A stretch of DNA of 64,000 bases, taken from NCBI RefSeq assembly GCF_000744735.1, contig NZ_JQMM01000001.1, forward strand, positions 1,550,001 through 1,614,000, read 5' to 3'. The stretch is from Porticoccus hydrocarbonoclasticus MCTG13d (GTDB lineage: Bacteria > Pseudomonadota > Gammaproteobacteria > Pseudomonadales > Porticoccaceae). Made by a program: the position numbers and the translations under genes. Under the pieces are notes generated by a model that did no database searches, was not told the DNA's origin, and saw nothing but the letters and a program-made list of their open reading frames with translations. This document shows, piece after piece, positions 1-64,000 of the stretch. Numbering within the stretch: position 1 is the first letter of the stretch; every line of letters starts with the position of its first letter.

Positions 1-2
1 CC

Positions 3-872
3 AAACAGATGAGCGACGAGTTCATCAAGGCCGAGATGGCGCTGTTTGCCGAGCAGGCAGAAGAGGTGGATATCATTATCACCACTGCGCTGATTCCCGG
101 TCGTCCGGCACCGAAACTGATTACCGCCGAGATGGTGGCTGCAATGAAGCCCGGCAGTGTGATTGTCGATCTGGCCTCGGAGCGGGGCGGCAACTGTGAA
201 CTCACCGAACCGGGCAGGGTTGCTGTGCATCACGACGTGTCCATTATCGGTTATACCGATCTGCCCAGCCGCATGGCAAAGGTGTCCAGTGATCTCTATG
301 CCAGCAACCTGACACACTTGATGAGCGATCTGACGCCCGAGAAGGATGGCCAGCCCAGCGTTGACATGGAAGACACCGTCATTCGCGGACTCACGGTTGT
401 TCACGATGGTGAAGTTACCTGGCCACCACCGAAAGTGGAGGTGGCGGTGAATACCGCGCCACCACCGAGTACCGAAGAGCCATCGCCGAAGGGTAAAAAG
501 GCCAAAGGAGAGCCCTCCGTGATTGGCCGGTGGCTGGGCAAGGGGTTGCTGCTGCTGGTGACGGTACTGGCGTTGCTGGGTATTGGTACCTACGCACCTC
601 CCAGTTTCCTTACCCATTTTACGGTGTTTGTCCTGGCCTGCTTTATCGGCTGGCAGGTGATATGGAATGTGACGGCGTCCCTCCACACCCCTCTGATGAG
701 TGTGACCAATGCGATCAGTGGCATTATCGTGATCGGGGCGTTGCTGCATCTGGCGCAGTCTGAAAGCGGTGCAGTGGGCATCATGGCTTTTATAGCCGTG
801 CTGATTGCAACCATCAATGTGGCTGGGGGCTTTCGGGTTACCCACCGCATGCTGAAAATGTTTCGCCGATAA
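3..872 (+). CDS. pntA: NAD(P) transhydrogenase alpha subunit PntA, 5' partial
   Basis: C-terminal part of the alpha subunit of the proton-translocating NAD(P)+ transhydrogenase of the inner membrane, which passes hydride between NADH and NADP+ using the proton gradient. The reading frame is open from the window edge, so the start lies outside. Visible are the end of the alanine-dehydrogenase-like NAD(H) domain ([17 protein letters not shown], then [19 protein letters not shown]), a Pro/Lys-rich linker near residues 145-165 and about four hydrophobic segments (residues 175-275) forming the membrane part. The stop codon overlaps the ribosome binding site AAGGAGG of pntB, so the two subunits are co-translated. 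Confidence 0.95.
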
Positions 873-884
873 GGAGGGCACACC

Positions 885-2279
885 ATGAGTCCAGGAATCG
901 TCAGTGTGGCCTACGTAGTGGCCAGTATATTATTCATTCTCAGCCTCGGTGGTTTGAGTCATCAGGAGTCTGCTCGCCGTGGTAACTACTATGGTGTCGC
1001 CGGGATTCTGATTGCCGTTGGCGTTACCATAGCCAATGTCGGCACGGGCGATATGGTCGCAATTCTGGTTGCGATCGTGCTCGGCAGCATTATTGGTATT
1101 TTTCTCGCCAACCGGGTCGAAATGACCCAGATGCCGCAATTGGTAGCCCTGCTGCACAGCTTTGTCGGTCTGGCTGCCGTGCTGGTGGGCTTCTCCGGTT
1201 ACATCGAACCATTGATCGTGACCCACGGTGCGGAGCACACCATCAAGCTGGTCGAGATATTCCTCGGTATTTTCATCGGTGCGGTAACCTTTACCGGATC
1301 GCTGATCGCCTGCGGCAAGCTGGATGGCCGTGTATCCAGCAAAGCATTGACCCTGCCGGGTCGTCACCTGATGAATCTGGTGGCACTGGCCATTACCGTG
1401 GCACTGGGGATCATGTTTGTCGGTGCCGACAGTCACTGGGCCGGATTGCTGGCACTGATCATCATGACCATCATCGCCAGTGTGCTGGGTGTCCACCTGA
1501 TTATGGCTATCGGCGGTGCCGACATGCCGGTGGTAGTTTCCATGCTCAATAGCTACTCGGGTTGGGCTGCCGCCTCAATCGGTTTCATGCTGGGCAACGA
1601 CCTGTTGATTGTAACCGGCGCACTCGTGGGTAGCAGTGGTGCCATCCTCAGTTACATTATGTGTCGCGCCATGAATCGCTCCTTTATCAGTGTGATTCTC
1701 GGTGGCTTTGGCCAAACGACCAGTAGCAGCAGTGCGTTGACGGGTGATGAAAGTGTTCAGGAAACCTCCGTCGATGAGCTCGCAGAGGAATTGTTGTCTT
1801 CGGATTCGGTAATTATCGTGCCCGGCTACGGCATGGCAGTGGCCCAGGCGCAGAATGCGGTGGGCGAGATTACGAGGCTGTTGCGTGAGAAGGGCACTAC
1901 TGTGCGGTTTGGTATTCATCCGGTGGCGGGTCGATTGCCGGGACACATGAATGTGTTGCTGGCAGAGGCCCACGTTCCCTATGACATCGTGCTGGAAATG
2001 GATGAAATCAATGAGGACTTCCCTTCAACAGATGTGGTGCTGGTGATCGGTGCCAATGACACCGTCAACCCGGCCGCAGCCGAAGACCCGGGCAGCCCCA
2101 TTGCGGGTATGCCTGTTCTCGAAGTCTGGAAATCCCGTCAGGTAGTGATACTGAAACGGGGTATGGCAACCGGCTATTCCGGTGTGGAAAATCCTCTGTT
2201 CTATAAGGACAACACTCGGATGTTATTTGGCGATGCCAAGGAAACCGTGGATAAGTTGCTGAGCGCACTGCGTTCATGA
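885..2279 (+). CDS. pntB: NAD(P) transhydrogenase beta subunit PntB
   Basis: Beta subunit of the transhydrogenase: about nine membrane helices in residues 1-270 and a C-terminal NADP(H)-binding Rossmann domain. The domain is recognised by [20 protein letters not shown] near residue 308, [18 protein letters not shown] and [10 protein letters not shown]. At 464 residues it has the normal family length. It starts 12 bp after pntA with the Shine-Dalgarno AAGGAGG at 871-877. A strong inverted repeat follows the stop. Confidence 0.97.
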
Positions 2280-2297
2280 TCCGGTGGATTTGACAGC

Positions 2298-2322
2298 AAG
2301 CGGTCTGCGTCGCAGACCGCTT
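2298..2322 (+). terminator. inverted repeat after pntB, possible terminator
   Basis: A perfect 12-bp stem with a one-base loop (AAGCGGTCTGCG / CGCAGACCGCTT) lies 19 bp after the pntB stop. There is no long T-run after it, so it may slow RNA decay or terminate weakly rather than act as a classical intrinsic terminator. Confidence 0.5.
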
Positions 2323-2461
2323 CAATCAGCGCAAATCGCTGCCGCTTATTACCGCGCTCAGGCACGCCCTATTTGCCGGGTGTCGCTCATCGTATAACAA
2401 GCTGATCAAAAACCGGGACAAACATCCCTGCCATTTTTTGACTCTATAATTTGATGAATTT

Positions 2462-4246
2462 ATGAAGCAGCATATCGGCGTGGTACAAACGATCCCCGAT
2501 TTCCAGTCTGAGCTGGAGGTGCTGGCTGGTGAGCTCCAGGAAGACCGGGCCGAAATGCCTTCAGCCATTCTGGTGCAGCTATTCTTTTCTTCCGATAATC
2601 TCGAGTGGATCAATCAGGTAACTGAGGCTGTGCTGACCGTCATGCCCGAGGCGATTGTCGTCGGTGCTACCACAGATGGCGAGATTGCCAACGGCAAGAC
2701 ACTGACCAATAGCACCGTCTTCTCTATTTCCGTTTTTGCAAAAACCACCCTGCAGGTGCTTGCCGATACCTGCCTTCCTGGCGAGGAGTTGGCGCTCGGG
2801 GAAGGTCTGCGAGACCAGCTGCTCAGGGAGAAGCGGCAGATAGCCGGTGTGCTTTTCCTGGCGACGCCCCTGTCAATCAATGTCAGCAGCTTGCTGGATG
2901 GACTGGCCTCCGGGGGTATCAATTTCCCCCTGTTCGGAGGCGGTGCAGGTGATTATGCTGTCATGGAACACAGCCTTGTTATTGCCAACCGTCAGACCAT
3001 TGACTGTGGGGCGGTGGTGGTTGCGCTGATCAGCGACGATCTGGTTATCAAGGAATATACCTATTCGGGCTGGATGCCGCTGACCAGGGAAATGACCATT
3101 ACTGCCACAAAGAATGACAGGATTGCCACCGAGATTGATGGCCGGCCTGCCTATGACGTGTACAGCGGTTATCTGGGTATCGAGAACGACCAGCAGTTTT
3201 TCCTTAACTCCCTGGAATTCCCGTTTCTCGTGAAGCGCGATAATGAACTGCTTGGCCGCACGCCCATGAAGGCAACCGAGGACGGCGGGATACATTTCAT
3301 TGCTGATGTTAAACCCGGTGATAAATTTCGTATCGGTTATGGTGACCCCAAAGAAATTATTGCCCACGCCAAACATGCTCGTGATGAGCTGGGCAAATTT
3401 TGTCCCGAGGCTATTTTTCTCTATACCTGCTGCTGCAGGCGCTTTCTGATGCAAAATGACGTTGAAATGGAAACGCTGCCATTTGAAGAAGTCGCACCAA
3501 CCGCCGGTTTCTATACTTATGGTGAATTCCTGGGTAAGGGCAGTCACATCAGCCATTACAACTCCACCATGTTGGTGGTGGGTATGCGGGAAGGCGAGCC
3601 GAAACAACCGATGGACTGTGATGTCGTCAGTTGGGCACCTGAAGCCGACCTGGCAGACAAGCCCGACTTGTACAAAAATCAGCACATCCGTGTGGTAACC
3701 CAGCTCATTCACTTCATCGAAACCATCACGGCCGAACTTGAAGATCGAAACAGGGAACTCATGCAACTGGCGGTTACCGACAAGCTGACCGGGTTGTTCA
3801 ATCGGGCCAAGCTCGATCAGGTGCTGGATGAGGAGATTGTCCGCCACAACCGTTATGGCACGGAATTCTGCGTCATCATGGCGGACATCGATGACTTCAA
3901 GATGATCAACGACACCTTCGGTCATCACAAGGGCGATGCTGCACTGATGGCATTTTCGGACATTCTTCGACAGAGCATTCGTGCCAATGACACGGCCGGT
4001 CGCTGGGGTGGAGAAGAGTTCCTGATTGTTCTGCCGCACACCTCGGTCGATGCGGCTGCACAGACCGCCGAAAAGATCCGCGCACTTGTGGCGAGCGGCG
4101 ATTATGGTGAGGTTAAAACCGTCACAGCCAGTTTTGGTGTGCTGGCGCACAAGTCCGGTGAAACTGTGGATGACCTGTTGTTGCGGGCCGATATGGCACT
4201 GTACGCAGCGAAGCGTAAAGGCCGTAATGCGGTGGTTTGCCAATAG
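2462..4246 (+). CDS. FIST-domain sensor diguanylate cyclase
   Basis: A soluble signalling protein that should make cyclic di-GMP in response to a small ligand. Residues about 35-240 match the FIST N domain (LVQLFFSSDNLEWINQVTEA, GATTDGEIANG) and about 245-390 the FIST C domain (GRPAYDVYSGYLG, LYTCCCRRFLM). A short helix (ITAELEDRNRELMQLAVTDKLTGLFNR) leads into a GGDEF domain with the active-site variant GGEEF near residue 516. A product-inhibition I-site RAND lies five residues before it, so feedback control is likely. No membrane segment is seen. FIST domains are thought to bind small ligands such as amino acids; the ligand here is unknown. It is a stand-alone gene with a weak ribosome binding site. 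Confidence 0.9.
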   Translation: MKQHIGVVQTIPDFQSELEVLAGELQEDRAEMPSAILVQLFFSSDNLEWINQVTEAVLTVMPEAIVVGATTDGEIANGKTLTNSTVFSISVFAKTTLQVLADTCLPGEELALGEGLRDQLLREKRQIAGVLFLATPLSINVSSLLDGLASGGINFPLFGGGAGDYAVMEHSLVIANRQTIDCGAVVVALISDDLVIKEYTYSGWMPLTREMTITATKNDRIATEIDGRPAYDVYSGYLGIENDQQFFLNSLEFPFLVKRDNELLGRTPMKATEDGGIHFIADVKPGDKFRIGYGDPKEIIAHAKHARDELGKFCPEAIFLYTCCCRRFLMQNDVEMETLPFEEVAPTAGFYTYGEFLGKGSHISHYNSTMLVVGMREGEPKQPMDCDVVSWAPEADLADKPDLYKNQHIRVVTQLIHFIETITAELEDRNRELMQLAVTDKLTGLFNRAKLDQVLDEEIVRHNRYGTEFCVIMADIDDFKMINDTFGHHKGDAALMAFSDILRQSIRANDTAGRWGGEEFLIVLPHTSVDAAAQTAEKIRALVASGDYGEVKTVTASFGVLAHKSGETVDDLLLRADMALYAAKRKGRNAVVCQ

Positions 4247-4294
4247 AAATCGCCGGTCATCCTGTCGATCTATTTCTATTGCCCGGATTTTTCG

Positions 4295-4717
4295 TCAAAT
4301 AGCCAGATAGCCCATTATCACTACTGCATATCGCAGGCCTTTTCCCGTGGCCACCAGAATAAAAAAAGTGCTGGCGGGGACTTTCATCAGACCGCCGACC
4401 ACCGTCAGGGCATCGCCACCTATCGGCAGCCAGGTCATCAGCAGACTCCATTTGCCGTAGCGGTTGAACCAGTTTTGCGCCCGCTCTATGTCCGCCTTGC
4501 GGGAGGTAAACCAGCGGCGTTCTGAGTAGTCCCCCAGACGCAGCCCGATCCACCAGTTAACTCCTGCACCCAGGGTATTGCCGGTGGTTGCGAACAGCCA
4601 CAGCAGCAGTGGGTCGAGTCCATCCCGTAGCTGGGCGACCAACAGAATCTCGGAATAAAAAGGCAGTAGGGTGGCTGCACCAAAAGCGACGGCGCAAAGC
4701 AATAAATAATCTGTCAT
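4295..4717 (-). CDS. YqaA-family (DedA/SNARE-associated type) membrane protein
   Basis: Inner-membrane protein of 140 residues with a YqaA/DedA-type pattern: LLPFYSEILLVAQL near the N-terminus, the glycine/asparagine-rich GNTLGAGVNWWIGL re-entrant segment near residue 50, and MTWLPIGGDALTVVGGLMKVP near 95. Relatives of this family are implicated in lipid scrambling and membrane homeostasis; the specific role here is not known. It converges with the diguanylate cyclase gene and lies 236 bp downstream of the operon that ends with the CIA30 gene. I see nothing convincing in that 236-bp gap. Confidence 0.85.
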   Translation of the reverse strand: MTDYLLLCAVAFGAATLLPFYSEILLVAQLRDGLDPLLLWLFATTGNTLGAGVNWWIGLRLGDYSERRWFTSRKADIERAQNWFNRYGKWSLLMTWLPIGGDALTVVGGLMKVPASTFFILVATGKGLRYAVVIMGYLAI

Positions 4718-4953
4718 GGGGTTAACGGAGACCGATCAGTCATGGGAGAGGGACCTGTTTGACCATGGGCAAAAGGGGTGCCGGTGAGCATAAAGACTAT
4801 CGGGGTGCGCTTCAAACTGGTTCTGCAACCAGTGACAAGTTAAACGCCTGTATGAAGTATTCTGGCCGGCGGCCAACTGCCGTCTGGCTGACATAGCACC
4901 GGGGCGGATACACGCCAAAATGGGCCGTTTGACCACCGGTTAGGGTCTACAGG

Positions 4954-5469
4954 TCAGTAAAACCGCAGGCCCGACAGCGCCAGATCCGCTTCGAAGGCGC
5001 GCCCGATAGCCACAAGGCCTATCCGTTTCAGTTTGCCGAGATTGAGCGGCGTCTCGGTGCGATGGGCAACGAAGTCATTGAACGGCAGCCTGATCGTTTG
5101 CCATTCGGGTTTGACCCTGAAGTGTTGTCGGTAGGACTGCCAGGGTCTGCTCAGTTCGGTGGTTCTCAGGTGAACGGAATATTCCTCCGCCGGACCCCAG
5201 ACATCCAGCTCTATGCCCTGCCACGCGCTACCGTCCACGGCTGTTTGGTCGGTGGATAAATCCAGTGCCATCTGCAGAAACCCGCCGTTATTCTCGAGGC
5301 TAACCCGGCCGCGCATGCGCAGTGCCAAACGGTTGGAGATGGTTTCACGAGTCAGGGAGCCTTCCGACAGCCCACCCATCACACCGTCGGTTACCAACCG
5401 CCACCGGCATGCATTGCTGTCGGCGGGGAGGTCTGATTCAAGGCTGTCAAAAATAACGGAGGAGGCCAT
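4954..5469 (-). CDS. CIA30-family protein
   Basis: A 171-residue protein matching the CIA30 family (named for mitochondrial complex I intermediate-associated protein 30; a beta-sandwich, carbohydrate-binding-like fold). Seen are the typical N-terminal WRLVTDGVMGGLS, the FLQMALDL and GIELDVWG strands, and the C-terminal YRQHFRVKPEWQTIRLPFNDF followed by GLVAIG. No signal peptide. It is the last gene of a tight minus-strand operon, 5 bp after the nucleotidyltransferase gene. Bacterial CIA30 proteins are mostly of unknown function; the operon suggests, but does not prove, a role in modifying or binding a glycan or glycopeptide product. Confidence 0.85.
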   Translation of the reverse strand: MASSVIFDSLESDLPADSNACRWRLVTDGVMGGLSEGSLTRETISNRLALRMRGRVSLENNGGFLQMALDLSTDQTAVDGSAWQGIELDVWGPAEEYSVHLRTTELSRPWQSYRQHFRVKPEWQTIRLPFNDFVAHRTETPLNLGKLKRIGLVAIGRAFEADLALSGLRFY

Positions 5470-5474
5470 GACTA

Positions 5475-6584
5475 TTATCGATCCTTTTTACTCGTTTGAG
5501 GTGCCGGTTTGGGAACAGCCATGAAGACCAGATAAACCAATGCCAGAACGACTGTTGCGGCAGAAAAAATTGCTAGGCGGCGATAGGTTGGGCGATCCGG
5601 AAAACGGTGGCAGGTCACTGTGTAGCGCCCAGCGATTGTCTCTTTAAGCCATTTGGCCGAGAGTGGTCTGGCGTTGGAAAATCTCGGAATCGGGTCTTGA
5701 GGAGAGCTGTTTGCGGCGGCTGTGATAATGGTTTGCGGTAAATCGATGCCGTAATTGACGGCAATGTTGATGCCGGCCAAAAAAAGCGTTTCCTTCTTGT
5801 CGGCAATTGCAAGTGCGTGTGCTTCCTGCCAATCCTGTGCCGTGAGGTTATTTGACATCTGTGCCAGGTCGACAAGCCAGTTCAGGTTGTCCTCGAAGTC
5901 GCCCATGACCGCATGCAGGACCACCATGAATAGCTCAATGGGTCTGGCAGGTTTTAACAACCCGGTTGCCGTTGATTGCACTGGTTGGGCCCAGGCCAGT
6001 TGCGTAAGCCGGTTGGATGTATAGCTACCCAGGCGACGGTGCAGATCGAGCTTCACGTCACTCTGGGGGTGAATAAGTTGAGTGCCGTGGTTCGGGTCCA
6101 GGCCAAAAAAGCGATGAACGGCGCCCTTCCTTTCCAAATCGGCATACTCATGCGCCCAACCATTCTTCAGTAGCAACTTCAGCGCGCGGGCATGGTGTTT
6201 GGGTGCCACCAAAAGATCCATATCGGCCATCGACCGCAGGGTCCGCTGGGGGTAGTAGTCAGCCAGGCCGACCCCTTTCAAAGCCATGACAGGTATATCC
6301 TGCTGGGCAAACAGGCTGACTACTTTTCTTAACTGATGGGTGCGATGTTGATAGGCTATCCACCAGTATTGATAAAGTATTTTGAGACGAGCCTGATGGA
6401 TTGACGACAAACCAAAGCGCTGTGTCTGATGATGGATCAGCGGCGACAGGCGCATAATACCGAAACTCATGGTATCGATGACGATCATCCGATCCCAGGC
6501 ATCCAGTAGCTCGCCTGCAGTGGTGGCATCCTCGGCCAGACAGAGCTTTAGTGAAAGCTCTTCAATAGATAGCGTTGTCAGCAT
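5475..6584 (-). CDS. nucleotidyltransferase-family protein (PF14907-like) with C-terminal membrane anchor
   Basis: A 369-residue protein resembling the uncharacterised nucleotidyltransferase family often placed beside PqqD and HPr-kinase-like genes. The core VMALKGVGLADYYPQRTLRSMADMDLLV (near residues 95-125) contains the DMD acidic pair expected for metal and NTP binding, and VKLDLHRRLG near 180 fits a third acidic residue. Residues 335-355 form one hydrophobic helix (VVLALVYLVFMAVP) followed by a basic tail, so the enzyme is probably anchored in the inner membrane. It overlaps the ABC transporter gene by 7 bp. The substrate is unknown; an adenylyl-type transfer to a peptide or glycan is an inference from context. 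Confidence 0.8.
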   Translation of the reverse strand: MLTTLSIEELSLKLCLAEDATTAGELLDAWDRMIVIDTMSFGIMRLSPLIHHQTQRFGLSSIHQARLKILYQYWWIAYQHRTHQLRKVVSLFAQQDIPVMALKGVGLADYYPQRTLRSMADMDLLVAPKHHARALKLLLKNGWAHEYADLERKGAVHRFFGLDPNHGTQLIHPQSDVKLDLHRRLGSYTSNRLTQLAWAQPVQSTATGLLKPARPIELFMVVLHAVMGDFEDNLNWLVDLAQMSNNLTAQDWQEAHALAIADKKETLFLAGINIAVNYGIDLPQTIITAAANSSPQDPIPRFSNARPLSAKWLKETIAGRYTVTCHRFPDRPTYRRLAIFSAATVVLALVYLVFMAVPKPAPQTSKKDR

Positions 6585-8233
6585 GGTGTGAACTTTATGG
6601 TCTGATCGGCAATGTCATCGAATTCGTCAAGGTGACTGATGATAATGATGATTTTGTCATCTTTTAACTGCGCGATAGTACGCTTTAGTAAATTGATGGA
6701 TGTGCGATCGAGGTGATTGGTGGGCTCATCGAGAACCAGCAGCGTATGGTTCGTGTAGAGCTCACGAAGTAGTGCAATTCGCCGGGCTTCTCCCCCCGAT
6801 AACGCACCGCCACATTCGCCAACCTGATAGTTTTCCGGGTCCTTCTGCACCGGTAACAACTGCCGTTTCAGTTCGGGGTCGCCGTCACTCCATTGCTGTT
6901 CTGCTGCAGGGTGGCCGAATAGTACATTGTCTTTGATCGTGCCGCCAAACAGGGTCACATGTTGATCAATCAAGGCTGTTTGATGTCGCCACAGGGATAG
7001 TTCCGGCCAGGGTGTTGGCGTACCGTTAATACACAGCTCACCGGCACTGGGCGTTAAATGGCCCAGCAGAATACGGGCCATGGTGGATTTCCCCGCGCCA
7101 TTTTCACCTTTCCACAGATAAATATTGCCCTGCTCGAGGCTGAGCGATTTGTTTTCGATGACTGGCTTATCGGGATAGCTGAAGCAAACGTTGCTCAGGA
7201 CAATCGACTTTAGCGATTCTGTGCCACAAGAATGGGCGTTTTCACTCTCGCGGCCTGACTTGGTGGGTTTTAGTTCGGAGGGCAACCTGAAAAACCTGTC
7301 GAGGGTTATAGCTGCCTCTTGCGCATCCATAAAGCTGAAAAGTGCGGTGCTGAGCGGTTGTATATGGCTTTGGATAATACTCAGCAGGAACAGTACAAGC
7401 ACAAACTCCTGAGCGCTGAGCTCACCACTTTGTATGAGATAAACGCCAAGAAAAAGGGTGGCTACGCGGAGTACGTTGCCGGACCAGTTAAGCCATGACT
7501 TCCAGAATAACTGCTCTCGCAGCATACGAGTGTTATCGGAGAGAAACTCGCGGGTATGATCGTGGTGCTGTGCGGCAGTATCGGCTACCCCGCGACCCAT
7601 TTTGAATAATTCAAACTTGTCCAGCAGGGCGACTGCCCAACCATGTTGCCGGCGCCAGGCCGCCTGAAAGGCGACCAGTAGCGGCCGTGTTTTCTGTTTG
7701 GTGGTAATGCCCAGCAGCGCAATCAGGCCCATGCCGACCAGACAAAATATCACCATGGTTGTACTGAGCCACGCGATAAAGCCCAGCATCGCAAGCACAA
7801 TAATTGTACTGATCAGCACCGAGTCCAGCAGTTTGCTGATTCCCTGGCGAATACGCCAAAAGTCGGACATCAACAGATCGTACAAATACGCGCGTTTGGA
7901 TTGTTTAAAGGCCAGCCACTGCAAACCGGCCAGTTGACGATAGAGTTTGTCGCTCAGCCTGAGGCAGGCGGCATCAATGATCGCGAAGTTATAAAACGCC
8001 TGGCGCCACGCCAGCCACTGCGCGAGCGAAAACACAACGACAATGCCGACAATTTCAATAAAAAATGGGCCATCGAAGGCTGTTGGCAGCGGCTGGATGG
8101 CACGATAGATCAACAGGGGCCAGCCAATGGACAAGCCCGTCTGGAGCAGGCCCAACAACAGGCTGCGGTAGAGTTGCCCGTTGGGAATGGCGCGCAACAC
8201 AGACAACGGTGTAAAGCGAAATGAGTCAGTCAT
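6578..8233 (-). CDS. ABC exporter, fused permease and ATPase
   Basis: A 551-residue half-transporter with a six-helix permease domain in about residues 1-320 and an ATPase domain from about 340. The ATPase motifs are intact: Walker A GENGAGKS near 377, signature LSGGEARRIALL near 455, Walker B LLVLDEPTNHLD and the switch histidine in IISHLDEFDD. It is of the exporter type and needs to dimerise. There is no N-terminal peptidase C39 domain, so it does not itself trim a double-glycine leader. Its place between the glycosyltransferases and the nucleotidyltransferase suggests it exports the product of this operon. It overlaps both neighbours by a few bases. Confidence 0.9.
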   Translation of the reverse strand: MTDSFRFTPLSVLRAIPNGQLYRSLLLGLLQTGLSIGWPLLIYRAIQPLPTAFDGPFFIEIVGIVVVFSLAQWLAWRQAFYNFAIIDAACLRLSDKLYRQLAGLQWLAFKQSKRAYLYDLLMSDFWRIRQGISKLLDSVLISTIIVLAMLGFIAWLSTTMVIFCLVGMGLIALLGITTKQKTRPLLVAFQAAWRRQHGWAVALLDKFELFKMGRGVADTAAQHHDHTREFLSDNTRMLREQLFWKSWLNWSGNVLRVATLFLGVYLIQSGELSAQEFVLVLFLLSIIQSHIQPLSTALFSFMDAQEAAITLDRFFRLPSELKPTKSGRESENAHSCGTESLKSIVLSNVCFSYPDKPVIENKSLSLEQGNIYLWKGENGAGKSTMARILLGHLTPSAGELCINGTPTPWPELSLWRHQTALIDQHVTLFGGTIKDNVLFGHPAAEQQWSDGDPELKRQLLPVQKDPENYQVGECGGALSGGEARRIALLRELYTNHTLLVLDEPTNHLDRTSINLLKRTIAQLKDDKIIIIISHLDEFDDIADQTIKFTPC

Positions 8234-8939
8234 TACCGGAAATTTGTCTCTTGCTGTTCAGGTGTAGCCTGATCACCTTCAGGTAGTCAACGGCAGAGAC
8301 ACCATTGGTCATGTTGTTGTCGTGGATACGTCGAAAAGCCAGCACATCGGGAAGGACGACATGTTTAACGTTGTGAGTTTTACAGCGGTTAAACCATTCG
8401 ATGAAATCACCCATTTCTAAAGCGTCATTAAACCCCCCGACACGATCAAAAAGGCTGCGCCGGCACAGCATCGAGGTTTTGTTGAAGCCATCCAGTGGCT
8501 CAGGACGTGCACGGTACTTTGTATTAACCGCCGATTCGTCATCAAACTCTTTTAATTTTGTGAAGCAGATGTCGAGCGACTGGTCGGCAGTCAGGGCAGA
8601 GAGCTGAGCTTGTAGCTTGTTGGTCGCCCACAGGTCGTCACAATCGAGAAAGGCGATCCAGTCGGCGCTGGTGTGCTCCAGGGCTGTATTGAGTGTGGCG
8701 CTCACGCCGGAATGTGGACGATCGACAAAAACAAGGTTGGGCAACTGCCCGGCGAGCGCCAGAATTTTCTCCCGGCTGCCGTCGGTTGAACCATCGTTGA
8801 CAACGATAATGTGAACATTCTGGTGAGTCTGTTTGCGGGCACTGTCGATGGCTTCGCATACAAACCGCTCGCCATTGTAAACCGGAATAATAATATCGAT
8901 TAATGGGGCGTTAGCGTTGTTGTCGCCTGTATCAGTCAT
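8226..8939 (-). CDS. family 2 glycosyltransferase
   Basis: A 237-residue GT-A fold glycosyltransferase of family GT2. Seen are the N-terminal nucleotide-binding strand IDIIIPVYNGERFVCEAI, VVNDGSTDGS, and the metal-binding acidic motif FLDCDDLW near residue 120. No membrane segment, so it is probably cytoplasmic or peripheral. It overlaps the upstream glycosyltransferase gene by 4 bp and the downstream ABC gene by 8 bp. Acceptor and sugar are unknown. Confidence 0.92.
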   Translation of the reverse strand: MTDTGDNNANAPLIDIIIPVYNGERFVCEAIDSARKQTHQNVHIIVVNDGSTDGSREKILALAGQLPNLVFVDRPHSGVSATLNTALEHTSADWIAFLDCDDLWATNKLQAQLSALTADQSLDICFTKLKEFDDESAVNTKYRARPEPLDGFNKTSMLCRRSLFDRVGGFNDALEMGDFIEWFNRCKTHNVKHVVLPDVLAFRRIHDNNMTNGVSAVDYLKVIRLHLNSKRQISGND

Positions 8940-10378
8940 CGCACCAGTGCCCCTTTCTTGCGCTGCGATTGGCGACGAAGAATCTCGAACAGGCCCGCAC
9001 GCATTTTGTCGCTGGCGTAGGTGCCGTTATTCTGGTGCCACCATTTTCTCAATAGGGGACGTTCAATATTGGCCTCCTCAAATCCGGCATTGCGTAAATT
9101 GACGATCAGCTCGGTATCATCGCCAGCCACCAGACTGGAATCGAACCCGCCGAGGCTGGCAAGAACATGGCTGCGGAGCATCAGTGCACTGGGTACAAAT
9201 GACCGGTGCTCATCGGTGGGGAGGCGTAACAGGTGTCGGGGCAATACAAGTTCTTCCTGGGCATGTAAAGTCTGATTACAGGTAACCCAGCCGACATAGG
9301 GGTGGGCATTTAAATACGCCACCTGTGCGCTGGTTTTGTCTGCTTCCCATTCATCATCCTGATCAAGGAAGGCGAGGTATTTACCCGACGCCAGTCCTGT
9401 ACCTGTGTTGCGGGCCGCTGCCACGCCCCGGTTGGGCGTTGTTACCAGGGTGGCAGTTGGATAGTGCTCAGAAACCAACTGGCGGCCGGCGCCATCATCA
9501 CTGGAACCATCGTCCACGACGATGAGTTCAATCGATTCATAGGTTTGCTGTTTTACGGTGTCGAGTGTGCGAACAATCGTTTCGGCACCGTTATACAGCG
9601 GGATAATGACGCTGACCAGCGGGCGATAAAACCGCCTGAAGTCGTTTATTTGGGGTAGGGGTCTACTCTGTTTCGTCTCTCGTCTTCTGCGCAGCGAATG
9701 GCGTAACACGTTCAGGAGATCGAGCTCCTGTGGTGTTTTCTCCACCGACATGTTGTTGCCATGAACATGGTAAATCAGTGTCGCCTCCTCCAGTAACACG
9801 ATTCCCTGTCGCTGTTCTCTCAGTAGCAGCCACCAATTTACATCTTCGCTATAGCGCAGATTCTCATCAAACGTCATACCGCTATCAAATACCTGTCGCT
9901 TGACGAGAATGCCACCCAGATGCACATGGGTAATCTCCTGTGTCTCCGGGTCAAAGAGCATGTTTGGCATGGGGGTGCCGTTGGCGGCGACATAGCGGAC
10001 TTTGCCGCCAGCGACGCTGGTGTCAGGGTCATCCAGGTGTGGTAGCAGCAACGTCAGTTTGTTCTCGGGCCATTCATCGTCGCCGTCGATAAAACTGATC
10101 AGCTCACCACTGGCGTGTTTGAGGCCCGTATTGCGGGCAGCCGCCGGGCCACGGTTTTCCTCATGATTGAGCAAAATCACCTGTGGATACTGACCTTTTA
10201 TCTGTGCCAGTAGCTCACAGCACCGGGTATTCGAACCATCGTTGATGAGTATTATTTCAACAGGGAGTTGCCCATTGCTGATTTCAGCCTGTTGCAGCAC
10301 CGAGTTGATCGCCCGGTGTAACTCTTCGCCATTATTGTAAACAGGGGTGATGACGCTAAGCATTTTTTCTTCCTTCAT
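8936..10378 (-). CDS. tandem-domain family 2 glycosyltransferase
   Basis: A 480-residue protein with two GT2 domains in one chain. Domain 1 (residues about 1-235) has LSVITPVYNNGEELHRAINS, LINDGS and FIDGDDEWPENKL. Domain 2 (about 250-480) has VSVIIPLYNGAETIVRTLDT, VVDDGSSDDGAG and FLDQDDEWEADK. Both keep the acidic metal site, so both could be active and the enzyme may add two sugars or alternate linkages. Its start codon lies inside the end of the HPr-kinase-like gene (23-bp overlap), implying translational coupling. Confidence 0.92.
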   Translation of the reverse strand: MKEEKMLSVITPVYNNGEELHRAINSVLQQAEISNGQLPVEIILINDGSNTRCCELLAQIKGQYPQVILLNHEENRGPAAARNTGLKHASGELISFIDGDDEWPENKLTLLLPHLDDPDTSVAGGKVRYVAANGTPMPNMLFDPETQEITHVHLGGILVKRQVFDSGMTFDENLRYSEDVNWWLLLREQRQGIVLLEEATLIYHVHGNNMSVEKTPQELDLLNVLRHSLRRRRETKQSRPLPQINDFRRFYRPLVSVIIPLYNGAETIVRTLDTVKQQTYESIELIVVDDGSSDDGAGRQLVSEHYPTATLVTTPNRGVAAARNTGTGLASGKYLAFLDQDDEWEADKTSAQVAYLNAHPYVGWVTCNQTLHAQEELVLPRHLLRLPTDEHRSFVPSALMLRSHVLASLGGFDSSLVAGDDTELIVNLRNAGFEEANIERPLLRKWWHQNNGTYASDKMRAGLFEILRRQSQRKKGALVR

Positions 10379-11402
10379 CGCTCGTCACACGTCCAAAAGA
10401 CTCGGTTAGCAGGTGTTTATCCGATCCTAAAAGCCATTGATAGCAGGGGGCCGCATTAACGACCGTGGAGATTTTGCTGAAGGCTTCGGCACGGTGGTGT
10501 GGCAAATGGTGCAAAGTGGTGGGTGCGATGCTCATCAGTGCTTGGGCTGCCGAGACGGCTGATACGGTCGATTGAGCGACACTGGGCGAGGCAATACGCG
10601 GCACCAGTATGCCGACCAGATCTGCACTTTTTAACAGCCTGTCAGGGTAGTGTTCGCCAATATGCAGGATCGCTTTCTGGTCCCGATAACTCCGGGGGTT
10701 TCGCAGCTGACTGTGCAAAGCAGTGAATCGCTCATCAAAATTATCATGATTGATTTTCGCGGATTGATACAGGCTGTGTACCTTAAAGGGCGGTTTTGTG
10801 CGCAGGATGACATAGTCATCACCCAGGTAATAGCGGCCACTGAGCAGGAGTTGCAGACAGCTGGTGGATTTTCCCGAGCCACTCGGGCCGGGAATAAGCC
10901 AGCCATGCTTTCCATCTTCAGAGATGGCACCGGCGTGCATCAGCTGCAGGTCCTGATCGCGACTCCACCAGTGAAAAATAATACGGAATGAGAATGTCAT
11001 CTCCCACCAGGGCACCTCCTCCGGATTGATGACCCAGTACAGGCCAATGCGTCTGAGCCGCGAGTACAGAAAAACCTGTCTTAGCCAGGGTTGGTAAAAA
11101 ATCTGCACATCATGCTGGTCAATGGTGGCGGCGTAGCCCTGACCGTTAAATAAATCCATTGGCGGGGCTTTCAGCGGGGAGGTTGTGCCGCTGCTGTCGG
11201 CATAGAGAATGGTGAGATCGGCATCCGACTCGGACTCGCTGGCGAGGTGCGCGAGCGCGGGGAGAAACTGAGCCCGCAGTATCGGGGAGTGAGTTGCCAG
11301 ATCAACAATGTGGCCACCCAGGTCAATCCTGTCCCGATAGCACAGGGACTCCCTGTCCAGAAGTGCCAGCGCTTCCTCAAAATAATCACCGAGCTTGAAC
11401 AT
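10356..11402 (-). CDS. HPr kinase-like (HprK-related) ATPase
   Basis: A 348-residue protein whose C-terminal half resembles the HPr kinase/phosphorylase fold: Walker A LIPGPSGSGKSTSCLQLLLS near residue 172, followed by YYLGDDYVILRT. The N-terminal half is unlike true HprK. Proteins of this type are repeatedly found with PqqD-like proteins in peptide-modification or surface-glycan loci, where they are proposed to phosphorylate a peptide or small molecule. No HPr/PTS gene is nearby, so a role in sugar catabolite control is unlikely. It lies 29 bp after the PqqD-like gene. Confidence 0.85.
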   Translation of the reverse strand: MFKLGDYFEEALALLDRESLCYRDRIDLGGHIVDLATHSPILRAQFLPALAHLASESESDADLTILYADSSGTTSPLKAPPMDLFNGQGYAATIDQHDVQIFYQPWLRQVFLYSRLRRIGLYWVINPEEVPWWEMTFSFRIIFHWWSRDQDLQLMHAGAISEDGKHGWLIPGPSGSGKSTSCLQLLLSGRYYLGDDYVILRTKPPFKVHSLYQSAKINHDNFDERFTALHSQLRNPRSYRDQKAILHIGEHYPDRLLKSADLVGILVPRIASPSVAQSTVSAVSAAQALMSIAPTTLHHLPHHRAEAFSKISTVVNAAPCYQWLLGSDKHLLTESFGRVTSDEGRKNA

Positions 11403-11431
11403 CGTCGCGGGTAGGGGCTCAGTTACGTGGC

Positions 11432-11836
11432 TTATTCTCTGAGCTCCCAGCCGTCTTCATCCACATCGTGTATCGGGTCAAGTAGCAGCAGGTCCTGCAT
11501 ATCAGCGTAGCGGTTGAGCTCTGAGCGTTTGTACTCTTTCGCCGCCGTTGCGGTGCCCAGCGCTGCATTACTGGATACTCTGTCAACCACCAGCTGTTCA
11601 TTGATCAACTCTTGCCAAATACTCGAGAGTTCAGCAATAGCCGTTGCGCGCTGCTCGCCCAACGACGCGCAAATCGTTGCGATGGCGGCGTCAGGGTCAG
11701 CACACGGCAAAGCCTGGATCAGGCCAGCAGCAATGCCCTGAACACTGTAATAAAGCCCACTATCCAGATTTGCGATGATACATTCGTCTTCAAAAACTTC
11801 TGCTGCAACTTGTTGATTCAAAGTGAAATGGTGCAT
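11432..11836 (-). CDS. PqqD-family protein
   Basis: A 134-residue protein whose first 90 residues match the PqqD/RiPP recognition element fold: hydrophobic beta strands around VFEDECIIANLDSGLYYSVQGIAAGLIQAL, then a helical part with EQRATAIAELSSIWQELINEQLV. PqqD-type domains bind leader peptides of ribosomal peptides and hand them to modifying enzymes. It is the first gene of the seven-gene minus-strand operon. No precursor peptide gene is evident upstream: the next 630 bp hold the integron integrase remnant and palindromes. The C-terminal 40 residues (from about ERSELNRYADM) are extra. Confidence 0.85.
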   Translation of the reverse strand: MHHFTLNQQVAAEVFEDECIIANLDSGLYYSVQGIAAGLIQALPCADPDAAIATICASLGEQRATAIAELSSIWQELINEQLVVDRVSSNAALGTATAAKEYKRSELNRYADMQDLLLLDPIHDVDEDGWELRE

Positions 11837-11940
11837 GGTTTATGAGTATTCCGTTATAGATATCCGCTATTGGCCCGAGTTTACACGCAAAGCCCGAAGT
11901 TGACGACCTGGGTAACTGGACAAGCGGAGCAGAAAAAGGG

Positions 11941-11974
11941 GCAGTAAAGGAGCAGTAAAGGGGGGCAGTAAAGG
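11941..11974. repeat. short direct repeats of gcagtaaagg
   Basis: Three copies of the 10-mer gcagtaaagg begin at 11941, 11952 and 11965, with G-rich spacers. They lie just beyond the point where the integron integrase homology ends and upstream of the PqqD-like gene. They could be a slippage product or mark the deletion that removed the rest of the integrase. No function can be assigned. Confidence 0.6.
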
Positions 11975-12028
11975 AGGTCAGTCAAGGCGTTAGCAAAAGA
12001 GTAAGAGTGCAGTGAAAACTGAGAGTCA

Positions 12029-12235
12029 TACCCTTTTACACTGATACTGTCGGTCGACTGCCAGGTGGGTCAAAAACTACTCAACATGGTCTGCCGACAG
12101 CATCTCCGGATGTGTCTTGCCATGAAAAAACATATAACATTCAATCCAGTGAAGGTACGATTGAACAGCGCGGCGACTGTAGCGCCCGACCAGCATCTAC
12201 TCGTTAATCGACTCAGGGAACGGTGACACAGCCAT
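12029..12235 (-). pseudogene. intI: integron integrase (intI) N-terminal remnant
   Basis: Read on the minus strand from ATG at 12235-12233 this gives MAVSPFPESINE, a TAG stop, MLVGRYSRRAVQSYLHWIE, CYMFFHGKTHPEMLSADHVE, a second TAG, then FLTHLAVDRQ. This is the hallmark N-terminus of integron integrases (the Y-S-x-R-T-x-x-x-Y-x-x-W-I segment, then R-F-I-x-F-H-x-K-x-H-P, then V-E-x-F-L-T-x-L-A). Both amber codons sit where glutamine (CAG) would be plausible. Homology fades after about 12045 and the catalytic two-thirds is absent. It is dead, but it faces away from the cassette ORFs, the standard arrangement of a chromosomal integron. Confidence 0.85.
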
Positions 12236-12377
12236 GATCGAACGCCCTTTCAAACAGATTCTTGATATAAACAGTCTTTCGCTTTTTCAGAAAAATCAGT
12301 GGTCATCCGTACACTACAGGCCAGCATATTTGAACGCCTGTCCGGACAATAAAATAAACAGAAAAAATAACAATTGG

Positions 12378-12471
12378 TTAGAGATGGCATGATTGCCACT
12401 CTAATATATTACAGTGGCCGCCTTTTGATAATTATTATGAGGCCGAAGGCCTCATTAACAGACTGTTAAAT
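12378..12471. other. attI-like region and first cassette junction
   Basis: Between the integrase remnant and the first cassette gene lie three inverted repeats. One is an 11-bp stem with one bulge at 12378-12403. One is ATGAGGCC-GAA-GGCCTCAT at 12437-12455. One is TTAACAG-A-CTGTTAA at 12455-12469. The last overlaps GTTAAAT (12465-12471), a perfect match to the integron core GTTRRRY. Recombination between G12465 and T12466 would place the cassette start there. The region sits exactly where attI should be. It could also hold the folded end of a lost earlier attC. Confidence 0.5.
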
Positions 12472-12931
12472 GTCTATGATCGATCACGATAAATGCCGGG
12501 CCTTGGTCAAGCAGTTCTACGCCACGGTCAACGAATTGGAGGCCATGTTCCCAGGTAGGCACTTCACCCCGGATGGCCATATGGTTGGCAGTTTAGGTGA
12601 ATGCCTTGTGGCTGATGCATACAATCTCGATCTCAAGACAGCGTCCAACAAAGGCTATGACGCTATCACCCAATGCGGCTTGGAAGTTGAGATCAAGGCT
12701 ACGCAATCTAACTCTGTTGCATTCCGGAGTCAGCCGCAGCATACGATTATCATCAAGCTCATGCCTGACGGTACATTCGAGGAAATTTACAACGGGCCAG
12801 GAGTCCTTGTTTGGGAACAGTTCAAAGGGAAGCGGCTACCGAGTAATGGCCAGTTTCAAATTTCTCTCAACAAACTCCGGCAATTAAACCAAAGTGTGGC
12901 TCAGGCAGACCGTGTACCTAGAGCCATTTAA
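12470..12931 (+). CDS. gene cassette protein, DUF6998-like, PD-(D/E)XK-type motif
   Basis: A 153-residue protein of the kind repeatedly found in integron cassettes. The stretch HMVGSLGECLVADAYNL, then KGYDAI, then LEVEIKAT gives a Glu, Asp and E-x-K order that resembles a PD-(D/E)XK nuclease core, so a DNA-acting function is possible but unproven. The ATG lies inside the presumed integron core site (12465-12471) and there is no room for a ribosome binding site within the cassette, so translation would depend on upstream DNA. The TAA stop lies inside the attC site. Single-gene cassette, function unknown. Confidence 0.8.
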   Translation: MSMIDHDKCRALVKQFYATVNELEAMFPGRHFTPDGHMVGSLGECLVADAYNLDLKTASNKGYDAITQCGLEVEIKATQSNSVAFRSQPQHTIIIKLMPDGTFEEIYNGPGVLVWEQFKGKRLPSNGQFQISLNKLRQLNQSVAQADRVPRAI

Positions 12932-12999
12932 CAAGGCGCATCAGTACGTGGCCTCCGGCCACCGGACGGCTTCAGCCGCCGCTGTACTTGGCGTTAGGA
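12926..12999 (+). other. integron attC site 1
   Basis: R'' box ATTTAAC (12926-12932, perfect RYYYAAC) and R' core GTTAGGA (12993-12999) enclose an imperfect inverted repeat: AACAAGGCG with GGCGTT outside, CAGTAC with GTAC inside, and a GC-rich centre containing two small palindromes. Length (74 bp), layout and its position directly on the stop codon of the cassette gene all fit a bona fide attC. The next cassette would begin at T12994. Confidence 0.85.
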
Positions 13000-13015
13000 A
13001 TCAAAGGAGTCTGAT

Positions 13016-13252
13016 ATGGCATCATTTTTTGCATGGGCTGTACTTGCTGGTATTTGTTCTTTTATACACCTTTTGATCAAATTAAATGATGAGAAATACA
13101 AATACTATCCCACCCCTAAGACAAGTGTGTCTGATTTCTTTTCTACTTGGTTAATTCTGTTTATTGGCTGGGTTGTTTTTTTGTTATTTCTTTCATTATT
13201 TGGTGGGGGAAGTGGTGGTGATTGGGACTCACGCGGTTTCCATCCAGGTTAA
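13016..13252 (+). CDS. small membrane protein, two predicted helices
   Basis: A 78-residue protein with hydrophobic segments at about residues 4-22 (FFAWAVLAGICSFIHLLI) and 43-63 (TWLILFIGWVVFLLFLSLF) separated by a charged, tyrosine-rich loop, and a Gly/Ser/Asp tail. The ATG follows AAAGGAG at a good distance. It is the first ORF after attC site 1, so it probably entered as part of a second cassette. No family recognised. AT-rich compared with the flanking chromosome. Confidence 0.6.
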   Translation: MASFFAWAVLAGICSFIHLLIKLNDEKYKYYPTPKTSVSDFFSTWLILFIGWVVFLLFLSLFGGGSGGDWDSRGFHPG

Positions 13253-13272
13253 TTGGAAAATATTTTATAAAA

Positions 13273-13650
13273 ATGAGCCTAAAGATGCATGAAGATCACC
13301 CAAAAATCAGGAGACACATAGTTATAGTTTCTGCGGTGGTTCTACTGTTATTTGCGACAGGTGATGTGTCCTACACATTGCCTCAAATTAACATTACGCT
13401 ACAAGGTGAAATCTTGTGGCCTATTCTTGCCTTGGCCCAGTTTTACACTGTAGTAAAAGGTTACTTAACTGCTGCAATAAACGGCGTTGTGATGCCTTGG
13501 AATATTCCGCGTAAAGGACCTTGGGGCGATAAATCTGTATGGAATTTACCCGAATATTGGTATGTATTTTTCAACCAAGCGATTCCAATTGCTGCTTATA
13601 TATTAAGCTTTGTTATCATTTTTATTCAGTTATTTAGGGCCTATGCATAA
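13273..13650 (+). CDS. hypothetical membrane protein, three to four predicted helices
   Basis: A 125-residue protein beginning MSLKMHEDHPKIRRHI. The frame is open further upstream but would then overlap the preceding gene. Hydrophobic segments lie at about 15-28, 46-58 and 100-122, with a tryptophan/proline-rich loop (VVMPWNIPRKGPWGDKSVWNLPEYW) in between. It lies 20 bp after the small membrane protein, so the two may work as a pair. No attC follows it; the next recognisable element is a tRNA-Phe fragment at 13805. Function unknown. Confidence 0.6.
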   Translation: MSLKMHEDHPKIRRHIVIVSAVVLLLFATGDVSYTLPQINITLQGEILWPILALAQFYTVVKGYLTAAINGVVMPWNIPRKGPWGDKSVWNLPEYWYVFFNQAIPIAAYILSFVIIFIQLFRAYA

Positions 13651-13748
13651 TTTCACTGATAAAGGGGTCGGTGACAACTAAGAACCATTCCCATTTAATT
13701 TTCACCGGTCTTCTGTGCTTTACATGACCCGGTCTCCTTCCCAAGGCA

Positions 13749-13975
13749 TTGGCACAGTCCAAAAATGAAAAAGGCCTGCGATTGGCTGCAGGCCTTTAAA
13801 ATCGTGGTGCCCAGAGGCGGAATCGAACCACCGACACGAGGATTTTCAATTTGATTGATAGTTTAAATTAACCATTAAAAATCAGTTATTTACGGCGTAT
13901 TGTCTTTTATTGGATGTTTCTCTTTGTGCTTCGTTATGCTTTGACATGCGCTCAGTTTAGGAGCTGACATTTTTA
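13749..13975. repeat. partial tRNA-Phe attachment copy A with flanks
   Basis: 13749-13804 matches the DNA next to the intact tRNA-Phe (integrase 3' end plus terminator hairpin). 13805-13850 is an exact copy of the last 46 nt of the tRNA-Phe gene, from the anticodon loop to CCA, identical to 22972-23017. The following 125 bp (to about 13975) is about 80 percent identical to 15316-15440. It is the left end of an element integrated at tRNA-Phe. The rest of the 13651-14063 gap shows no gene. Confidence 0.85.
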
Positions 13976-14063
13976 TAATATAGCCAAAGTGATGTGTTAA
14001 TCTTTAATCTGTAGTTATGGGTTAGTTAACATTCATTGATTAATAGAACTAAGGAACAGTGTC

Positions 14064-14399
14064 ATGGCTAAAGGTAAATTTGAGATTTATAAGGATAAAG
14101 CTGGTGAGTTTCGTTTTCGTCTTAAAGCCTCTAATGGTGAAAATATTGGTGCTTCAGAAGGTTATAAGGCCAAGTCTGGGGCTGAAAATGGAATTGAGTC
14201 AGTCAGGAAGAACTCGAGTACTAAAGAAAGTTATGATGTCTTTGAAGGTAATAACGGAAAATGGTATTTCAATCTAAAGGCTGCTAATCACCAGGTCATC
14301 CTTAGTAGTCAAGGTTACTCTTCGAAACAGGGGGCTGAAGGCGGCTGTGATTCTGTTGCTAGGAACGCTCCGGATGCTACTGTTGACGACCAAACATAA
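14064..14399 (+). CDS. YegP-family (DUF1508) protein, two repeats
   Basis: A 111-residue protein made of two DUF1508/YegP repeats. Repeat 1 begins GKFEIYKDKAGEFRFRLKAS and ends with the NGIESVRKN helix. Repeat 2 begins YDVFEGNNGKWYFNLKAAN and ends with GCDSVARNAP. Such proteins are small, soluble and common on mobile DNA; their role is unclear. The start is supported by AAGGAA 9 bp upstream, and a good terminator follows at 14422. It is the only gene between attachment copy A and the degenerate copy at 14453. Confidence 0.9.
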   Translation: MAKGKFEIYKDKAGEFRFRLKASNGENIGASEGYKAKSGAENGIESVRKNSSTKESYDVFEGNNGKWYFNLKAANHQVILSSQGYSSKQGAEGGCDSVARNAPDATVDDQT

Positions 14400-14421
14400 C
14401 TTTAGTTGGATACCTACGCTC

Positions 14422-14450
14422 AAGACCCTGTATTGCAGGGTCTTTTTATT
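14422..14450 (+). terminator. intrinsic terminator after the YegP-like gene
   Basis: Perfect 9-bp stem AAGACCCTG / CAGGGTCTT with loop TATTG, followed by TTTATT. It lies 22 bp after the stop codon. Confidence 0.85.
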
Positions 14451-14452
14451 TA

Positions 14453-14483
14453 AGGCTTTTAAAAAGTAGTGCCTAGAGGCAGT
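14453..14483. repeat. degenerate tRNA-Phe attachment copy C
   Basis: The run aggcttttaaaaagtagtgc followed by ctagaggcagt aligns with 22957-22988 (terminator arm, spacer and acceptor/T-arm end of tRNA-Phe) with only a few differences. It lies between the YegP-like gene and the SOUL gene, so each small cargo gene appears to be separated by a tRNA-Phe end. It is shorter and more worn than copies A and B. Confidence 0.55.
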
Positions 14484-14504
14484 TAGCTTAGGTTGAGGTC
14501 TAGA

Positions 14505-15158
14505 ATGGCTGGGTCTAAAAAGGAAATCTCAAGAATGCTGCGGATAGCCCGGATTAGTTGGGTCACCATTACTATGTCGCTATTGGCGGGAAATGCTATG
14601 GCCGTTGAGGAAGCGAAATACAACGTACTTCGTGAAGAAGAGGAGTTCGAACTTCGGGAGTACGAGTCCCATATTCGCGCTGAGACCACGGTAGATGGAA
14701 AGTTTGAAGATGCTGGTAACGAAGCATTCGGCCGCCTGTTTAAGTACATTTCCGGCAACAACAAACAGCAAAATGAAGTGGCGATGACATCGCCTGTTGG
14801 ACAAGAGCCATTGAATCAGAAGATTGAGATGACTTCGCCTGTAGGCCAGCAGAAACAGGATGGAAAATGGGTTGTCAGCTTCATGATGCCAGCGTCATTT
14901 ACGCTAGAAACAACTCCTGAGCCAAAGGATCCAAACGTGTCTATTCGCGAGGTTCAGGTACGTCTCATTGCTGCGGTACGTTATTCGGGCTTTTGGAGCG
15001 AAAAAAATTACCGTCGCAACTTGATAAAATTACAGGATTGGATAGCGAGCAATCGCTTGACTCCGGTAGGCGAACCCATTTGGGCACGGTACAACCCACC
15101 GTTCACTCCTTGGTTTCTTCGTCGCAATGAAATTCTAGTCCCGGTTGCTTCTCCATAA
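14505..15158 (+). CDS. SOUL-family haem-binding protein, secreted
   Basis: A protein of about 217 residues with the SOUL signature: YNVLREEEEFELREYESHIRAET near the N-terminus and twin EVAMTSPVGQ / KIEMTSPVGQ motifs, then the FMMPASFTLETTPEPKDPNV strand. A hydrophobic stretch (ISWVTITMSLLAGNAMA) looks like a Sec signal, so it is probably periplasmic. SOUL proteins bind haem or related tetrapyrroles. ATG 14505 follows GAGG. ATG 14535 (MLRIARISW) follows AAGGA and is an equally good start that gives a cleaner signal peptide. It lies between tRNA-Phe copies C and B. Confidence 0.88.
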   Translation: MAGSKKEISRMLRIARISWVTITMSLLAGNAMAVEEAKYNVLREEEEFELREYESHIRAETTVDGKFEDAGNEAFGRLFKYISGNNKQQNEVAMTSPVGQEPLNQKIEMTSPVGQQKQDGKWVVSFMMPASFTLETTPEPKDPNVSIREVQVRLIAAVRYSGFWSEKNYRRNLIKLQDWIASNRLTPVGEPIWARYNPPFTPWFLRRNEILVPVASP

Positions 15159-15208
15159 TCTGGCTAATGAGCATGGTGCAGTTAACGCCCAACAAGTCGT
15201 TGCAGGGC

Positions 15209-15440
15209 ACAATTTTGGCACAGTCCGAAAATGAAAAAGGCCTGCGATTGGCTGCAGGCCTTTAAATTCGTGGTGCCCAGAGGCGGAATCGAACAGCCGA
15301 CCGAGGATTTTCAATTTGATTGGAAGTTTAAATTAACCATTATTAATCAGTCGGTTACGGCGCATTGCCTTTTTTTGAATGTTTGTGGTTGTACTTCATT
15401 ATGCTTTGACATGCTCTCAGTTTAGGCATGGTCATCTCTT
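15209..15440. repeat. partial tRNA-Phe attachment copy B with flanks
   Basis: 15209-15270 repeats the extreme 3' end of the integrase gene (gcacaattttggcacagtc as at 22910) and the terminator hairpin. 15271-15315 is a slightly mutated copy of the tRNA-Phe 3' half (one deletion and a few substitutions in the T-arm). 15316-15440 is about 80 percent identical to 13851-13975. It marks the left end of the element that now ends at the intact tRNA-Phe. Confidence 0.85.
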
Positions 15441-15755
15441 TTTCAGGAGCCACAGGCTTTATAACATCGTTTGCATCATGCTAACCCATTGATTTATATA
15501 CCTGATAGATTATATTCAATGGGCCAAAGGATTTGTCTTTCAACACGGGAGGTGGCTTGTTTTATCCTCAACGGAAACCCCATAAAAACACACCAAACCC
15601 TTGTGGCTAAAAGCTTACAGCCAAGTCGCGGTATTCAATGTTTCTGTGTTATAAGGCCAAAGTGTTATAAAGCCATGGGCTTTTGAGTTTACTGTTAAGC
15701 GCAATCAGTACCCGCAAACAACTAAAGTAGGTTTACACTTAAAAGAAAGAGATAT
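15441..15755. other. gap before the restriction-modification gene, possible cassette edge
   Basis: About 315 bp without a convincing gene. GTTAAGC at 15694-15700 is a perfect GTTRRRY integron core and could be the left edge of the restriction-modification cassette, whose attC lies at 18348-18417. That would give a cassette of about 2.7 kb with a 61-bp leader. No promoter is clear. Confidence 0.35.
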
Positions 15756-18353
15756 ATGGACAATTTTGAAGTTGAATTGAATGAAGATGGTAAAATTATC
15801 GATTTTTTGGATGGGGCTCCTTTAATTCCTGGACCCGAAGAATTCGTAAGGCAAAAGTATCTCAGAATTTTACATTTTGAATATCAATACCCAAAAAATG
15901 TCTTGGCTAAAGAAATTCCAATCTACTACGGCCACTCCGAGTTAAAAGACAAAAATGGTAATCCTGTTAGAGCGGATATAGTTGTTTATCGCTCAGCAAA
16001 AGCTAAAAAGGAAAAAAATCAAGGTGCCATTTCAATGCTTGTGGAATGCAAGGCTCCTACTCTTGAAACAGGATATAACCAACTTGTCTCCTACATCTAC
16101 AATACAAGTGCGGAAGGTGGAGTTTGGTATAACGGTGATGCGCCCCTGTATTTTAGACGACTCACGGCACCTAACAATGACCTAATAGATTGGACGGGCA
16201 TTCCACGGCCAGATGAGGCTTGGGACGCGCTAGGCCAACGAAGAAAAGAAGACCTGAAACGACCCAAAGATATAAAGGGATTGTTAAGGCAGTGCCATAA
16301 TAAGCTTCATGGTCGGGGCGTTGATGGCGACGAAGACGATTTAACCATGGACATGGTTAGAATCATATTGGCAAAAGCCATGGATGAAGAAAAATCGGGT
16401 GAGTTGTGTGAGTTTTATTGTACTCCTGAAGAGTATAGCTCAACAGTAGGGCAATCAACTGTAGCTACCCGTATACATTCTCTCTTTGGAGACGTAGTGG
16501 CGGAGAACAGGGATGTTTTTTCAGAGCATGAAAAAATATCCGTTGGGCCAAGGGCAATATGTGATGTGGTAGTTGAACTGCAGAGATATAGATTGCTCAG
16601 TGACCTTCATGAGTCTGATGACTGGGATATTATGGGTCATGCGTATGAACAATATACTTCAACATACTTAAAAAGGAAGCGTGGTCAATTTTTTACCAAT
16701 CGGTTAGTAGTGGATTTTCTCTCTGAAGTTCTAGACCCAGACTACCAAGATATTATTCTTGACCCTGCAGGCGGGTCTGGTGGATTTCTTACGGGTGCAA
16801 TGAGGCATGTAAGGAAAAAGATCTTATCTTCTAAAGGGACCAATATTTCTAAACAAAGACAGCTCGACAAGCACCGAACAAACTTGTTTATGGTTGAAAT
16901 AAGCAAACGCTTAGTAAAAATTGCAAAAACGGCGATGATTCTCAATGGGGATGGTCACACCGGCATGACCCAAGGTGATTCATTAGGTCCCATAGATTCA
17001 CTCAATGAGAGAGTTGCAGCGCGTTGCGGAATTGGCGCGCCAAAGATTATTTTAACTAATCCGCCCTTCGCTGGTGTTGGAGAGGGCCGAATTACCGACC
17101 CGGACGTCCTGGATAATTTTTCTAGCGGTATTAGGTGGTCAACTAGAAGCGGTGAATATATACCCACAGGTGAGCGAAATACTGAGGGCGTCCCGCCCGA
17201 AATGTTGTTCTTTGAGCGTTGTTTGCGCTGGGTGGCTCCGGGCGGAAGAATCGGCATCGTAATGCCTAAAAGCTTTCTGGATACTAGGACTTATTATCCA
17301 GTTAGACGCCTTCTGCTGGATGAGTACCGGCTGGTTGGCGTTGTAAATTGTCACAAGGATACCTTTCAACCACATACCGGTGTTAGAACTTGCCTTGTGA
17401 TTGTAGAGAGGCCACTTAAAGTTGAAGACTTGCCTCAGGATTATCCTGTGTTCATGGCAATCTCCAAGAAGGTTGGGCAGGACAGTGAAGGGTTCCCAAT
17501 TTTCAGAAGAGATAAAAATAACAATCTCACCGATGAAATTGACCACGATCTGAATGAAATTTTACGCGACTATCATGAATTCAAAATAGGTAAATTGAGA
17601 GAGTCCGAATATAGATTCTCAATTAGAAAGTTAGAAATAGATGAGCTTTTAAGGGTAAATCCACAAGTTTATTTGCCAAACCTGAATGAAACTATCCGTC
17701 AGATTGAATCAATAGATGGTTTAGAAGGCTGGTCAGTGACAACCATTGGTCAACTACATGCTGACATTAGAATATTTAAAGGACCAAGATTAAAAAGTGA
17801 GAATCTGATTGTAGAAGAGGCCGCTGATGGTGTTGAGCCTTACTATACGCCATCCGCTGTCCTTCAAGAAAAATCGGATAGCGCGAAGCTTCTTAATATA
17901 AATTATGCGTCTGAAAAACAACTAGCAACAATCAATGCCGTAAGAGTATTTCGCGGTGATATTGTAGTTACCCGATCAGGAACGATCGGTAGAGTTGCGT
18001 TTATCACAAAGAGATTAAATGGCGCGATTGTTTCGGATGATCTGATAAGGATTAGGATTAAGGACGAAAGCCTTAAATATTATGTTTATCAATTCTTGCA
18101 AACTGATAAGGCTCTGAATCAAATGCTTAGAAATGAGTACGGAGCCGTACAGCAGCATCTAGAGCCAAATCATGTTGCTGATATACTAATACCAGTACCC
18201 GACGATATGAAAGTTCTTGATAAGGTTGTCGATCTTACGAAAGAACAAATAAGACTAAAAGAAGAGTTGGAAGCTGGAAATAAAAACCTTGATGCTGAAA
18301 GTGCCGATCTTTTATCCAGTCTAATAGAGCTTGGCGCTGAGAAAAACGCTTAA
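15756..18353 (+). CDS. single-chain restriction-modification enzyme (nuclease, N6-adenine methylase, specificity)
   Basis: An 865-residue protein joining three activities. An N-terminal HsdR-N-like PD-(D/E)XK nuclease has Asp74 in RADIVVYRS and Glu97/Lys99 in MLVECKAP. An N6-adenine methylase has motif I DPAGGSGGF near 335 and motif IV NPPF near 434. A C-terminal specificity part has one target-recognition domain (from about 665, GWSVTTIGQLHADI) and a terminal coiled coil. No helicase motor is present, so it resembles type IIG rather than type I systems and could restrict and modify alone. Its stop codon lies in an attC site, so it is probably an integron cassette. AT-rich, unlike the chromosome. 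Confidence 0.88.
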   Translation: MDNFEVELNEDGKIIDFLDGAPLIPGPEEFVRQKYLRILHFEYQYPKNVLAKEIPIYYGHSELKDKNGNPVRADIVVYRSAKAKKEKNQGAISMLVECKAPTLETGYNQLVSYIYNTSAEGGVWYNGDAPLYFRRLTAPNNDLIDWTGIPRPDEAWDALGQRRKEDLKRPKDIKGLLRQCHNKLHGRGVDGDEDDLTMDMVRIILAKAMDEEKSGELCEFYCTPEEYSSTVGQSTVATRIHSLFGDVVAENRDVFSEHEKISVGPRAICDVVVELQRYRLLSDLHESDDWDIMGHAYEQYTSTYLKRKRGQFFTNRLVVDFLSEVLDPDYQDIILDPAGGSGGFLTGAMRHVRKKILSSKGTNISKQRQLDKHRTNLFMVEISKRLVKIAKTAMILNGDGHTGMTQGDSLGPIDSLNERVAARCGIGAPKIILTNPPFAGVGEGRITDPDVLDNFSSGIRWSTRSGEYIPTGERNTEGVPPEMLFFERCLRWVAPGGRIGIVMPKSFLDTRTYYPVRRLLLDEYRLVGVVNCHKDTFQPHTGVRTCLVIVERPLKVEDLPQDYPVFMAISKKVGQDSEGFPIFRRDKNNNLTDEIDHDLNEILRDYHEFKIGKLRESEYRFSIRKLEIDELLRVNPQVYLPNLNETIRQIESIDGLEGWSVTTIGQLHADIRIFKGPRLKSENLIVEEAADGVEPYYTPSAVLQEKSDSAKLLNINYASEKQLATINAVRVFRGDIVVTRSGTIGRVAFITKRLNGAIVSDDLIRIRIKDESLKYYVYQFLQTDKALNQMLRNEYGAVQQHLEPNHVADILIPVPDDMKVLDKVVDLTKEQIRLKEELEAGNKNLDAESADLLSSLIELGAEKNA

Positions 18354-18417
18354 CAAATGGCTGTTGCCGGACGTGCCTACGCTGCGCTCCGGCACGCCGC
18401 AAAGCCAGGCGTTATGT
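18348..18417 (+). other. integron attC site 2
   Basis: R'' box GCTTAAC (18348-18354, perfect RYYYAAC) and R' core GTTATGT (18411-18417) bound a 70-bp imperfect palindrome (GCCGGACGTGCC against GGCACGCCGC in the centre, AACAAATGGC against GCCAGGCGTT at the ends). It overlaps the stop of the restriction-modification gene, and the next ORF starts 13 bp beyond, as expected between two cassettes. Confidence 0.85.
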
Positions 18418-18429
18418 TGAAAGGCAATT

Positions 18430-19521
18430 ATGGCACTTGACCTCGACAAACTAATAAAGGCGCACCAATTTAGGCTTGAGACAAAAAGCTTAGGGGAGTT
18501 GCTATGCCACAACTTCTCTCTTTCAGCAATGAGTGAAGCCGGAAAGTGGCTAGTCGACAATGAAAACAAAGACTCTGTTGAATTTGCCAGATATCTTACA
18601 ACCCTTCTATGCCAGCCAGTTGAAAAGGAGGAAGAGAAGGGCTATCGGATTAACAAAGATCAAGCCGAGTTGCTTACTCAGAGCGAACTCGAAGATTTTT
18701 CTAGGCTATTCATTGATAAAAACAAATATCTTTTAGAAGACCAGGATAAGCAGGAAACAATACGGGAAAAAGACGATGACGGTAAAGTTGTCGTCTTTTT
18801 CAAGAATCACATCGCGGATGAACTTCTCAAAAATAATGATGAGTCGGAAACAGATTACCTTCTTCGGGTGGTTGATATATATATCAAGCAATCTAATAAA
18901 AGAACAAAGAAACTATTTGAAAGTGCCACTAAAGGTCTTTTTTCAAGCACCACTCTAGGCCTTTTAGAGGAAAACCAACGAATATCAAATAGCTTGGGAA
19001 GTTCTCTTATTCACCACGAACCTTTCAAGCTTCCTGAAATACCCGAAAATCCGGTTTTTGAAACCAACCGTCAATTAGCTTCTTTTGGCAAAGAGCTGAA
19101 TGAAGTTGCTGCGCTTATTAAGAATATGAACGATCTAGGTGTTCGAATGGCTATGGATTCGGCAGCAGCAACTGCCCGAACAAAATTTTGGAATAATGTC
19201 ATGCTTGTCCTAGGCTTGATCACACTAGGCGTGACCGCGATATTTTCATACCTTAGCTATGCCTCATCAAATGATGCATCGAGCCAAGTAGAAGATTTAC
19301 TTGTTGAGCAGAATACGCTGCTAAAAACTCAAGAAGAAAATCAAAAAGAATTGATCAAAGCAATATCTTCAATCTCTCCTGTCTTGGAGAGATCGGTTAT
19401 ACAAAGACAGGATCAAGAGAAAATGCTACACGGTATGTCTGCGCAGCTAAAAAACATAACAAGGCAATCAAGTTCGCAGCCTTCGGCTGCTAGGACGCCG
19501 CAAAGCGGCGCCTCTGATTGA
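18430..19521 (+). CDS. unknown cassette protein with one C-terminal membrane helix and coiled coils
   Basis: A 363-residue protein I cannot assign. It is mainly helical and charged, with a single hydrophobic helix at about residues 258-278 (NVMLVLGLITLGVTAIFSYL) and a following coiled coil (SSQVEDLLVEQNTLLKTQEENQKELIKAI). The last 17 residues are encoded by the attC-like element, so the original C-terminus may have been different. A large cytoplasmic or periplasmic N-terminal domain anchored by one helix would suit a membrane-tethered sensor or effector, but this is only inference. It begins right after attC site 2. Confidence 0.7.
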   Translation: MALDLDKLIKAHQFRLETKSLGELLCHNFSLSAMSEAGKWLVDNENKDSVEFARYLTTLLCQPVEKEEEKGYRINKDQAELLTQSELEDFSRLFIDKNKYLLEDQDKQETIREKDDDGKVVVFFKNHIADELLKNNDESETDYLLRVVDIYIKQSNKRTKKLFESATKGLFSSTTLGLLEENQRISNSLGSSLIHHEPFKLPEIPENPVFETNRQLASFGKELNEVAALIKNMNDLGVRMAMDSAAATARTKFWNNVMLVLGLITLGVTAIFSYLSYASSNDASSQVEDLLVEQNTLLKTQEENQKELIKAISSISPVLERSVIQRQDQEKMLHGMSAQLKNITRQSSSQPSAARTPQSGASD

Positions 19522-19531
19522 AGCTTTAGCC
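19454..19531 (+). other. degenerate attC-like site 3
   Basis: ACATAAC (19454-19460) followed by AAGGCAATCA, paired with TGATTG further on and a GC-rich centre with two palindromes (GCAGCCTTCGGCTGC, CGCCGCAAAGCGGCG), has attC shape. At the right end the core reads CTTTAGCC instead of CGTTAGCC, so the G of the essential GTT is lost and the site is probably inactive. The preceding ORF runs into it. Confidence 0.65.
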
Positions 19532-19550
19532 CCTTAATAGAAGATTTTTT

Positions 19551-20354
19551 GTGAAAGATAAGGAGTTCGAAAATCTTAACTTAGCTCAACTTAAGAAGAT
19601 GGTTGAGATTTTATTGGCCATTCCAGCAAAAAGAAATGAAATGCTTTTGGCTGCAAGGGATGATTCAAAAGGAAAACTTGCTAATTCCCCATCCAATTTC
19701 TCATGGGCTAGTTTTTATAGTATATCCATCATCGAATTGACAGTGATCTTTTTTAAACTCGCTGGCCTTCAAGACGTGTTGAATAAAGCGCTAGCCACCT
19801 CTGACCCTCAGCAATATATTTTGGATAAGCTGCCTTGTGCCGATGAGCAGATAGCAGTTGATGAAAGCGATCTGCATTCTGAGTATGCGTTGGTTGCTTG
19901 TATCGTTGCTCTTGGGAACTCACTAAGGTCTCTGGAGATTTATGGGCGTTCGCTTAACTATCTTCATGCACAATTCGTGGCTGGCTCTGATGAGGCTCTA
20001 TTTAAGATCATAAGAATTGATCATTCTGCCATTAGTAATCCGGAGATTGCTCGTCGGATTGCCATAGCTGAGATGAAGAGCGATGAGGATTTCTTCAAAC
20101 AGCTCTCTAACGCGCTGCTTAACCGCCCCAAGAAGCCTATGAAACGCTATGGCCCGCTCCGCTACATTCTCGCGACGCTTGACGAGATGGGCTATCTCGA
20201 TTCTCTTGGGGAGAGAGACCTGTATAACCTGCTTTCTTTGGAGCTAGACCTTTACCCTAGAACAGGTGATCCAAGAAGCCTTAAGAGATTTGTTGACCGT
20301 TGGAAGTCTGATGATGCGACACGAAATCGTGATTTCATGTCGTCGCCTTCTTAA
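19551..20354 (+). CDS. unknown cassette-type protein
   Basis: A 267-residue, mostly helical protein with GTG as the likely start, just beyond attC-like site 3. No family recognised. One moderately hydrophobic stretch (SWASFYSISIIELTVIFFKLAGL, residues about 50-72) may be buried rather than membrane-spanning. The C-terminal part (KRYGPLRYILATLDEMGYLDSLGERDLYNLLSLELDLYP) is strongly patterned and conserved-looking. It may belong to the cassette set or to the replication module that follows. AT-rich. Confidence 0.6.
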   Translation: MKDKEFENLNLAQLKKMVEILLAIPAKRNEMLLAARDDSKGKLANSPSNFSWASFYSISIIELTVIFFKLAGLQDVLNKALATSDPQQYILDKLPCADEQIAVDESDLHSEYALVACIVALGNSLRSLEIYGRSLNYLHAQFVAGSDEALFKIIRIDHSAISNPEIARRIAIAEMKSDEDFFKQLSNALLNRPKKPMKRYGPLRYILATLDEMGYLDSLGERDLYNLLSLELDLYPRTGDPRSLKRFVDRWKSDDATRNRDFMSSPS

Positions 20355-20408
20355 GAAATATTCTAATAATGCCATAGCCATGTTCAACAGCTCAAAGGAG
20401 CTACCGAT

Positions 20409-21722
20409 ATGGCTAAAAAAACCTCCCACGATCCTGCAGCCGCTGAGCAGCGTGTTCAGTCGGAGCCAGGCAATGCCGGCCCGACTAACGCGCGCGCAAG
20501 TGGCAGTAAAGCCGAAAAAGGTGCGCTACCCAGTAACACAGCACCTGCTAATTACACCAATTCTGATAATGGCACTCGTATACTTCGCTACGGAGTGGAT
20601 AGTCTCTATTTAACCTGCCGAGGGTTGTTAGATAAAAAAGTCGACGCTCGCCTTGATCAACTAAAACAATTTGCTCAGAGCGACGCCCCTGAAGACATGG
20701 TGCAGGCCGTCTACGAAGCAGGGAACCATTCTTTCGAGGTTTTGGGCAGGGGGATGGGTCGTTTCCCCTTTGTGTTGGTGGATAACTGGTTTCATCTTCA
20801 GGTGTCCAGAGTGACCACTCAGTCTTTACCGATGTGCTTGGTTCAAGTGTCGAGCGAACTGCTCACTCGATCTGGGCTAAAAAGCTCTGTTTCTGCTTTA
20901 CAAGGTGTGGTGGCGAGTCTGGGTCAGATTAAGTCGCCGGTAACAGTGAGCCGGGTTGACCTGTGTATGGATTTTGAGACAGATATTGATCTTGAGTCTA
21001 TTCCTCGTTCCGCCTGGGTGACTCGTTCGCATAGCTTCCAAAGTTACTGGGAGCAGTCTCATTATTCTGGCTGTTCCTTTGGCTTGGGTGGTGATATTTC
21101 ATGCCGCCTGTACAACAAAACTCTGGAGATTAAGAAATCCAAAAAAACGTATATGCATGAGCCTTGGACAGAGGCAGGTTGGTTGGGTGAAAAAACAGTC
21201 TGGCGATTAGAGTTTCAGCTCCGTCGTTCTGTTCTAAAAGAACTTCGTATTGAGACGCCTGTCGATTTAGAACATAACCTGGAAGGTATCTGGAAATACG
21301 CCATGACCTCATGGCTTCGGTTGACGATCCCGGACAGTGACAGTAACCAGACTCGTCGGGAAGATCACCCCTTGTGGATCAAGCTCCGTGATGAGCGGTG
21401 GCACCAATATCCCCAGGAGCCCCTTTACCGTGTCTCCAAGTCTCGTGTTCCCACAGATGAACGCTTATTCCTTCACGGTATTGGTTCTATCACTTCGTTT
21501 ATGGCCCGCGAAAATATTGAGGATATTGATGAAGGATTTCGTGCTTTTCAGAAAGAGGCTCAGTTATACCATTTAACCCAAAGTCAGAGAACGGATAGGG
21601 GCCTGATCAGTTATGTGCGTGAGAAGGTGAAGGTTAAATCACGCAAGTACAATCAGTTGCGCGACCCTAATTATGCCGAAACTAGGGCAAAAGCCTACCG
21701 CAAGGGGAAGGAGGGTGAGTAA
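20409..21722 (+). CDS. replication initiation factor (Rep_trans/RstA-like)
   Basis: A 437-residue protein of the replication-initiation factor family found in filamentous-phage-like and integrative elements. Residues about 60-360 hold the typical pattern: YGVDSLYLTCRGLLDKKVD, FPFVLVDNWFHLQVSR, SRVDLCMDFETD and SCRLYNKTLEIKKSKKTYM. These proteins nick double-stranded DNA to start rolling-circle replication. The start is supported by AAAGGAG at 20396. It forms a compact module with the HTH gene (3-bp spacing) and the integrase and is the autonomous part of the island. Confidence 0.85.
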   Translation: MAKKTSHDPAAAEQRVQSEPGNAGPTNARASGSKAEKGALPSNTAPANYTNSDNGTRILRYGVDSLYLTCRGLLDKKVDARLDQLKQFAQSDAPEDMVQAVYEAGNHSFEVLGRGMGRFPFVLVDNWFHLQVSRVTTQSLPMCLVQVSSELLTRSGLKSSVSALQGVVASLGQIKSPVTVSRVDLCMDFETDIDLESIPRSAWVTRSHSFQSYWEQSHYSGCSFGLGGDISCRLYNKTLEIKKSKKTYMHEPWTEAGWLGEKTVWRLEFQLRRSVLKELRIETPVDLEHNLEGIWKYAMTSWLRLTIPDSDSNQTRREDHPLWIKLRDERWHQYPQEPLYRVSKSRVPTDERLFLHGIGSITSFMARENIEDIDEGFRAFQKEAQLYHLTQSQRTDRGLISYVREKVKVKSRKYNQLRDPNYAETRAKAYRKGKEGE

Positions 21723-21725
21723 GTC

Positions 21726-22133
21726 ATGCGAACCTTCACTCTTGAAGAGGCTGCTGCCTTGCTTCATATGTCTTCCGCGGTTCTGTGCCGCAAAGCTCGC
21801 GAGGGTTCAGTTCGTGCTGCCAAGCCAGGCAAGCGATGGGTGTTTCTGGAAGAAGATCTTGTCTCCTATCTGCACTCGCTTTATTCTGGCCCTGGGCAAG
21901 CGCCGCTAAGTGACTGTAAGGAGGATACCTTATGGCACTCTTCAAACGCGGTGATGTCTGGTGGGTCAGATTCATCGCACCCAATGGACGGCGAATACGC
22001 CGCTCGACTGGGACTAGCGACGAGGAACAGGCCAGGGAATACCATGACAGGCTCAAAGTTGAACAGTGGCGAGTTCACTGGCTCGGCGAAAAGCCAAGGC
22101 GGACGTGGCAGGAAGCGGTCGTCCGCTGGTTGA
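21726..22133 (+). CDS. HTH/excisionase-type DNA-binding protein overlapping the integrase
   Basis: A 135-residue protein with a MerR/excisionase-like helix-turn-helix at residues 1-55 (FTLEEAAALLHMSSAVLCRKAREGSVRAAKPGKRWVFLEEDLVSYL). Such proteins direct excision or control the integrase. The remaining 80 residues are polar, Gly/Ser-rich and encoded in a different frame over the first 202 bp of the integrase gene. The overlap is longer than usual, but both starts look genuine. Confidence 0.75.
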   Translation: MRTFTLEEAAALLHMSSAVLCRKAREGSVRAAKPGKRWVFLEEDLVSYLHSLYSGPGQAPLSDCKEDTLWHSSNAVMSGGSDSSHPMDGEYAARLGLATRNRPGNTMTGSKLNSGEFTGSAKSQGGRGRKRSSAG

Positions 22134-22966
22134 ACGAAAGAGATGACAAGGCTGACCATCAAAAGGATGTGGGAAAGCTGCGCTGGCTAGATCAGTATCT
22201 GGGCCGGTTGTACTTGGATCAGGTGTCTCGTGATGTGATTGACGAGATCGCCGGTGTCAAGAAGGCAACCGCCAGTGCGTCTACAGCCAATCGTTATCTG
22301 GCCTTGATCCGTGCGATTCTGCGGGCGGCTAGGGACGAGTGGGAGTGGATCGAGCGTGCGCCCCGTGTGCGTCTCTTTCGGGAACCGAAAAAACGAGTGC
22401 GTTGGCTCACAGAACAGGAAGCGGCGATTTTGCTGCGTGAGTTGCCGGAGCATTTGGCGGATATGGCTGCCTTTACCTTGGCAACCGGATTGCGGCAGCG
22501 CAACGTCAGCTACCTGCGCTGGGATCAATTGAGTCTGGAGCGCCGCATAGCGTGGATTTATGCGGATCAATCCAAGTCTCGCAAGGCCTTTGCCGTACCC
22601 TTAAATGGGGATGCGGTGACGATACTGCGCCGCCGACTGGGACAACACGATACCTTCGTGTTTACCTACAAGGATGCGCCAGTGGATCGTACGTCAACCA
22701 AGGCCTGGCAGAATGCACTCAGACGTGCAGGTATCCAGGATTTCCGCTGGCATGATTTGCGGCATACCTGGGCATCTTGGCACGTACAGAAGGGAACCTC
22801 GCTTCAGGAATTGCTGGAGCTGGGTGGATGGTCGAGCTATGACATGGTGCTTCGTTACGCGCATTTGGCGGGCGAACATCTGCACAGCGCGGCGGGTAAC
22901 GTCCAGGGCACAATTTTGGCACAGTCAAAAAATGAAAAAGGCCTGCGATTGGCTGCAGGCCTTTAA
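21932..22966 (+). CDS. tyrosine recombinase (integrase) at tRNA-Phe
   Basis: A 344-residue phage-type integrase. An N-terminal arm-binding part (ALFKRGDVWWVRFIAPNGRRI) is followed by a core-binding domain and a catalytic domain with the full set of residues: Arg in TGLRQRN, Lys in KSRKAFAVPL, HDLRHTWASW, GGWSS and the nucleophile Tyr in VLRYAHL. It has a perfect Shine-Dalgarno AAGGAGG. It should integrate the element into the 3' half of tRNA-Phe, which lies 5 bp beyond. Its last codons run through the terminator hairpin of the tRNA gene, and the same end sequence is repeated at copies A and B. Confidence 0.93.
   Translation: MALFKRGDVWWVRFIAPNGRRIRRSTGTSDEEQAREYHDRLKVEQWRVHWLGEKPRRTWQEAVVRWLNERDDKADHQKDVGKLRWLDQYLGRLYLDQVSRDVIDEIAGVKKATASASTANRYLALIRAILRAARDEWEWIERAPRVRLFREPKKRVRWLTEQEAAILLRELPEHLADMAAFTLATGLRQRNVSYLRWDQLSLERRIAWIYADQSKSRKAFAVPLNGDAVTILRRRLGQHDTFVFTYKDAPVDRTSTKAWQNALRRAGIQDFRWHDLRHTWASWHVQKGTSLQELLELGGWSSYDMVLRYAHLAGEHLHSAAGNVQGTILAQSKNEKGLRLAAGL
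22937..22964 (-). terminator. terminator of tRNA-Phe inside the integrase 3' end
   Basis: Stem AAAGGCCTGC / GCAGGCCTTT with an 8-base loop; on the minus strand it is followed by T-rich sequence. It lies 8 nt beyond the CCA end of tRNA-Phe and at the same time encodes the last residues of the integrase. The same hairpin is present at attachment copies A (13770-13798) and B (15236-15263). Confidence 0.8.
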
Positions 22967-22971
22967 ATACG

Positions 22972-23047
22972 TGGTGCCCAGAGGCGGAATCGAACCACCG
23001 ACACGAGGATTTTCAATCCTCTGCTCTACCAACTGAGCTATCTGGGC
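22972..23047 (-). tRNA. tRNA-Phe (GAA)
   Basis: A 76-nt cloverleaf with encoded CCA. The acceptor stem GCCCAGA pairs with TCTGGGC. The D-arm contains AGCTCAGTTGGTAGAGC, the anticodon loop TTGAAAA gives anticodon GAA, and the T-arm loop is GTTCGATTC. It is the intact copy; its 3' half serves as the attachment site of the island to its left. Confidence 0.98.
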
Positions 23048-23123
23048 ATTTCTACCAGTGGTAACTGGCGAAGGCGCGTATTAAACCTTCTCATATTTCC
23101 AGCGTCAAGGGTGGGCGCGGAAA

Positions 23124-23396
23124 TTATTCCGCAGGCGGTACATAGCCCTCCGCCTGGTCGATGTCCTGACCGGAGAGAAACCTGTCCCGCTGTTCGTTCA
23201 GGTAGGTGCGGGCGGTCATGTCCATCATGTTGAGGTGTTTCTCGTTGATCAGACGGGTCTGGTGTTCGAGCCATTCCAGCCAGGCCTGTTTGGAGACGTG
23301 TTCGTAGATATCCTGTCCTTTGGGGCCGGGGAAGGGCGGTGCATCGAGTCCTTCCAGTTCCCGGTTGAGCTTTTTGCAGTGAACCATACGTGCCAT
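23124..23396 (-). CDS. yggX: YggX, Fe(II)-trafficking/oxidative damage protection protein
   Basis: A 90-residue protein of the YggX family: MVHCKKLNRELEGLDAPPFPGPKGQDIYEHVSKQAWLEW with the conserved cysteine near residue 7, then LINEKHLNMMD and the helical tail. It is thought to help iron supply to labile Fe-S clusters and protect them from oxidation. It lies 4 bp after mutY, the usual gammaproteobacterial arrangement; MutY itself carries an Fe-S cluster. Confidence 0.97.
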   Translation of the reverse strand: MARMVHCKKLNRELEGLDAPPFPGPKGQDIYEHVSKQAWLEWLEHQTRLINEKHLNMMDMTARTYLNEQRDRFLSGQDIDQAEGYVPPAE

Positions 23397-23400
23397 TGGA

Positions 23401-24468
23401 TTACCTTGTTGATTGGTTGGGTTGTTGCCGTTCTTGCAATTCCTGTAAAAGTTGCCTGACGGGCTGGGCGGTGCCCACCGCCAGTGTTGACTGGGGGTTA
23501 TACCAGACCAGCGCGCTGGTATCCATGACCCGCTGCTGTGGCTGAACGGTGATCAGCGCCGGTTGGTAGTCCAGATGGTAATGGCTGAAGCTGTGGCGTC
23601 GGCCGGGCAGTAACTCCCAGTCTGTTGCGCGGTAACCGAGGCTGTTACAGGTCTGTTCTATCTCGCCTTTATGGTCGCATTGGGGAAACACCCAGAGTCC
23701 GCCCCACAGGCCACTGGCGGGGCGCTGTTGCAATAGCACTTCCCCTGCCGGGTTTTGAATGACCAGAAACAGGCATTGGCGAACCGGCTGCTGCCGATGG
23801 GGTTTTTTGCCTGGGTAGCGGGTGGGTGTGCCCTCTGCCAGTGCTTTGCATTCCTCTGAGAGCGGACATTGGCCGCAGGCCGGTTTGCTGCGGGTGCAGA
23901 GGGTGGCGCCGAGATCCATGATTGCCTGGGTGTAATCGCCAAAACGCTGCGCCGGGGTATGTTGCTCGGCCAATTCCCAGAGTTGTCTGGCGACTGATGT
24001 CTGACCGGGCCAGCCGTCGATGCCATGATAGCGGGCGAGCACCCGTTTGACGTTGCCGTCGAGAATGGCGGCCCGCTTGTCGAGGGCAATGGCACAGATG
24101 GCGCCAGCGGTGGAGCGGCCGATGCCAGGCAGTGCCATTAATTGTTCCTGGGTATCCGGAAAAACACCGCCATGTTCTGTGCAAACAAGCTGTGCCGAGC
24201 GATGCAGATTGCGGGCCCGGGCGTAGTAACCGAGACCGGTCCACTGTTGCAACACGTCATCGAGCGGGGCTTTTGCCAGTGATGAAATGTCGGGGAAACG
24301 CGCCATGAACCGCTGAAAGTAGGGGATAACGGTGCTGACCTGGGTTTGCTGCAACATGATTTCCGACACCCATACCCGATAGGGGTCTTTGTGCTGCTGC
24401 CAGGGCAAGTCCTTGCGGCCGTGCTGGTCAAACCAGCACAGCAGTTGGTCGGAAAAGGTTGCAGACAC
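23401..24468 (-). CDS. mutY: A/G-specific adenine glycosylase MutY
   Basis: Removes adenine mispaired with 8-oxoguanine. At 355 residues it shows [10 protein letters not shown] with the catalytic glutamate, the helix-hairpin-helix [14 protein letters not shown] near 115, the Fe-S loop [17 protein letters not shown] (C-x6-C-x2-C-x5-C) near 190, and a C-terminal NUDIX-like recognition domain. The likely start is GTG at 24468, sharing one base with the TAG stop of the upstream asmA-like gene, which indicates translational coupling. It is followed by yggX. Confidence 0.97.
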
Positions 24469-26648
24469 TATCGGAAGATACCCTTGAGCACCTCGTCGAT
24501 GAGTTGTTTTTTGGGGTCTTGTTCTTTTTCTGCTGAAGGCTCTTGTTTGGTTGAGGACTCTTTATTGGTTGAGGACTCCTCCGTGGCCGAAGGCTCTTTA
24601 TCAGCTGATGGCTCTTCAACCGCTGTCGGCCCTTCAGTAGACGAGGTCGGAGTGTCCGATTTCGGTTGTGACAGGTATTTGTCAAACAACTTTTCCTTGA
24701 GAAGGTCCTGCACTTTGCCCTGAATCAGCTGGTTGATGAATTGCTTGTCCGGCAGGCAGCTGCCCCCACCGTTTTCGGCAAAAGAGCCGGTGCAGCGGAA
24801 TGGGATGTCCCGGTTCTGGATCGATTTGCTTTTGATCGTACAGCCGGTCTCCGAGGTGGTATCGCCGCGCAGATTGGCCTTGATCAGTATGTCGTAGGTT
24901 TCCCTGCCGAGATGGGCGGAGCCGTTGCCGGAAACCAGCATATTGCCGATGCCGGTGGTAAAACCGGGCAGGGTAATCTGCTGGTCCTGCCATTTGATGG
25001 TGCCCTGCATGTCCTGCAGGGTGGTGTGGTTTGGCCAGGTTTTGCCGGTCAAAGTTCTGCCCTCTACCAGCGAGGCCATTTCACAATAGCTTTTTTCCAC
25101 GTTGATGTTGTCGACCTGCAGCTCCGAGAAGCTGAAGTCGCCGTTGCCGTTCATGTTGTCCAGCAGGGCTTCGCTGCTGTCGCCGGCGCTATTGCCGGTG
25201 AAGTTCATGGTCAGCTTGCCGTGGATGTCGCCCTGTTCGGCCAGTGTCACCAGCGCTTTGTGCAGGTCTATTGCAGCGACGTTCTGGGTAAAGCTGACGG
25301 TTGGGGTGGCTCTGCCAAGGTCTGCCCTGGCGGTGGTTTTGAAGGTGCCGCCAAATATGCCGCCGGAGAGTTCGCTGACTTGCACCACTTTGCCATTGGC
25401 CAGCAGTTTGAGGCGGAGATTGTCCACGCGGATGTTATCCGCCGTCAGGCTTGCCAGGCTCAGTTCCACTTCGCCCTTGCCGCCTTCGAGCAGCGCCAGC
25501 GGTGCCAGTAATGGGGTGAAGAGGGCAGCTTGCTGCTCGGTGGATTCCGTTTCGCTGGTGGCGGGCAGGGCAAGGTGATCGCCCTCTATTTTCATGGATA
25601 GCTGTCGAGTTCCCTGAAGTTGCAGGTTCATATTGCCGGTGGCATTAAATTCGTCCAGCGCCAGTTTCAGGTTGCTCAGGGCAACGGCTTTTTCCGATAC
25701 GGCAAACGTGGTGGCGATGCCCACTTTTTTGAAACCTTCGGGAGGCTCTTCTATCGGCAGCTCTGCGAGGACGAGGTTCTGTAGCGACAGTTCGCCCTGC
25801 AGCGCAGGAGCGGTTTGCAATCCTGCGCCATTGACCGCGCCACTGATGCTCGCCGATCCCAGCTTGCCGGTGATGTCTGTGACGGAGAGGCTGTCTGTGT
25901 CTCCCTCATAACCGGCATTGAACTTCAACGTCAGCGGCAGTTTATCCAGCCCTTTAACCGATAGTCTGGCATCGGAAAGGGTGAGTTTTTGTGGGCTGGC
26001 CTCAACGGCGACAAAGGATTGCAGTGCGACCTGCAGGGTTGGCTGATCGGGGAGTGTGGTTATGAAGTTGAGGTTTATGGCAAAGGGTTTGCCATCGAGA
26101 TTGAGTTTTGTGCTGGTAAAGTTGAGTTGTTCGAATATCCGGTCAGGTGCGTCCGGTGATGTCACGGTGATCCGGCTATCGGTCAGGGAGATTTCATCGA
26201 TGGCCAGCTCAAAAGGCAGGTCACCGGTTTTTGTGTCACTGGTAGCTGCAGCGGCGCCGGGCAGTGCCGCCACATTGGCGGCTTCGGCGGCTGTTTTCGT
26301 GCGGATATCGGCACCGTCAATGGTGATCGCTTGCAGGCGAACAGTGCGTGTCAGCAGTGCTCGCCAGTCGAGAATCAGGCTGGCTTCCCGAAATTTTATA
26401 TCGGGTATTCCGGTATCTTCTTTGGTGGCGGTGAGTGATGAGCTGCCCGCCTGAACGGCCAGATTGGGAAAGAACGACCAGCTCAGGTCGCCGTCTATTT
26501 TCAGCTCGAGGTCATTCTGTCGGGCAAGTTTTTCCAGTTCAGGTTTGTAGGTGTTCGGGTCGACGCCAAATAGCAGAAAAGTTACGCCCCCGGCCACAAC
26601 CAACATCAACACCAGTAACATTACCAATATAATTCTTAGCAGTTTCAT
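24468..26648 (-). CDS. AsmA-family protein
   Basis: A 726-residue envelope protein with an N-terminal membrane anchor (residues 3-29) and the AsmA core: a repeated beta-groove fold with [13 protein letters not shown] near the start, [13 protein letters not shown] and, near residue 585, the typical [23 protein letters not shown]. AsmA-like proteins are implicated in lipid transport between inner and outer membrane. The C-terminus ends in a low-complexity Glu/Ser/Thr/Pro-rich tail (about residues 665-712) built from loose repeats of [15 protein letters not shown] type, which is not part of the usual fold. It is followed directly by mutY. Confidence 0.88.
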
Positions 26649-26673
26649 GGGTATTTCTCTCTGTCCGGAAAAG

Positions 26674-26716
26674 CAAAACGGCCATTGCAGGCAACTATGT
26701 TACTCGCAATGGCCGT
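26674..26716 (-). terminator. terminator after the TonB-receptor gene
   Basis: An 11-bp perfect stem ACGGCCATTGC / GCAATGGCCGT with a 17-base loop; on the minus strand it is followed by TTTTGCTTTT. It separates the receptor gene from the asmA-like gene. Confidence 0.8.
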
Positions 26717-26757
26717 GATTGTTTACCTGTACGCGATGTGTTGGTGCCGCTGCCGGA

Positions 26758-28761
26758 TCAGAAGCTGTAGCGTACCCCCAGCTCAAGACTCAGGCGTCCC
26801 TCGGGAGCGAACTCCCGCAGAAAGGACGTGGAGTTACGGATTTCTTCATCCAGCAGGTTGTTGGCCTTGGCAAAAAACAGCCAGTCCCCGGCGGCAGTAT
26901 CCACATGGTAGTTGAAGTGGGCATCCAGGCGGGTGTAGCTGTCGGTATCCTCTTCAAATTCACCGGCGTGGTTCTGTTTCTTGACGTCGGTGAGCCGGAA
27001 GCCGGTGTGCCAGTTGTAGGCCTGATAATCCAGTGCTATGCCATAACGCAGTGGCGGGATTCTTGGCACATCACCGCCTTTATCGAGCTTGGCACGCACG
27101 TAATCACCGAATATTTCCACCTGCCAGTTATCCTTGAATGGAACGACCAGTGAGGCTTCGGCACCCCTGAAGGTGGCATCCTGTTGCTGGAACTGATAGA
27201 TATCCAGCTCCTCTTCCTCGTTTTCTTCGCCGGTATTTTTCTTGAAGATAAAATCATCAATTTTGTTGTAGAAAATACTCAGTTTCAGATCAACTGGCCC
27301 CTGGTAACGATAGCCCAGCTCAATATTGTGGCTGGTTTCCTCATCGAGATCCCTATCGCCGACATCAAAGCTCTGGCTGGCGAAGTGGGGACCATTGGAC
27401 AACAGTTCCTCAACGACGGGAGCACGATCTGCGCGGCTCAGTGAGAGACTCAACGACTGCTCGTCGGTCACCTGCCAGAGGCTGCCCGCGGACAGGCTGT
27501 AAATGTTATGGCTGATTTTGGAACCGTTGTCCGGGTCTACGGTTTGCCGGTCAAAGCGGGCCCCGAGCTCATGGGTGAACTGGTTGTGAGTGGTCTCTCC
27601 AACCCAGAACAACCCACCCTGACGGATATCGGACTTGGGCACGAAGGCTTCATCGCCGATGGCTCCGAAGCGGCGATCTTCCAGTTGTGTACCGAAAGCG
27701 CCTTTCCAGCCGGCAATTTCCCGGTGTACCAGTTCCCCCCTGAATTCAAACGCTTCATTGAAGAATTTGGTGCCTTTTTCACCGCTTTCCAGTTCTATGT
27801 GCTCATAGTCGTTATAGCCGAGACGGAAGCGGCCCAGTTCGATACCGGGCAGGATGTTTGCCCATTCGCCCTTCAGGTCGATCCGGGTCTGTTCCATATC
27901 GATGCGAATCAATTCAACTTCTTCATCGTCATCGTGGTCATCTTCTTCGTGATGCCCGTGGGATCCCGGCGGTATGCCGTATTCATTGTTGATCTGGCTG
28001 AACGACATACCGATAAAACCTTCATCGCCTATCCAGGATAATCCTGCACTGAATGCGTCGGCCCGGGTGTCGGTATTTTCGATATAGCCACGGGTGCTTT
28101 CAGGCTCTTCACCGGGTTCCGGTTCCTGGGCATAACCCTGAACCTTGAGGTCATTGCTTTCCCGGTAAATACCATCCAGGTGCCACGCCCAGCTGCCGGC
28201 GCCACCATCCAGTTTGAACACGGTGCTGTCCTGGTCGCTGCCGGTGTTATGGCGATATTCCACGGCACCTTCAAGCTTCTCGGGCACCTTGTCGGGAATG
28301 CGGTTGTCGATGACATTGACCACGCCGCCGACCGCACCGCTGCCATAGCGCAGTGTGGCTGGTCCCCGCAGGATTTCGATACGTTCCGCCAGCAATGCTT
28401 CCGTGGTGATGGCGTGATCGCCACTCACGGTAGAGGCATCCATGGTGCCGAGACCATCCTGCAGGACGCGAACACGGTTATCGCTCTGACCGCGAATCAC
28501 GGGTTTGCCAACCCCGGGGCCAAACCCCTGGTTGGTGACGCCGAGTTCATCCTTGAGGGATTCACCGATGGTTGCGGCGGCCTTGTTGCGCAGGTTTTCA
28601 CCCGACAGAACACTGACGGACTGTTTTATTCCGGCAGAGTCCTCCTGTAGTGGTGAGGCAGAGATGATCACTTCATTGATTTCGTTGTGGTGCTGGCTTT
28701 GCGCCAGTGCAACACAGGGCAGACTGGACACGGCCAGTGCTACCATAAAAGGCGTTTTCAT
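26758..28761 (-). CDS. TonB-dependent receptor, probable zinc (ZnuD-like)
   Basis: A 667-residue outer-membrane receptor with a Sec signal peptide ending near ALAQS, a plug domain (residues about 40-160: VIISASPLQEDS, ESLKDELGVTNQGFGPGV, IEILRGPATLRYGSGAVGGVVNVID) and a 22-stranded-barrel-type C-terminus ending in GVRYSF. A loop near residue 270 reads HGHHEEDDHDDDEEVE, a metal-binding stretch like those of zinc receptors such as ZnuD. Zinc is therefore the most likely substrate; copper or nickel cannot be excluded. I see no clear Zur operator upstream. The preceding small gene also encodes a His-containing secreted protein. Confidence 0.85.
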   Translation of the reverse strand: MKTPFMVALAVSSLPCVALAQSQHHNEINEVIISASPLQEDSAGIKQSVSVLSGENLRNKAAATIGESLKDELGVTNQGFGPGVGKPVIRGQSDNRVRVLQDGLGTMDASTVSGDHAITTEALLAERIEILRGPATLRYGSGAVGGVVNVIDNRIPDKVPEKLEGAVEYRHNTGSDQDSTVFKLDGGAGSWAWHLDGIYRESNDLKVQGYAQEPEPGEEPESTRGYIENTDTRADAFSAGLSWIGDEGFIGMSFSQINNEYGIPPGSHGHHEEDDHDDDEEVELIRIDMEQTRIDLKGEWANILPGIELGRFRLGYNDYEHIELESGEKGTKFFNEAFEFRGELVHREIAGWKGAFGTQLEDRRFGAIGDEAFVPKSDIRQGGLFWVGETTHNQFTHELGARFDRQTVDPDNGSKISHNIYSLSAGSLWQVTDEQSLSLSLSRADRAPVVEELLSNGPHFASQSFDVGDRDLDEETSHNIELGYRYQGPVDLKLSIFYNKIDDFIFKKNTGEENEEEELDIYQFQQQDATFRGAEASLVVPFKDNWQVEIFGDYVRAKLDKGGDVPRIPPLRYGIALDYQAYNWHTGFRLTDVKKQNHAGEFEEDTDSYTRLDAHFNYHVDTAAGDWLFFAKANNLLDEEIRNSTSFLREFAPEGRLSLELGVRYSF

Positions 28762-28813
28762 GGGTGTAATTCCTATAACTTAAACAGGTAAATTCAGAGC
28801 TTGAATTGTGTGT

Positions 28814-29092
28814 TCAGTGATAGGCGGGTGGGGCGCGACTGTTGCGCGGTGCACTGGGCTGGAGAAGGTGGGTCGAAGCCGGCGCTGCGACGATGCCGGC
28901 ATTGACAAGCTGTAACAGAAAATCCGGTGACTGACTTTGCAGGGTGGCCAGTCCACCGCTGGCACTGTGGAGAATCTCACAGCTGACGGTGTGATTGTCC
29001 AGATGCACATGGGCGGCCGCCGTCTCGCTCAGCCACAGGGTAGTGACAGCCAACAGGCAGACGAGAAGAATGTTGGGGCTTCGCAAGCGCAT
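28814..29092 (-). CDS. small secreted protein upstream of the metal receptor
   Basis: A 92-residue protein with a clear signal peptide (residues 1-27, ILLVCLLAVTTLWLSETAAA) followed by HVHLDNHTVSCEILH. It is 52 bp upstream of the TonB receptor gene on the same strand and probably co-transcribed. The paired histidines and one cysteine near the mature N-terminus would suit metal binding. Family not recognised; the C-terminal part is Pro/Ala/Arg-rich. Confidence 0.65.
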   Translation of the reverse strand: MRLRSPNILLVCLLAVTTLWLSETAAAHVHLDNHTVSCEILHSASGGLATLQSQSPDFLLQLVNAGIVAAPASTHLLQPSAPRNSRAPPAYH

Positions 29093-29219
29093 AAAGGTCA
29101 GGCAGATAAGTGTAATAAACAGCCGGTGAGTGTAATGACTTCCTCCTGCTTATGGAAGGGTGGCGATGAGGGCCCTATAATGGGACGGCCCGATAACGGG
29201 ACACAGGTTGGAGACGCAG

Positions 29220-29813
29220 ATGGCGGAACGGAAAGCAATAGTCAAACGCGATACGCTGGAGACCCAGATTAGCGTTGAGGTAAATATCGACGGAACCGGG
29301 CAGGTCAATTTTGCCACCGGCATCCCGTTTCTCGAGCATATGCTGGACCAGATTGCCCGTCACGGTTTGATTGATATAACGGTAACAGCCGAAGGGGATA
29401 CCCACATCGATGACCACCATACGGTGGAGGACATCGGCATCACCCTGGGGCAGGCATTCCAGCAGGCGCTGGGTGACAAGAAAGGCATTCGTCGCTATGG
29501 CCACGCCTATGTGCCACTGGACGAGGCGCTATCCAGAGTCGTGGTGGACTTCTCGGGTCGTCCGGGCCTGGAGATGTTTGTCGATTTTGCTCGCGCCCGA
29601 GTGGGTGATTTCGATGTGGACCTCAGTTACGAATTTTTCCAGGGCTTCGTTAACCACGCGGGCGTGACCCTGCATATCGACAACCTTCGCGGTCACAACG
29701 CCCACCATCAGATTGAAACCATCTTCAAGGCCTTTGGCCGCGCCGTGCGTATGGCAGTTGAGATGGATCCCAGAATGGCCGGAGTGATGCCTTCGACCAA
29801 GGGCACACTGTAA
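29220..29813 (+). CDS. hisB: imidazoleglycerol-phosphate dehydratase HisB
   Basis: Sixth step of histidine synthesis: dehydrates imidazole glycerol phosphate. Its 197 residues carry the two manganese-binding histidine motifs of the family: [13 protein letters not shown] with [15 protein letters not shown], and [12 protein letters not shown] with GHNAHHQIE. The start ATG 29220 has GGAG upstream and gives the normal length; an in-frame TTG at 29208 is less likely. It begins the hisB-hisH-hisA group. Confidence 0.97.
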
Positions 29814-29827
29814 ATAAAGAGCCGTCT

Positions 29828-30481
29828 ATGACAGATTTTCGTACCCGTATCGCCGTGCTGGATTATGGCATGGGCAACCTTCATTCCGTTGCCAAGGCCC
29901 TTGAGTTGGTGGCTCCGCGGGCCGAGGTGATTATCACCTCTGATACTGAAGAGGCCGAGGACGCCGACCGGATTGTCTTTCCCGGTGTCGGTGCCATTCG
30001 CGACTGCATGGCTGAAATTCGGCGACTGGGTTTTGACCGGTTTGTGGCAAAAGCCGTGCAGGAAAAGCCCGTGCTCGGGATCTGTGTCGGTATGCAGGCG
30101 CTGCTGGAGCACAGCGAAGAGAATAATGGTGTTGATTGCCTGAACATTCTGCCGGGGGAAGTGCGCTTTTTTGGTCGCCATCTGCGGGATGAGAATGGTG
30201 AAAAACTGAAGGTTCCTCACATGGGTTGGGACCGGGTTCACCAGACCATCGACCATCCCATGTGGCACGGCATTGAACAGGATTGTCGGTTCTATTTCGT
30301 GCACAGCTATTACGTGGACGAAAGTCGCCCAGAGTTTGTGGCCGCGACCTGTGATTACTCGGTCAAGTTCGCCGCCGCGCTGGTTCACGACAACCTGTTT
30401 GCCGTGCAGTTTCACCCGGAAAAAAGTCACACGGCCGGGCTGCAACTGCTGAGCAACTTTGTCTCATGGCGGGGCGAATAA
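29828..30481 (+). CDS. hisH: imidazole glycerol phosphate synthase glutaminase subunit HisH
   Basis: Glutamine amidotransferase subunit that supplies ammonia to HisF. Its 217 residues show a class I amidotransferase triad: Cys in [15 protein letters not shown], and His and Glu in [13 protein letters not shown] near the C-terminus; [11 protein letters not shown] is the family N-terminus. It lies 14 bp after hisB. Confidence 0.97.
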
Positions 30482-30560
30482 TCGGGTCGGCATTCTTCCG
30501 GCCCGCAATGCCAGACAATCCTTAGTCAGAAAATCATTTATAAAAAAACAGGAATACATT

Positions 30561-31289
30561 GTGCTGATAATCCCCGCGATTGATTTAAAAGACGGTGAAT
30601 GTGTGCGATTGCGCCAGGGTCGTATGGAGGACTCCACGGTATTTTCCGGCAGCCCGCTGGAAACCGCAGCCAGATGGGTGGATGCCGGTGCCCGGCGTTT
30701 GCATCTGGTGGATCTGAATGGCGCATTTGCCGGCGAACCGGTCAACGGCGAAGTCGTCACCGCCATTGCCAAAGCCTACCCGAACCTGCCGATCCAGATC
30801 GGTGGCGGTATTCGCAATGCTGAGACGATTGAGGCATATCTAAAGGCCGGTGTTCAGTACGTGATTATCGGCACCAAGGCCGTGAAAGAGCCGGAATTCG
30901 TGACCGACATGTGTAAACAGTTCCCCGGCCATATTATTGTCGGCCTCGATGCCAAAAATGGCCGTGTGGCTACCGACGGCTGGGCGGAAGTCACCGAAGT
31001 CCTGGCCGCCGATCTGGCCAAACGGTTCGAAGCGGACGGCGTCAGCGCCATTGTCTACACCGACATCGACCGCGACGGCATGATGCAGGGCGTTAACGTG
31101 GATGCCACCGTAGCGATGGCCCGAGCCTCATCCATTCCGGTAATTGCCTCCGGTGGCATTACCAATATGGACGATATCGTGGCACTCAATAAAGTGGCCG
31201 ATCAGGGCATCCTCGGTGCCATCACCGGCCGTGCCATCTACGAAGGCACCCTGGACGTGGCCGAAGCTCAGCGGCTCTGCGACGGCTGA
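30561..31289 (+). CDS. hisA: phosphoribosyl-formimino-AICAR-phosphate isomerase HisA
   Basis: A 242-residue TIM-barrel isomerase of histidine synthesis. The GTG start at 30561 gives the canonical [19 protein letters not shown]; the frame is open further upstream only by chance. The catalytic Asp lies in PAIDLKDG, and a second acid in [13 protein letters not shown]; the phosphate-binding loops are IQIGGGIRN and VIASGGITN. hisF, which normally follows, is not in the window: an integron cassette and murI come next. Confidence 0.96.
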
Positions 31290-31307
31290 TTGATCAAAAA
31301 ATAATCG

Positions 31308-33160
31308 TTACGACCCCTTTAATTACATGCGCGATATACAAATGTTATATTTTAAAGTGCAAATTTTAAGAAATAGAATGGTGGGGAATAATGAAAATCG
31401 AATCCAAAGATACAGATATCGAGAGTTTGCTAGTAGGATCATATTTTCATATTCCTCGATTTCAGCGCCCATACTCTTGGGATGATGAGAATTTAAATGA
31501 TTTTTGGGATGACGTCGTAGTTAATCAGTCCGATGATTACTTTATTGGATCAATGGTCGTTTATAAAAAAGATAAGCAGCAATTTGGTGTTGTCGATGGG
31601 CAGCAACGCTTAACAACCATAACTATATTGCTGTGCGTTATTAGAGATTATTTTCTGAAAGTTGGCTCTCAAGATCTTGCCGAGGGGGTACACCAGTTAA
31701 TTGAAAGAAAGGATAGAAGCAATAAAAACGAATATGTCCTTAAAACAGAAACATCATTTCCGTACTTCCAAGAACATATCCAGAAATTCAATGACGAACT
31801 AGAATTGATCATAGATATCCAGCTAGAGGAACAGAATCTGAAAAATGCACATACCAGGTTCAATAAACTTGTTGGATCAGTTGTGAGTGCGATCGATCAG
31901 GATGCATCTATCAAGCCAGAGAATAAAAACGACCTTAAGGTCGAAAGGCTTGTGAGTTTGAGGGATGCAATCCTTAACTTAAATTTAATTTTTATAACGC
32001 TTGATAATGAAGATGATGCTTACCTGATATTTGAAACTCTCAATACGAGAGGAAAGGATTTGGCATTGACCGACTTAGTAAAAAACCATTTTTCTAAACA
32101 CCTTAAGTCCAAGGGTGATGTGGACCACACGAAGCTAAAGTGGTCATCAATGCTAGAAACGATACATAACTCCTCGTCGGATATATCATCAGATAATTTC
32201 ATATACCACTTCTGGGCATCTCGATACGAAGCGGTACCGTTAAAGAAATTATTTCCAAAAATTAAGAAAGATATCACCAAGTCGAAAGCGAGGGAGTATT
32301 TGGACGCGTTGGTGGCAGACTCAAAGATCTATCGATCTATTCATGAGGATAATTTTGAATGGACAAAGAATGAATATGAAGTCTCTAGCTCACTTTACGC
32401 TCTACAGTTGTTTAAGTTGTCTCAACCAACCCCTGCTACAATGTCTTTAGTGAGATCGTACAAAAACAACATAATTAAATATAAAAAACTCCGTGATGCG
32501 CTAAGTGTCATAGAGAAGTTTCATTTTGTATTTACGGCCATTACTTCATCACGGTCATCTGGCGGGATTTCAGCCATGTACTCGTCGTTTGCAATAAAAT
32601 TGTTTAATTGCACTGATCCTCAAGCTGCATCAGACCTGATATCAGAGTTTGTTGTGAAGCTAAGGGATAAGCGCCCTTCTATTGACGAGTTCAAGGTTGC
32701 GTTTAAGGAAGTTATTTATACCAATACGAACTCGAAGCAGAAAAATCTTGTCAGGTATATATTAAAGAAGTTCTCTTTGTATTATTCGTATAAATATCCT
32801 GTCGATTTCGATGAGTTGACCATTGAGCACCTCTGTCCACAGGATAAAATCGGTCAAGATGATTGGCTGGAGTCATCAGTTGGGTGCTTGGGTAATTTAA
32901 TATTTTTGGATCAGAAGATGAATGGCGAGTTAGATACCAAGAGCTTTTCTGGCAAAAAAAGGATTCTAAAAGAGAAAGGTTATTCTTTCAGCGAGTTTAT
33001 CGCTAATTCGACCGATTGGACGACAGAACATGTTTTCGAGCATGCGGACAAAATGGCTGAAGTTGCGTACAACGAGATATGGAAAATATAACAAGGCTAG
33101 GCAAGCCGACCCGTTTTCACTGCATTTCGTTCCGTTCCAAACGGTCGGTTGCTGGCTGCG
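31308..33160 (+). mobile_element. solitary integron gene cassette after hisA
   Basis: A 1.85-kb AT-rich unit made of one ORF and a terminal attC site. The right edge is G33160/T33161 in the core GCGTTAGC. The left edge is less certain: GTTACGA at 31307-31313 has the G|TT cut point and lies 18 bp after the hisA stop, but does not fully match GTTRRRY. No integrase or second cassette is near it. Removing it would join hisA to the short spacer before murI. Confidence 0.6.
31391..33091 (+). CDS. DUF262/DUF1524 (GmrSD-like) defence protein
   Basis: A 566-residue protein with an N-terminal DUF262 domain (HIPRFQRPYSWDDENLNDF, then FGVVDGQQRLTTIT near residue 67; the D-G-Q-Q-R motif is a nucleotide-handling ParB-like signature) and a C-terminal DUF1524 His-Asn-His-type nuclease domain (TIEHLCPQDKIGQDDW near 477, then VGCLGNLIFLDQKMN). 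This is the architecture of fused GmrSD and related type IV-like enzymes that attack modified phage DNA. Its stop codon lies in an attC site. Strongly AT-rich, in contrast to the his and mur genes around it. Confidence 0.88.
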   Translation: MKIESKDTDIESLLVGSYFHIPRFQRPYSWDDENLNDFWDDVVVNQSDDYFIGSMVVYKKDKQQFGVVDGQQRLTTITILLCVIRDYFLKVGSQDLAEGVHQLIERKDRSNKNEYVLKTETSFPYFQEHIQKFNDELELIIDIQLEEQNLKNAHTRFNKLVGSVVSAIDQDASIKPENKNDLKVERLVSLRDAILNLNLIFITLDNEDDAYLIFETLNTRGKDLALTDLVKNHFSKHLKSKGDVDHTKLKWSSMLETIHNSSSDISSDNFIYHFWASRYEAVPLKKLFPKIKKDITKSKAREYLDALVADSKIYRSIHEDNFEWTKNEYEVSSSLYALQLFKLSQPTPATMSLVRSYKNNIIKYKKLRDALSVIEKFHFVFTAITSSRSSGGISAMYSSFAIKLFNCTDPQAASDLISEFVVKLRDKRPSIDEFKVAFKEVIYTNTNSKQKNLVRYILKKFSLYYSYKYPVDFDELTIEHLCPQDKIGQDDWLESSVGCLGNLIFLDQKMNGELDTKSFSGKKRILKEKGYSFSEFIANSTDWTTEHVFEHADKMAEVAYNEIWKI

Positions 33161-33166
33161 TTAGCT
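33086..33166 (+). other. integron attC site 4
   Basis: R''-like ATATAACAAGGC begins the element and GGCTGCGTTAGC ends it. Between them CAAGCCGACCCGTTT pairs imperfectly with AAACGGTCGGTTGCTGG around a 20-base centre, giving an 81-bp folded site. The stop codon of the DUF262 gene is at 33089-33091 inside it, as usual for cassettes. Confidence 0.82.
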
Positions 33167-33336
33167 GTCCGAGATACCCCTGACTTGTAGACACTGAAAA
33201 GGGGTCTGAAAAAAAGGTCGGTGTAGATCTACTCCAGGTTTTAAAACCAGAAACTCTAAAGTAATTCAATCTTGGAAAGTTGTAGTGCTGCCCCAGTTTC
33301 TTTAACGTTCAGCTTTCAGTGTCGGTATTTAACGAG

Positions 33337-34125
33337 ATGACCAATTCCAGCGCTATAGGCCTCTTTGATTCAGGCATTGGCGGGCTGTCAATTGCCCGAA
33401 AAGTCAGAGATTTGTTGCCGAGCGAAAACATCCTGTATGTTGCGGATTCACTTCATGCGCCCTACGGGGATAAAGCGGACAGCTTTCTGTTGGAACGAAT
33501 GAGCGCTGTCACAGAGTTCCTGCTTTCCCGTGGTGCCAAGGCCGTTGTCGTGGCGTGCAATACGGCTACCACGTCGGCGATTGCCAAACTCAGGTGCCAA
33601 TACCCGGTTCCGATTATCGGTGTTGAGCCGGGAATCAAACCCGCCGCACTCTGTTCCCGCACCGGTGTGATTGGTGTGTTGGCGACGCCGGGAACGCTGA
33701 AAACACATTCTTTTGTTAATTTGGCGGAGCGCTACGCAAGCGGAGTGAAAATTGAGCTCCAACCCTGCCCTGATCTGGCTGCTCAAATAGAATCATTGAG
33801 CTTTGACAGTGACAGGACGATTGCTCTGCTGAAACGTTACATTTCCCCACTTATTGAAAAAAAGGTCGATACTATTATTCTCGGCTGCACACACTACAAC
33901 CATGTTTCCCATCTGATCGCCGAGTTAGCGGGGCCCGATGTCACCATCGTCAATACGGAAACAGCGGTGGCAAATCAGGTTGTTCGCAGGCTCACGGCCG
34001 AGGGATTACTTGCTGCGGGCAACCATGTGGGACGTGATGAGTTCTGGACAAGTGGCGTCCTTGATAGTTACCGCAACCAGATTGAAAAATTGTGGGGACC
34101 GGGTGAAAACGTCTTTCAGCTTTAG
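33337..34125 (+). CDS. murI: glutamate racemase MurI
   Basis: Makes D-glutamate for peptidoglycan. Seen are IGLFDSGIGGLSIARKV at the N-terminus with the catalytic Asp-Ser, VVVACNTATTSAI with the first catalytic cysteine near residue 70, and IILGCTHYNHV with the second near 183. The ATG at 33337 gives MTNSSAIGLFDSG, the common family start; an in-frame GTG at 33319 is possible. About 245 bp separate it from the cassette ORF, of which the last 170 show no gene. Confidence 0.96.
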   Translation: MTNSSAIGLFDSGIGGLSIARKVRDLLPSENILYVADSLHAPYGDKADSFLLERMSAVTEFLLSRGAKAVVVACNTATTSAIAKLRCQYPVPIIGVEPGIKPAALCSRTGVIGVLATPGTLKTHSFVNLAERYASGVKIELQPCPDLAAQIESLSFDSDRTIALLKRYISPLIEKKVDTIILGCTHYNHVSHLIAELAGPDVTIVNTETAVANQVVRRLTAEGLLAAGNHVGRDEFWTSGVLDSYRNQIEKLWGPGENVFQL

Positions 34126-34319
34126 CCAGTTTGTCGCTGTTCCTTTGCCGGTTAGCACTTTTGCTGTTTGATGCGGGGAGCTGGCGATCTATCCGTTTAT
34201 TCCCGTCGGCCATGAACGTCACGAACGTAATATCACGAACAGTAGCTGTGTCCTGTTAAGCTGCTATTATTTGGCAGTCTGTTATACGGGATTTTCTGAA
34301 GGGAAGCTGGACTTGGCCT

Positions 34320-34844
34320 ATGGCACGCGGTGATCACATTTACGCTCTTCGCTTTGGTGGAATTTATGCCCACCACGGTATTGATGCGGGCGATGGTACG
34401 GTGATCCATTACACCAGTGATCACTGGGTGACGCCTCGTCAGGTGCGGCGTACCAGTATGGACAAGTTTGCCCGGGGTGACGAGATTCATGTACGAGATT
34501 ACGAACAGTTTTTCGAGACGCTAAAAAGTGGCGATATTCTGGATCGCACGACCCGGGGCCTGAACCGTCTGATGGACAACTTTCGGGGGCTGAAAGCGGG
34601 CGAGCTGGATTTTTCAGAGGATGCGGTAATGCGGCGTGCCGAAAGCCGGTTGGGTGAGTTTGCCTTTGATCTGGTATTCAATAACTGTGAGCATTTCGCC
34701 ACCTGGTGCAAAACTGGTATCAGCAACAGCGATCAGATTATTGATTTATGGCGTCAGGCGCTCACCGGCAGTGGCTTCATGAAGTACCGTGTTGGCGAAA
34801 CCCTGACCAACCTTGTTGAGCTGCCTTGGAAGCTGTTTCGCTAG
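34320..34844 (+). CDS. LRAT-domain protein
   Basis: A 174-residue protein of the LRAT/NlpC-P60-like papain-fold group. The histidine lies in GGIYAHHGIDAGDGTVIHYTSD near residue 18 and the catalytic cysteine in LVFNNCEHFATWCKTG near residue 120, the canonical H...NCEHF arrangement. Such enzymes are acyltransferases or hydrolases on lipids. No signal peptide is obvious. Substrate unknown; it stands alone between murI and the convergent argF. Confidence 0.88.
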   Translation: MARGDHIYALRFGGIYAHHGIDAGDGTVIHYTSDHWVTPRQVRRTSMDKFARGDEIHVRDYEQFFETLKSGDILDRTTRGLNRLMDNFRGLKAGELDFSEDAVMRRAESRLGEFAFDLVFNNCEHFATWCKTGISNSDQIIDLWRQALTGSGFMKYRVGETLTNLVELPWKLFR

Positions 34845-34849
34845 GGCCT

Positions 34850-35773
34850 CTACTTCGATTTGTTGGTCCTTTCATTGAGCAGGAATTCAATCAGCGCTTT
34901 CTGTGCATGCAGGCGATTTTCTGCTTCATCCCATACCACGGACCATTTTGATTCCAGCATGGTTTCGCTGATTTCCAGACCGCGATAGGCGGGCAGGCAG
35001 TGCATAAACAGGGCATCCGGCGCAGCTTTCTGCATGATGTCTTCATTGACCTGAAAGCCCTGGAAGGCACGTTCCCGGGATTTCTTTTCCTCTTCCTGGC
35101 CCATGGACGCCCAGGTATCGGTGACCACAAGATCCGCCCCGGTAATAGCCAACAGGGGATTGCGAACAATGGATACCCGGTCGCTGAATTTCTCCAGCAG
35201 TGCCGCATCGGGTTCGTACCCTTCGGGGCAGGCGATGACCAGTTCAAAATCCAGTCTGTCCGCAGCATTGATATAGGACTGACACATATTGTTGCCGTCG
35301 CCGACCCAGGCCACTCGCTTGCCGGCAATGCTGCCCCGGTGTTCCAGGTAGGTCTGCATATCCGCCAGTAACTGGCAGGGATGAAAATCATCGGTCAGGG
35401 CGTTGATGACAGGTACCGAGGAGTTTTCAGCAAAGGTGATAATGCGGTCGTGGCCAAAGGTGCGAATCATAATGATATCCACCATTCTTGAGATCACCTT
35501 GGCGGAATCTTCAACCGGTTCACCGCGTCCCAGTTGTGTATCGTTGGGCGACAGGAACAGTGCGCTGCCCCCCAACTGGGCCATACCGGCTTCAAAGGAA
35601 ACCCGGGTACGAGTGGAGGACTTCTCAAAAATCATGGCCATGACTTTGCCGGAGAACGGATGGTCATCCGTGCCTTTTTGGCGTTGAACCTTTAGCTCTG
35701 TCGCCCTTTGCAGGATTGCTTTCAACTCGTCTCTGGAAAGATCCTGCAAAGTGAGGAAGTGTCTTATGGCCAT
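34850..35773 (-). CDS. argF: ornithine carbamoyltransferase ArgF
   Basis: Condenses ornithine and carbamoyl phosphate to citrulline. At 307 residues it has the carbamoyl-phosphate site [27 protein letters not shown], and the ornithine-binding [10 protein letters not shown] with the conserved cysteine. It starts 6 bp after argD and is co-transcribed with it. Confidence 0.97.
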
Positions 35774-35779
35774 AATTGG

Positions 35780-36949
35780 TTACCCCCGGGTGATCAGTTC
35801 ACCCAGTATTTGTACGAGTTGATCTGCTTCGTCCTCGCTGATAATCAGCGTTGGCAGCAATCTGATGACGGACTGGGCGGTGACATTGATCAGCAGGGCT
35901 TTCGCGGCGGCTTCTGCGACCATTTCAGGGCAGGGTTCGCTCATCTCAATGGCCAGCATGAGTCCCTGGCCTCGTACCTCCACGACCCTGGGGTGGTCGG
36001 CAAGGCGCTCGACGAGACGCTGCTTTATATAATTGCCCATGGTGGCGGCCCGCTGGCAGAGGTTTTCGTCGAGGATTGTACTGACGGTGGCCAATGCCGC
36101 TGCGCATGCCAGGGGATTACCCCCGAAGGTGGTGCCGTGACTACCGGGTTGCATCAGGTCAGCTGCTTTGTTGCCGGCCAGACAGGCACCGATGGGTACC
36201 CCGTTGCCCAGCCCTTTGGCCGTTGTCACCACATCGGGCAGCAGGTTGGCGTGCTGGTAATTAAAGTATTGCCCGGTTCGCCCATTGCCGGTCTGGATTT
36301 CGTCCAGCATCAGCAGCCAGTCATATTGGTCACAGATGTCCCGCAACCCGGGTAAATAATTGTCTGCAGGAACCCGTATGCCGCCTTCCCCCTGGATGGG
36401 TTCGACCAGAATGGCCACCACATTGCGATTATTTTTGGCAATGGTATGCAGCGAATCCAGGTCGTTGTGAGGTGCCCGTACAAACCCGCCCACCAGTGGT
36501 TCAAAACCTGCCTGTACCTTGCGGTTGCCGGTGGCGGAGAGTGTTGCCATGGTGCGTCCGTGAAAAGCGTTTTCCATGACAATAATAGTGGGCTGATCCA
36601 CCCCTTTGCTGTGGCCAAACAGGCGTGCCAGTTTGATGGCGGCTTCATTGGCCTCGGCCCCGGAATTACAAAAAAACAGTTTGCTCAGACCGGATATGCT
36701 GCGCAACTGTTCGGCCAGTGCTTCCTGCACGGGGATGTTGTAGAGATTTGAACAATGAACCAGCGTGGCTGCCTGTTCCGCTATGGCCCTGGTTACTACC
36801 GGATGTGCGTGACCCAGTCCACAGACGGCAATACCGGAAATGGCATCCAGATAACGGCGGTCCTGGTCATCCCAGACCCAGGACCCTTGACCCCGGGTAA
36901 GGGTAATTTTTCTGGTACCATAATTGTTCATTAATGCGTCACTGGTCAT
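35780..36949 (-). CDS. argD: acetylornithine aminotransferase ArgD
   Basis: A PLP enzyme of arginine synthesis (389 residues). The PLP lysine lies in VVTTAKGLGNGVPIGA near residue 246, with LLMLDEIQTGNGRTG, GSHGTTFGGNPLACAAALA and FCNSGAEANEAAIKLAR also seen. The chosen start MTSDALMNNYGTR has GGAAGAG upstream. The frame is open 84 bp further but that part is the leader with a terminator-like hairpin. First gene of argD-argF. Confidence 0.95.
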   Translation of the reverse strand: MTSDALMNNYGTRKITLTRGQGSWVWDDQDRRYLDAISGIAVCGLGHAHPVVTRAIAEQAATLVHCSNLYNIPVQEALAEQLRSISGLSKLFFCNSGAEANEAAIKLARLFGHSKGVDQPTIIVMENAFHGRTMATLSATGNRKVQAGFEPLVGGFVRAPHNDLDSLHTIAKNNRNVVAILVEPIQGEGGIRVPADNYLPGLRDICDQYDWLLMLDEIQTGNGRTGQYFNYQHANLLPDVVTTAKGLGNGVPIGACLAGNKAADLMQPGSHGTTFGGNPLACAAALATVSTILDENLCQRAATMGNYIKQRLVERLADHPRVVEVRGQGLMLAIEMSEPCPEMVAEAAAKALLINVTAQSVIRLLPTLIISEDEADQLVQILGELITRG

Positions 36950-36960
36950 GATCTCTTCCA

Positions 36961-36994
36961 AAACAAAAAAAGGCAGACGCGAGTTGCGCTGCCC
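36961..36994 (-). terminator. terminator-like hairpin in the argD leader
   Basis: On the minus strand, GGCAG-CGC-AACTC-GCG-T-CTGCC (one bulged T) is followed at once by a run of seven T, a G and four T. It lies 12 bp upstream of the argD start codon, overlapping the space before its ribosome binding site. It has the form of an intrinsic terminator or attenuator. Confidence 0.6.
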
Positions 36995-37137
36995 TGGAGC
37001 AGGGATATTATAGTGGTTTTGCCCTGTTCGCAACGATCTGCATTGTTGCTATCTCTAAGCTACGAGACCATTTGTAGATTGCTTGGGGTAAAATGTTTTT
37101 TCGGGCAGGTGGTTTTAGATTGATGGACAGTGGAGTA

Positions 37138-37170
37138 AAATAGTTGACTGTAATAGTCGGCTATTTTTTA
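37138..37170 (+). other. hairpin with T-run in the grxD leader
   Basis: AAATAGTTGACT and AGTCGGCTATTT form a 12-bp stem (two G-T wobbles) around GTAAT, followed by TTT. It ends about 33 bp before the grxD start. It could terminate a short upstream transcript or regulate grxD; TTGACT within it also resembles a -35 box. Confidence 0.4.
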
Positions 37171-37202
37171 TTGCCCCCAATTTCAGTCAGAGGTTTATAT
37201 CA

Positions 37203-37538
37203 ATGGATATTATGGAAACCATTCGTGAGCAGGTGGAAGGGAACCCCGTCATTTTATACATGAAAGGCTCCCCCAATCAGCCACAATGCGGCTTTTCTGC
37301 CCGCACGGTTGAGGCATTGATGGCTTGCGGTGAGCGCTTTGCCTATGTCGATATTCTGGAAAACCCGGACATCCGTGCTAATCTGCCAAAATACGCCAAC
37401 TGGCCTACCTTTCCCCAGCTCTGGGTTAATGGTGAGCTGATTGGTGGTTGCGACATCATTGCTGACATGCACCAGAAAGGTGAATTGGCTCCGCTGGTAC
37501 AGGATGCCGCCCAGAGTGGACAGAAAGCTGCAGAGTAG
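37203..37538 (+). CDS. grxD: monothiol glutaredoxin GrxD
   Basis: A 111-residue CGFS glutaredoxin: KGSPNQPQCGFSARTVEAL near residue 30 with the single active cysteine, WPTFPQLWVNGELIGGCDII for glutathione binding. CGFS glutaredoxins carry [2Fe-2S] clusters and help Fe-S assembly and iron sensing. It is divergent from argD. Confidence 0.97.
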   Translation: MDIMETIREQVEGNPVILYMKGSPNQPQCGFSARTVEALMACGERFAYVDILENPDIRANLPKYANWPTFPQLWVNGELIGGCDIIADMHQKGELAPLVQDAAQSGQKAAE

Positions 37539-37700
37539 GCAAAGGCCCGATCATTAAACAGGGCTTATGGCGCTTATAGCTAATTACAATGTGACACAAA
37601 AAACTGATTGTGTAAGATTGAGATAAGAGTTTCGAGCACGGGCTGCGACAGGTAGCCCCTACATTCCTTCAGAAAAACAGACCATTTAAGGAGTTAGATC

Positions 37701-38306
37701 ATGGGTGTATTAGTAGGTAAAGCAGCACCGGATTTTACGGCTGGTGCAGTACTGGGTAACGGTGAAATCGTTGATGCGTTTACGCTGTCAGACAACATCA
37801 AGGGCAAGAAAGCCGTCGTGTTTTTCTATCCGCTCGATTTTACCTTTGTTTGCCCATCAGAGCTGATTGCATTTGACCACCGCCTGAATGAGTTCAAAAA
37901 ACGCGGTGTGGAAGTTATCGGTGTCTCCATTGATTCGGTATTTACCCACAATGCCTGGAGAAATACACCCGTAGATGCAGGCGGTATCGGCCAGGTTAAA
38001 TATCCGCTGGTAGCCGACGTCAAGCACGAAATCTGCCGGGCCTACGATGTTGAATTTGATGAAGCTGGCGTTGCTTTCCGTGGCTCTTTCCTGATCGATG
38101 AGGACGGCGTTGTGCGCCATCAGATCGTCAATGACCTCCCGCTGGGTCGCGATATCGATGAAATGCTGCGTATTGTCGACGCGCTGTCTTTCCACCAGAA
38201 ACACGGTGAAGTTTGCCCCGCCGGCTGGAAAGAAGGTGACAAGGGTATGGATGCTTCACCCACTGGTGTGGCTTCCTATCTTGCCGAAAATTCAGACAAG
38301 CTCTGA
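37701..38306 (+). CDS. 2-Cys peroxiredoxin (AhpC/TSA family)
   Basis: A 201-residue thiol peroxidase. The peroxidatic cysteine lies in FFYPLDFTFVCPSELIAF near residue 52 and the resolving cysteine in HGEVCPAGWKEG near 171, so it is a typical 2-Cys enzyme that removes peroxides. A good Shine-Dalgarno (AAGGAG) precedes the start and a strong terminator follows. No AhpF gene is adjacent, so thioredoxin or another reductase is the likely electron donor. Confidence 0.95.
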   Translation: MGVLVGKAAPDFTAGAVLGNGEIVDAFTLSDNIKGKKAVVFFYPLDFTFVCPSELIAFDHRLNEFKKRGVEVIGVSIDSVFTHNAWRNTPVDAGGIGQVKYPLVADVKHEICRAYDVEFDEAGVAFRGSFLIDEDGVVRHQIVNDLPLGRDIDEMLRIVDALSFHQKHGEVCPAGWKEGDKGMDASPTGVASYLAENSDKL

Positions 38307-38324
38307 TACGCAAGTCGTCTCTGG

Positions 38325-38359
38325 AAAAACCGCAGAAGGTGACTTCTGCGGTTTTTTTT
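38325..38359 (+). terminator. intrinsic terminator after the peroxiredoxin gene
   Basis: Stem AACCGCAGAAG / CTTCTGCGGTT with a 4-base loop, followed by a long T-run. Confidence 0.93.
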
Positions 38360-38385
38360 GGCTCATTAGATAATAGAGGGCTTGG

Positions 38386-38595
38386 GTGATGGATGAAGAT
38401 CGTCTGGTGGAGATCGAAACCAGGTTGGCCTTTCAGGAGGACACCCTGCAGCAGTTAAACGATGTGATTTGCCGACAACAGGATCAGATCGACCGGTTGG
38501 CTGCCAGCGCTGAAGCATTGCGCGGGCAACTAGGCGAGATCGCTGCCAAGTTGCCAGATGAAGAGGGCGAAGACGAGAAGCCACCACACTACTAG
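38386..38595 (+). CDS. slyX: SlyX-family protein
   Basis: A 69-residue helical protein with the SlyX pattern RLVEIETRLAFQEDTLQQLNDVICRQQDQIDRL and a polar C-terminus ending in PPHY. It is predicted to be a coiled coil. Function is unknown in all bacteria. ATG 38386 is used; another ATG-like context nearby does not change the family match. A bidirectional terminator separates it from maeB. Confidence 0.93.
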   Translation: MMDEDRLVEIETRLAFQEDTLQQLNDVICRQQDQIDRLAASAEALRGQLGEIAAKLPDEEGEDEKPPHY

Positions 38596-38626
38596 TTGGT
38601 GTGGATCAGTGCTGTTTGCAGTCATT

Positions 38627-38654
38627 AAAAAACGCGGCTTCTGCCGCGTTTTTT
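38627..38654. terminator. bidirectional terminator between slyX and maeB
   Basis: Perfect stem AAAAAACGCGGC / GCCGCGTTTTTT with loop TTCT. It has T-runs on both strands and lies between convergent genes. Confidence 0.93.
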
Positions 38655-38669
38655 AGGGTGTGGAGTTTA

Positions 38670-40940
38670 TCACTCGGGTTTGGAAGTGATGTCCGCCCCG
38701 ATTAATGCTGTCATGTTCAGAATGCCTCGTCCAGAGACAGACGGAATCAGGATATGGGCCGGTTTGTCGAAGCCGAACAGGAAGGGTCCAACCAATCGGG
38801 CATTGGTCAGTGAGCGCAACAGGCCAAGGGTGATACTGGCCGCATCCATATTGGGCATGATGAGTACATTGGCCTGACCCTGCAGGTTGGCATTCTGGTA
38901 AGTTTTGCCGCGCAGGGTTTCGTTCATGGCGGACATGGCGTGCATTTCGCCCTCGATCTGGACATCGGGCAATTGCTCGCGCAATTGCTCGGCTGCCCGT
39001 TTCATCTTGTGGGCAGAGTGGTCATCGTAAGTGCCGAAGTTGGAGTGCGAGAGCAGGGCCACTTTTGGCGCTATACCAAAACCTTTGACGAAGTTGATGG
39101 TGTTCAGTGCGGTGGCGACGATCTGTTCTTCGGTGGGGTCCACATTGACGAATGGATCGGCAAGGAACAGAGGCCCATCCTCCATCAATAGCACACAGAC
39201 CGATGACATTTCAGTGGTGCTGCTCTGGGGCAGGATGCTGCTGATGTCTTTCAGGTGCTTGTCGAAACGACCGACTTTGCCGCATATCAACCCATCGGCA
39301 TCACCGAGAGCGACCATAATTGCCGCCAGCGCTGTGTTGTTGGTGTGCACTGTGTTTTGGGCGGCTTCCACGGAAACGCCGGATCGTCCCACGCGCTGGT
39401 GGTAGAACTGCCAGTAGTTCTGGTGGTGATCCCCTTCTTCCGGATTGAAAATCTCGATGTCGGTGCCGATCTTGATACGCAACCCCATGTCCTGGATTTT
39501 GCGCTCGATCACGCTGGGGCGACCGATCAGGATTGGCTTGGCAACTTTCTCATCCACAATACCCTGCATTGCGCGCAACACGTCGTCGTTCTCTCCCTCG
39601 GCATAGGCAATGCGCGATGGTTGGCGGCGGGCCAGTTCTATCATTGGTTGCATGAACAGGCGGCTGCGACTCACATAAGAGTGGAGTTTGTTGCGGTAGG
39701 CCTCCATATCCTCGATAGGACGGGTGGCGACGCCGCTTTCCATGGCAGCTTTGACAACCGCCAAAGGGACTTCCTCGATCAGGCGCGGGTCGAAGGGTTT
39801 TGGAATCAGGTATTCCGGGCCGAATTTCAATACTTCATCGGCGTAGGCTTCTGCTACGGCTTCCGAGGGTTCGCGGTGAACCAGATCGGCGATGGCTTTT
39901 ACACAGGCCTGTTTCATAGCGTCATTGATGACGGTGGCGCCGCAGTCGAGCGCGCCGCGGAAAATGAACGGAAAGCAGAGTACGTTATTGACCTGATTGG
40001 GGTAGTCGGAGCGGCCGGTGGCCAGGATGGCATCCGGGCGGGCGGCCTTGGCGATTTCCGGCATGATCTCGGGGGTGGGGTTGGACATGGCGAGAATCAA
40101 CGGGTTGGGTGCCATTTTCTTTACCATGTCGACCTTGAGAATACCGGGGCCGGACAGGCCCAAAAACAGGTCTGCACCGTCGATGGCATCGTCCAGGGTG
40201 CGGTCTTCGGTCTCCACCGCATAGCTTTCTTTCCAGGGGTTCATCCCTTCTGCACGGCCTTTGTAGATGACCCCGTTGCGGTCGATCATTCGAATATTGG
40301 CTTTTTGCAATCCCATGCTGACCAGCAAATCCACGCAGGCGATGCTGGCTGCTCCGGCACCGGTCACCACCAGTTTGATGTCTTCAATCTTCTTGTTGAC
40401 GATCCTGAGTCCGTTGTAGACCGCTGCGGCTGAAACAATGGCCGTGCCGTGTTGATCGTCGTGAAAAACCGGGATATTCATGCGTTCCCTGAGTTTTCGC
40501 TCCACCAGAAAGCACTCGGGAGCCTTGATATCCTCAAGATTGATGCCGCCGAAGGTGGGTTCCAGCGAGGCAATGGTATCCACCAGTTTGTCCACATCGG
40601 TTTCATCAATTTCAATATCAAACACGTCGATATTGGCAAATTTCTTGAACAGAACCGCCTTGCCTTCCATCACGGGTTTGGCGGCCAGTGGACCAATATC
40701 GCCCAATCCCAGCACAGCGGTGCCATTCGTAATGACAGCCACCAGGTTGCCCCGAGCTGTGACATTCGCCACTTCCGTGGGGTTTTTTACAATGGCCCCA
40801 CAGGCATAGGCAACACCCGGAGAATAGGCCTGAGAAAGGTCGCGCTTGTTGGCGAGTGGTTTGGTTGGGCGAATTTCTATTTTTCCCGGAACGGGGTGGG
40901 TGTGGTAACGCAGGGCACTTTCTTTGAATGAGTCAGCCAT
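38670..40940 (-). CDS. maeB: NADP-dependent malic enzyme MaeB
   Basis: A 756-residue two-domain protein: malic enzyme in residues about 1-430 ([69 protein letters not shown]) and a phosphotransacetylase-like C-terminal domain ([35 protein letters not shown]). It decarboxylates malate to pyruvate making NADPH. The C-terminal domain of this family is normally regulatory and binds acetyl-CoA. Confidence 0.97.
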
Positions 40941-41333
40941 TTTTCTCTCGGTTTAAATCGTTATAAGGGGCCGGGCAGGGCAGCTATTCTAACGCCAATG
41001 GTAATGAAATTACCATGCGTTCTGCCGTCGTCGCAGGCGTCCAAATTTTGTGTAGTCTAGATACATGATTTTGGTGTTTCAAGCGAAACATGTCTCGTCT
41101 TTGGTAAAAGTTTTTATGAGGATTTGGCCTTAAATGTTAATTATGGATGGGATAACAAGGCGTAATATCTTTCTCTGTAAGTTGCTCAGTTTGTAGTTTT
41201 TCTACATTATGGCAGTTTTTTTTCTGGCTAATCTCCCTGGGCGGCCCCCGGTGGCTTTATTGGCGTTGTTTGCAGGGAGGCTCTTGCCAATGCTTCCGTC
41301 GACTAAGGATAATGTGTTCCTTTGGTCGGAGCG
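40941..41333. promoter_or_regulatory. divergent promoter region with two perfect palindromes
   Basis: A 393-bp gap between divergent maeB and the ferredoxin reductase gene. ATGGTAAT-GAA-ATTACCAT (40998-41016) is a perfect 8-bp-arm palindrome, and TGTTTC-AAGC-GAAACA (41075-41090) a perfect 6-bp-arm one. Both look like operators for dimeric repressors. No gene is convincing here; a 20-codon ORF near 41132 is not supported. Confidence 0.5.
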
Positions 41334-42563
41334 ATGAGCAGCATGCAGAGACGGGTGGTTATTGTCGGAACAGGTCATGCTGCGGCTCAACTTGCGTCGA
41401 GCCTTCGTCAGCAGAACTGGCAGGGGGAGATTCTGCTGGTGGGAGAGGAGTCTCAGGCTCCCTACCAACGCCCGCCGCTTTCGAAAGACTATCTTGCGGG
41501 CGAGCGAGCGGCCGATAATATCCTGATTCGTCCTGCTGCCGCCTATGCCAGCCATGGTGTCGATCTGTTGACCGGGCGTCGTGTGCTGAGTATTGACCGG
41601 ACAGCAAAAATGGTCGCTCTGGAAGATGGGCAACAATTGAGCTATCAAAAGCTGGCCCTTTGTACCGGCGCGCGTGCCAGGCCAGCCAGCATCAGGGGTG
41701 TTGGCAGCCCGGGTGTGTTTTACCTGCGGACCCTTGCTGATGTGGACGGCATTCGTGCCAATATCTCACCGGGTAAAAGCGCGGTCATAATCGGTGGGGG
41801 TTATATTGGTCTGGAAGCCGCTGCGGTATTGCGCGGCCTGGGGATGGCCGTGACGCTGCTTGAACTAGAGGCGCGTGTTCTTTCCAGAGTTTGTGCGTCA
41901 GAGGTATCCACTTTTTATGCCGAGGTACATCGTGAGGAGGGTGTGGATATCCACACGGGTGTCGAGGTGCTGTCCATAGAAAATGGAGATGGAATCAGAG
42001 TGGTGGTCTGTGCCGATGGCAGTCGTTTTCCTGCGGACCTGATCATTATCGGTGTAGGTGTTACACCCAATGTGGAGTTGGCTGAAGCCTGCGGGCTGGC
42101 GATAGATAATGGTATTCTGGTCGACGAGTTCGCTCGGACATCCGATCCGGACATTGTTGCCGCTGGCGATTGCACCAATCACCCGAACGAGCTGCTGGGA
42201 CGCCGTGTACGCCTTGAGTCCGTTCCCAATGCGGTCGAACAGGCAAAAACAGCGGCGGGGACACTCTGTGATCGACCTGTTCCGTACCAAAGTTATCCCT
42301 GGTTCTGGTCCGATCAATACGATTTGAAGTTGCAGATTGCCGGTCTGAGTGAAGGTTACGATCAGGTGGTCCTGCGGGGCGGCAAAGATCGGCAGAGAGG
42401 CTTTGTTGCCTGGTATCTCCGTGGTGGCCGGCTGTTGGCGGCAGATTGTATCAACCGGCCAAAAGAGTTTATGGTTGCCAGGCAACTGTTGGTCAGAGGA
42501 CTTGCTGTGGACCCTGTCGCGCTGGCTGATGAAACCATTGATCCTAAAAACTGGCTGAGCTGA
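41334..42563 (+). CDS. FAD-dependent ferredoxin reductase (putidaredoxin reductase type)
   Basis: A flavoprotein of about 410 residues with two Rossmann motifs: VVIVGTGHAAAQLASSLR at the N-terminus for FAD and SAVIIGGGYIGLEAAAVLRGLG near 150 for NAD(P)H. AGDCTNHPNE near 275 is the second FAD motif and the C-terminal domain ends with LADETIDPKNWLS. It should pass electrons from NADH to the [2Fe-2S] ferredoxin encoded 31 bp downstream, as in cytochrome P450 systems. No P450 gene is in the window. Starts at 41334 or 41343 are both possible. Confidence 0.93.
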   Translation: MSSMQRRVVIVGTGHAAAQLASSLRQQNWQGEILLVGEESQAPYQRPPLSKDYLAGERAADNILIRPAAAYASHGVDLLTGRRVLSIDRTAKMVALEDGQQLSYQKLALCTGARARPASIRGVGSPGVFYLRTLADVDGIRANISPGKSAVIIGGGYIGLEAAAVLRGLGMAVTLLELEARVLSRVCASEVSTFYAEVHREEGVDIHTGVEVLSIENGDGIRVVVCADGSRFPADLIIIGVGVTPNVELAEACGLAIDNGILVDEFARTSDPDIVAAGDCTNHPNELLGRRVRLESVPNAVEQAKTAAGTLCDRPVPYQSYPWFWSDQYDLKLQIAGLSEGYDQVVLRGGKDRQRGFVAWYLRGGRLLAADCINRPKEFMVARQLLVRGLAVDPVALADETIDPKNWLS

Positions 42564-42594
42564 TTGGCCGCAATAGATAAATAGAGGTTGTTAT

Positions 42595-42915
42595 ATGCCG
42601 TTGATTCATTACGTTGAGGCGAATGGTGCAGAGTACGAGGCTGAGGTGCCGGTGGGGCAATCTGTTATGCAGGGTGCCGTCGATAATATGATTGATGGCA
42701 TTCTTGGAGAGTGTGGCGGTGTGTGCAGTTGTGCGACCTGTCATTGTTATGTCGACGAGGACTGGTTTGATAAAGTAGGCCCGCCCGAAGGCAGTGAGCA
42801 GTTGATGCTTGAGATGGTACCGGCCCCAGAGCCAACCAGCCGTCTGAGCTGTCAGATCAAGGTTACGGCTGAGTTGGATGGCCTGGTAGTAAGATTGCCG
42901 GTTTCCCAGTATTAG
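42595..42915 (+). CDS. [2Fe-2S] ferredoxin (putidaredoxin type)
   Basis: A 106-residue adrenodoxin/putidaredoxin-like ferredoxin. The cluster cysteines are in GECGGVCSCATCHCYV (C-x5-C-x2-C) near residues 39-48 and in RLSCQI near residue 86. It is paired with the adjacent reductase and probably serves a P450 or another oxygenase encoded elsewhere. Confidence 0.95.
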   Translation: MPLIHYVEANGAEYEAEVPVGQSVMQGAVDNMIDGILGECGGVCSCATCHCYVDEDWFDKVGPPEGSEQLMLEMVPAPEPTSRLSCQIKVTAELDGLVVRLPVSQY

Positions 42916-42993
42916 GTGTGGACCGGGCAGTTGTAATCAATGCCCCTTCAACCCCGTGGCGACCTGTGCCCGGGGTTCTATCTCTCCTAAAGC

Positions 42994-43311
42994 CTAAAGC
43001 CCCTTGAACCAGTCCTGAAAGTAGCTGCCTACATAGGGTATCTCGGTTTCCTTGTCGGTGATGGCACCCACAAGACTGATTATCCAGGCCACCAGCACCA
43101 GTATTGCCCAGATCATCACCAGTGAGTTGTGAATCATACTGAACACTATGTTGCCGACAAACCCGCAAATCATGATGCCGAGATACTGGCGAATATAGAA
43201 GGATGCATAACTGTCGCGTTTTTGCATGTTGAGAACCAATGCAACAATCCAGCCGATCAGGGTAATGTGCGCGATAATTGCCTTGGCCTTGCCGCTTATC
43301 TTGTCGCTCAT
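42994..43311 (-). CDS. small membrane protein, DUF4870/Tic20-like
   Basis: A 105-residue inner-membrane protein with three to four hydrophobic helices (IIAHITLIGWIVALVLN, QYLGIMICGFVGNIVFSMI, MIWAILVLVAWIISLVGAI) and the F/Y-x-R-Q-Y pattern (ASFYIRQYLG) typical of DUF4870-like proteins. Function unknown. Single gene. Confidence 0.8.
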   Translation of the reverse strand: MSDKISGKAKAIIAHITLIGWIVALVLNMQKRDSYASFYIRQYLGIMICGFVGNIVFSMIHNSLVMIWAILVLVAWIISLVGAITDKETEIPYVGSYFQDWFKGL

Positions 43312-43382
43312 AATGTCTGTCCCTTAGTGATGTTTGTGATGGTTTTCGACTGGCGACATTCTATGTATACCATTTACCTAGG

Positions 43383-43997
43383 CTACTTATGCCAACCGCC
43401 GAGATCTTTCCAGCGGTTGACGATACCACAGAACAATTCTGCCGTCTTTTCAGCGTCATAGGCTGCAGAGTGTGCCTTGTCATTGCTGAATTCTATTTCT
43501 GCTGCTTCACAGGCTCTGGCCAGCACGGTCTGTCCATAGGCAAGCCCAGCCAGTGTGGCTGTGTCAAAGCAGGAAAATGGGTGGAAGGGGTTGCGCTTAA
43601 TGCCATTTCTTTCAACAGCTGCGTTGACAAATCCAAGGTCAAAATGCGCGTTGTGTGCCACCATCACAGCGCGGCTGCAGTGTGCGTCCTTTACTGCATT
43701 GCGAATAGGCTGAAACAGGGCTCTCAAGGCCTCATTTTCTTCCAGCGCCATCCGGTAGGGGTCATTGATGTCGATGCCGGTGAAGTTCAGGGCGGCCTGC
43801 TCGACGTTGGCCCCTTCAAACGGGATCACCGCATGATAGATAATCTCGCTGGGCATGAGGATGCCATCTTCATCCATGGCCAGTGTCACAGCGGCCATTT
43901 CCAGCAACGCGTCGGTAGCGGCGTTAAACCCGCCGGTCTCTACATCGATGACCACGGGGAGAAAGCCTCTGAAACGATCCGAGATGGGCGGGTGCAT
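43383..43997 (-). CDS. rnt: ribonuclease T
   Basis: DEDDh 3'-5' exoribonuclease that trims tRNA and other stable RNA ends. Residues seen are [21 protein letters not shown] (first Asp and Glu), [17 protein letters not shown] (second Asp) and [17 protein letters not shown] with the catalytic His and last Asp. The start [14 protein letters not shown] lies just after the pyrC stop; [10 protein letters not shown] at 44015, slightly overlapping pyrC, is also possible. It is coupled to pyrC. Confidence 0.94.
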
Positions 43998-43999
43998 AC

Positions 44000-45037
44000 T
44001 TAGCTGACGCTCCATTGCCTGGTTTCTCCAGCACCTAACGGTGTGAGGGTGTCGCTGCCAAAGGGCAGGCTGGTCGGACTTTGCCACGGTGAAAACTGCA
44101 GCGTGATCGTGTCAGTATTGCGGGGCATGCCATAGAAGTCTGCGCCAAAAAAACTGGCAAACCCTTCGAGCTTGTCCAGTGCATCGGCTTGGTTAAAAGC
44201 TTCGGCATAGAGTTCGAGAGCGGCATGATTGGAATAACAACCGGCACAGCCGCAGGCAGTTTCCTTGCGATGAGTGCTGTGGGGCGCCGAATCAGTGCCC
44301 AGAAAAAAACTGGGGTCGCCACTGGTGGCGGCTGCAATCAATGCCTGTTGATGATGTTGCCGCTTGAGGATTGGCAGGCAGTAGTAGTGTGGTCTGACTC
44401 CACCCGCGAGCAACTGATTTCGATTGAACAGCAGGTGTTGTGGCGTGATGGTGGCGGCTACTCTGGCCGATGCTTCTGCCACGAACTGGGCACCGTCCCG
44501 GGTGGTGATATGTTCTAGCACAATTTTCAGTGCGGGAAAGTTGTTGGTGAGCTTGCCGAGATGCCGATCGATAAACACCGCTTCCCGATCAAAAATATCG
44601 ACTTCAGTATCCGTGACCTCACCGTGCAGTAGCAGTGGCATGCCGATTTTTTCCATACGTGCCAGGACGGGATAGATATTGTCCAGTTGGGTAACGCCGG
44701 AGTCCGAATTGGTGGTCGCGCCGGCCGGGTAATACTTGCAGGCGACCACATGCCCCGATGCCTTGGCGCGTTCTATTTCCGCCGGGTCAGTGTTGTCGGT
44801 CAAATACAGCACCATTAAAGGTTTCCACTGACTGTCGGTTGGGCGATGGGCCATAATCCGCTCCCGGTAAGCAAGGGCTTGAGCGGTATTGAGTACCGGT
44901 GGAAGCAGATTGGGCATGACGATCGCGCGTCCAAAATATCGCGCGGCGTCTGGCACCGTATAGGCGAGCAATTGGCCGTCGCGCAAGTGCAGGTGCCAAT
45001 CATCGGGGCGGGTGATGGTTAATTGAGTCATATTCAA
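44000..45037 (-). CDS. pyrC: dihydroorotase PyrC
   Basis: Zinc amidohydrolase of pyrimidine synthesis, class II type, 345 residues. Metal ligands are in [10 protein letters not shown] near residue 15, the carboxylated lysine in [16 protein letters not shown] near 103, LLLHGEV and EHITTRDG for histidines, and [10 protein letters not shown] for the catalytic Asp. It is upstream of rnt. Confidence 0.97.
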
Positions 45038-45259
45038 GTTGGCTGCTACAGGTGGTCATTCAATCAATCAATGCTACCGGAATCGTTGCTGGCTTAACAG
45101 AAGAAACGAGGGGATCCTGTGCCTGTCAGTGGATTAAGTATTTCGACTCAGGATCAGGGTAATTCGGCAGAGCCTGCCCTGTTCACTGTGAAACTACCTG
45201 CTTAAGGATTAGAATAGTGCCCACTTTTATCCCACAAAATACCAATCAGGAGTCATGTC

Positions 45260-46483
45260 GTGTCCGACATTAAAAAAGTTGTTTTAGCCTATTCGGGGGG
45301 GCTGGATACCTCGGTTATTGTCAAATGGTTACAGGAAACCTATTGCTGTGAAGTCGTCACATTTACTGCGGATATCGGTCAGGGAGAAGAGGTGGAACCG
45401 GCCCGCGCCAAAGCGGCGGCGCTGGGTGTGAAAGAAATCTATGTGGACGATCTTCGCGAGGAGTATGTTCGTGACTATGTGTTCCCGATGTTTCGTGCCA
45501 ACACCATCTACGAAGGGGAATACCTGCTGGGGACATCAATTGCCCGGCCTCTGATTGCCAAGCGGTTGATTGAGATTGCCAACGAAACCGGTGCGGATGC
45601 GATTTCTCACGGTGCGACCGGTAAGGGAAATGATCAGGTGCGTTTTGAGCTCGGTGCTTATGCTCTAAAACCCGGCATCAAGGTGATTGCCCCCTGGCGG
45701 GAGTGGGATCTGACATCCCGTGAAAAACTGATGGGCTACTGTGAACAGCACAATATTCCGGTAGATTTTTCTACCAAGAAGAAAAAATCCCCTTATTCAA
45801 TGGATGCCAATTTGCTGCATATTTCCTATGAGGGGGGTAATCTTGAAGATCCCTGGTGGGAGCCTGAAGAGGATATGTGGCGCTGGAGTGTCTCTCCCGA
45901 AAAGGCACCTGACCAGCCTACCTATGTCGAACTCACCTATGAAAAGGGCGATATTGTTGCAATTGATGATCAACCCATGACACCGGCTACAGTACTTGCT
46001 CACCTCAATAAATTGGGCGGCGACAATGGGATTGGTCGACTAGACTTGGTTGAGAACCGCTACGTGGGTATGAAATCACGCGGCTGCTATGAAACACCGG
46101 GCGGGACTATTATGTTGCGGGCGCATCGGGCCATTGAATCACTCACCCTGGATCGTGAAGTGGCGCATTTGAAAGATGCATTAATGCCCAAATATGCCGA
46201 GACGATTTACAACGGCTACTGGTGGTCCCCGGAACGCAAGATGTTGCAGGTGATGATTGATGAAACGCAACACGTGGTAAACGGCAAGGTGCGTGTGAAG
46301 CTTTATAAAGGTAATGTCACTGTGGTGGGTCGTCAGTCTGATGACAGCCTTTTTGATGAGAAAATTGCCACCTTCGAAGATGATGCCGGGGCCTATGATC
46401 AGAAGGATGCAGAGGGTTTTATCAAGCTGAATGCATTGCGTTTGCGGATTGCCGCCAACAAAAATCGCAAGATGGATTCCTGA
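45260..46483 (+). CDS. argG: argininosuccinate synthase ArgG
   Basis: Joins citrulline and aspartate with ATP. Its 407 residues show the PP-loop [35 protein letters not shown], and IAPWREWD. The start is GTG at 45260, with AGGAGT upstream. About 220 bp of leader precede it; no certain ArgR site was found by eye. Confidence 0.97.
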
Positions 46484-46499
46484 CTGCCACCTGTTCGAG

Positions 46500-46513
46500 T
46501 TGATGCAAATCAA
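46500..46513 (+). promoter_or_regulatory. FNR/ANR box upstream of ccoN
   Basis: TTGATGCAAATCAA is a perfect match to the FNR/ANR consensus TTGAT-N4-ATCAA. It is 105 bp before the ccoN start codon, a suitable position for oxygen-limited activation of the high-affinity oxidase. Confidence 0.88.
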
Positions 46514-46617
46514 TATCAGTGTGGGTGGGTTTAGGGAATAATACGCAGGGAGTAGTTTAGGGAGTTGAAGGCTACTCTCATGGGTTCCAAAGAATGGATT
46601 AATGACGAGAAAATGCA

Positions 46618-48063
46618 ATGAGTAGCAATGTCGCAAGCACCGGTGGCCAGCCGGAATACAATATCAGGGTGGTCAAACAGTTTGCCATCATGACTGTGGT
46701 CTGGGGGATCGTCGGGATGCTGGTGGGGGTATTTATCGCCGCTGAGCTGATCTGGCCAGGTCTGAATTTTAATCAGTCATGGCTTCACTTTGGGCGACTT
46801 CGTCCGCTCCATACCAATGCGGTTATTTTTGCCTTCGGTGGTAGTGCGCTGTTTGCCTCCGCCTACCATGTGGTGCAGCGAACCTGTCAGGCAAGACTGT
46901 TTGGCGGTTGGCTGATAGGGTTTACCTTCTGGGGCTGGCAGGCGGTAATTGTCGCCGCCGCGATTACACTGCCTCTGGGGCTGACCACCTCGAAAGAGTA
47001 CGCGGAGCTGGAGTGGCCGATCGATATCCTGATCACGTTGGTCTGGGTGGCGTTTGCGGTGGTTTTTTTCGGCACCATCATGAAACGCCGCACCAAACAC
47101 ATCTACGTGGCCAACTGGTTTTTTGGGGCCTTTATCATCACGATTGCCGTGTTACACCTCGGCAACAGTGCCGCCATCCCGGTTACAGCGTTCAAATCCT
47201 ATTCGGCTTACGCCGGTACAATCGATGCGATGGTTCAATGGTGGTACGGCCATAACGCAGTAGGATTTTTCCTGACGGCGGGCTTCCTGGGCATGATGTA
47301 CTACTTTGTCCCGAAACAGGCGGGTCGGCCAATATATTCCTATCGTCTCTCGATCGTGCATTTCTGGGCGTTGATTGCCGTCTACATTTGGGCTGGTCCT
47401 CACCACCTCCATTACTCGGCTTTGCCCGACTGGGTTCAGAGCCTGGGAATGGTGATGTCTCTGATTCTGCTCGCTCCCTCCTGGGGTGGCATGATCAACG
47501 GCATGATGACCCTGTCCGGTGCCTGGCATAAACTCCGTTACGACCCGACCCTGCGCTTTCTGGTGGTATCACTGTCTTTTTACGGCATGTCGACCTTTGA
47601 AGGTCCAATGATGTCGATCAAGACAGTAAATGCACTCTCTCACAATACTGACTGGACGATTGGTCATGTTCACTCCGGTGCCCTTGGTTGGGTGGCCATG
47701 ATTTCGATTGGCATGCTCTATCACCTGATTCCAGTGCTGTATCAGCGCGCCCAGATGTACAGTGTAAAACTGATCAACCTGCACTTCTGGATGTCAACCA
47801 TTGGCACTGTGCTTTACATCGCCTCCATGTGGGTTAACGGGATCGCTCAGGGCCTGATGTGGCGGGCCTTCAACACCGATGGGACCCTGACATACAGCTT
47901 TGTTGAATCAATTGAGGCGAGCTACCCGGGTTATTACGTGCGCTTGTTGGGTGGTGTGATTTTCTTTGCCGGTATGCTGGTGATGGCCTACAACGTCTGG
48001 CGAACCATTCGTGGGGATGTTCAGCAGCGGGAAGTGACTGCTGCCGAACCCCGTACAGTCTGA
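46618..48063 (+). CDS. ccoN: cbb3-type cytochrome c oxidase subunit I CcoN
   Basis: Catalytic subunit of the cbb3 oxidase in the inner membrane, which reduces oxygen at low concentration and pumps protons. 481 residues and about 12 helices. Haem and copper ligands are visible in [42 protein letters not shown] and [16 protein letters not shown]. First gene of the ccoNOQP operon. Confidence 0.98.
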
Positions 48064-48076
48064 TAGGAGAACAACA

Positions 48077-48691
48077 GTGAAACATGAGATTGTTGAAAAA
48101 AATATCGGGCTGATGATTGTGCTGATCGTGGTTGCCATCAGCTTTGGTGGTCTAACCCAGATTATTCCGCTGTTCTGGCAGAATCAAACGACGCAGCCTG
48201 TCGAAGGCCTTGAGCCGCTGGGACCATTGGCATTGGAAGGTCGTGATATTTACATCCGTGAAGGCTGCCATGTGTGCCACACGCAGATGGTCAGGCCGTT
48301 GCGTGCTGAAACCGAGCGTTATGGCCACTATTCTGTCGCGGGTGAGCATGTTTACGAGCATCCTTTCCTCTGGGGCTCCAAACGCACTGGCCCCGATTTG
48401 GCGCGGGTTGGTGGCCGCTATAGTGATGACTGGCAGCGGGCCCACCTCTATAACCCGAGGGATGTGGTACCTGAGTCAAACATGCCGGCATTCCCCTGGC
48501 TGTTTGAAAATACGCTAACTGGTAAAGATACTGCGGCCAAAATGAAGGCATTGAAAACAGTTGGCGTACCCTATTCAGATGAGGATATCGCCAATGCCGC
48601 AGCACCTTTTGCCAGCGGTGAGGTGAAGGAAATTGATGCGCTGGTGGTGTACCTCCAGCAACTAGGCACACTTTTGACGCAGAAACGCTAA
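48077..48691 (+). CDS. ccoO: cbb3 oxidase subunit II CcoO
   Basis: A membrane-anchored monohaem cytochrome c (204 residues). One N-terminal helix ([16 protein letters not shown]) is followed by the haem site [14 protein letters not shown] near residue 62 and the distal methionine in [12 protein letters not shown]. It passes electrons from CcoP to CcoN. Its stop overlaps the ccoQ start by one base. Confidence 0.98.
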
Positions 48692-48855
48692 TGGATCAGG
48701 GCACATTACAAGGTATCGGCACCATACTCACCATGATCGCTTTTCTCGGGGTCTGTTGGTGGGCTTACAGTGGCCGCAAGAAAAAAGATTTTGATGAGGC
48801 GGCACAACTACCCTTTGTTGATGACACCAAATCTTCTCAGGATGAAGATAAGTAG
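48691..48855 (+). CDS. ccoQ: cbb3 oxidase small subunit CcoQ
   Basis: A 54-residue protein: one membrane helix (GIGTILTMIAFLGVCWWAYS) followed by a charged tail starting GRKKKDFDEAAQLPF. This is the standard CcoQ form, which stabilises the oxidase. The start ATG shares a base with the ccoO stop (TAATG), and ccoP begins 14 bp after its TAG. Confidence 0.95.
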   Translation: MDQGTLQGIGTILTMIAFLGVCWWAYSGRKKKDFDEAAQLPFVDDTKSSQDEDK

Positions 48856-48869
48856 AGGCACGAGCTGAC

Positions 48870-49769
48870 ATGAGTACCTTCTGGAGTATCTGGATTATCG
48901 TATTTACCGCAATCACCATTGTCGGTTGTACATGGTTGTTGTTCGCCAATCGCAAGGTTGAAGTTTCCGATGACACCAAAGAGGGCGAGTCCCCAAAAAC
49001 AGGCCATGTTTACGACGGTATCGAGGAGTATGACAATCCTCTGCCAGGCTGGTGGTTCAAGATGTTCGTGGGCACCGTCGTATTCGGGGTCATCTATCTG
49101 GTGCTGTATCCAGGGCTGGGAAACTTTGGTGGTGTACTCGGCTGGACACAGGTGGGCCAGTGGGAAGAAGAGGTGGCCGAGGCAGAGGCGAAGTATGCGC
49201 CACTCTATGAGCAGTACAGTGAAACGCCGGTTGAGGAGCTGATTGCCAACCCCGAGGCCATGAAAATGAGCCGTCGTCTGTTCAATAATAACTGTGCGGT
49301 TTGCCATGGTTCCGATGGCAGGGGCAGCTATGGTTTTCCCAACCTGGCTGACAGTGACTGGCTCTATGGCGGCAGCGCGGAAGATATCAAGACTACGCTA
49401 GTCAATGGGCGGCAGGGCGCCATGCCGGCTCTGGGAGGTGCGCTGGGAGAGGAAGGCGTGGATAAAGTCGCCGAATATGTGTTCAAAATCAGTGGCCGCG
49501 AGCATGATACAGAGAAAGCCGAGGCCGGTGGCCAATTATTCGCCACCTATTGTGTAGCCTGCCATGGTACGGATGGTACTGGTAACAAGATGTTGGGAGC
49601 ACCCAATCTGACGGATGGTATCTGGTTGTACGGTGGCTCCCCCACACTTGTTCGTCATACTATTCGCAATGGTCGAAACGGTAACATGCCTGCACAGGCC
49701 GACAAGCTAAAGGCAGAAAAAATACATCTGTTGACGGCGTATGTGTACAGCTTATCCAAAAACCAATAA
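48870..49769 (+). CDS. ccoP: cbb3 oxidase subunit III CcoP
   Basis: A dihaem cytochrome c (299 residues). Two N-terminal helices surround the typical YDGIEEYDNPLPGWWFKMF, followed by two C-x2-C-H sites, NNCAVCHGSDG near residue 140 and TYCVACHGTDG near 228, each with a downstream methionine ligand (GAMPALGG, GNMPAQAD). It receives electrons from soluble cytochromes. Confidence 0.98.
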   Translation: MSTFWSIWIIVFTAITIVGCTWLLFANRKVEVSDDTKEGESPKTGHVYDGIEEYDNPLPGWWFKMFVGTVVFGVIYLVLYPGLGNFGGVLGWTQVGQWEEEVAEAEAKYAPLYEQYSETPVEELIANPEAMKMSRRLFNNNCAVCHGSDGRGSYGFPNLADSDWLYGGSAEDIKTTLVNGRQGAMPALGGALGEEGVDKVAEYVFKISGREHDTEKAEAGGQLFATYCVACHGTDGTGNKMLGAPNLTDGIWLYGGSPTLVRHTIRNGRNGNMPAQADKLKAEKIHLLTAYVYSLSKNQ

Positions 49770-49806
49770 CGTTTGAGGATTTGCCTAACGGGAGTGTCAA
49801 AATTAA

Positions 49807-51234
49807 ATGACGGGTGAACAAGAGCCGGAAAAAAAAACCGGCAACCGGTCCTCAGAGGAAGTTATCCGGGTTCTTGATCTCTATGAAACGAGAGAAAAAA
49901 TTCAGACCCGTCAGCTTCCTGGATTCTATCGAAATCTGCAGCGCTGGACATGGCTGCCGATGCTCAGTGGCTATTTCCTGCTTCCCTGGATAAATCTGGA
50001 TGGCCGTCAGGCCATCTGGTTTGACTTGCCGGCCCGCCAGTTTCATATTTTCTGGATCACTTTCTGGCCCCAGGACTTCATGTTGTTGGCCTGGGCGCTG
50101 ATTATCTCGGCGTTTGCCCTGTTTACCGTGACGGTTCTGGTAGGTCGGGTGTGGTGTGGGTTTTCCTGCCCCCAAACCGTCTGGACCATGATCTTCATGT
50201 ACATTGAGGATTGGTGTGAGGGTGACCGCAACCAGCGCATCAAACTGGACAGAGCGCCCTGGCATAGCCAGAAAATCCTGCGCCGGGGCAGTAAGCTCTT
50301 GCTGTGGGGGTTGGTGGCATTTGTTACCGGTTTGACGTTTGTGGGTTATTTTAATCCGATCCGACAGCTGGTTCCTGAACTCTTTACCTTCTCGGCACAT
50401 CCGGCGGCTGTCTTCTGGACGTTTTTTTTCTCGGTGATGACCTACATGAATGCGGGTTTTCTCCGGGAGCAGGTCTGCAAATACATGTGCCCCTACGCCC
50501 GCTTTCAGTCGGTCATGTTCGATCAGGATACCCTGGTGGTCTCCTATGATGAGAAGCGGGGCGAGCCCCGTGGTGCCCGACGGAAAGACGAAGACTACCG
50601 GGCAGCAGGCAAGGGTGACTGTGTTGATTGTTCCTTATGCGTACAGGTCTGCCCCACGGGAATTGATATTCGCGATGGGCTTCAGTACGAGTGCATAGAC
50701 TGCGGTCTTTGTATTGATGCCTGCAACACAGTCATGGATAAAATGGGTTACGAACCGGGTTTGATTCGCTTTACCACGGAACATGCCATGGAATACGGCA
50801 AGACCAGTATTCTGCGGCCCCGTTTTATCGGCTATGCCGTCGCGCTGGCTCTAATGGTGTCAGCCTTCAGCTACACTATTATGACGCGTGTTCCATTGGG
50901 TGTAGATGTCATTCGCGATAGGAATGTTCTCTATCGTGAAACCACTCAAGGGTTGGTCGAAAATATCTATACACTGAAGATCAACAATATGGATACGCGT
51001 GATCACAGCTATAGCATCGAGGTGACTGGCGACTACCCGTTTAACTACCTCGGCAAGGATGTGGTCAATGTCAGGGAAGGAGAGGTGTTGAGTATGCCTG
51101 TCAGAATCGAGCTTGATCCAGGTTTGATGGATGTTCCCAACACGGATGTTATCTTCGTTGTTGAGGCGATTGATAGTGAAGTTATTCACGCACGTCAGGA
51201 AAGCCGCTTTATTGGCCCGCGTTTGCAGCGCTAG
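49807..51234 (+). CDS. ccoG: cbb3 oxidase accessory protein CcoG
   Basis: A 475-residue membrane ferredoxin with about five helices, two 4Fe-4S motifs (CVDCSLCVQVCPTGIDI and CIDCGLCIDACN) and an extra WCGFSCPQTVWT segment. CcoG-type proteins are proposed to reduce copper during oxidase assembly. It follows ccoP by 37 bp and starts the ccoGHIS assembly set. Confidence 0.96.
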   Translation: MTGEQEPEKKTGNRSSEEVIRVLDLYETREKIQTRQLPGFYRNLQRWTWLPMLSGYFLLPWINLDGRQAIWFDLPARQFHIFWITFWPQDFMLLAWALIISAFALFTVTVLVGRVWCGFSCPQTVWTMIFMYIEDWCEGDRNQRIKLDRAPWHSQKILRRGSKLLLWGLVAFVTGLTFVGYFNPIRQLVPELFTFSAHPAAVFWTFFFSVMTYMNAGFLREQVCKYMCPYARFQSVMFDQDTLVVSYDEKRGEPRGARRKDEDYRAAGKGDCVDCSLCVQVCPTGIDIRDGLQYECIDCGLCIDACNTVMDKMGYEPGLIRFTTEHAMEYGKTSILRPRFIGYAVALALMVSAFSYTIMTRVPLGVDVIRDRNVLYRETTQGLVENIYTLKINNMDTRDHSYSIEVTGDYPFNYLGKDVVNVREGEVLSMPVRIELDPGLMDVPNTDVIFVVEAIDSEVIHARQESRFIGPRLQR

Positions 51235-51297
51235 TTGTTTCTGAAACATTTTCCGACAGAGTATTTCCGCCCATAGTCAGCGTCTGAGGACATAGCC

Positions 51298-51807
51298 TTG
51301 CCACTTTCAACCGACAGCAACATTCCCCCCTGGTATCGTCAATTCTGGCCATGGTTTCTAATAGCGCTACCAGGTAGCGTGGTGATCGCCAGTCTGGTGA
51401 CTGTCTATATTGCATTTTCCGGGGCCGATAGTCTGGTGGTGGATAATTACTATCGCGACGGTCTTGCCATCAATCAGGTACTGGAGCAGGACCGGCGTGC
51501 CGAAGCGTTGGGGCTCTCTGCCGAGTTGCGTCTGGATGCCACCAGTGGTGAGTTGTTTATTACTATTGATACGGTCCATCCACTACCAGAGGAGCTTGTA
51601 CTGTTGTTGTTTCATCCAACAGACTCAAAACGTGATCGCGAGATGTTGCTGACCGAGATCACTGGCGGCCACTACCGCACGGACCTCAACCAACCATTGC
51701 TATCCCGTTATTATCTGCGGGTACTACCTGAACCCGACAGGGATTGGCGGTTAGTCGGCGAGCTGGATTTTGCAACTGCAGATCAGATTATCCTGAGGGC
51801 GGAATGA
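51298..51807 (+). CDS. ccoH: cbb3 assembly protein CcoH (FixH family)
   Basis: A 169-residue membrane-anchored protein with the FixH N-terminus PPWYRQFWPWFLIALPGSVVI. The start is probably TTG at 51298, supported by GAGGA upstream and the family alignment; no ATG fits. Required for stable cbb3 assembly. It overlaps ccoI by 4 bp. Confidence 0.93.
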   Translation: MPLSTDSNIPPWYRQFWPWFLIALPGSVVIASLVTVYIAFSGADSLVVDNYYRDGLAINQVLEQDRRAEALGLSAELRLDATSGELFITIDTVHPLPEELVLLLFHPTDSKRDREMLLTEITGGHYRTDLNQPLLSRYYLRVLPEPDRDWRLVGELDFATADQIILRAE

Positions 51808-54245
51808 CGCCACAATCCTGTTATCACTGTGGATTGCCAGTCCCGGCCGGTACTGACTGGACCCTGGAGATACAGGGGGAGCCAAGGGCTATGTGTTGTC
51901 CAGGCTGCCTGGCCGTTGCCACAGCTATCTGTGATGGTGGGTTGGCCCGCTTTTACCAGTATCGTACGAAGAGCGCTAATCGTCCGGAAGCTCCGGGCCA
52001 GGCATCGCTGGCAGTTTATGATTTGCCTGAGGTGCAAGCTGATTACGTGGAGACTGTCGATGACAACCGACAGATTCGCCTATTGATAGGGGGTATTACC
52101 TGTACTGCCTGTGCCTGGCTGATCGAGAATCATCTGAGTAAATTGCCGGGGGTGGTTGATGTGCGGGTTAATGTCACCAGTCATCGAGCACTCATCACCT
52201 GGAATCCCGAATCACTGAAACTCAGTGAATTGCTGGAAGAACTACAGCAAATTGGTTATGACCCTCGCCCAGTCAGTGACGAGGCTATACGCCAGTTACG
52301 AAATCATGAAAATCGCCGCTTTCTGCAACGCTTGGGTATTGCCGGACTGGGGATGATGCAGGCGGGAATGGTCGCCATTGGTCTTTACGCGGGCACTTTT
52401 CAGGGGATGGAGCCCGAGTGGCAAAATTTTCTGCGATGGGTCAGCTTTATTATTGCCCTGCCGGTGGTTTTGTTCTCGGCATATCCTTTCTTTAGAGCTG
52501 CATGGTACAGCTTGCGTCAAGGCCATCTGATCATGGATGTCCCTGTCTCGCTGGCGATACTCCTCGGTTTTTCAGCCAGCTGCTGGGCTACTGTGACCCG
52601 AACGGGCGAAGTTTATTTTGACTCTATTGCCATGTTTACATTTTTTTTACTGTTGGGGCGATATTTCGAAATGCGGGTTCGCCATCGCAATGATATGCGA
52701 GCTGAATCACTCGGCCAATTGCTGCCGGTGACAGCCCGGCGATTGAACGGCAATAAAGAGGAGACGATTCCGGTCAAGTTGTTGTCCCCTGGGAACCTGA
52801 TTCGCGTTGCCGCCGGTGAAACCATTCCCTGCGATGGCGAAATTACTGAGGGTGTCAGCAGCGTGGTCGAAGCTGTTCTCACTGGCGAACAGATGCCGGT
52901 CGCTAAATCCCCCGGTGATATGGTGTCTGCCGGAACCGTCAACAGCGAGAATCCCTTGCTGATCAGCGTGTCTGCCGTTGGTCATAAGACCCGCTTGTCG
53001 GCAATTTTGCAGTTGGTTGAAAAGGCGCTCAGTGATAAACCAGCGGCGGTTGCAATGGCTGATCGGGTGGCGGGTTATTTTGTCGCTGCCGTGTTGGTTG
53101 TATCCGTCCTGGTGGCTTTTTGGTGGTGGCAGCATCAACCGGAGGAAGCTATTTGGGTTGTGCTCTCTGTGCTGGTTGTTACCTGCCCATGCGCGTTATC
53201 TTTGGCAACGCCAGCCGCTATCGCGGTGGCAACTGGCGAGTTGCGTCAGCGCGGTTTTCTGATCAGTCGAAGTCGGATGCTGGAGGTTTTGTCGCAAGTC
53301 GATCGAATTGTTTTTGACAAAACGGGCACGTTGACACTGGGTGATCTGAGTATCGTTGAGGTGATTGAGCTGGCTGACCAAAAAGAATCTGATGTGCTGG
53401 CTATCGCTGCGACCCTGGAACAGGATTCCAGGCATCCCATTGCCAGGGCTTTTGCCGGCATAGCGGTGACGGATAGGGGAACTGACGTTGTTCAGGAAGT
53501 CGGATCAGGCATTTCCGCTACGATTGATGGAAGTCGCTTTGCTATCGGTCAGCCGGACTATATCAGCAGGTTGTTTGATCTTCCCATGCCAGCTATGGCA
53601 CCAGTTGATGCAGGCCAGTTACCACTTCTTTTGGCGGAACAATCCCGGCCACTGGCCTGGATTATTTTACAGGATCAGTTGCGCTCCGGTGCGGCGTCTG
53701 CCATTCAGCAGCTGACAGCGCAGGGTCTGGAGACAGTTTTACTGAGTGGTGATCGTGTTGCAGCGGTTGAAAATATGGCGACCAAGCTGGGTATTCAGCA
53801 GTGGTTCGGGCAGCAGAGTCCAGCGGCAAAACTCGATTGGGTCAACCGCTGTCAGCAGGCCGGGCACCGGGTGCTGATGGTTGGTGATGGTATCAATGAT
53901 GTGCCTGTACTGAGCGGTGCCGATGCCTCAGTGGCACTGGGTGATGCCAGTGATTTCGCCAGAATCCATGCTGACAGTATATTGCTATCGGGCAACCTCA
54001 ATACATTGCCGGAAGTGATCGGTCTTGCCAGACGGACACGCCAGATCATTCGTCAGAATCTCACGTGGGCATTACTCTACAATCTCCTGGCATTGCCGCT
54101 GGCCGTGGCGGGAATGATTCCTCCCTGGGCGGCCGCGATTGGTATGTCTGCCAGTTCGCTATTGGTTGTGGGTAATGCCCTGCGGCTGAGTCGGCGTGGC
54201 GACGCACCCATGATGTGCTCACAACAGCCTTGTTTTGCCACGTGA
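51804..54245 (+). CDS. ccoI: copper-transporting P-type ATPase CcoI
   Basis: An 813-residue P1B-type ATPase that supplies copper to the CuB centre. It has a Cys-rich N-terminus (SCYHCGLPV, AMCCPGCLAV), a heavy-metal domain with GITCTACAWLIENHL near residue 95, the transport motif VTCPCALSLATP, the phosphorylation site DKTGTLTLGD, and VGDGINDVPVLS. The ATG at 51804 overlaps the ccoH stop and is preferred to the longer open frame. Confidence 0.96.
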   Translation: MTPQSCYHCGLPVPAGTDWTLEIQGEPRAMCCPGCLAVATAICDGGLARFYQYRTKSANRPEAPGQASLAVYDLPEVQADYVETVDDNRQIRLLIGGITCTACAWLIENHLSKLPGVVDVRVNVTSHRALITWNPESLKLSELLEELQQIGYDPRPVSDEAIRQLRNHENRRFLQRLGIAGLGMMQAGMVAIGLYAGTFQGMEPEWQNFLRWVSFIIALPVVLFSAYPFFRAAWYSLRQGHLIMDVPVSLAILLGFSASCWATVTRTGEVYFDSIAMFTFFLLLGRYFEMRVRHRNDMRAESLGQLLPVTARRLNGNKEETIPVKLLSPGNLIRVAAGETIPCDGEITEGVSSVVEAVLTGEQMPVAKSPGDMVSAGTVNSENPLLISVSAVGHKTRLSAILQLVEKALSDKPAAVAMADRVAGYFVAAVLVVSVLVAFWWWQHQPEEAIWVVLSVLVVTCPCALSLATPAAIAVATGELRQRGFLISRSRMLEVLSQVDRIVFDKTGTLTLGDLSIVEVIELADQKESDVLAIAATLEQDSRHPIARAFAGIAVTDRGTDVVQEVGSGISATIDGSRFAIGQPDYISRLFDLPMPAMAPVDAGQLPLLLAEQSRPLAWIILQDQLRSGAASAIQQLTAQGLETVLLSGDRVAAVENMATKLGIQQWFGQQSPAAKLDWVNRCQQAGHRVLMVGDGINDVPVLSGADASVALGDASDFARIHADSILLSGNLNTLPEVIGLARRTRQIIRQNLTWALLYNLLALPLAVAGMIPPWAAAIGMSASSLLVVGNALRLSRRGDAPMMCSQQPCFAT

Positions 54246-54285
54246 CGATGGCTGATACTTTTCATCTTTGGCAGGTTATAACCCA

Positions 54286-54504
54286 ATGACCAGTTTGTAT
54301 TTGCTGATCCCTGTGTCCCTGATTTTTTGTGCATTGGCGATATGGTTTTTTTTCTGGGCGGTAAACAGTGGCCAGTATGATGATCTCGACGGGGAAGGCG
54401 AGAGAATACTATTTGACGATGGGGCTGATGACCCTGTTGAGGTTGATGTCGAGGCTCGCCCCCGTCAACCTGCAGACTCTCCACCTTCAAAGAGCCCGGA
54501 ATAA
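54286..54504 (+). CDS. ccoS: cbb3 assembly protein CcoS
   Basis: A 72-residue protein with one helix (LYLLIPVSLIFCALAIWFFFWAV) followed by SGQYDDLDGEGERILFDD, the conserved CcoS core. Needed for cofactor insertion in the oxidase. ATG 54286 fits the family; its stop overlaps the next start (TAATG). Confidence 0.96.
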   Translation: MTSLYLLIPVSLIFCALAIWFFFWAVNSGQYDDLDGEGERILFDDGADDPVEVDVEARPRQPADSPPSKSPE

Positions 54505-55238
54505 TGTTTGAATTTGACAGTATGTCCATACTGGCAATGCTGGTTATTGGTTTGATGGGTGCCGGGCATTGCGTTGGTATGTGTGGCGGGATTGTCGCCG
54601 CACTGGGTTTTGCCGCCGATGATCAACGCAGGCGTTGGCCAATCCTCCTAAGCTACAACCTGGGGCGAATTACATCTTATGGGCTTATCGGTGCATTGGT
54701 CGGTCTGCTGGGATTGTTTGGGCATGAATACCTGTCTCTGGGGCCTTCTCTGCGTATTTTTGCGGGGGTGCTGCTTATTCTGATGGGGTTGTATCTGGCG
54801 GGTTGGTGGCACTTTCTGTCCTGGCTTGAGCGTGGGGGGCAATATGCCTGGCGCCATATTCAGCCTTTCGCTACCAGGTTGTTCCGTGTTCGTACGGTTG
54901 GCAGGGCCTTTCTGTTTGGTATGTTATGGGGTTGGTTACCCTGTGGTTTGGTGTACTCGGCGCTGGTTTACGCCGCTGCCACTGCTCATCCCGTGTCGAG
55001 TGCACTAGCCATGATGGCGTTCGGCCTGGGCACGTTGCCGGTCATGCTGGCCGGAGGTGTTTTCTCCAGTCAACTTAAGCGGTGGTTGCAGGTTCGTGCT
55101 TTGAGAACAGCCATGGGGATGATAGTCATCGTATTTGGTGCGTGGACCCTCTGGAATGCGATGGCCCATAATCATCAACGGGAAGTGACTTCTGAACAAA
55201 GTGATGGGATTAGTGCTCATCAGCACATGCACCATTGA
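54504..55238 (+). CDS. sulfite exporter TauE/SafE-family membrane protein
   Basis: A 244-residue protein with about six helices and the paired motif GAGHCVGMCGGIVAALGFAA near residue 14 and LWGWLPCGLVYSALVYAA near 140, the pattern of the DsbD/SafE-like (CcoH2-type) proteins that follow ccoS in many gammaproteobacteria. It probably helps copper or thiol handling in oxidase assembly; that is inferred from context. His-rich end (HQHMHH). Confidence 0.9.
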   Translation: MFEFDSMSILAMLVIGLMGAGHCVGMCGGIVAALGFAADDQRRRWPILLSYNLGRITSYGLIGALVGLLGLFGHEYLSLGPSLRIFAGVLLILMGLYLAGWWHFLSWLERGGQYAWRHIQPFATRLFRVRTVGRAFLFGMLWGWLPCGLVYSALVYAAATAHPVSSALAMMAFGLGTLPVMLAGGVFSSQLKRWLQVRALRTAMGMIVIVFGAWTLWNAMAHNHQREVTSEQSDGISAHQHMHH

Positions 55239-55262
55239 CTGTGGTAGGTGTTATAAGGGTTA

Positions 55263-55276
55263 TTGATTTCGATCAA
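55263..55276 (+). promoter_or_regulatory. second FNR/ANR box, upstream of the Yip1-family gene
   Basis: TTGATTTCGATCAA matches TTGAT-N4-ATCAA perfectly and lies 102 bp before the ATG at 55378, almost the same spacing as the box before ccoN. A TATAAT-like AT-rich stretch follows. Confidence 0.82.
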
Positions 55277-55377
55277 TGCCAACGGTTTGATTTAAGAGGT
55301 ATAAAAACAGGTGTTTTATAATAAACTATATATCTGTTGGCCGATTATTAGATTTAAATAAGAAAAACGGGGATTTT

Positions 55378-55977
55378 ATGCTAGGTCACATTGCCGGGTT
55401 ACTCTACGATCCACAGTCCGAGTGGAAGAAAATTGCTGCGCTGTCAGATGAGACAATCAAGCGCATGGCTATCTATTTTATATTCCTGGGTATGATTCCT
55501 GCGATCGGGTTTTATATCGGAACAACGCAGTTTGGCTGGACGATTCTCAATGATCAGCCCACAAGGATCACCGAGGGTAGTGCGATACCCTTGATAGTAC
55601 TATTTTACTTTGCCCTCATGGGTGCGCTGGTATTTATCGGCTGGATGATTGCCTGGATGTCGAAAACCTACAATAGCGAATCCAGCCCGTTGAAAGGGTT
55701 TGTGTTTATGGGGCTCTGTTGCAGCCCGGTTTTTCTGGCAGGTATTTTCGCGGTTTATCCCATCTGGTGGTTGGACCTCCTGCTCGCTATTGCTGCCTGC
55801 AGTTATGCAATTCGGTTGATGTACCTCGGGATTCCCGATGTGATGAATGTGCCGGAGGACCAGGGTTTTCTCTATGCCAGTGCGATTTTTGCTGTTTCCC
55901 TTGTGTATGTGGTGGTTGTTCTGGTAGCTACCGTCTTGCTCTGGGAATATGTCGCGGCACCGGTTTTTACCGATTGA
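55378..55977 (+). CDS. Yip1-family membrane protein
   Basis: A 199-residue inner-membrane protein with five hydrophobic segments, beginning LGHIAGLLYDPQSEWKKIAA, which is the Yip1-domain opening, and containing the PLKGFVFMGLCCSPVFLAGI and YAIRLMYLGIPDVMNVPEDQGFLYA segments. Function in bacteria is not established. Its own FNR box makes it a likely low-oxygen-induced gene. A terminator follows. Confidence 0.88.
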   Translation: MLGHIAGLLYDPQSEWKKIAALSDETIKRMAIYFIFLGMIPAIGFYIGTTQFGWTILNDQPTRITEGSAIPLIVLFYFALMGALVFIGWMIAWMSKTYNSESSPLKGFVFMGLCCSPVFLAGIFAVYPIWWLDLLLAIAACSYAIRLMYLGIPDVMNVPEDQGFLYASAIFAVSLVYVVVVLVATVLLWEYVAAPVFTD

Positions 55978-55993
55978 GAACAATGCTTTATAG

Positions 55994-56021
55994 AAACCGG
56001 GCGTAAGCCCGGTTTTTTTTT
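55994..56021 (+). terminator. terminator after the Yip1-family gene
   Basis: Stem AAACCGGGC / GCCCGGTTT with loop GTAA and a T-run. Confidence 0.93.
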
Positions 56022-56068
56022 GCCTGGGATTTTTTTTCAGCCAGTCGTCGATAACCGGGGTTGCGGGG

Positions 56069-56800
56069 TTAGTTGCAATCGGTTGTCGAAAGCCAGGGCA
56101 CACCTTTGTTTGGACTGAGGTAGGAAAATTGTCGATAGGTGGAATTGAAAATGCCCCAGTGGCGTTCAGTCATCGCGGGCATATGTCGGCGCATCTGGCG
56201 TATGTCGTGCCGGGAGGCCTGGCTAATGGATAACCGTCGACGGCATTTTTCGAGATCAATCAGTGCGACTTCAATCTCGTTGCTGCCCTTCCTTTCATGA
56301 CGAAAAAAAATGTGTTTGTCATACAGACAGCCATGCTGCCAGCGACTATTGTGAAGTCTTGACAGAATCTCGCCAAGTTTTCGGGAGAGAGCATCGAGTG
56401 TCTCTTTTTTCACGAAATCGTCAGTTACGCTCTCCTGCCATGCCTCAACACTGGAAAACCCAGCCAATTCCCGAGTCGCCAGAATTGCCTGAATTGCCCC
56501 CTGGTGGAGGCGTGTTTGCGAAAAGACGACTTCCGGCGTTGATATTCCCAGTTTGTGGCACACATCCAGCCGGTGGGTTTCACGGGCTATGGTGGCATAG
56601 CCCAGTGGATGTCTGAGACTGCGACAAGTATGGTCAGTCTGTTTTTTGATGTAGTAGGTGGCGCCATTGATTCGGCATCGCTGGACACCACTTATTCCGC
56701 CCCGTCGATGGTTTGGTTCTTCAACCCAGGGGCCTTCCATTTCCCACCAGTAGTCAAAATCACTATCCGTTTGAGCGTCTCTTGATAACGTATTGATCAT
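56069..56800 (-). CDS. inaA: InaA/WaaP-type lipopolysaccharide kinase
   Basis: A 243-residue kinase-like protein: WEMEGPWVEEPNHRRGGISGVQRCRI near the start, the lysine in ATYYIKKQTDH, the catalytic-loop-like LHNSRWQHGCLYDKHIFF and the metal-binding VALIDLEKCRRR. It resembles InaA and lipopolysaccharide core heptose kinases. The start MINTLSRD at 56800 is preferred; the frame is open a further 78 bp. The 294-bp gap up to gloA shows no gene. Confidence 0.88.
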   Translation of the reverse strand: MINTLSRDAQTDSDFDYWWEMEGPWVEEPNHRRGGISGVQRCRINGATYYIKKQTDHTCRSLRHPLGYATIARETHRLDVCHKLGISTPEVVFSQTRLHQGAIQAILATRELAGFSSVEAWQESVTDDFVKKETLDALSRKLGEILSRLHNSRWQHGCLYDKHIFFRHERKGSNEIEVALIDLEKCRRRLSISQASRHDIRQMRRHMPAMTERHWGIFNSTYRQFSYLSPNKGVPWLSTTDCN

Positions 56801-57094
56801 TATTATTATTCTTTTCTGGATAACGGTGAATGTCACGGTTGTTACATAAAAAGTACACAAAAATAGCTGAAAAAGCAAAACAGGGGGCTGTGGAAAAAAA
56901 CTCTTGCTAATGGGCTTGGGTTACTAAAAAAGCCGATGGCCAAATCGATGTCTTTGTTAAAGGTTTTATTTGATTCAATTTGGATTTACTTTGTAGCATG
57001 GCTTTTTAGCCGAGACTGGCTGGAACTCAATACCCTTGCAAGTTGTTGCGGGTAAGTACGGACAGGTTCCGGAAATAATTAGAGAGGTAAGTTT

Positions 57095-57478
57095 ATGCGT
57101 TTATTACATACCATGTTGCGGGTGAGGGATCTCGATACGTCCGTTCGCTTTTATACCGATGTGCTGGGGATGCAACTTTTGCGTCGCAAGGATTTCCCCG
57201 ATGGCCGTTTTACTCTCGCATTTCTGGGTTATGGTGATGAGTCGGCAAACACTGTACTTGAGCTTACTCATAACTGGGATACGTCCACTTACAATCTCGG
57301 TGATGCCTATGGGCATATCGCCATTGGTGTGGAGGATGTCTATGCTGCCTGCGAGCGAATTCGTAGATCGGGGGGAAAGGTTGTCAGGGAACCCGGCCCA
57401 ATGAAGCATGGCTCGACAGTGCTGGCTTTTGTGGAAGACCCGGATGGTTACAAAATTGAACTGCTGTCAGATAGTTGA
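57095..57478 (+). CDS. gloA: lactoylglutathione lyase (glyoxalase I)
   Basis: A 127-residue metalloenzyme that detoxifies methylglyoxal with glutathione. Family motifs: [24 protein letters not shown] with the first His ligand, LELTHNWDT with a Glu and His, [10 protein letters not shown], and [12 protein letters not shown] with the last Glu. Shine-Dalgarno GAGGT precedes the start. Confidence 0.97.
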
Positions 57479-57503
57479 GGTTGTAGAAGGTTGACTTGCC
57501 TCC

Positions 57504-58253
57504 CTAAAATTCATACTCAATCAGAACCCGCAGCGTATTGTTGGCACTTTTATCATTCATGCCAAACAGGAGGCCTGCCTCCCAGTGCAGACTGCGCCTG
57601 ACACCGGTTTGAATGTTTCCCATTAATGCGGGTCCCAACGCAACGGTCTGCTCATTAACATAGAGTTCCAGTGCCGGTTCAATCCAGCGTGACAGACGAT
57701 AACGTGTCTGTAGGCCCGCTGAAGATTCAATCTCATCCTCAATGTCTGAGCCCCATTCCTGGCTGATAATGATATTGGCTGTGCCGCTCCAGCGACCCCA
57801 TTCCTTTTCGGCCAGGATCCCGGTTGAGAACTCCCAGATATTTTCCTTGGCCTGTTTTTCCAGCTCAAACAGGATGCCCCAGTCAGCCCAGTATTCCCCC
57901 TGTTCAGTGAGTTGCCATTTGGCTTCCACTTCATAAGCCGCCAGCGAAAAACTATCATTGTCGGCTTTGTCACCTGTCAGATACAGCTCACCAAACCAGC
58001 GGTCACCAAAAGCTCGACCATAAGAAAAACGATACAGCTGGCGATGGTCCGGTTGGTCCGGCTGATCGTCCTGATAGATTGCACGCCATTCCAGTTCCTG
58101 CTCCAGGGCGTCCACATAGGGATGGTAGATTTTATCCACGGCATTGCCATCGGCAAGGGCCATCATCGGGTTGGTGAGACAGAACAAAATGCCTACTCCT
58201 CGAGTTGCATAGCCGAGAAGAGTCTGGTGGGTAGTGTGCATACTATTTGTCAC
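57504..58253 (-). CDS. predicted outer-membrane protein linked to FTR1 operon
   Basis: A 249-residue protein with a signal peptide (about residues 1-36) and alternating beta strands through to EYEF, consistent with a small outer-membrane barrel. It ends with an aromatic residue as outer-membrane proteins do. It is the last gene of the iron operon and overlaps the FTR1 gene by 11 bp. No named family recognised; a role in iron or copper passage is inferred from position only. Confidence 0.7.
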   Translation of the reverse strand: MTNSMHTTHQTLLGYATRGVGILFCLTNPMMALADGNAVDKIYHPYVDALEQELEWRAIYQDDQPDQPDHRQLYRFSYGRAFGDRWFGELYLTGDKADNDSFSLAAYEVEAKWQLTEQGEYWADWGILFELEKQAKENIWEFSTGILAEKEWGRWSGTANIIISQEWGSDIEDEIESSAGLQTRYRLSRWIEPALELYVNEQTVALGPALMGNIQTGVRRSLHWEAGLLFGMNDKSANNTLRVLIEYEF

Positions 58254-59040
58254 CCGTATTTGTACGACGGCTGAGGAAGTGGTTTAGATGACCTAGTGTG
58301 GCGGAGATGCTGACCAGTAGGAAACCAAGGCCATAGGCGATTGCCTGAAAAAGTGATGGAGTGGCTTCATAGCCGATCAGGGCATAGAGCAGGTGGCCGG
58401 GGATGGAATCCTCCGGTAGCCAAATTGAGCTGTCCCAGAGAACCGGGGAATAGGTTATCCAGTCAACCTGGGTCAACAGGAGGGTTGCCTGAGAGGCCAT
58501 GGTGCCGCCGATCAAGGCCAGCAATACAATACAGGTGCAGAAAATCCAGCCCACAGGTAGGCTGAGCAAACCGAAGTACAGTAATACCCCTGCGCTCAGA
58601 CCAATCCCGGCCCCAATTCCTGCTCCGGTAAATGTTGGCTGAATGCTCGCCTGATGGTTGAGTATGCCGCCTAGATAAATCACGATTTCGGCCCCTTCCC
58701 GGCTGAGTGCAAGGGCGACACAAATGGACATCAGGTAGGGTAATGCATGCCTTGAGGATGAAGGGGGTAAGGTTGAATACAGTCCTATCAATGTTAGCAG
58801 TCCGAGAACAGCAAGCATGATTGTGGCGATAAGGATTTCCTGCCCGGCATAGTCCAACCATTCAGAAATCGTGGCCAGGTTGAACGATAGAATGAATGCG
58901 CCAATGCCGCCCAATATCATTCCGGTGGCAAACCACCGGGCACTCAGTTGAAGCTGTCTGGACAGCACCAACAAGATGCTTATCAATAGTGCGGCCTCCA
59001 GTATCTCCTGAAGTATCAGTACGACTGAATTCAGAAACAT
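58243..59040 (-). CDS. FTR1-family iron permease
   Basis: A 265-residue, seven-helix inner-membrane protein. Two REXXE-like acidic motifs mark the family: LQEILEAALLISILLV near residue 10 and LSREGAEIVIYLGGI near 110. FTR1/EfeU permeases import oxidised iron. No EfeO/EfeB full-length partner is present; a cupredoxin-type protein precedes it by 7 bp. Confidence 0.9.
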   Translation of the reverse strand: MFLNSVVLILQEILEAALLISILLVLSRQLQLSARWFATGMILGGIGAFILSFNLATISEWLDYAGQEILIATIMLAVLGLLTLIGLYSTLPPSSSRHALPYLMSICVALALSREGAEIVIYLGGILNHQASIQPTFTGAGIGAGIGLSAGVLLYFGLLSLPVGWIFCTCIVLLALIGGTMASQATLLLTQVDWITYSPVLWDSSIWLPEDSIPGHLLYALIGYEATPSLFQAIAYGLGFLLVSISATLGHLNHFLSRRTNTGDK

Positions 59041-59047
59041 AAGCGTC

Positions 59048-59407
59048 TCATTCTGATGGTTGCTGTGCGGTAACCACTATTTTTCCCTGAGCTGTTTTTG
59101 GGTAAAACTCACCGAAAAAGGGGTACTCTCCGGGTGGCAGCGGACCAATGAAAATCACCGTTTTACGATGGCCGAGAATCACTTTTTCACGGTTGAGCTC
59201 ATAACTTTCAAACTCTTCCGGTGTTGGATCCTCGTTGATTACCAACAGCTTGATTTTTGTATGGGCGGGAACTTCCAGTGTATCCGGAAAAAACAGGTGG
59301 TTGCGGATTCTGAGCTCGACTATCGGTGTGTCCGCGAAACTGGTATTACTGCCCATGCCAAGCGTGAAGGCGAGGAGTATGACAAAACGGCCAACGCTTC
59401 TGCTCAT
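59048..59407 (-). CDS. periplasmic cupredoxin-like protein (EfeO N-domain type)
   Basis: A 119-residue protein with a signal peptide (residues 1-25, ending TSFA) and a cupredoxin-like fold: RIRNHLFFPDTLEVPAHTKIKLLVINED, then FESYELNREKVILGH and LPPGEYPFFGEFYP. It resembles the cupredoxin domain of EfeO and stand-alone periplasmic partners of FTR1 permeases. No cysteine ligand is present, so it is not a blue copper protein. Likely an iron-delivery partner. Confidence 0.87.
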   Translation of the reverse strand: MSRSVGRFVILLAFTLGMGSNTSFADTPIVELRIRNHLFFPDTLEVPAHTKIKLLVINEDPTPEEFESYELNREKVILGHRKTVIFIGPLPPGEYPFFGEFYPKTAQGKIVVTAQQPSE

Positions 59408-59410
59408 TAT

Positions 59411-60721
59411 TTAGTCTTCCGTTCGTGTGAAGATGATAATAAAGGCTGTGCCGCTCTCAAAACGGGAATGTTCTATCTCAATACGAGCGCGGTGAAGATC
59501 CGCAATATTGCGGACGATGGTCAAGCCGAGGCCGCAGCCGGGGGTTGTCGATCCATCTGGTTTATTGTTCAGACGCTGGAAACGTTTGAATATTTTATCG
59601 TAATCCTCAGGAGCGATACCTGGCCCGGAGTCTTCCACTTTGAGATAGGCCAGATGCCCCTCGGTGCTGACCGTCACAAGAATATGACCCCCTGGAGGCG
59701 TGTATTTACTGGCATTGTTGAGCAGGTTCTGAAGCAGAGTGGTTAACGCAAAGGGGTCACCCTCTATCATGCAGGCCTGCCCGGCAAGTTCTGCTATCTG
59801 TTGTTTGGTTTCAAATTTTGTATGTAATTCTGCAATAACATCCTGCGCCAATTGGTGAAGATCAATGCGACAGAAGTTGTGGGCCAGCTGCTCGGGTGTG
59901 GAACGGTACAGGGACAACAGTTGCTCGACCAGATGCTGGATACGGTCTACCCCCGCGCGCAATTGTTGGAACGCCTCATTATCAGGAGAGATATCTTCCT
60001 CCAGATTGTGCAGCTGAATTTTGAGGGCGCTGATAGGTGTGCGCAACTCATGTGCGGCATCGGCTGTAAAGTGTTTTTCCCTGTTCAGTGCAACTTCGAG
60101 ACGGCTCATTAATGCATTGATTGATTGGTTGACCTGCTGTAATTCGCTTTTGAGCTCCGGTAATACCACTGGAGAGAGGTCATCGGCTTGCTTGTTCTTG
60201 AGCTGTTGGGAGAGCATTCGAAGTGGCTTCAGGCCATGACTGATAATCAGCCAGATCAGCAAGCCGGCCAGGGGAATACTCAGCAATATCGGTAAAATGG
60301 CGTGACTGATCACACTTTCTGCCAGTCGATAACGCAAGTCTGTCCGTTCAGCGGTGATGATCCAGTTTCGGTGATTCTGATCATAGTAAACGAGGGTTCG
60401 CCAGCGATAACCGTCGAAATTGGCGTGGCCAAAACCGGGATAAAAATCTGTTATGGGTCGTGTTTGCTCGATGCCAAAGGAGGCGAGGAGCTTCTGTCCC
60501 TGCCATACCTGGTAGGCCAGCGTGCTTTCGTCATCAAGAGGCTTTATCGGGTGGCCGGCATAGAGTCGTGCAATCAGTTCTGCTGTTTGTCGTAAATGCT
60601 GGTCAAACAGCTTGTTGGCTTCCTTCAGGCTGGAACTGTAACCCTGCAACGCGGCAACAAAATTGAACAGGGTGAGTACCGCCAGGATGGCGGCAATCAG
60701 GAATATCCGGATTGATCTCAC
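59411..60721 (-). CDS. sensor histidine kinase
   Basis: A 436-residue inner-membrane kinase. It has two helices (residues 6-26 and 150-172) around a periplasmic sensor of about 120 residues, then a HAMP-like linker, the phospho-acceptor FTADAAHELRTPISALK near 228, and an ATPase with LLQNLLNNASKYTPPGG, DSGPGIAPEDYDKIFKRF and GCGLGLTIV. It overlaps the response-regulator gene by 4 bp. QseC/PmrB-like layout. It probably senses iron or envelope conditions, given its neighbours; that is inference. Confidence 0.92.
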   Translation of the reverse strand: MRSIRIFLIAAILAVLTLFNFVAALQGYSSSLKEANKLFDQHLRQTAELIARLYAGHPIKPLDDESTLAYQVWQGQKLLASFGIEQTRPITDFYPGFGHANFDGYRWRTLVYYDQNHRNWIITAERTDLRYRLAESVISHAILPILLSIPLAGLLIWLIISHGLKPLRMLSQQLKNKQADDLSPVVLPELKSELQQVNQSINALMSRLEVALNREKHFTADAAHELRTPISALKIQLHNLEEDISPDNEAFQQLRAGVDRIQHLVEQLLSLYRSTPEQLAHNFCRIDLHQLAQDVIAELHTKFETKQQIAELAGQACMIEGDPFALTTLLQNLLNNASKYTPPGGHILVTVSTEGHLAYLKVEDSGPGIAPEDYDKIFKRFQRLNNKPDGSTTPGCGLGLTIVRNIADLHRARIEIEHSRFESGTAFIIIFTRTED

Positions 60722-61377
60722 GGAGCCGTGACCTTGTAACCAACGCCGCGCACGGTTTTAATGAAGTCGACACCGAGTTTTTTCCTGAGATGGTGTATGT
60801 GTACTTCAAGCGCGTTGCTACAGATTTCTTCCCCCCAGCTGTAAAGCCGCGCTTCCAGGGTATTTCGGGTCATTATCCGGCCCGCATTTTCCATCAATGC
60901 TTTCAGTAACATATATTCCCGGCGTGACAGTTCTTTGGGTTCACCCTGACAGCTCACAGACTGATCGCTGGTATCCAGGGTAATCGGGCCAATCGTAATT
61001 TTTGTCGATTTGACTGAGCTGAGGCGGCGTTCGAGAACCCTCAGGCGGGCCAGAAGCTCACTCATCTCAAAGGGTTTCGCCAGATAGTCGTCGGCTCCGG
61101 AGTCCAGCCCGGTCACTTTATCGTGCAGGGTATCTCTGGCCGTCAATAGCAATACCGGCAACGCAGCCGATCGGCTGCGAATTGATTCGAGGACTTTCAG
61201 ACCATTGATATCCGGTAAACCGATATCCAGAATAATGATATCCGGGGGTTCCGTCTCCACTACATGGATACAGGCTCTTCCCGTATCCACATGATTTACA
61301 GAGTAATGCTGCCTGCTCAGGGCTGCTTTAAGCCCCTGGGCCAGAGGTTGATCATCTTCTACCAACAGAATTTGCAT
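60718..61377 (-). CDS. OmpR-family response regulator
   Basis: A 219-residue two-domain regulator. The receiver has the acidic pocket in LVEDDQP, the phosphorylation Asp in IIILDIGLPDINGL near residue 51 and the Lys in LAKPFEMSEL. The C-terminal winged helix includes LSRREYMLLKALMENAGRIMTR and TVRGVGYKV. Partner of the kinase downstream. Confidence 0.95.
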   Translation of the reverse strand: MQILLVEDDQPLAQGLKAALSRQHYSVNHVDTGRACIHVVETEPPDIIILDIGLPDINGLKVLESIRSRSAALPVLLLTARDTLHDKVTGLDSGADDYLAKPFEMSELLARLRVLERRLSSVKSTKITIGPITLDTSDQSVSCQGEPKELSRREYMLLKALMENAGRIMTRNTLEARLYSWGEEICSNALEVHIHHLRKKLGVDFIKTVRGVGYKVTAP

Positions 61378-61386
61378 TTGCGCTAA

Positions 61387-62043
61387 TCAGCTTCCCAGTT
61401 TCTGTTCAATAACGGCCAGCGCCTGGCTGATTTCCTTTTGCCGCCCGGCATCGGCCAGTGGTCGGTTAATGCGCGGCGCTGCCGTTTTTGCCTTAAGTAA
61501 ATAAGTCCGGGCATCCTGGTAACGTTTTTTCCCGATCAGATAGTCGGCATAAAAGTAATTGCTGTCTATTCCGTCGGGGTTGATGGCCAGCGCTTTAAGC
61601 AGCAATTTCTCCGCTTTTTTGTCATCGCCAAAACCAATTGGCCAGCCCGGGACATGGCAGTAGAGCGTACCCAGGCTGGTATAGGCCGATCCGTCCAATG
61701 CCTGAGGGTCTATTGCCAATGCCGCTTCCAGGTCGGCTTTCGACGACTTGGCCAGCGATAATGCACCGAGACCGCCTTTGGCTCCTGCATAAGTGGACTT
61801 GATAATACCACGCCAGATTAGTGGGGCTGCATTATCGGGGTGTCTTGAGACGACGGCGTCGGCCTCCGTCGCAAGAGAGGCGAAGGCCTCACTCTGTGCC
61901 TCCCCCTCCATCTGATAGTTGACCTCAGCCCAGCGTTTTTGCAGGGTACTGATTTCTTCTGTGACACCGGCCCAGCCAGAACTGGCGGTTAGCGCAAGCA
62001 GTGCCACAGAACTTGCCATGATGTTTTTAATGGTGTGTTTCAT
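61387..62043 (-). CDS. secreted TPR-repeat protein
   Basis: A 218-residue protein with a signal peptide (residues 1-25, LLALTASSGWA) and TPR-type helices, for example AAPLIWRGIIKSTYAGAKGG, DLEAALAIDPQALDGSAYTSLGTLYCHVPGW and KLLLKALAINPDGIDSNYFYADYLI. Periplasmic. It lies between the SDR and the response regulator with 9-11 bp gaps. Role unknown; TPR proteins usually hold complexes together. Confidence 0.82.
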   Translation of the reverse strand: MKHTIKNIMASSVALLALTASSGWAGVTEEISTLQKRWAEVNYQMEGEAQSEAFASLATEADAVVSRHPDNAAPLIWRGIIKSTYAGAKGGLGALSLAKSSKADLEAALAIDPQALDGSAYTSLGTLYCHVPGWPIGFGDDKKAEKLLLKALAINPDGIDSNYFYADYLIGKKRYQDARTYLLKAKTAAPRINRPLADAGRQKEISQALAVIEQKLGS

Positions 62044-62054
62044 AATGTGAGTCT

Positions 62055-62864
62055 CTAGGTGTTGATTTTAGTCGTTTCGTGGTTGTTGAGAATTTTTTTA
62101 ATGAGCGGCATTTTTTTAACCAGTGCGCGGTCAACCAGTCTCGGAAACAGAGCATTAATTTTCACAAACAGTTTTTCCGGCCATCCCATGAACTGACATT
62201 GCCGGTTGGTCATGACCAGCTTTATCAGCGTATCAGCGACCTGTTCCGGTGAATCTACCCTGTTGCCGAGGGCGCGATTCAGGGTGTTGGCAGCGGGTGA
62301 ATTCAAGCTGGTTTCCGTCGCTCTGGGGGCAAGATAAAAGACCTGAATGGCGGTATCGCTGAGTTCCCTGCGTAGCGCCTCGGTAAAGCCTTTCAGGCCC
62401 GATTTGCTGGCACAATAGGCGACGTAGCCGGGGTGACCGATGCTGCCATAGGTCGAGCCAATGTTAACCACGGCTGACTCCGGTCTATTGTTCAGGAGGG
62501 GGATCAGCTGTTTTGTCAATAACATGGGGGCAATCAGGTTTGTACTGAGTATCTGCTCAATACTCTCTTCAGACTGGTGCTCGAAGCATTGAAATGTTGT
62601 TGTGCCTGCCAGATTGATCAGCAGGTCAATGCCCCCGCCATCGACACACCGTGACAGGATGTCATGTCGACCTTCAGAGGTGCCGATATCCGCCACGATT
62701 ATTTGATGATTTCCCGTCAATTGTCCGGCAAGCTGGTTCAGTGCCGCTGTGTTTCGCCCAACCAGCCTGAGGTAGGCACCTTTCTTGACCAATGCCCGGG
62801 CTACCGCGCAACCAATGCCCCCAGTGGCACCCGTCAGTAAAATCACTTTGTTGTTCAGTTCCAT
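62055..62864 (-). CDS. short-chain dehydrogenase/reductase
   Basis: A 269-residue SDR: NAD(P)-binding TGATGGIGCAVARAL near residue 12, INLAGTT near 87, catalytic Ser in VVNIGSTYGSIG and Y-x3-K in YVAYCASKSGLKGF. The C-terminal extension (FVKINALFPRLVDRALVKKM) resembles membrane-associated lipid SDRs. It sits 12 bp from the haem-oxygenase-like gene, suggesting a shared fatty-acid-like substrate. Confidence 0.9.
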   Translation of the reverse strand: MELNNKVILLTGATGGIGCAVARALVKKGAYLRLVGRNTAALNQLAGQLTGNHQIIVADIGTSEGRHDILSRCVDGGGIDLLINLAGTTTFQCFEHQSEESIEQILSTNLIAPMLLTKQLIPLLNNRPESAVVNIGSTYGSIGHPGYVAYCASKSGLKGFTEALRRELSDTAIQVFYLAPRATETSLNSPAANTLNRALGNRVDSPEQVADTLIKLVMTNRQCQFMGWPEKLFVKINALFPRLVDRALVKKMPLIKKILNNHETTKINT

Positions 62865-62876
62865 ATTGCGTTTCTT

Positions 62877-63569
62877 TCAGGCTGTGCGTGGAATGTTGTG
62901 CGAAACATCGTCGAGTGAACGGAAGAGGTCACCATAAAGTCGATAAAACATCCTGGCTGAATGAATGACTTGTGCTTGGTCCTGCGGTGAGTCTATGCGG
63001 TTCATAAGACCTTCAAAAAAAGTGACATGTTCCTTGTCCAGTGACCCGTGGGAATACAGGTAGGAAAAGGCATTTTGAGGAAGACCTAATGTTCCGCGAA
63101 CATTGTCTGCAACGGTTTCGGCGATACTGACGCTGGTGCCTTCAAGTACGTGAACCATGCCAAAGAATCCAACCGGGTTGACGCGCATGACGGTATCGTA
63201 GGCGTAGGCGATCATCAGTTCCGTTGCGGGATTGGGTCGACCGTGTCTGACCACGTCACTGTCATAACCACAGGTGGCAATATCGTTGAGAATCCACTCC
63301 TGATGACCGATTTCTTCTTCAATGTATTCCGCTACTGCCTGGCGCAACCACTCCTGCTCCTCCGGTAACCGGGAGCCCACTGCCATCAGTAGTGGCACGG
63401 TGTGTTTGACATGATGGTAGGCCTGTTGCAGAAACCCCAGGTAGTCATCGATATTGATGCGACCTTCAAGGCCCCGCTGGATAATGGGTGCAGAGAGCAG
63501 GTGATTTTTGTCTACGTCTGTTGCTGTCGTCAGCGTATCGAAAAAGGGAAGGGGTGTTAGTGCGTTCAT
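62877..63569 (-). CDS. haem-oxygenase-like (HDO/TenA-fold) iron enzyme
   Basis: A 230-residue all-helical protein of the iron-containing redox enzyme family. Candidate metal ligands are His52/His53 in [12 protein letters not shown], Glu86 and His89 in [12 protein letters not shown], Glu143 in VHVLEGTS, and His174, Asp178 and His181 in [13 protein letters not shown], the spacing seen in haem-oxygenase-like diiron oxygenases and in UndA-type enzymes. The reaction is unknown. It overlaps the AMP-ligase gene by 4 bp, so an activated acyl or amino-acid substrate is plausible. Confidence 0.82.
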
Positions 63570-64000
63570 ACGTGTGACTCCTCAACGGGCATGTTGTAAA
63601 GCTGGTCAATTTGGCCGGCATAATGTTGAGCAATGGCTGCCCGTTTTGGTCGACCATTGTCCGTTATCAGTGCAGGGGTTTTTGTCAAGACTGTGGGCAA
63701 TCTCTGCCAGTTCCGAATGCGTGCGTAATCAGGCAGTTGTTGGTTGATTTGTTGAATGATGTCATTTACCTGTTGATCAGTGGTGCGGCTATCCCGCGTC
63801 GACAGTAATGCTACACAATGTGATCTGGCATCACCGAAGACGATAAAGTCCGCAAAGATTGGTGATGCGAGAAATTCGGATTCCACCCATTCCGGGCTGA
63901 TATTGCGGCCGTAACTGGAAATCATCAGGTTTTTACGTCGCCCGAGAATATGCAAGAAGCCCCTGGCATCGAGATAGCCGAGATCGCCCGTGTGGATAGT
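63566..64000 (-). CDS. AMP-dependent ligase, C-terminal part (5' end outside window)
   Basis: The C-terminal 145 codons of an acyl-CoA-synthetase-like AMP ligase. The frame is open to the window edge. Seen are the adenylate-binding [38 protein letters not shown] hinge region and, near the end, [15 protein letters not shown] with a candidate catalytic lysine. It should activate a carboxylic acid as acyl-AMP or acyl-CoA. It is the first visible gene of the long operon. Confidence 0.88.

Follow-up and report, generated by a model that had tools for sequence, protein, structure and literature searches.

Organization of the hisA–murI interval

The window analysed here is a stretch of 64,000 nt from Porticoccus hydrocarbonoclasticus MCTG13d; the genomes and loci compared with it are designated by G and L numbers, respectively. 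Between hisA and a murI-like gene, the window carries an intact GmrSD-family ORF within an integron gene cassette that has its own attC. The cassette is bordered on the left by the end of an attI and on the right by the end of an insertion sequence (Table 1).

Table 1. Features of the hisA–murI interval and integron-related features elsewhere in the window
Feature	Position	Strand	Description
intI N-terminal remnant	12050–12220	−	70% over 57 aa
Type IIG-like RM gene	15756–18353		attC at 18348–18417 (score 48.9); behind attI G15694
hisA	30561–31289	+	ORF conserved in relatives; GTG start chosen by us
Native hisA 3' flank	31290–31324	+	Homology in relatives; includes G31307^TT and GACCCCTTTAATT
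Truncated attI	31326–31344	+	Last 19 nt of type C attI (CATGCGCGATATACAAATG); crossover after G31344
Integron gene cassette	31345–33160	+	TTATATTT...GCG; start common to L075, L077 and L080
GmrSD-family (DUF262+DUF1524) ORF	31391–33091	+	566 aa, intact
attC	33086–33166	+	ATATAACAAGGC...GCGTTAGCT; R'' ATATAAC
Remnant of IS3-family left terminus	33168–33195	+	28 nt
Short junction sequence	33196–33232	+	37 nt; contains AAAGGGGTC (REP-like by eye)
Native flank and Asp/Glu racemase (murI-like) gene	33233–34125	+	Homology in relatives; PF01177

The defence gene lies in a gene cassette

The attC obtained a value of 47.2 with a home-made scorer and was the one site above a threshold of 34 between hisA and murI. 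When the window was Markov-resampled (3 × 64 kb, one strand), the scorer returned 14 sites with at least 30, 5 with at least 34, 2 with at least 38 and none with at least 42. Plain DNA folding of the site was no better than that of shuffled sequences (z of −0.46 on one strand and −1.13 on the other). Since folding energy did not set the site apart, its assignment is based on architecture and homologues. The ORF is followed by an attC with R'' and R' core sites (ATATAAC and GCGTTAGCT), and R'' is complementary to the start of the same cassette, GTTATAT, as for a circularised cassette.

The scan of the genome collection for GmrSD homologues gave 10 loci. The homologous cassettes in L075 (81%), L077 (65%) and L080 (65%) begin at G^TTATATTT, and that of the window begins likewise, at G31344^TTATATTT. 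We delimited the cassette (Table 1) from this agreement at G31344^TT and from the R'' complementarity; its right end is plausibly G33160^TT. The cassette start is immediately preceded by an attC in L077 (score of 50.2) and, by eye, in L080, and none was scored before that of L075. A complete attC follows the stop codon in L075 (48.9) and L077 (43.5), and L080 retains only R'' and a truncated remainder. A distant homologue (L062, 48%), from one of the 13 matching genomes among 390, has an attC-like end by eye that falls below the scorer threshold. No attC was found after the gene in L076, L078, L079, L063 and L064 (scorer at 38 and inspection by eye) or in L081–L084 (by eye only).

Judged by its sequence, with the G^TT boundary at the 5' end, the R'' complementarity and the same boundary in homologues, the defence gene beside hisA is a genuine integron gene cassette, for which excision and integration by IntI are predicted. 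A cassette with its own attC had been proposed in the sequence-only reading of this DNA, and the intact ORF, the attC score and the homologous cassettes bore this out. The same reading had described no second cassette, which holds for the hisA–murI gap but not for the window, where a type IIG-like RM cassette was found (Table 1).

The cassette encodes a GmrSD-family protein

DUF262, with its DGQQR motif, serves NTP binding or hydrolysis and the sensing of modified phage DNA, and DUF1524 is a C-terminal HNH-type domain responsible for cutting. Both domains are present in the 566-aa protein, which places it directly in the family: it matched GmrSD_N (PF03235, 1.7e-37) and GmrSD_C (PF07510, 9.6e-14) in Pfam, and Orf5 with 1140 bits in PADLOC, together with HEC-06 and, weakly, mREase_IV. 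The protein was aligned with those of 7 of the 10 scanned loci; L082, L083 and L084 were left out, the last two on account of stops within the given frame. In all eight aligned proteins, DGQQR (69–73), E479–H480, P483–Q484 and N502 were unchanged. The dN was 0.13 relative to L075 and 0.13–0.29 across five homologues; for the same five, the dS routine gave −1, which was taken as saturation. With these domains and conserved motifs, the protein most likely acts as a type IV-like, modification-dependent restriction endonuclease, in agreement with the cargo proposed beforehand; as a GmrSD enzyme, it would be predicted to cleave glucosylated or hydroxymethylated DNA.

A search for terminator-like sites from hisA to the GmrSD gene gave nothing on the + strand, so transcription from the his genes may read through into the cassette. 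The promoter search for the cassette gave 7 candidates versus 5.5 expected from shuffles, that is, no enrichment. Given the intact and conserved ORF and the possible read-through from his, the cassette is probably still functional.

The left boundary and a truncated attI

The sequence-only reading had placed the left boundary at G31307, 18 bp past hisA, and had proposed that the cassette integrated there at a secondary (non-attI) site. The hisA search gave matches in 46 of 58 genomes, own included, and four other genomes carry a hisA that is 93–96% identical (G012, G005, G010 and G015). In these four relatives, which have no GmrSD gene, the homology of the hisA flank passes G31307^TT, reaching 31324 in G005, G010 and G015 and 31320 in G012, and the sequence that follows G31307, TTACGACCCCTTTAATT, is found with few changes. 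G31307 is thus part of the native hisA flank and the cassette starts 37 nt rightwards; with the flank running to 31320–31324, the boundary is elsewhere, the outcome named beforehand as counting against the proposal.

On the right side, homology restarts at 33234 (G015) or 33238 (G005 and G012); G010 has hisA and murI on two separate contigs. The fragment was absent from all five genus relatives with a complete hisA–murI interval (G012, G005, G015, G007 and G003), positions 33161–33232 are missing from that interval in G012, G005 and G015, and no relative examined showed the predicted empty site, with 31307 joined to 33161. What the relatives have instead we take to be a two-gene FlgO-like unit in G005 and G015 (with its start in G010), a symporter in G012 and a REP-associated transposase in G015. 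These differing contents between hisA and murI indicate that the interval is a variable site.

The gap (L041, L042 and L044) differs in gene content among close relatives and contains REP-like repeats.

The 19 nt abutting the homology-defined cassette start are 19/19 identical to L117 and L119. A search of 58 genomes (own included, loose limit of E 10), with a query containing the attI core, gave some match in 51, mostly at chance level or outside the core. The 19-nt core is covered by 14 of the best 15 matches located beyond the window (E up to 0.0042), with an identity of 87–100% along the aligned part. In context, each of the 14 stands directly before GTT (in one case as AAG^TT), and the sequence beyond differs. 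A match this short could be put down to chance, but complete identity placed exactly against the cassette start renders that explanation practically negligible.

The junction also bears on whether IntI put a lone cassette at an attG-like G^TT, at 31307/31308 after hisA. Such an escape would be in keeping with the G^TT at 31307, with the single attC above 34 at the locus and with non-attI (attG) integration, which PMC12901181 documents. It is made very improbable by the cassette-free relatives, in which the sequence runs on beyond G31307 unchanged or nearly so, and by the homologous cassettes, which begin elsewhere. The relatives examined offer no empty G^TT site, and the real junction is preceded by the 3' end of an attI.

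The identity of the attI

A search with the 220-nt element retrieved 29 places in 18 of the 112 genomes of the family. In G471 (L202), a full intI reads away from the type C attI, at ~286 nt from the crossover, and scored 401.9 bits against the integron-integrase model (cut-off of 265); the hisA junction therefore matches an attI that adjoins an intact intI, over 19 nt only. Near the attI of L194 (G466) there are 130–146 aa of intI, and C-terminal remnants of intI adjoin the attI at L181 (own genome, 2.035 Mb) and L180 (G015, 22 aa). The intI match was weak at L185 (49 aa) and marginal at L178 and L190 (E 0.002–0.006), and 22 of the 29 attI copies had no intI match within ~1.5 kb. The integrase model loosely matched 14/14 control genomes as well, never above the cut-off. 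Because the controls matched in this way, intI was counted only above the cut-off or versus these IntI proteins.

An intI above the cut-off is present in 6 of 17 genus genomes, G005 and G010 among them, and the readable attI sites adjoining an intact intI in the genus are of types other than type C, so these integrases cannot be assumed to act on type C. From one full platform, one partial intI and the remnants, the recurring element is identified at the sequence level as an attI (type C), mostly without intI. The own-genome copy at 2.035 Mb has GTGCGCG where the fragment has ATGCGCG, and the donor attI locus of the hisA fragment was not found. No intI above the family cut-off was detected in the own genome; with no intact intI there, the cassette is probably fixed in place.

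The right junction carries the end of an IS3-family element

The 38 nt at 33158–33195, which comprise the attC tail and the IS left end, are 89% identical to an element in G005 whose transposase belongs to the IS3 family (NCBIfam NF033516, 337.8 bits versus a cut-off of 160). The IS3 left end follows an attC-type core at nine distinct loci, hisA locus included, a count from which four short IS-end matches in G040 were left out. The base context before it is GCGTTA at 8 of the 9 loci and GCATTA in L057. A further IS3 end is found in the own genome at 2.149 Mb, behind an attC-like sequence. The adjoining 33196–33232 has no good second copy in the own genome.

At the eight loci other than hisA (L060, L057, L058, L059, L088, L090, L092 and L110), the left end stands directly behind the attC-type core, in constant orientation.

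Inverted copies GACCCCTTT (31312–31320) and AAAGGGGTC (33198–33206) lie at the two ends of the fragment. This pair hints at REP-like sequence at both ends and proves nothing.

Other integron features of the window

The integron platform reported ~19 kb away was indeed present upstream, in a decayed state (Table 1). Its attI has the crossover at G12465 and resembles the attI adjoining an intact intI in L160, L162 and L164. A DUF6998 cassette follows. Its attC (12926–12999) scores only 35.4, with a fold z of about −2 versus shuffles, and its assignment is based on context, because resampled sequence also scores that high.

Within 15435–18417, which also takes in the type IIG-like RM gene and its attC, the window has a second attI type, with 86% identity over 264 nt to the attI adjoining intI in L163; its crossover is G15694 and no intI match was found nearby.

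At 13749–15426, two ~210-nt repeats (86–95% alike, 1465 nt apart) flank DUF1508 and SOUL genes. By eye, these repeats hold a tRNA 3'-end-like sequence, and the whole may be a small tRNA-targeted insertion. Rfam at the gathering threshold matched tRNA alone.

Dispersed promoter–leader–attI modules

The best-preserved copies of the type C element share ~258 nt up to the G^TT, and others fewer (79 nt in L142/L149). Inspected by eye, the module contains promoter-like boxes (TTGTCA-16-TATACT), a hairpin, a ribosome-binding site and a leader ORF that runs through attI. A tRNA gene lies upstream of attI in 8 of the 19 module loci scanned, several of these eight being the same place in different strains.

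Modules of ~258 bp were seen at L142–L159, L178–L206 and L047, dispersed in the genus and mostly without an adjacent intI.

When strains were compared at the same locus, homology stopped 3–4 nt past the crossover G and restarted 579–3581 nt further on, with different genes in between. This was seen in four pairs representing three loci: L047/L144, L145/L143, L142/L149 (likewise L151) and L148/L158. L047/L144 and L145/L143 are one locus, with matching right flanks, and L149 and L151 are alike throughout. With a threshold of 33, 6 of 10 loci (L142, L144, L047, L145, L143 and L150) had attC candidates between the points where homology stops and restarts, versus about one match expected by chance, as estimated from resampled sequence. 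With a threshold of 40, an attC lies within 6 kb in only 6 of 25 loci (the window, L047, L142, L150, L157 and L202), so that a cassette at every module is not established.

The single contig of G471 carries a module with intI and another without it, at 1.534 Mb; a third match ends 9 nt before the end of the query (2.145 Mb), and there is also a short partial match. This set is compatible with service in trans, without proving it. We tentatively propose, at a little short of even odds, that the genus runs a distributed integron. Scattered ~258-bp modules, each with one to few cassettes exchanged at G^TT, would all be served in trans by one intI, or by one since lost, and the hisA cassette would be a stripped or displaced product of this system. 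If so, cassette expression sites would multiply independently of the integrase, providing another route to many first-position expressed cassettes per genome, defence genes included. The open-access literature searched gave no match for multiple attI sites or for dispersed in-trans attI near tRNA, and we claim no priority beyond that search. For orphan or attI-like sites, the matching source concerns off-target activity.

Origin of the hisA fragment

The boundaries and the attI described above were read directly from the sequence; the order of events is our reconstruction from them. We consider the feature, with a probability of roughly 0.8, to be a displaced or stripped integron fragment that derives from ordinary attI capture and not from capture at a secondary site. 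The GmrSD cassette would have been captured at an ordinary attI by attI × attC recombination, which we infer because the attI::cassette junction is exact. An IS3-family element would then have inserted beside the attC, as it did behind other attC-type cores in the genus. Finally, the fragment, consisting of 19 nt of attI, the cassette, its attC and 28 nt of IS, would have come between hisA and murI, where it was found in the own genome only. It would have been relocated there by a non-integrase rearrangement or illegitimate recombination, or else a promoter–attI module would have landed between hisA and murI and later eroded on both sides. The integrase did not make the present breakpoints, since 31324–31326 and 33195–33233 are not at G^TT. 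Against a displaced fragment it can be said that just 19 nt of attI and 28 nt of IS remain and that the flanks show no identifiable mechanism of movement.

The second route, in which a module and its array once stood at hisA–murI and were eroded in situ instead of being relocated, is itself one form of the preferred explanation. That genomes carry several modules (three in the own genome, three in G012) and that strains differ in the genes behind the same module both fit such a history. None of the five relatives with a complete interval has a module here, however, and the left breakpoint coincides exactly with the edge of the native flank. We therefore regard erosion in situ as possible but rather doubtful.

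IntI might, alternatively, have carried part of attI along with the cassette into the hisA–murI gap, generating a delta-attI product. According to PMC12901181, the delta-attI sites known in class 1 and 2 integrons keep 8–12 nt left of the crossover (238 in one case) and those tested are functional; the 19 nt kept here resemble such a short left segment. In the known cases, however, the truncated attI takes the place of the 3' attC, whereas the one at hisA stands upstream and leaves an intact attC in place. Moreover, the left junction A31325/C31326 has no G^TT and an IS end stands on the right. A delta-attI product is thus an unlikely source of the locus.

Capture at an ordinary attI followed by displacement or stripping remains our reading, so that what looked like a cassette escaping to a random site becomes evidence of attI capture of the ordinary kind, with subsequent rearrangement. 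The lesson is that empty sites and homologues should be compared before a cassette escape is claimed.

Comparison with known systems

IS1111/IS110 elements prefer attC, and the element found here is likewise an insertion sequence with attC preference. It differs from them in having an IS3-family transposase and in sitting just past the R' core. The open-access literature searched contained nothing on insertion sequences said to "target attC".

Like the GmrSD type IV enzymes (PMC4619093; PADLOC Orf5/HEC-06), the cassette protein combines DUF262 and DUF1524 in one chain, with DGQQR and HNH-type residues. Its substrate and activity are predicted from homology, and the single solved chain that it matched, 9jfl_B, is distant (E 5.7e-14).

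As with attG non-classical sites, the cassette at hisA lies outside an intI–attI platform, but its junction holds attI sequence and the predicted empty site was refuted. With the class 1 and 2 delta-attI sites characterised in PMC12901181, it shares a truncated attI core with a short left segment beside G^TTRRRY; in contrast to these, the truncated attI at hisA is chromosomal and stands in front of a cassette whose attC is normal.

Sedentary chromosomal integrons and CALIN arrays are also alike in organization. Those of Xanthomonas, in the sections of PMC12444791 that cover them, have attC cassettes, lost or decayed intI and recurring chromosomal positions away from intI, as observed here. A CALIN is set there at two or more attC without intI, whereas the hisA–murI interval has one attC. 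Arrays elsewhere in the genus keep a promoter–leader–attI module without intI, a trait absent from that part of the Xanthomonas description. As a variant the hisA locus is modest, being an orphan cassette with a truncated attI, and the network of integrase-less attI modules is the more interesting of the two.
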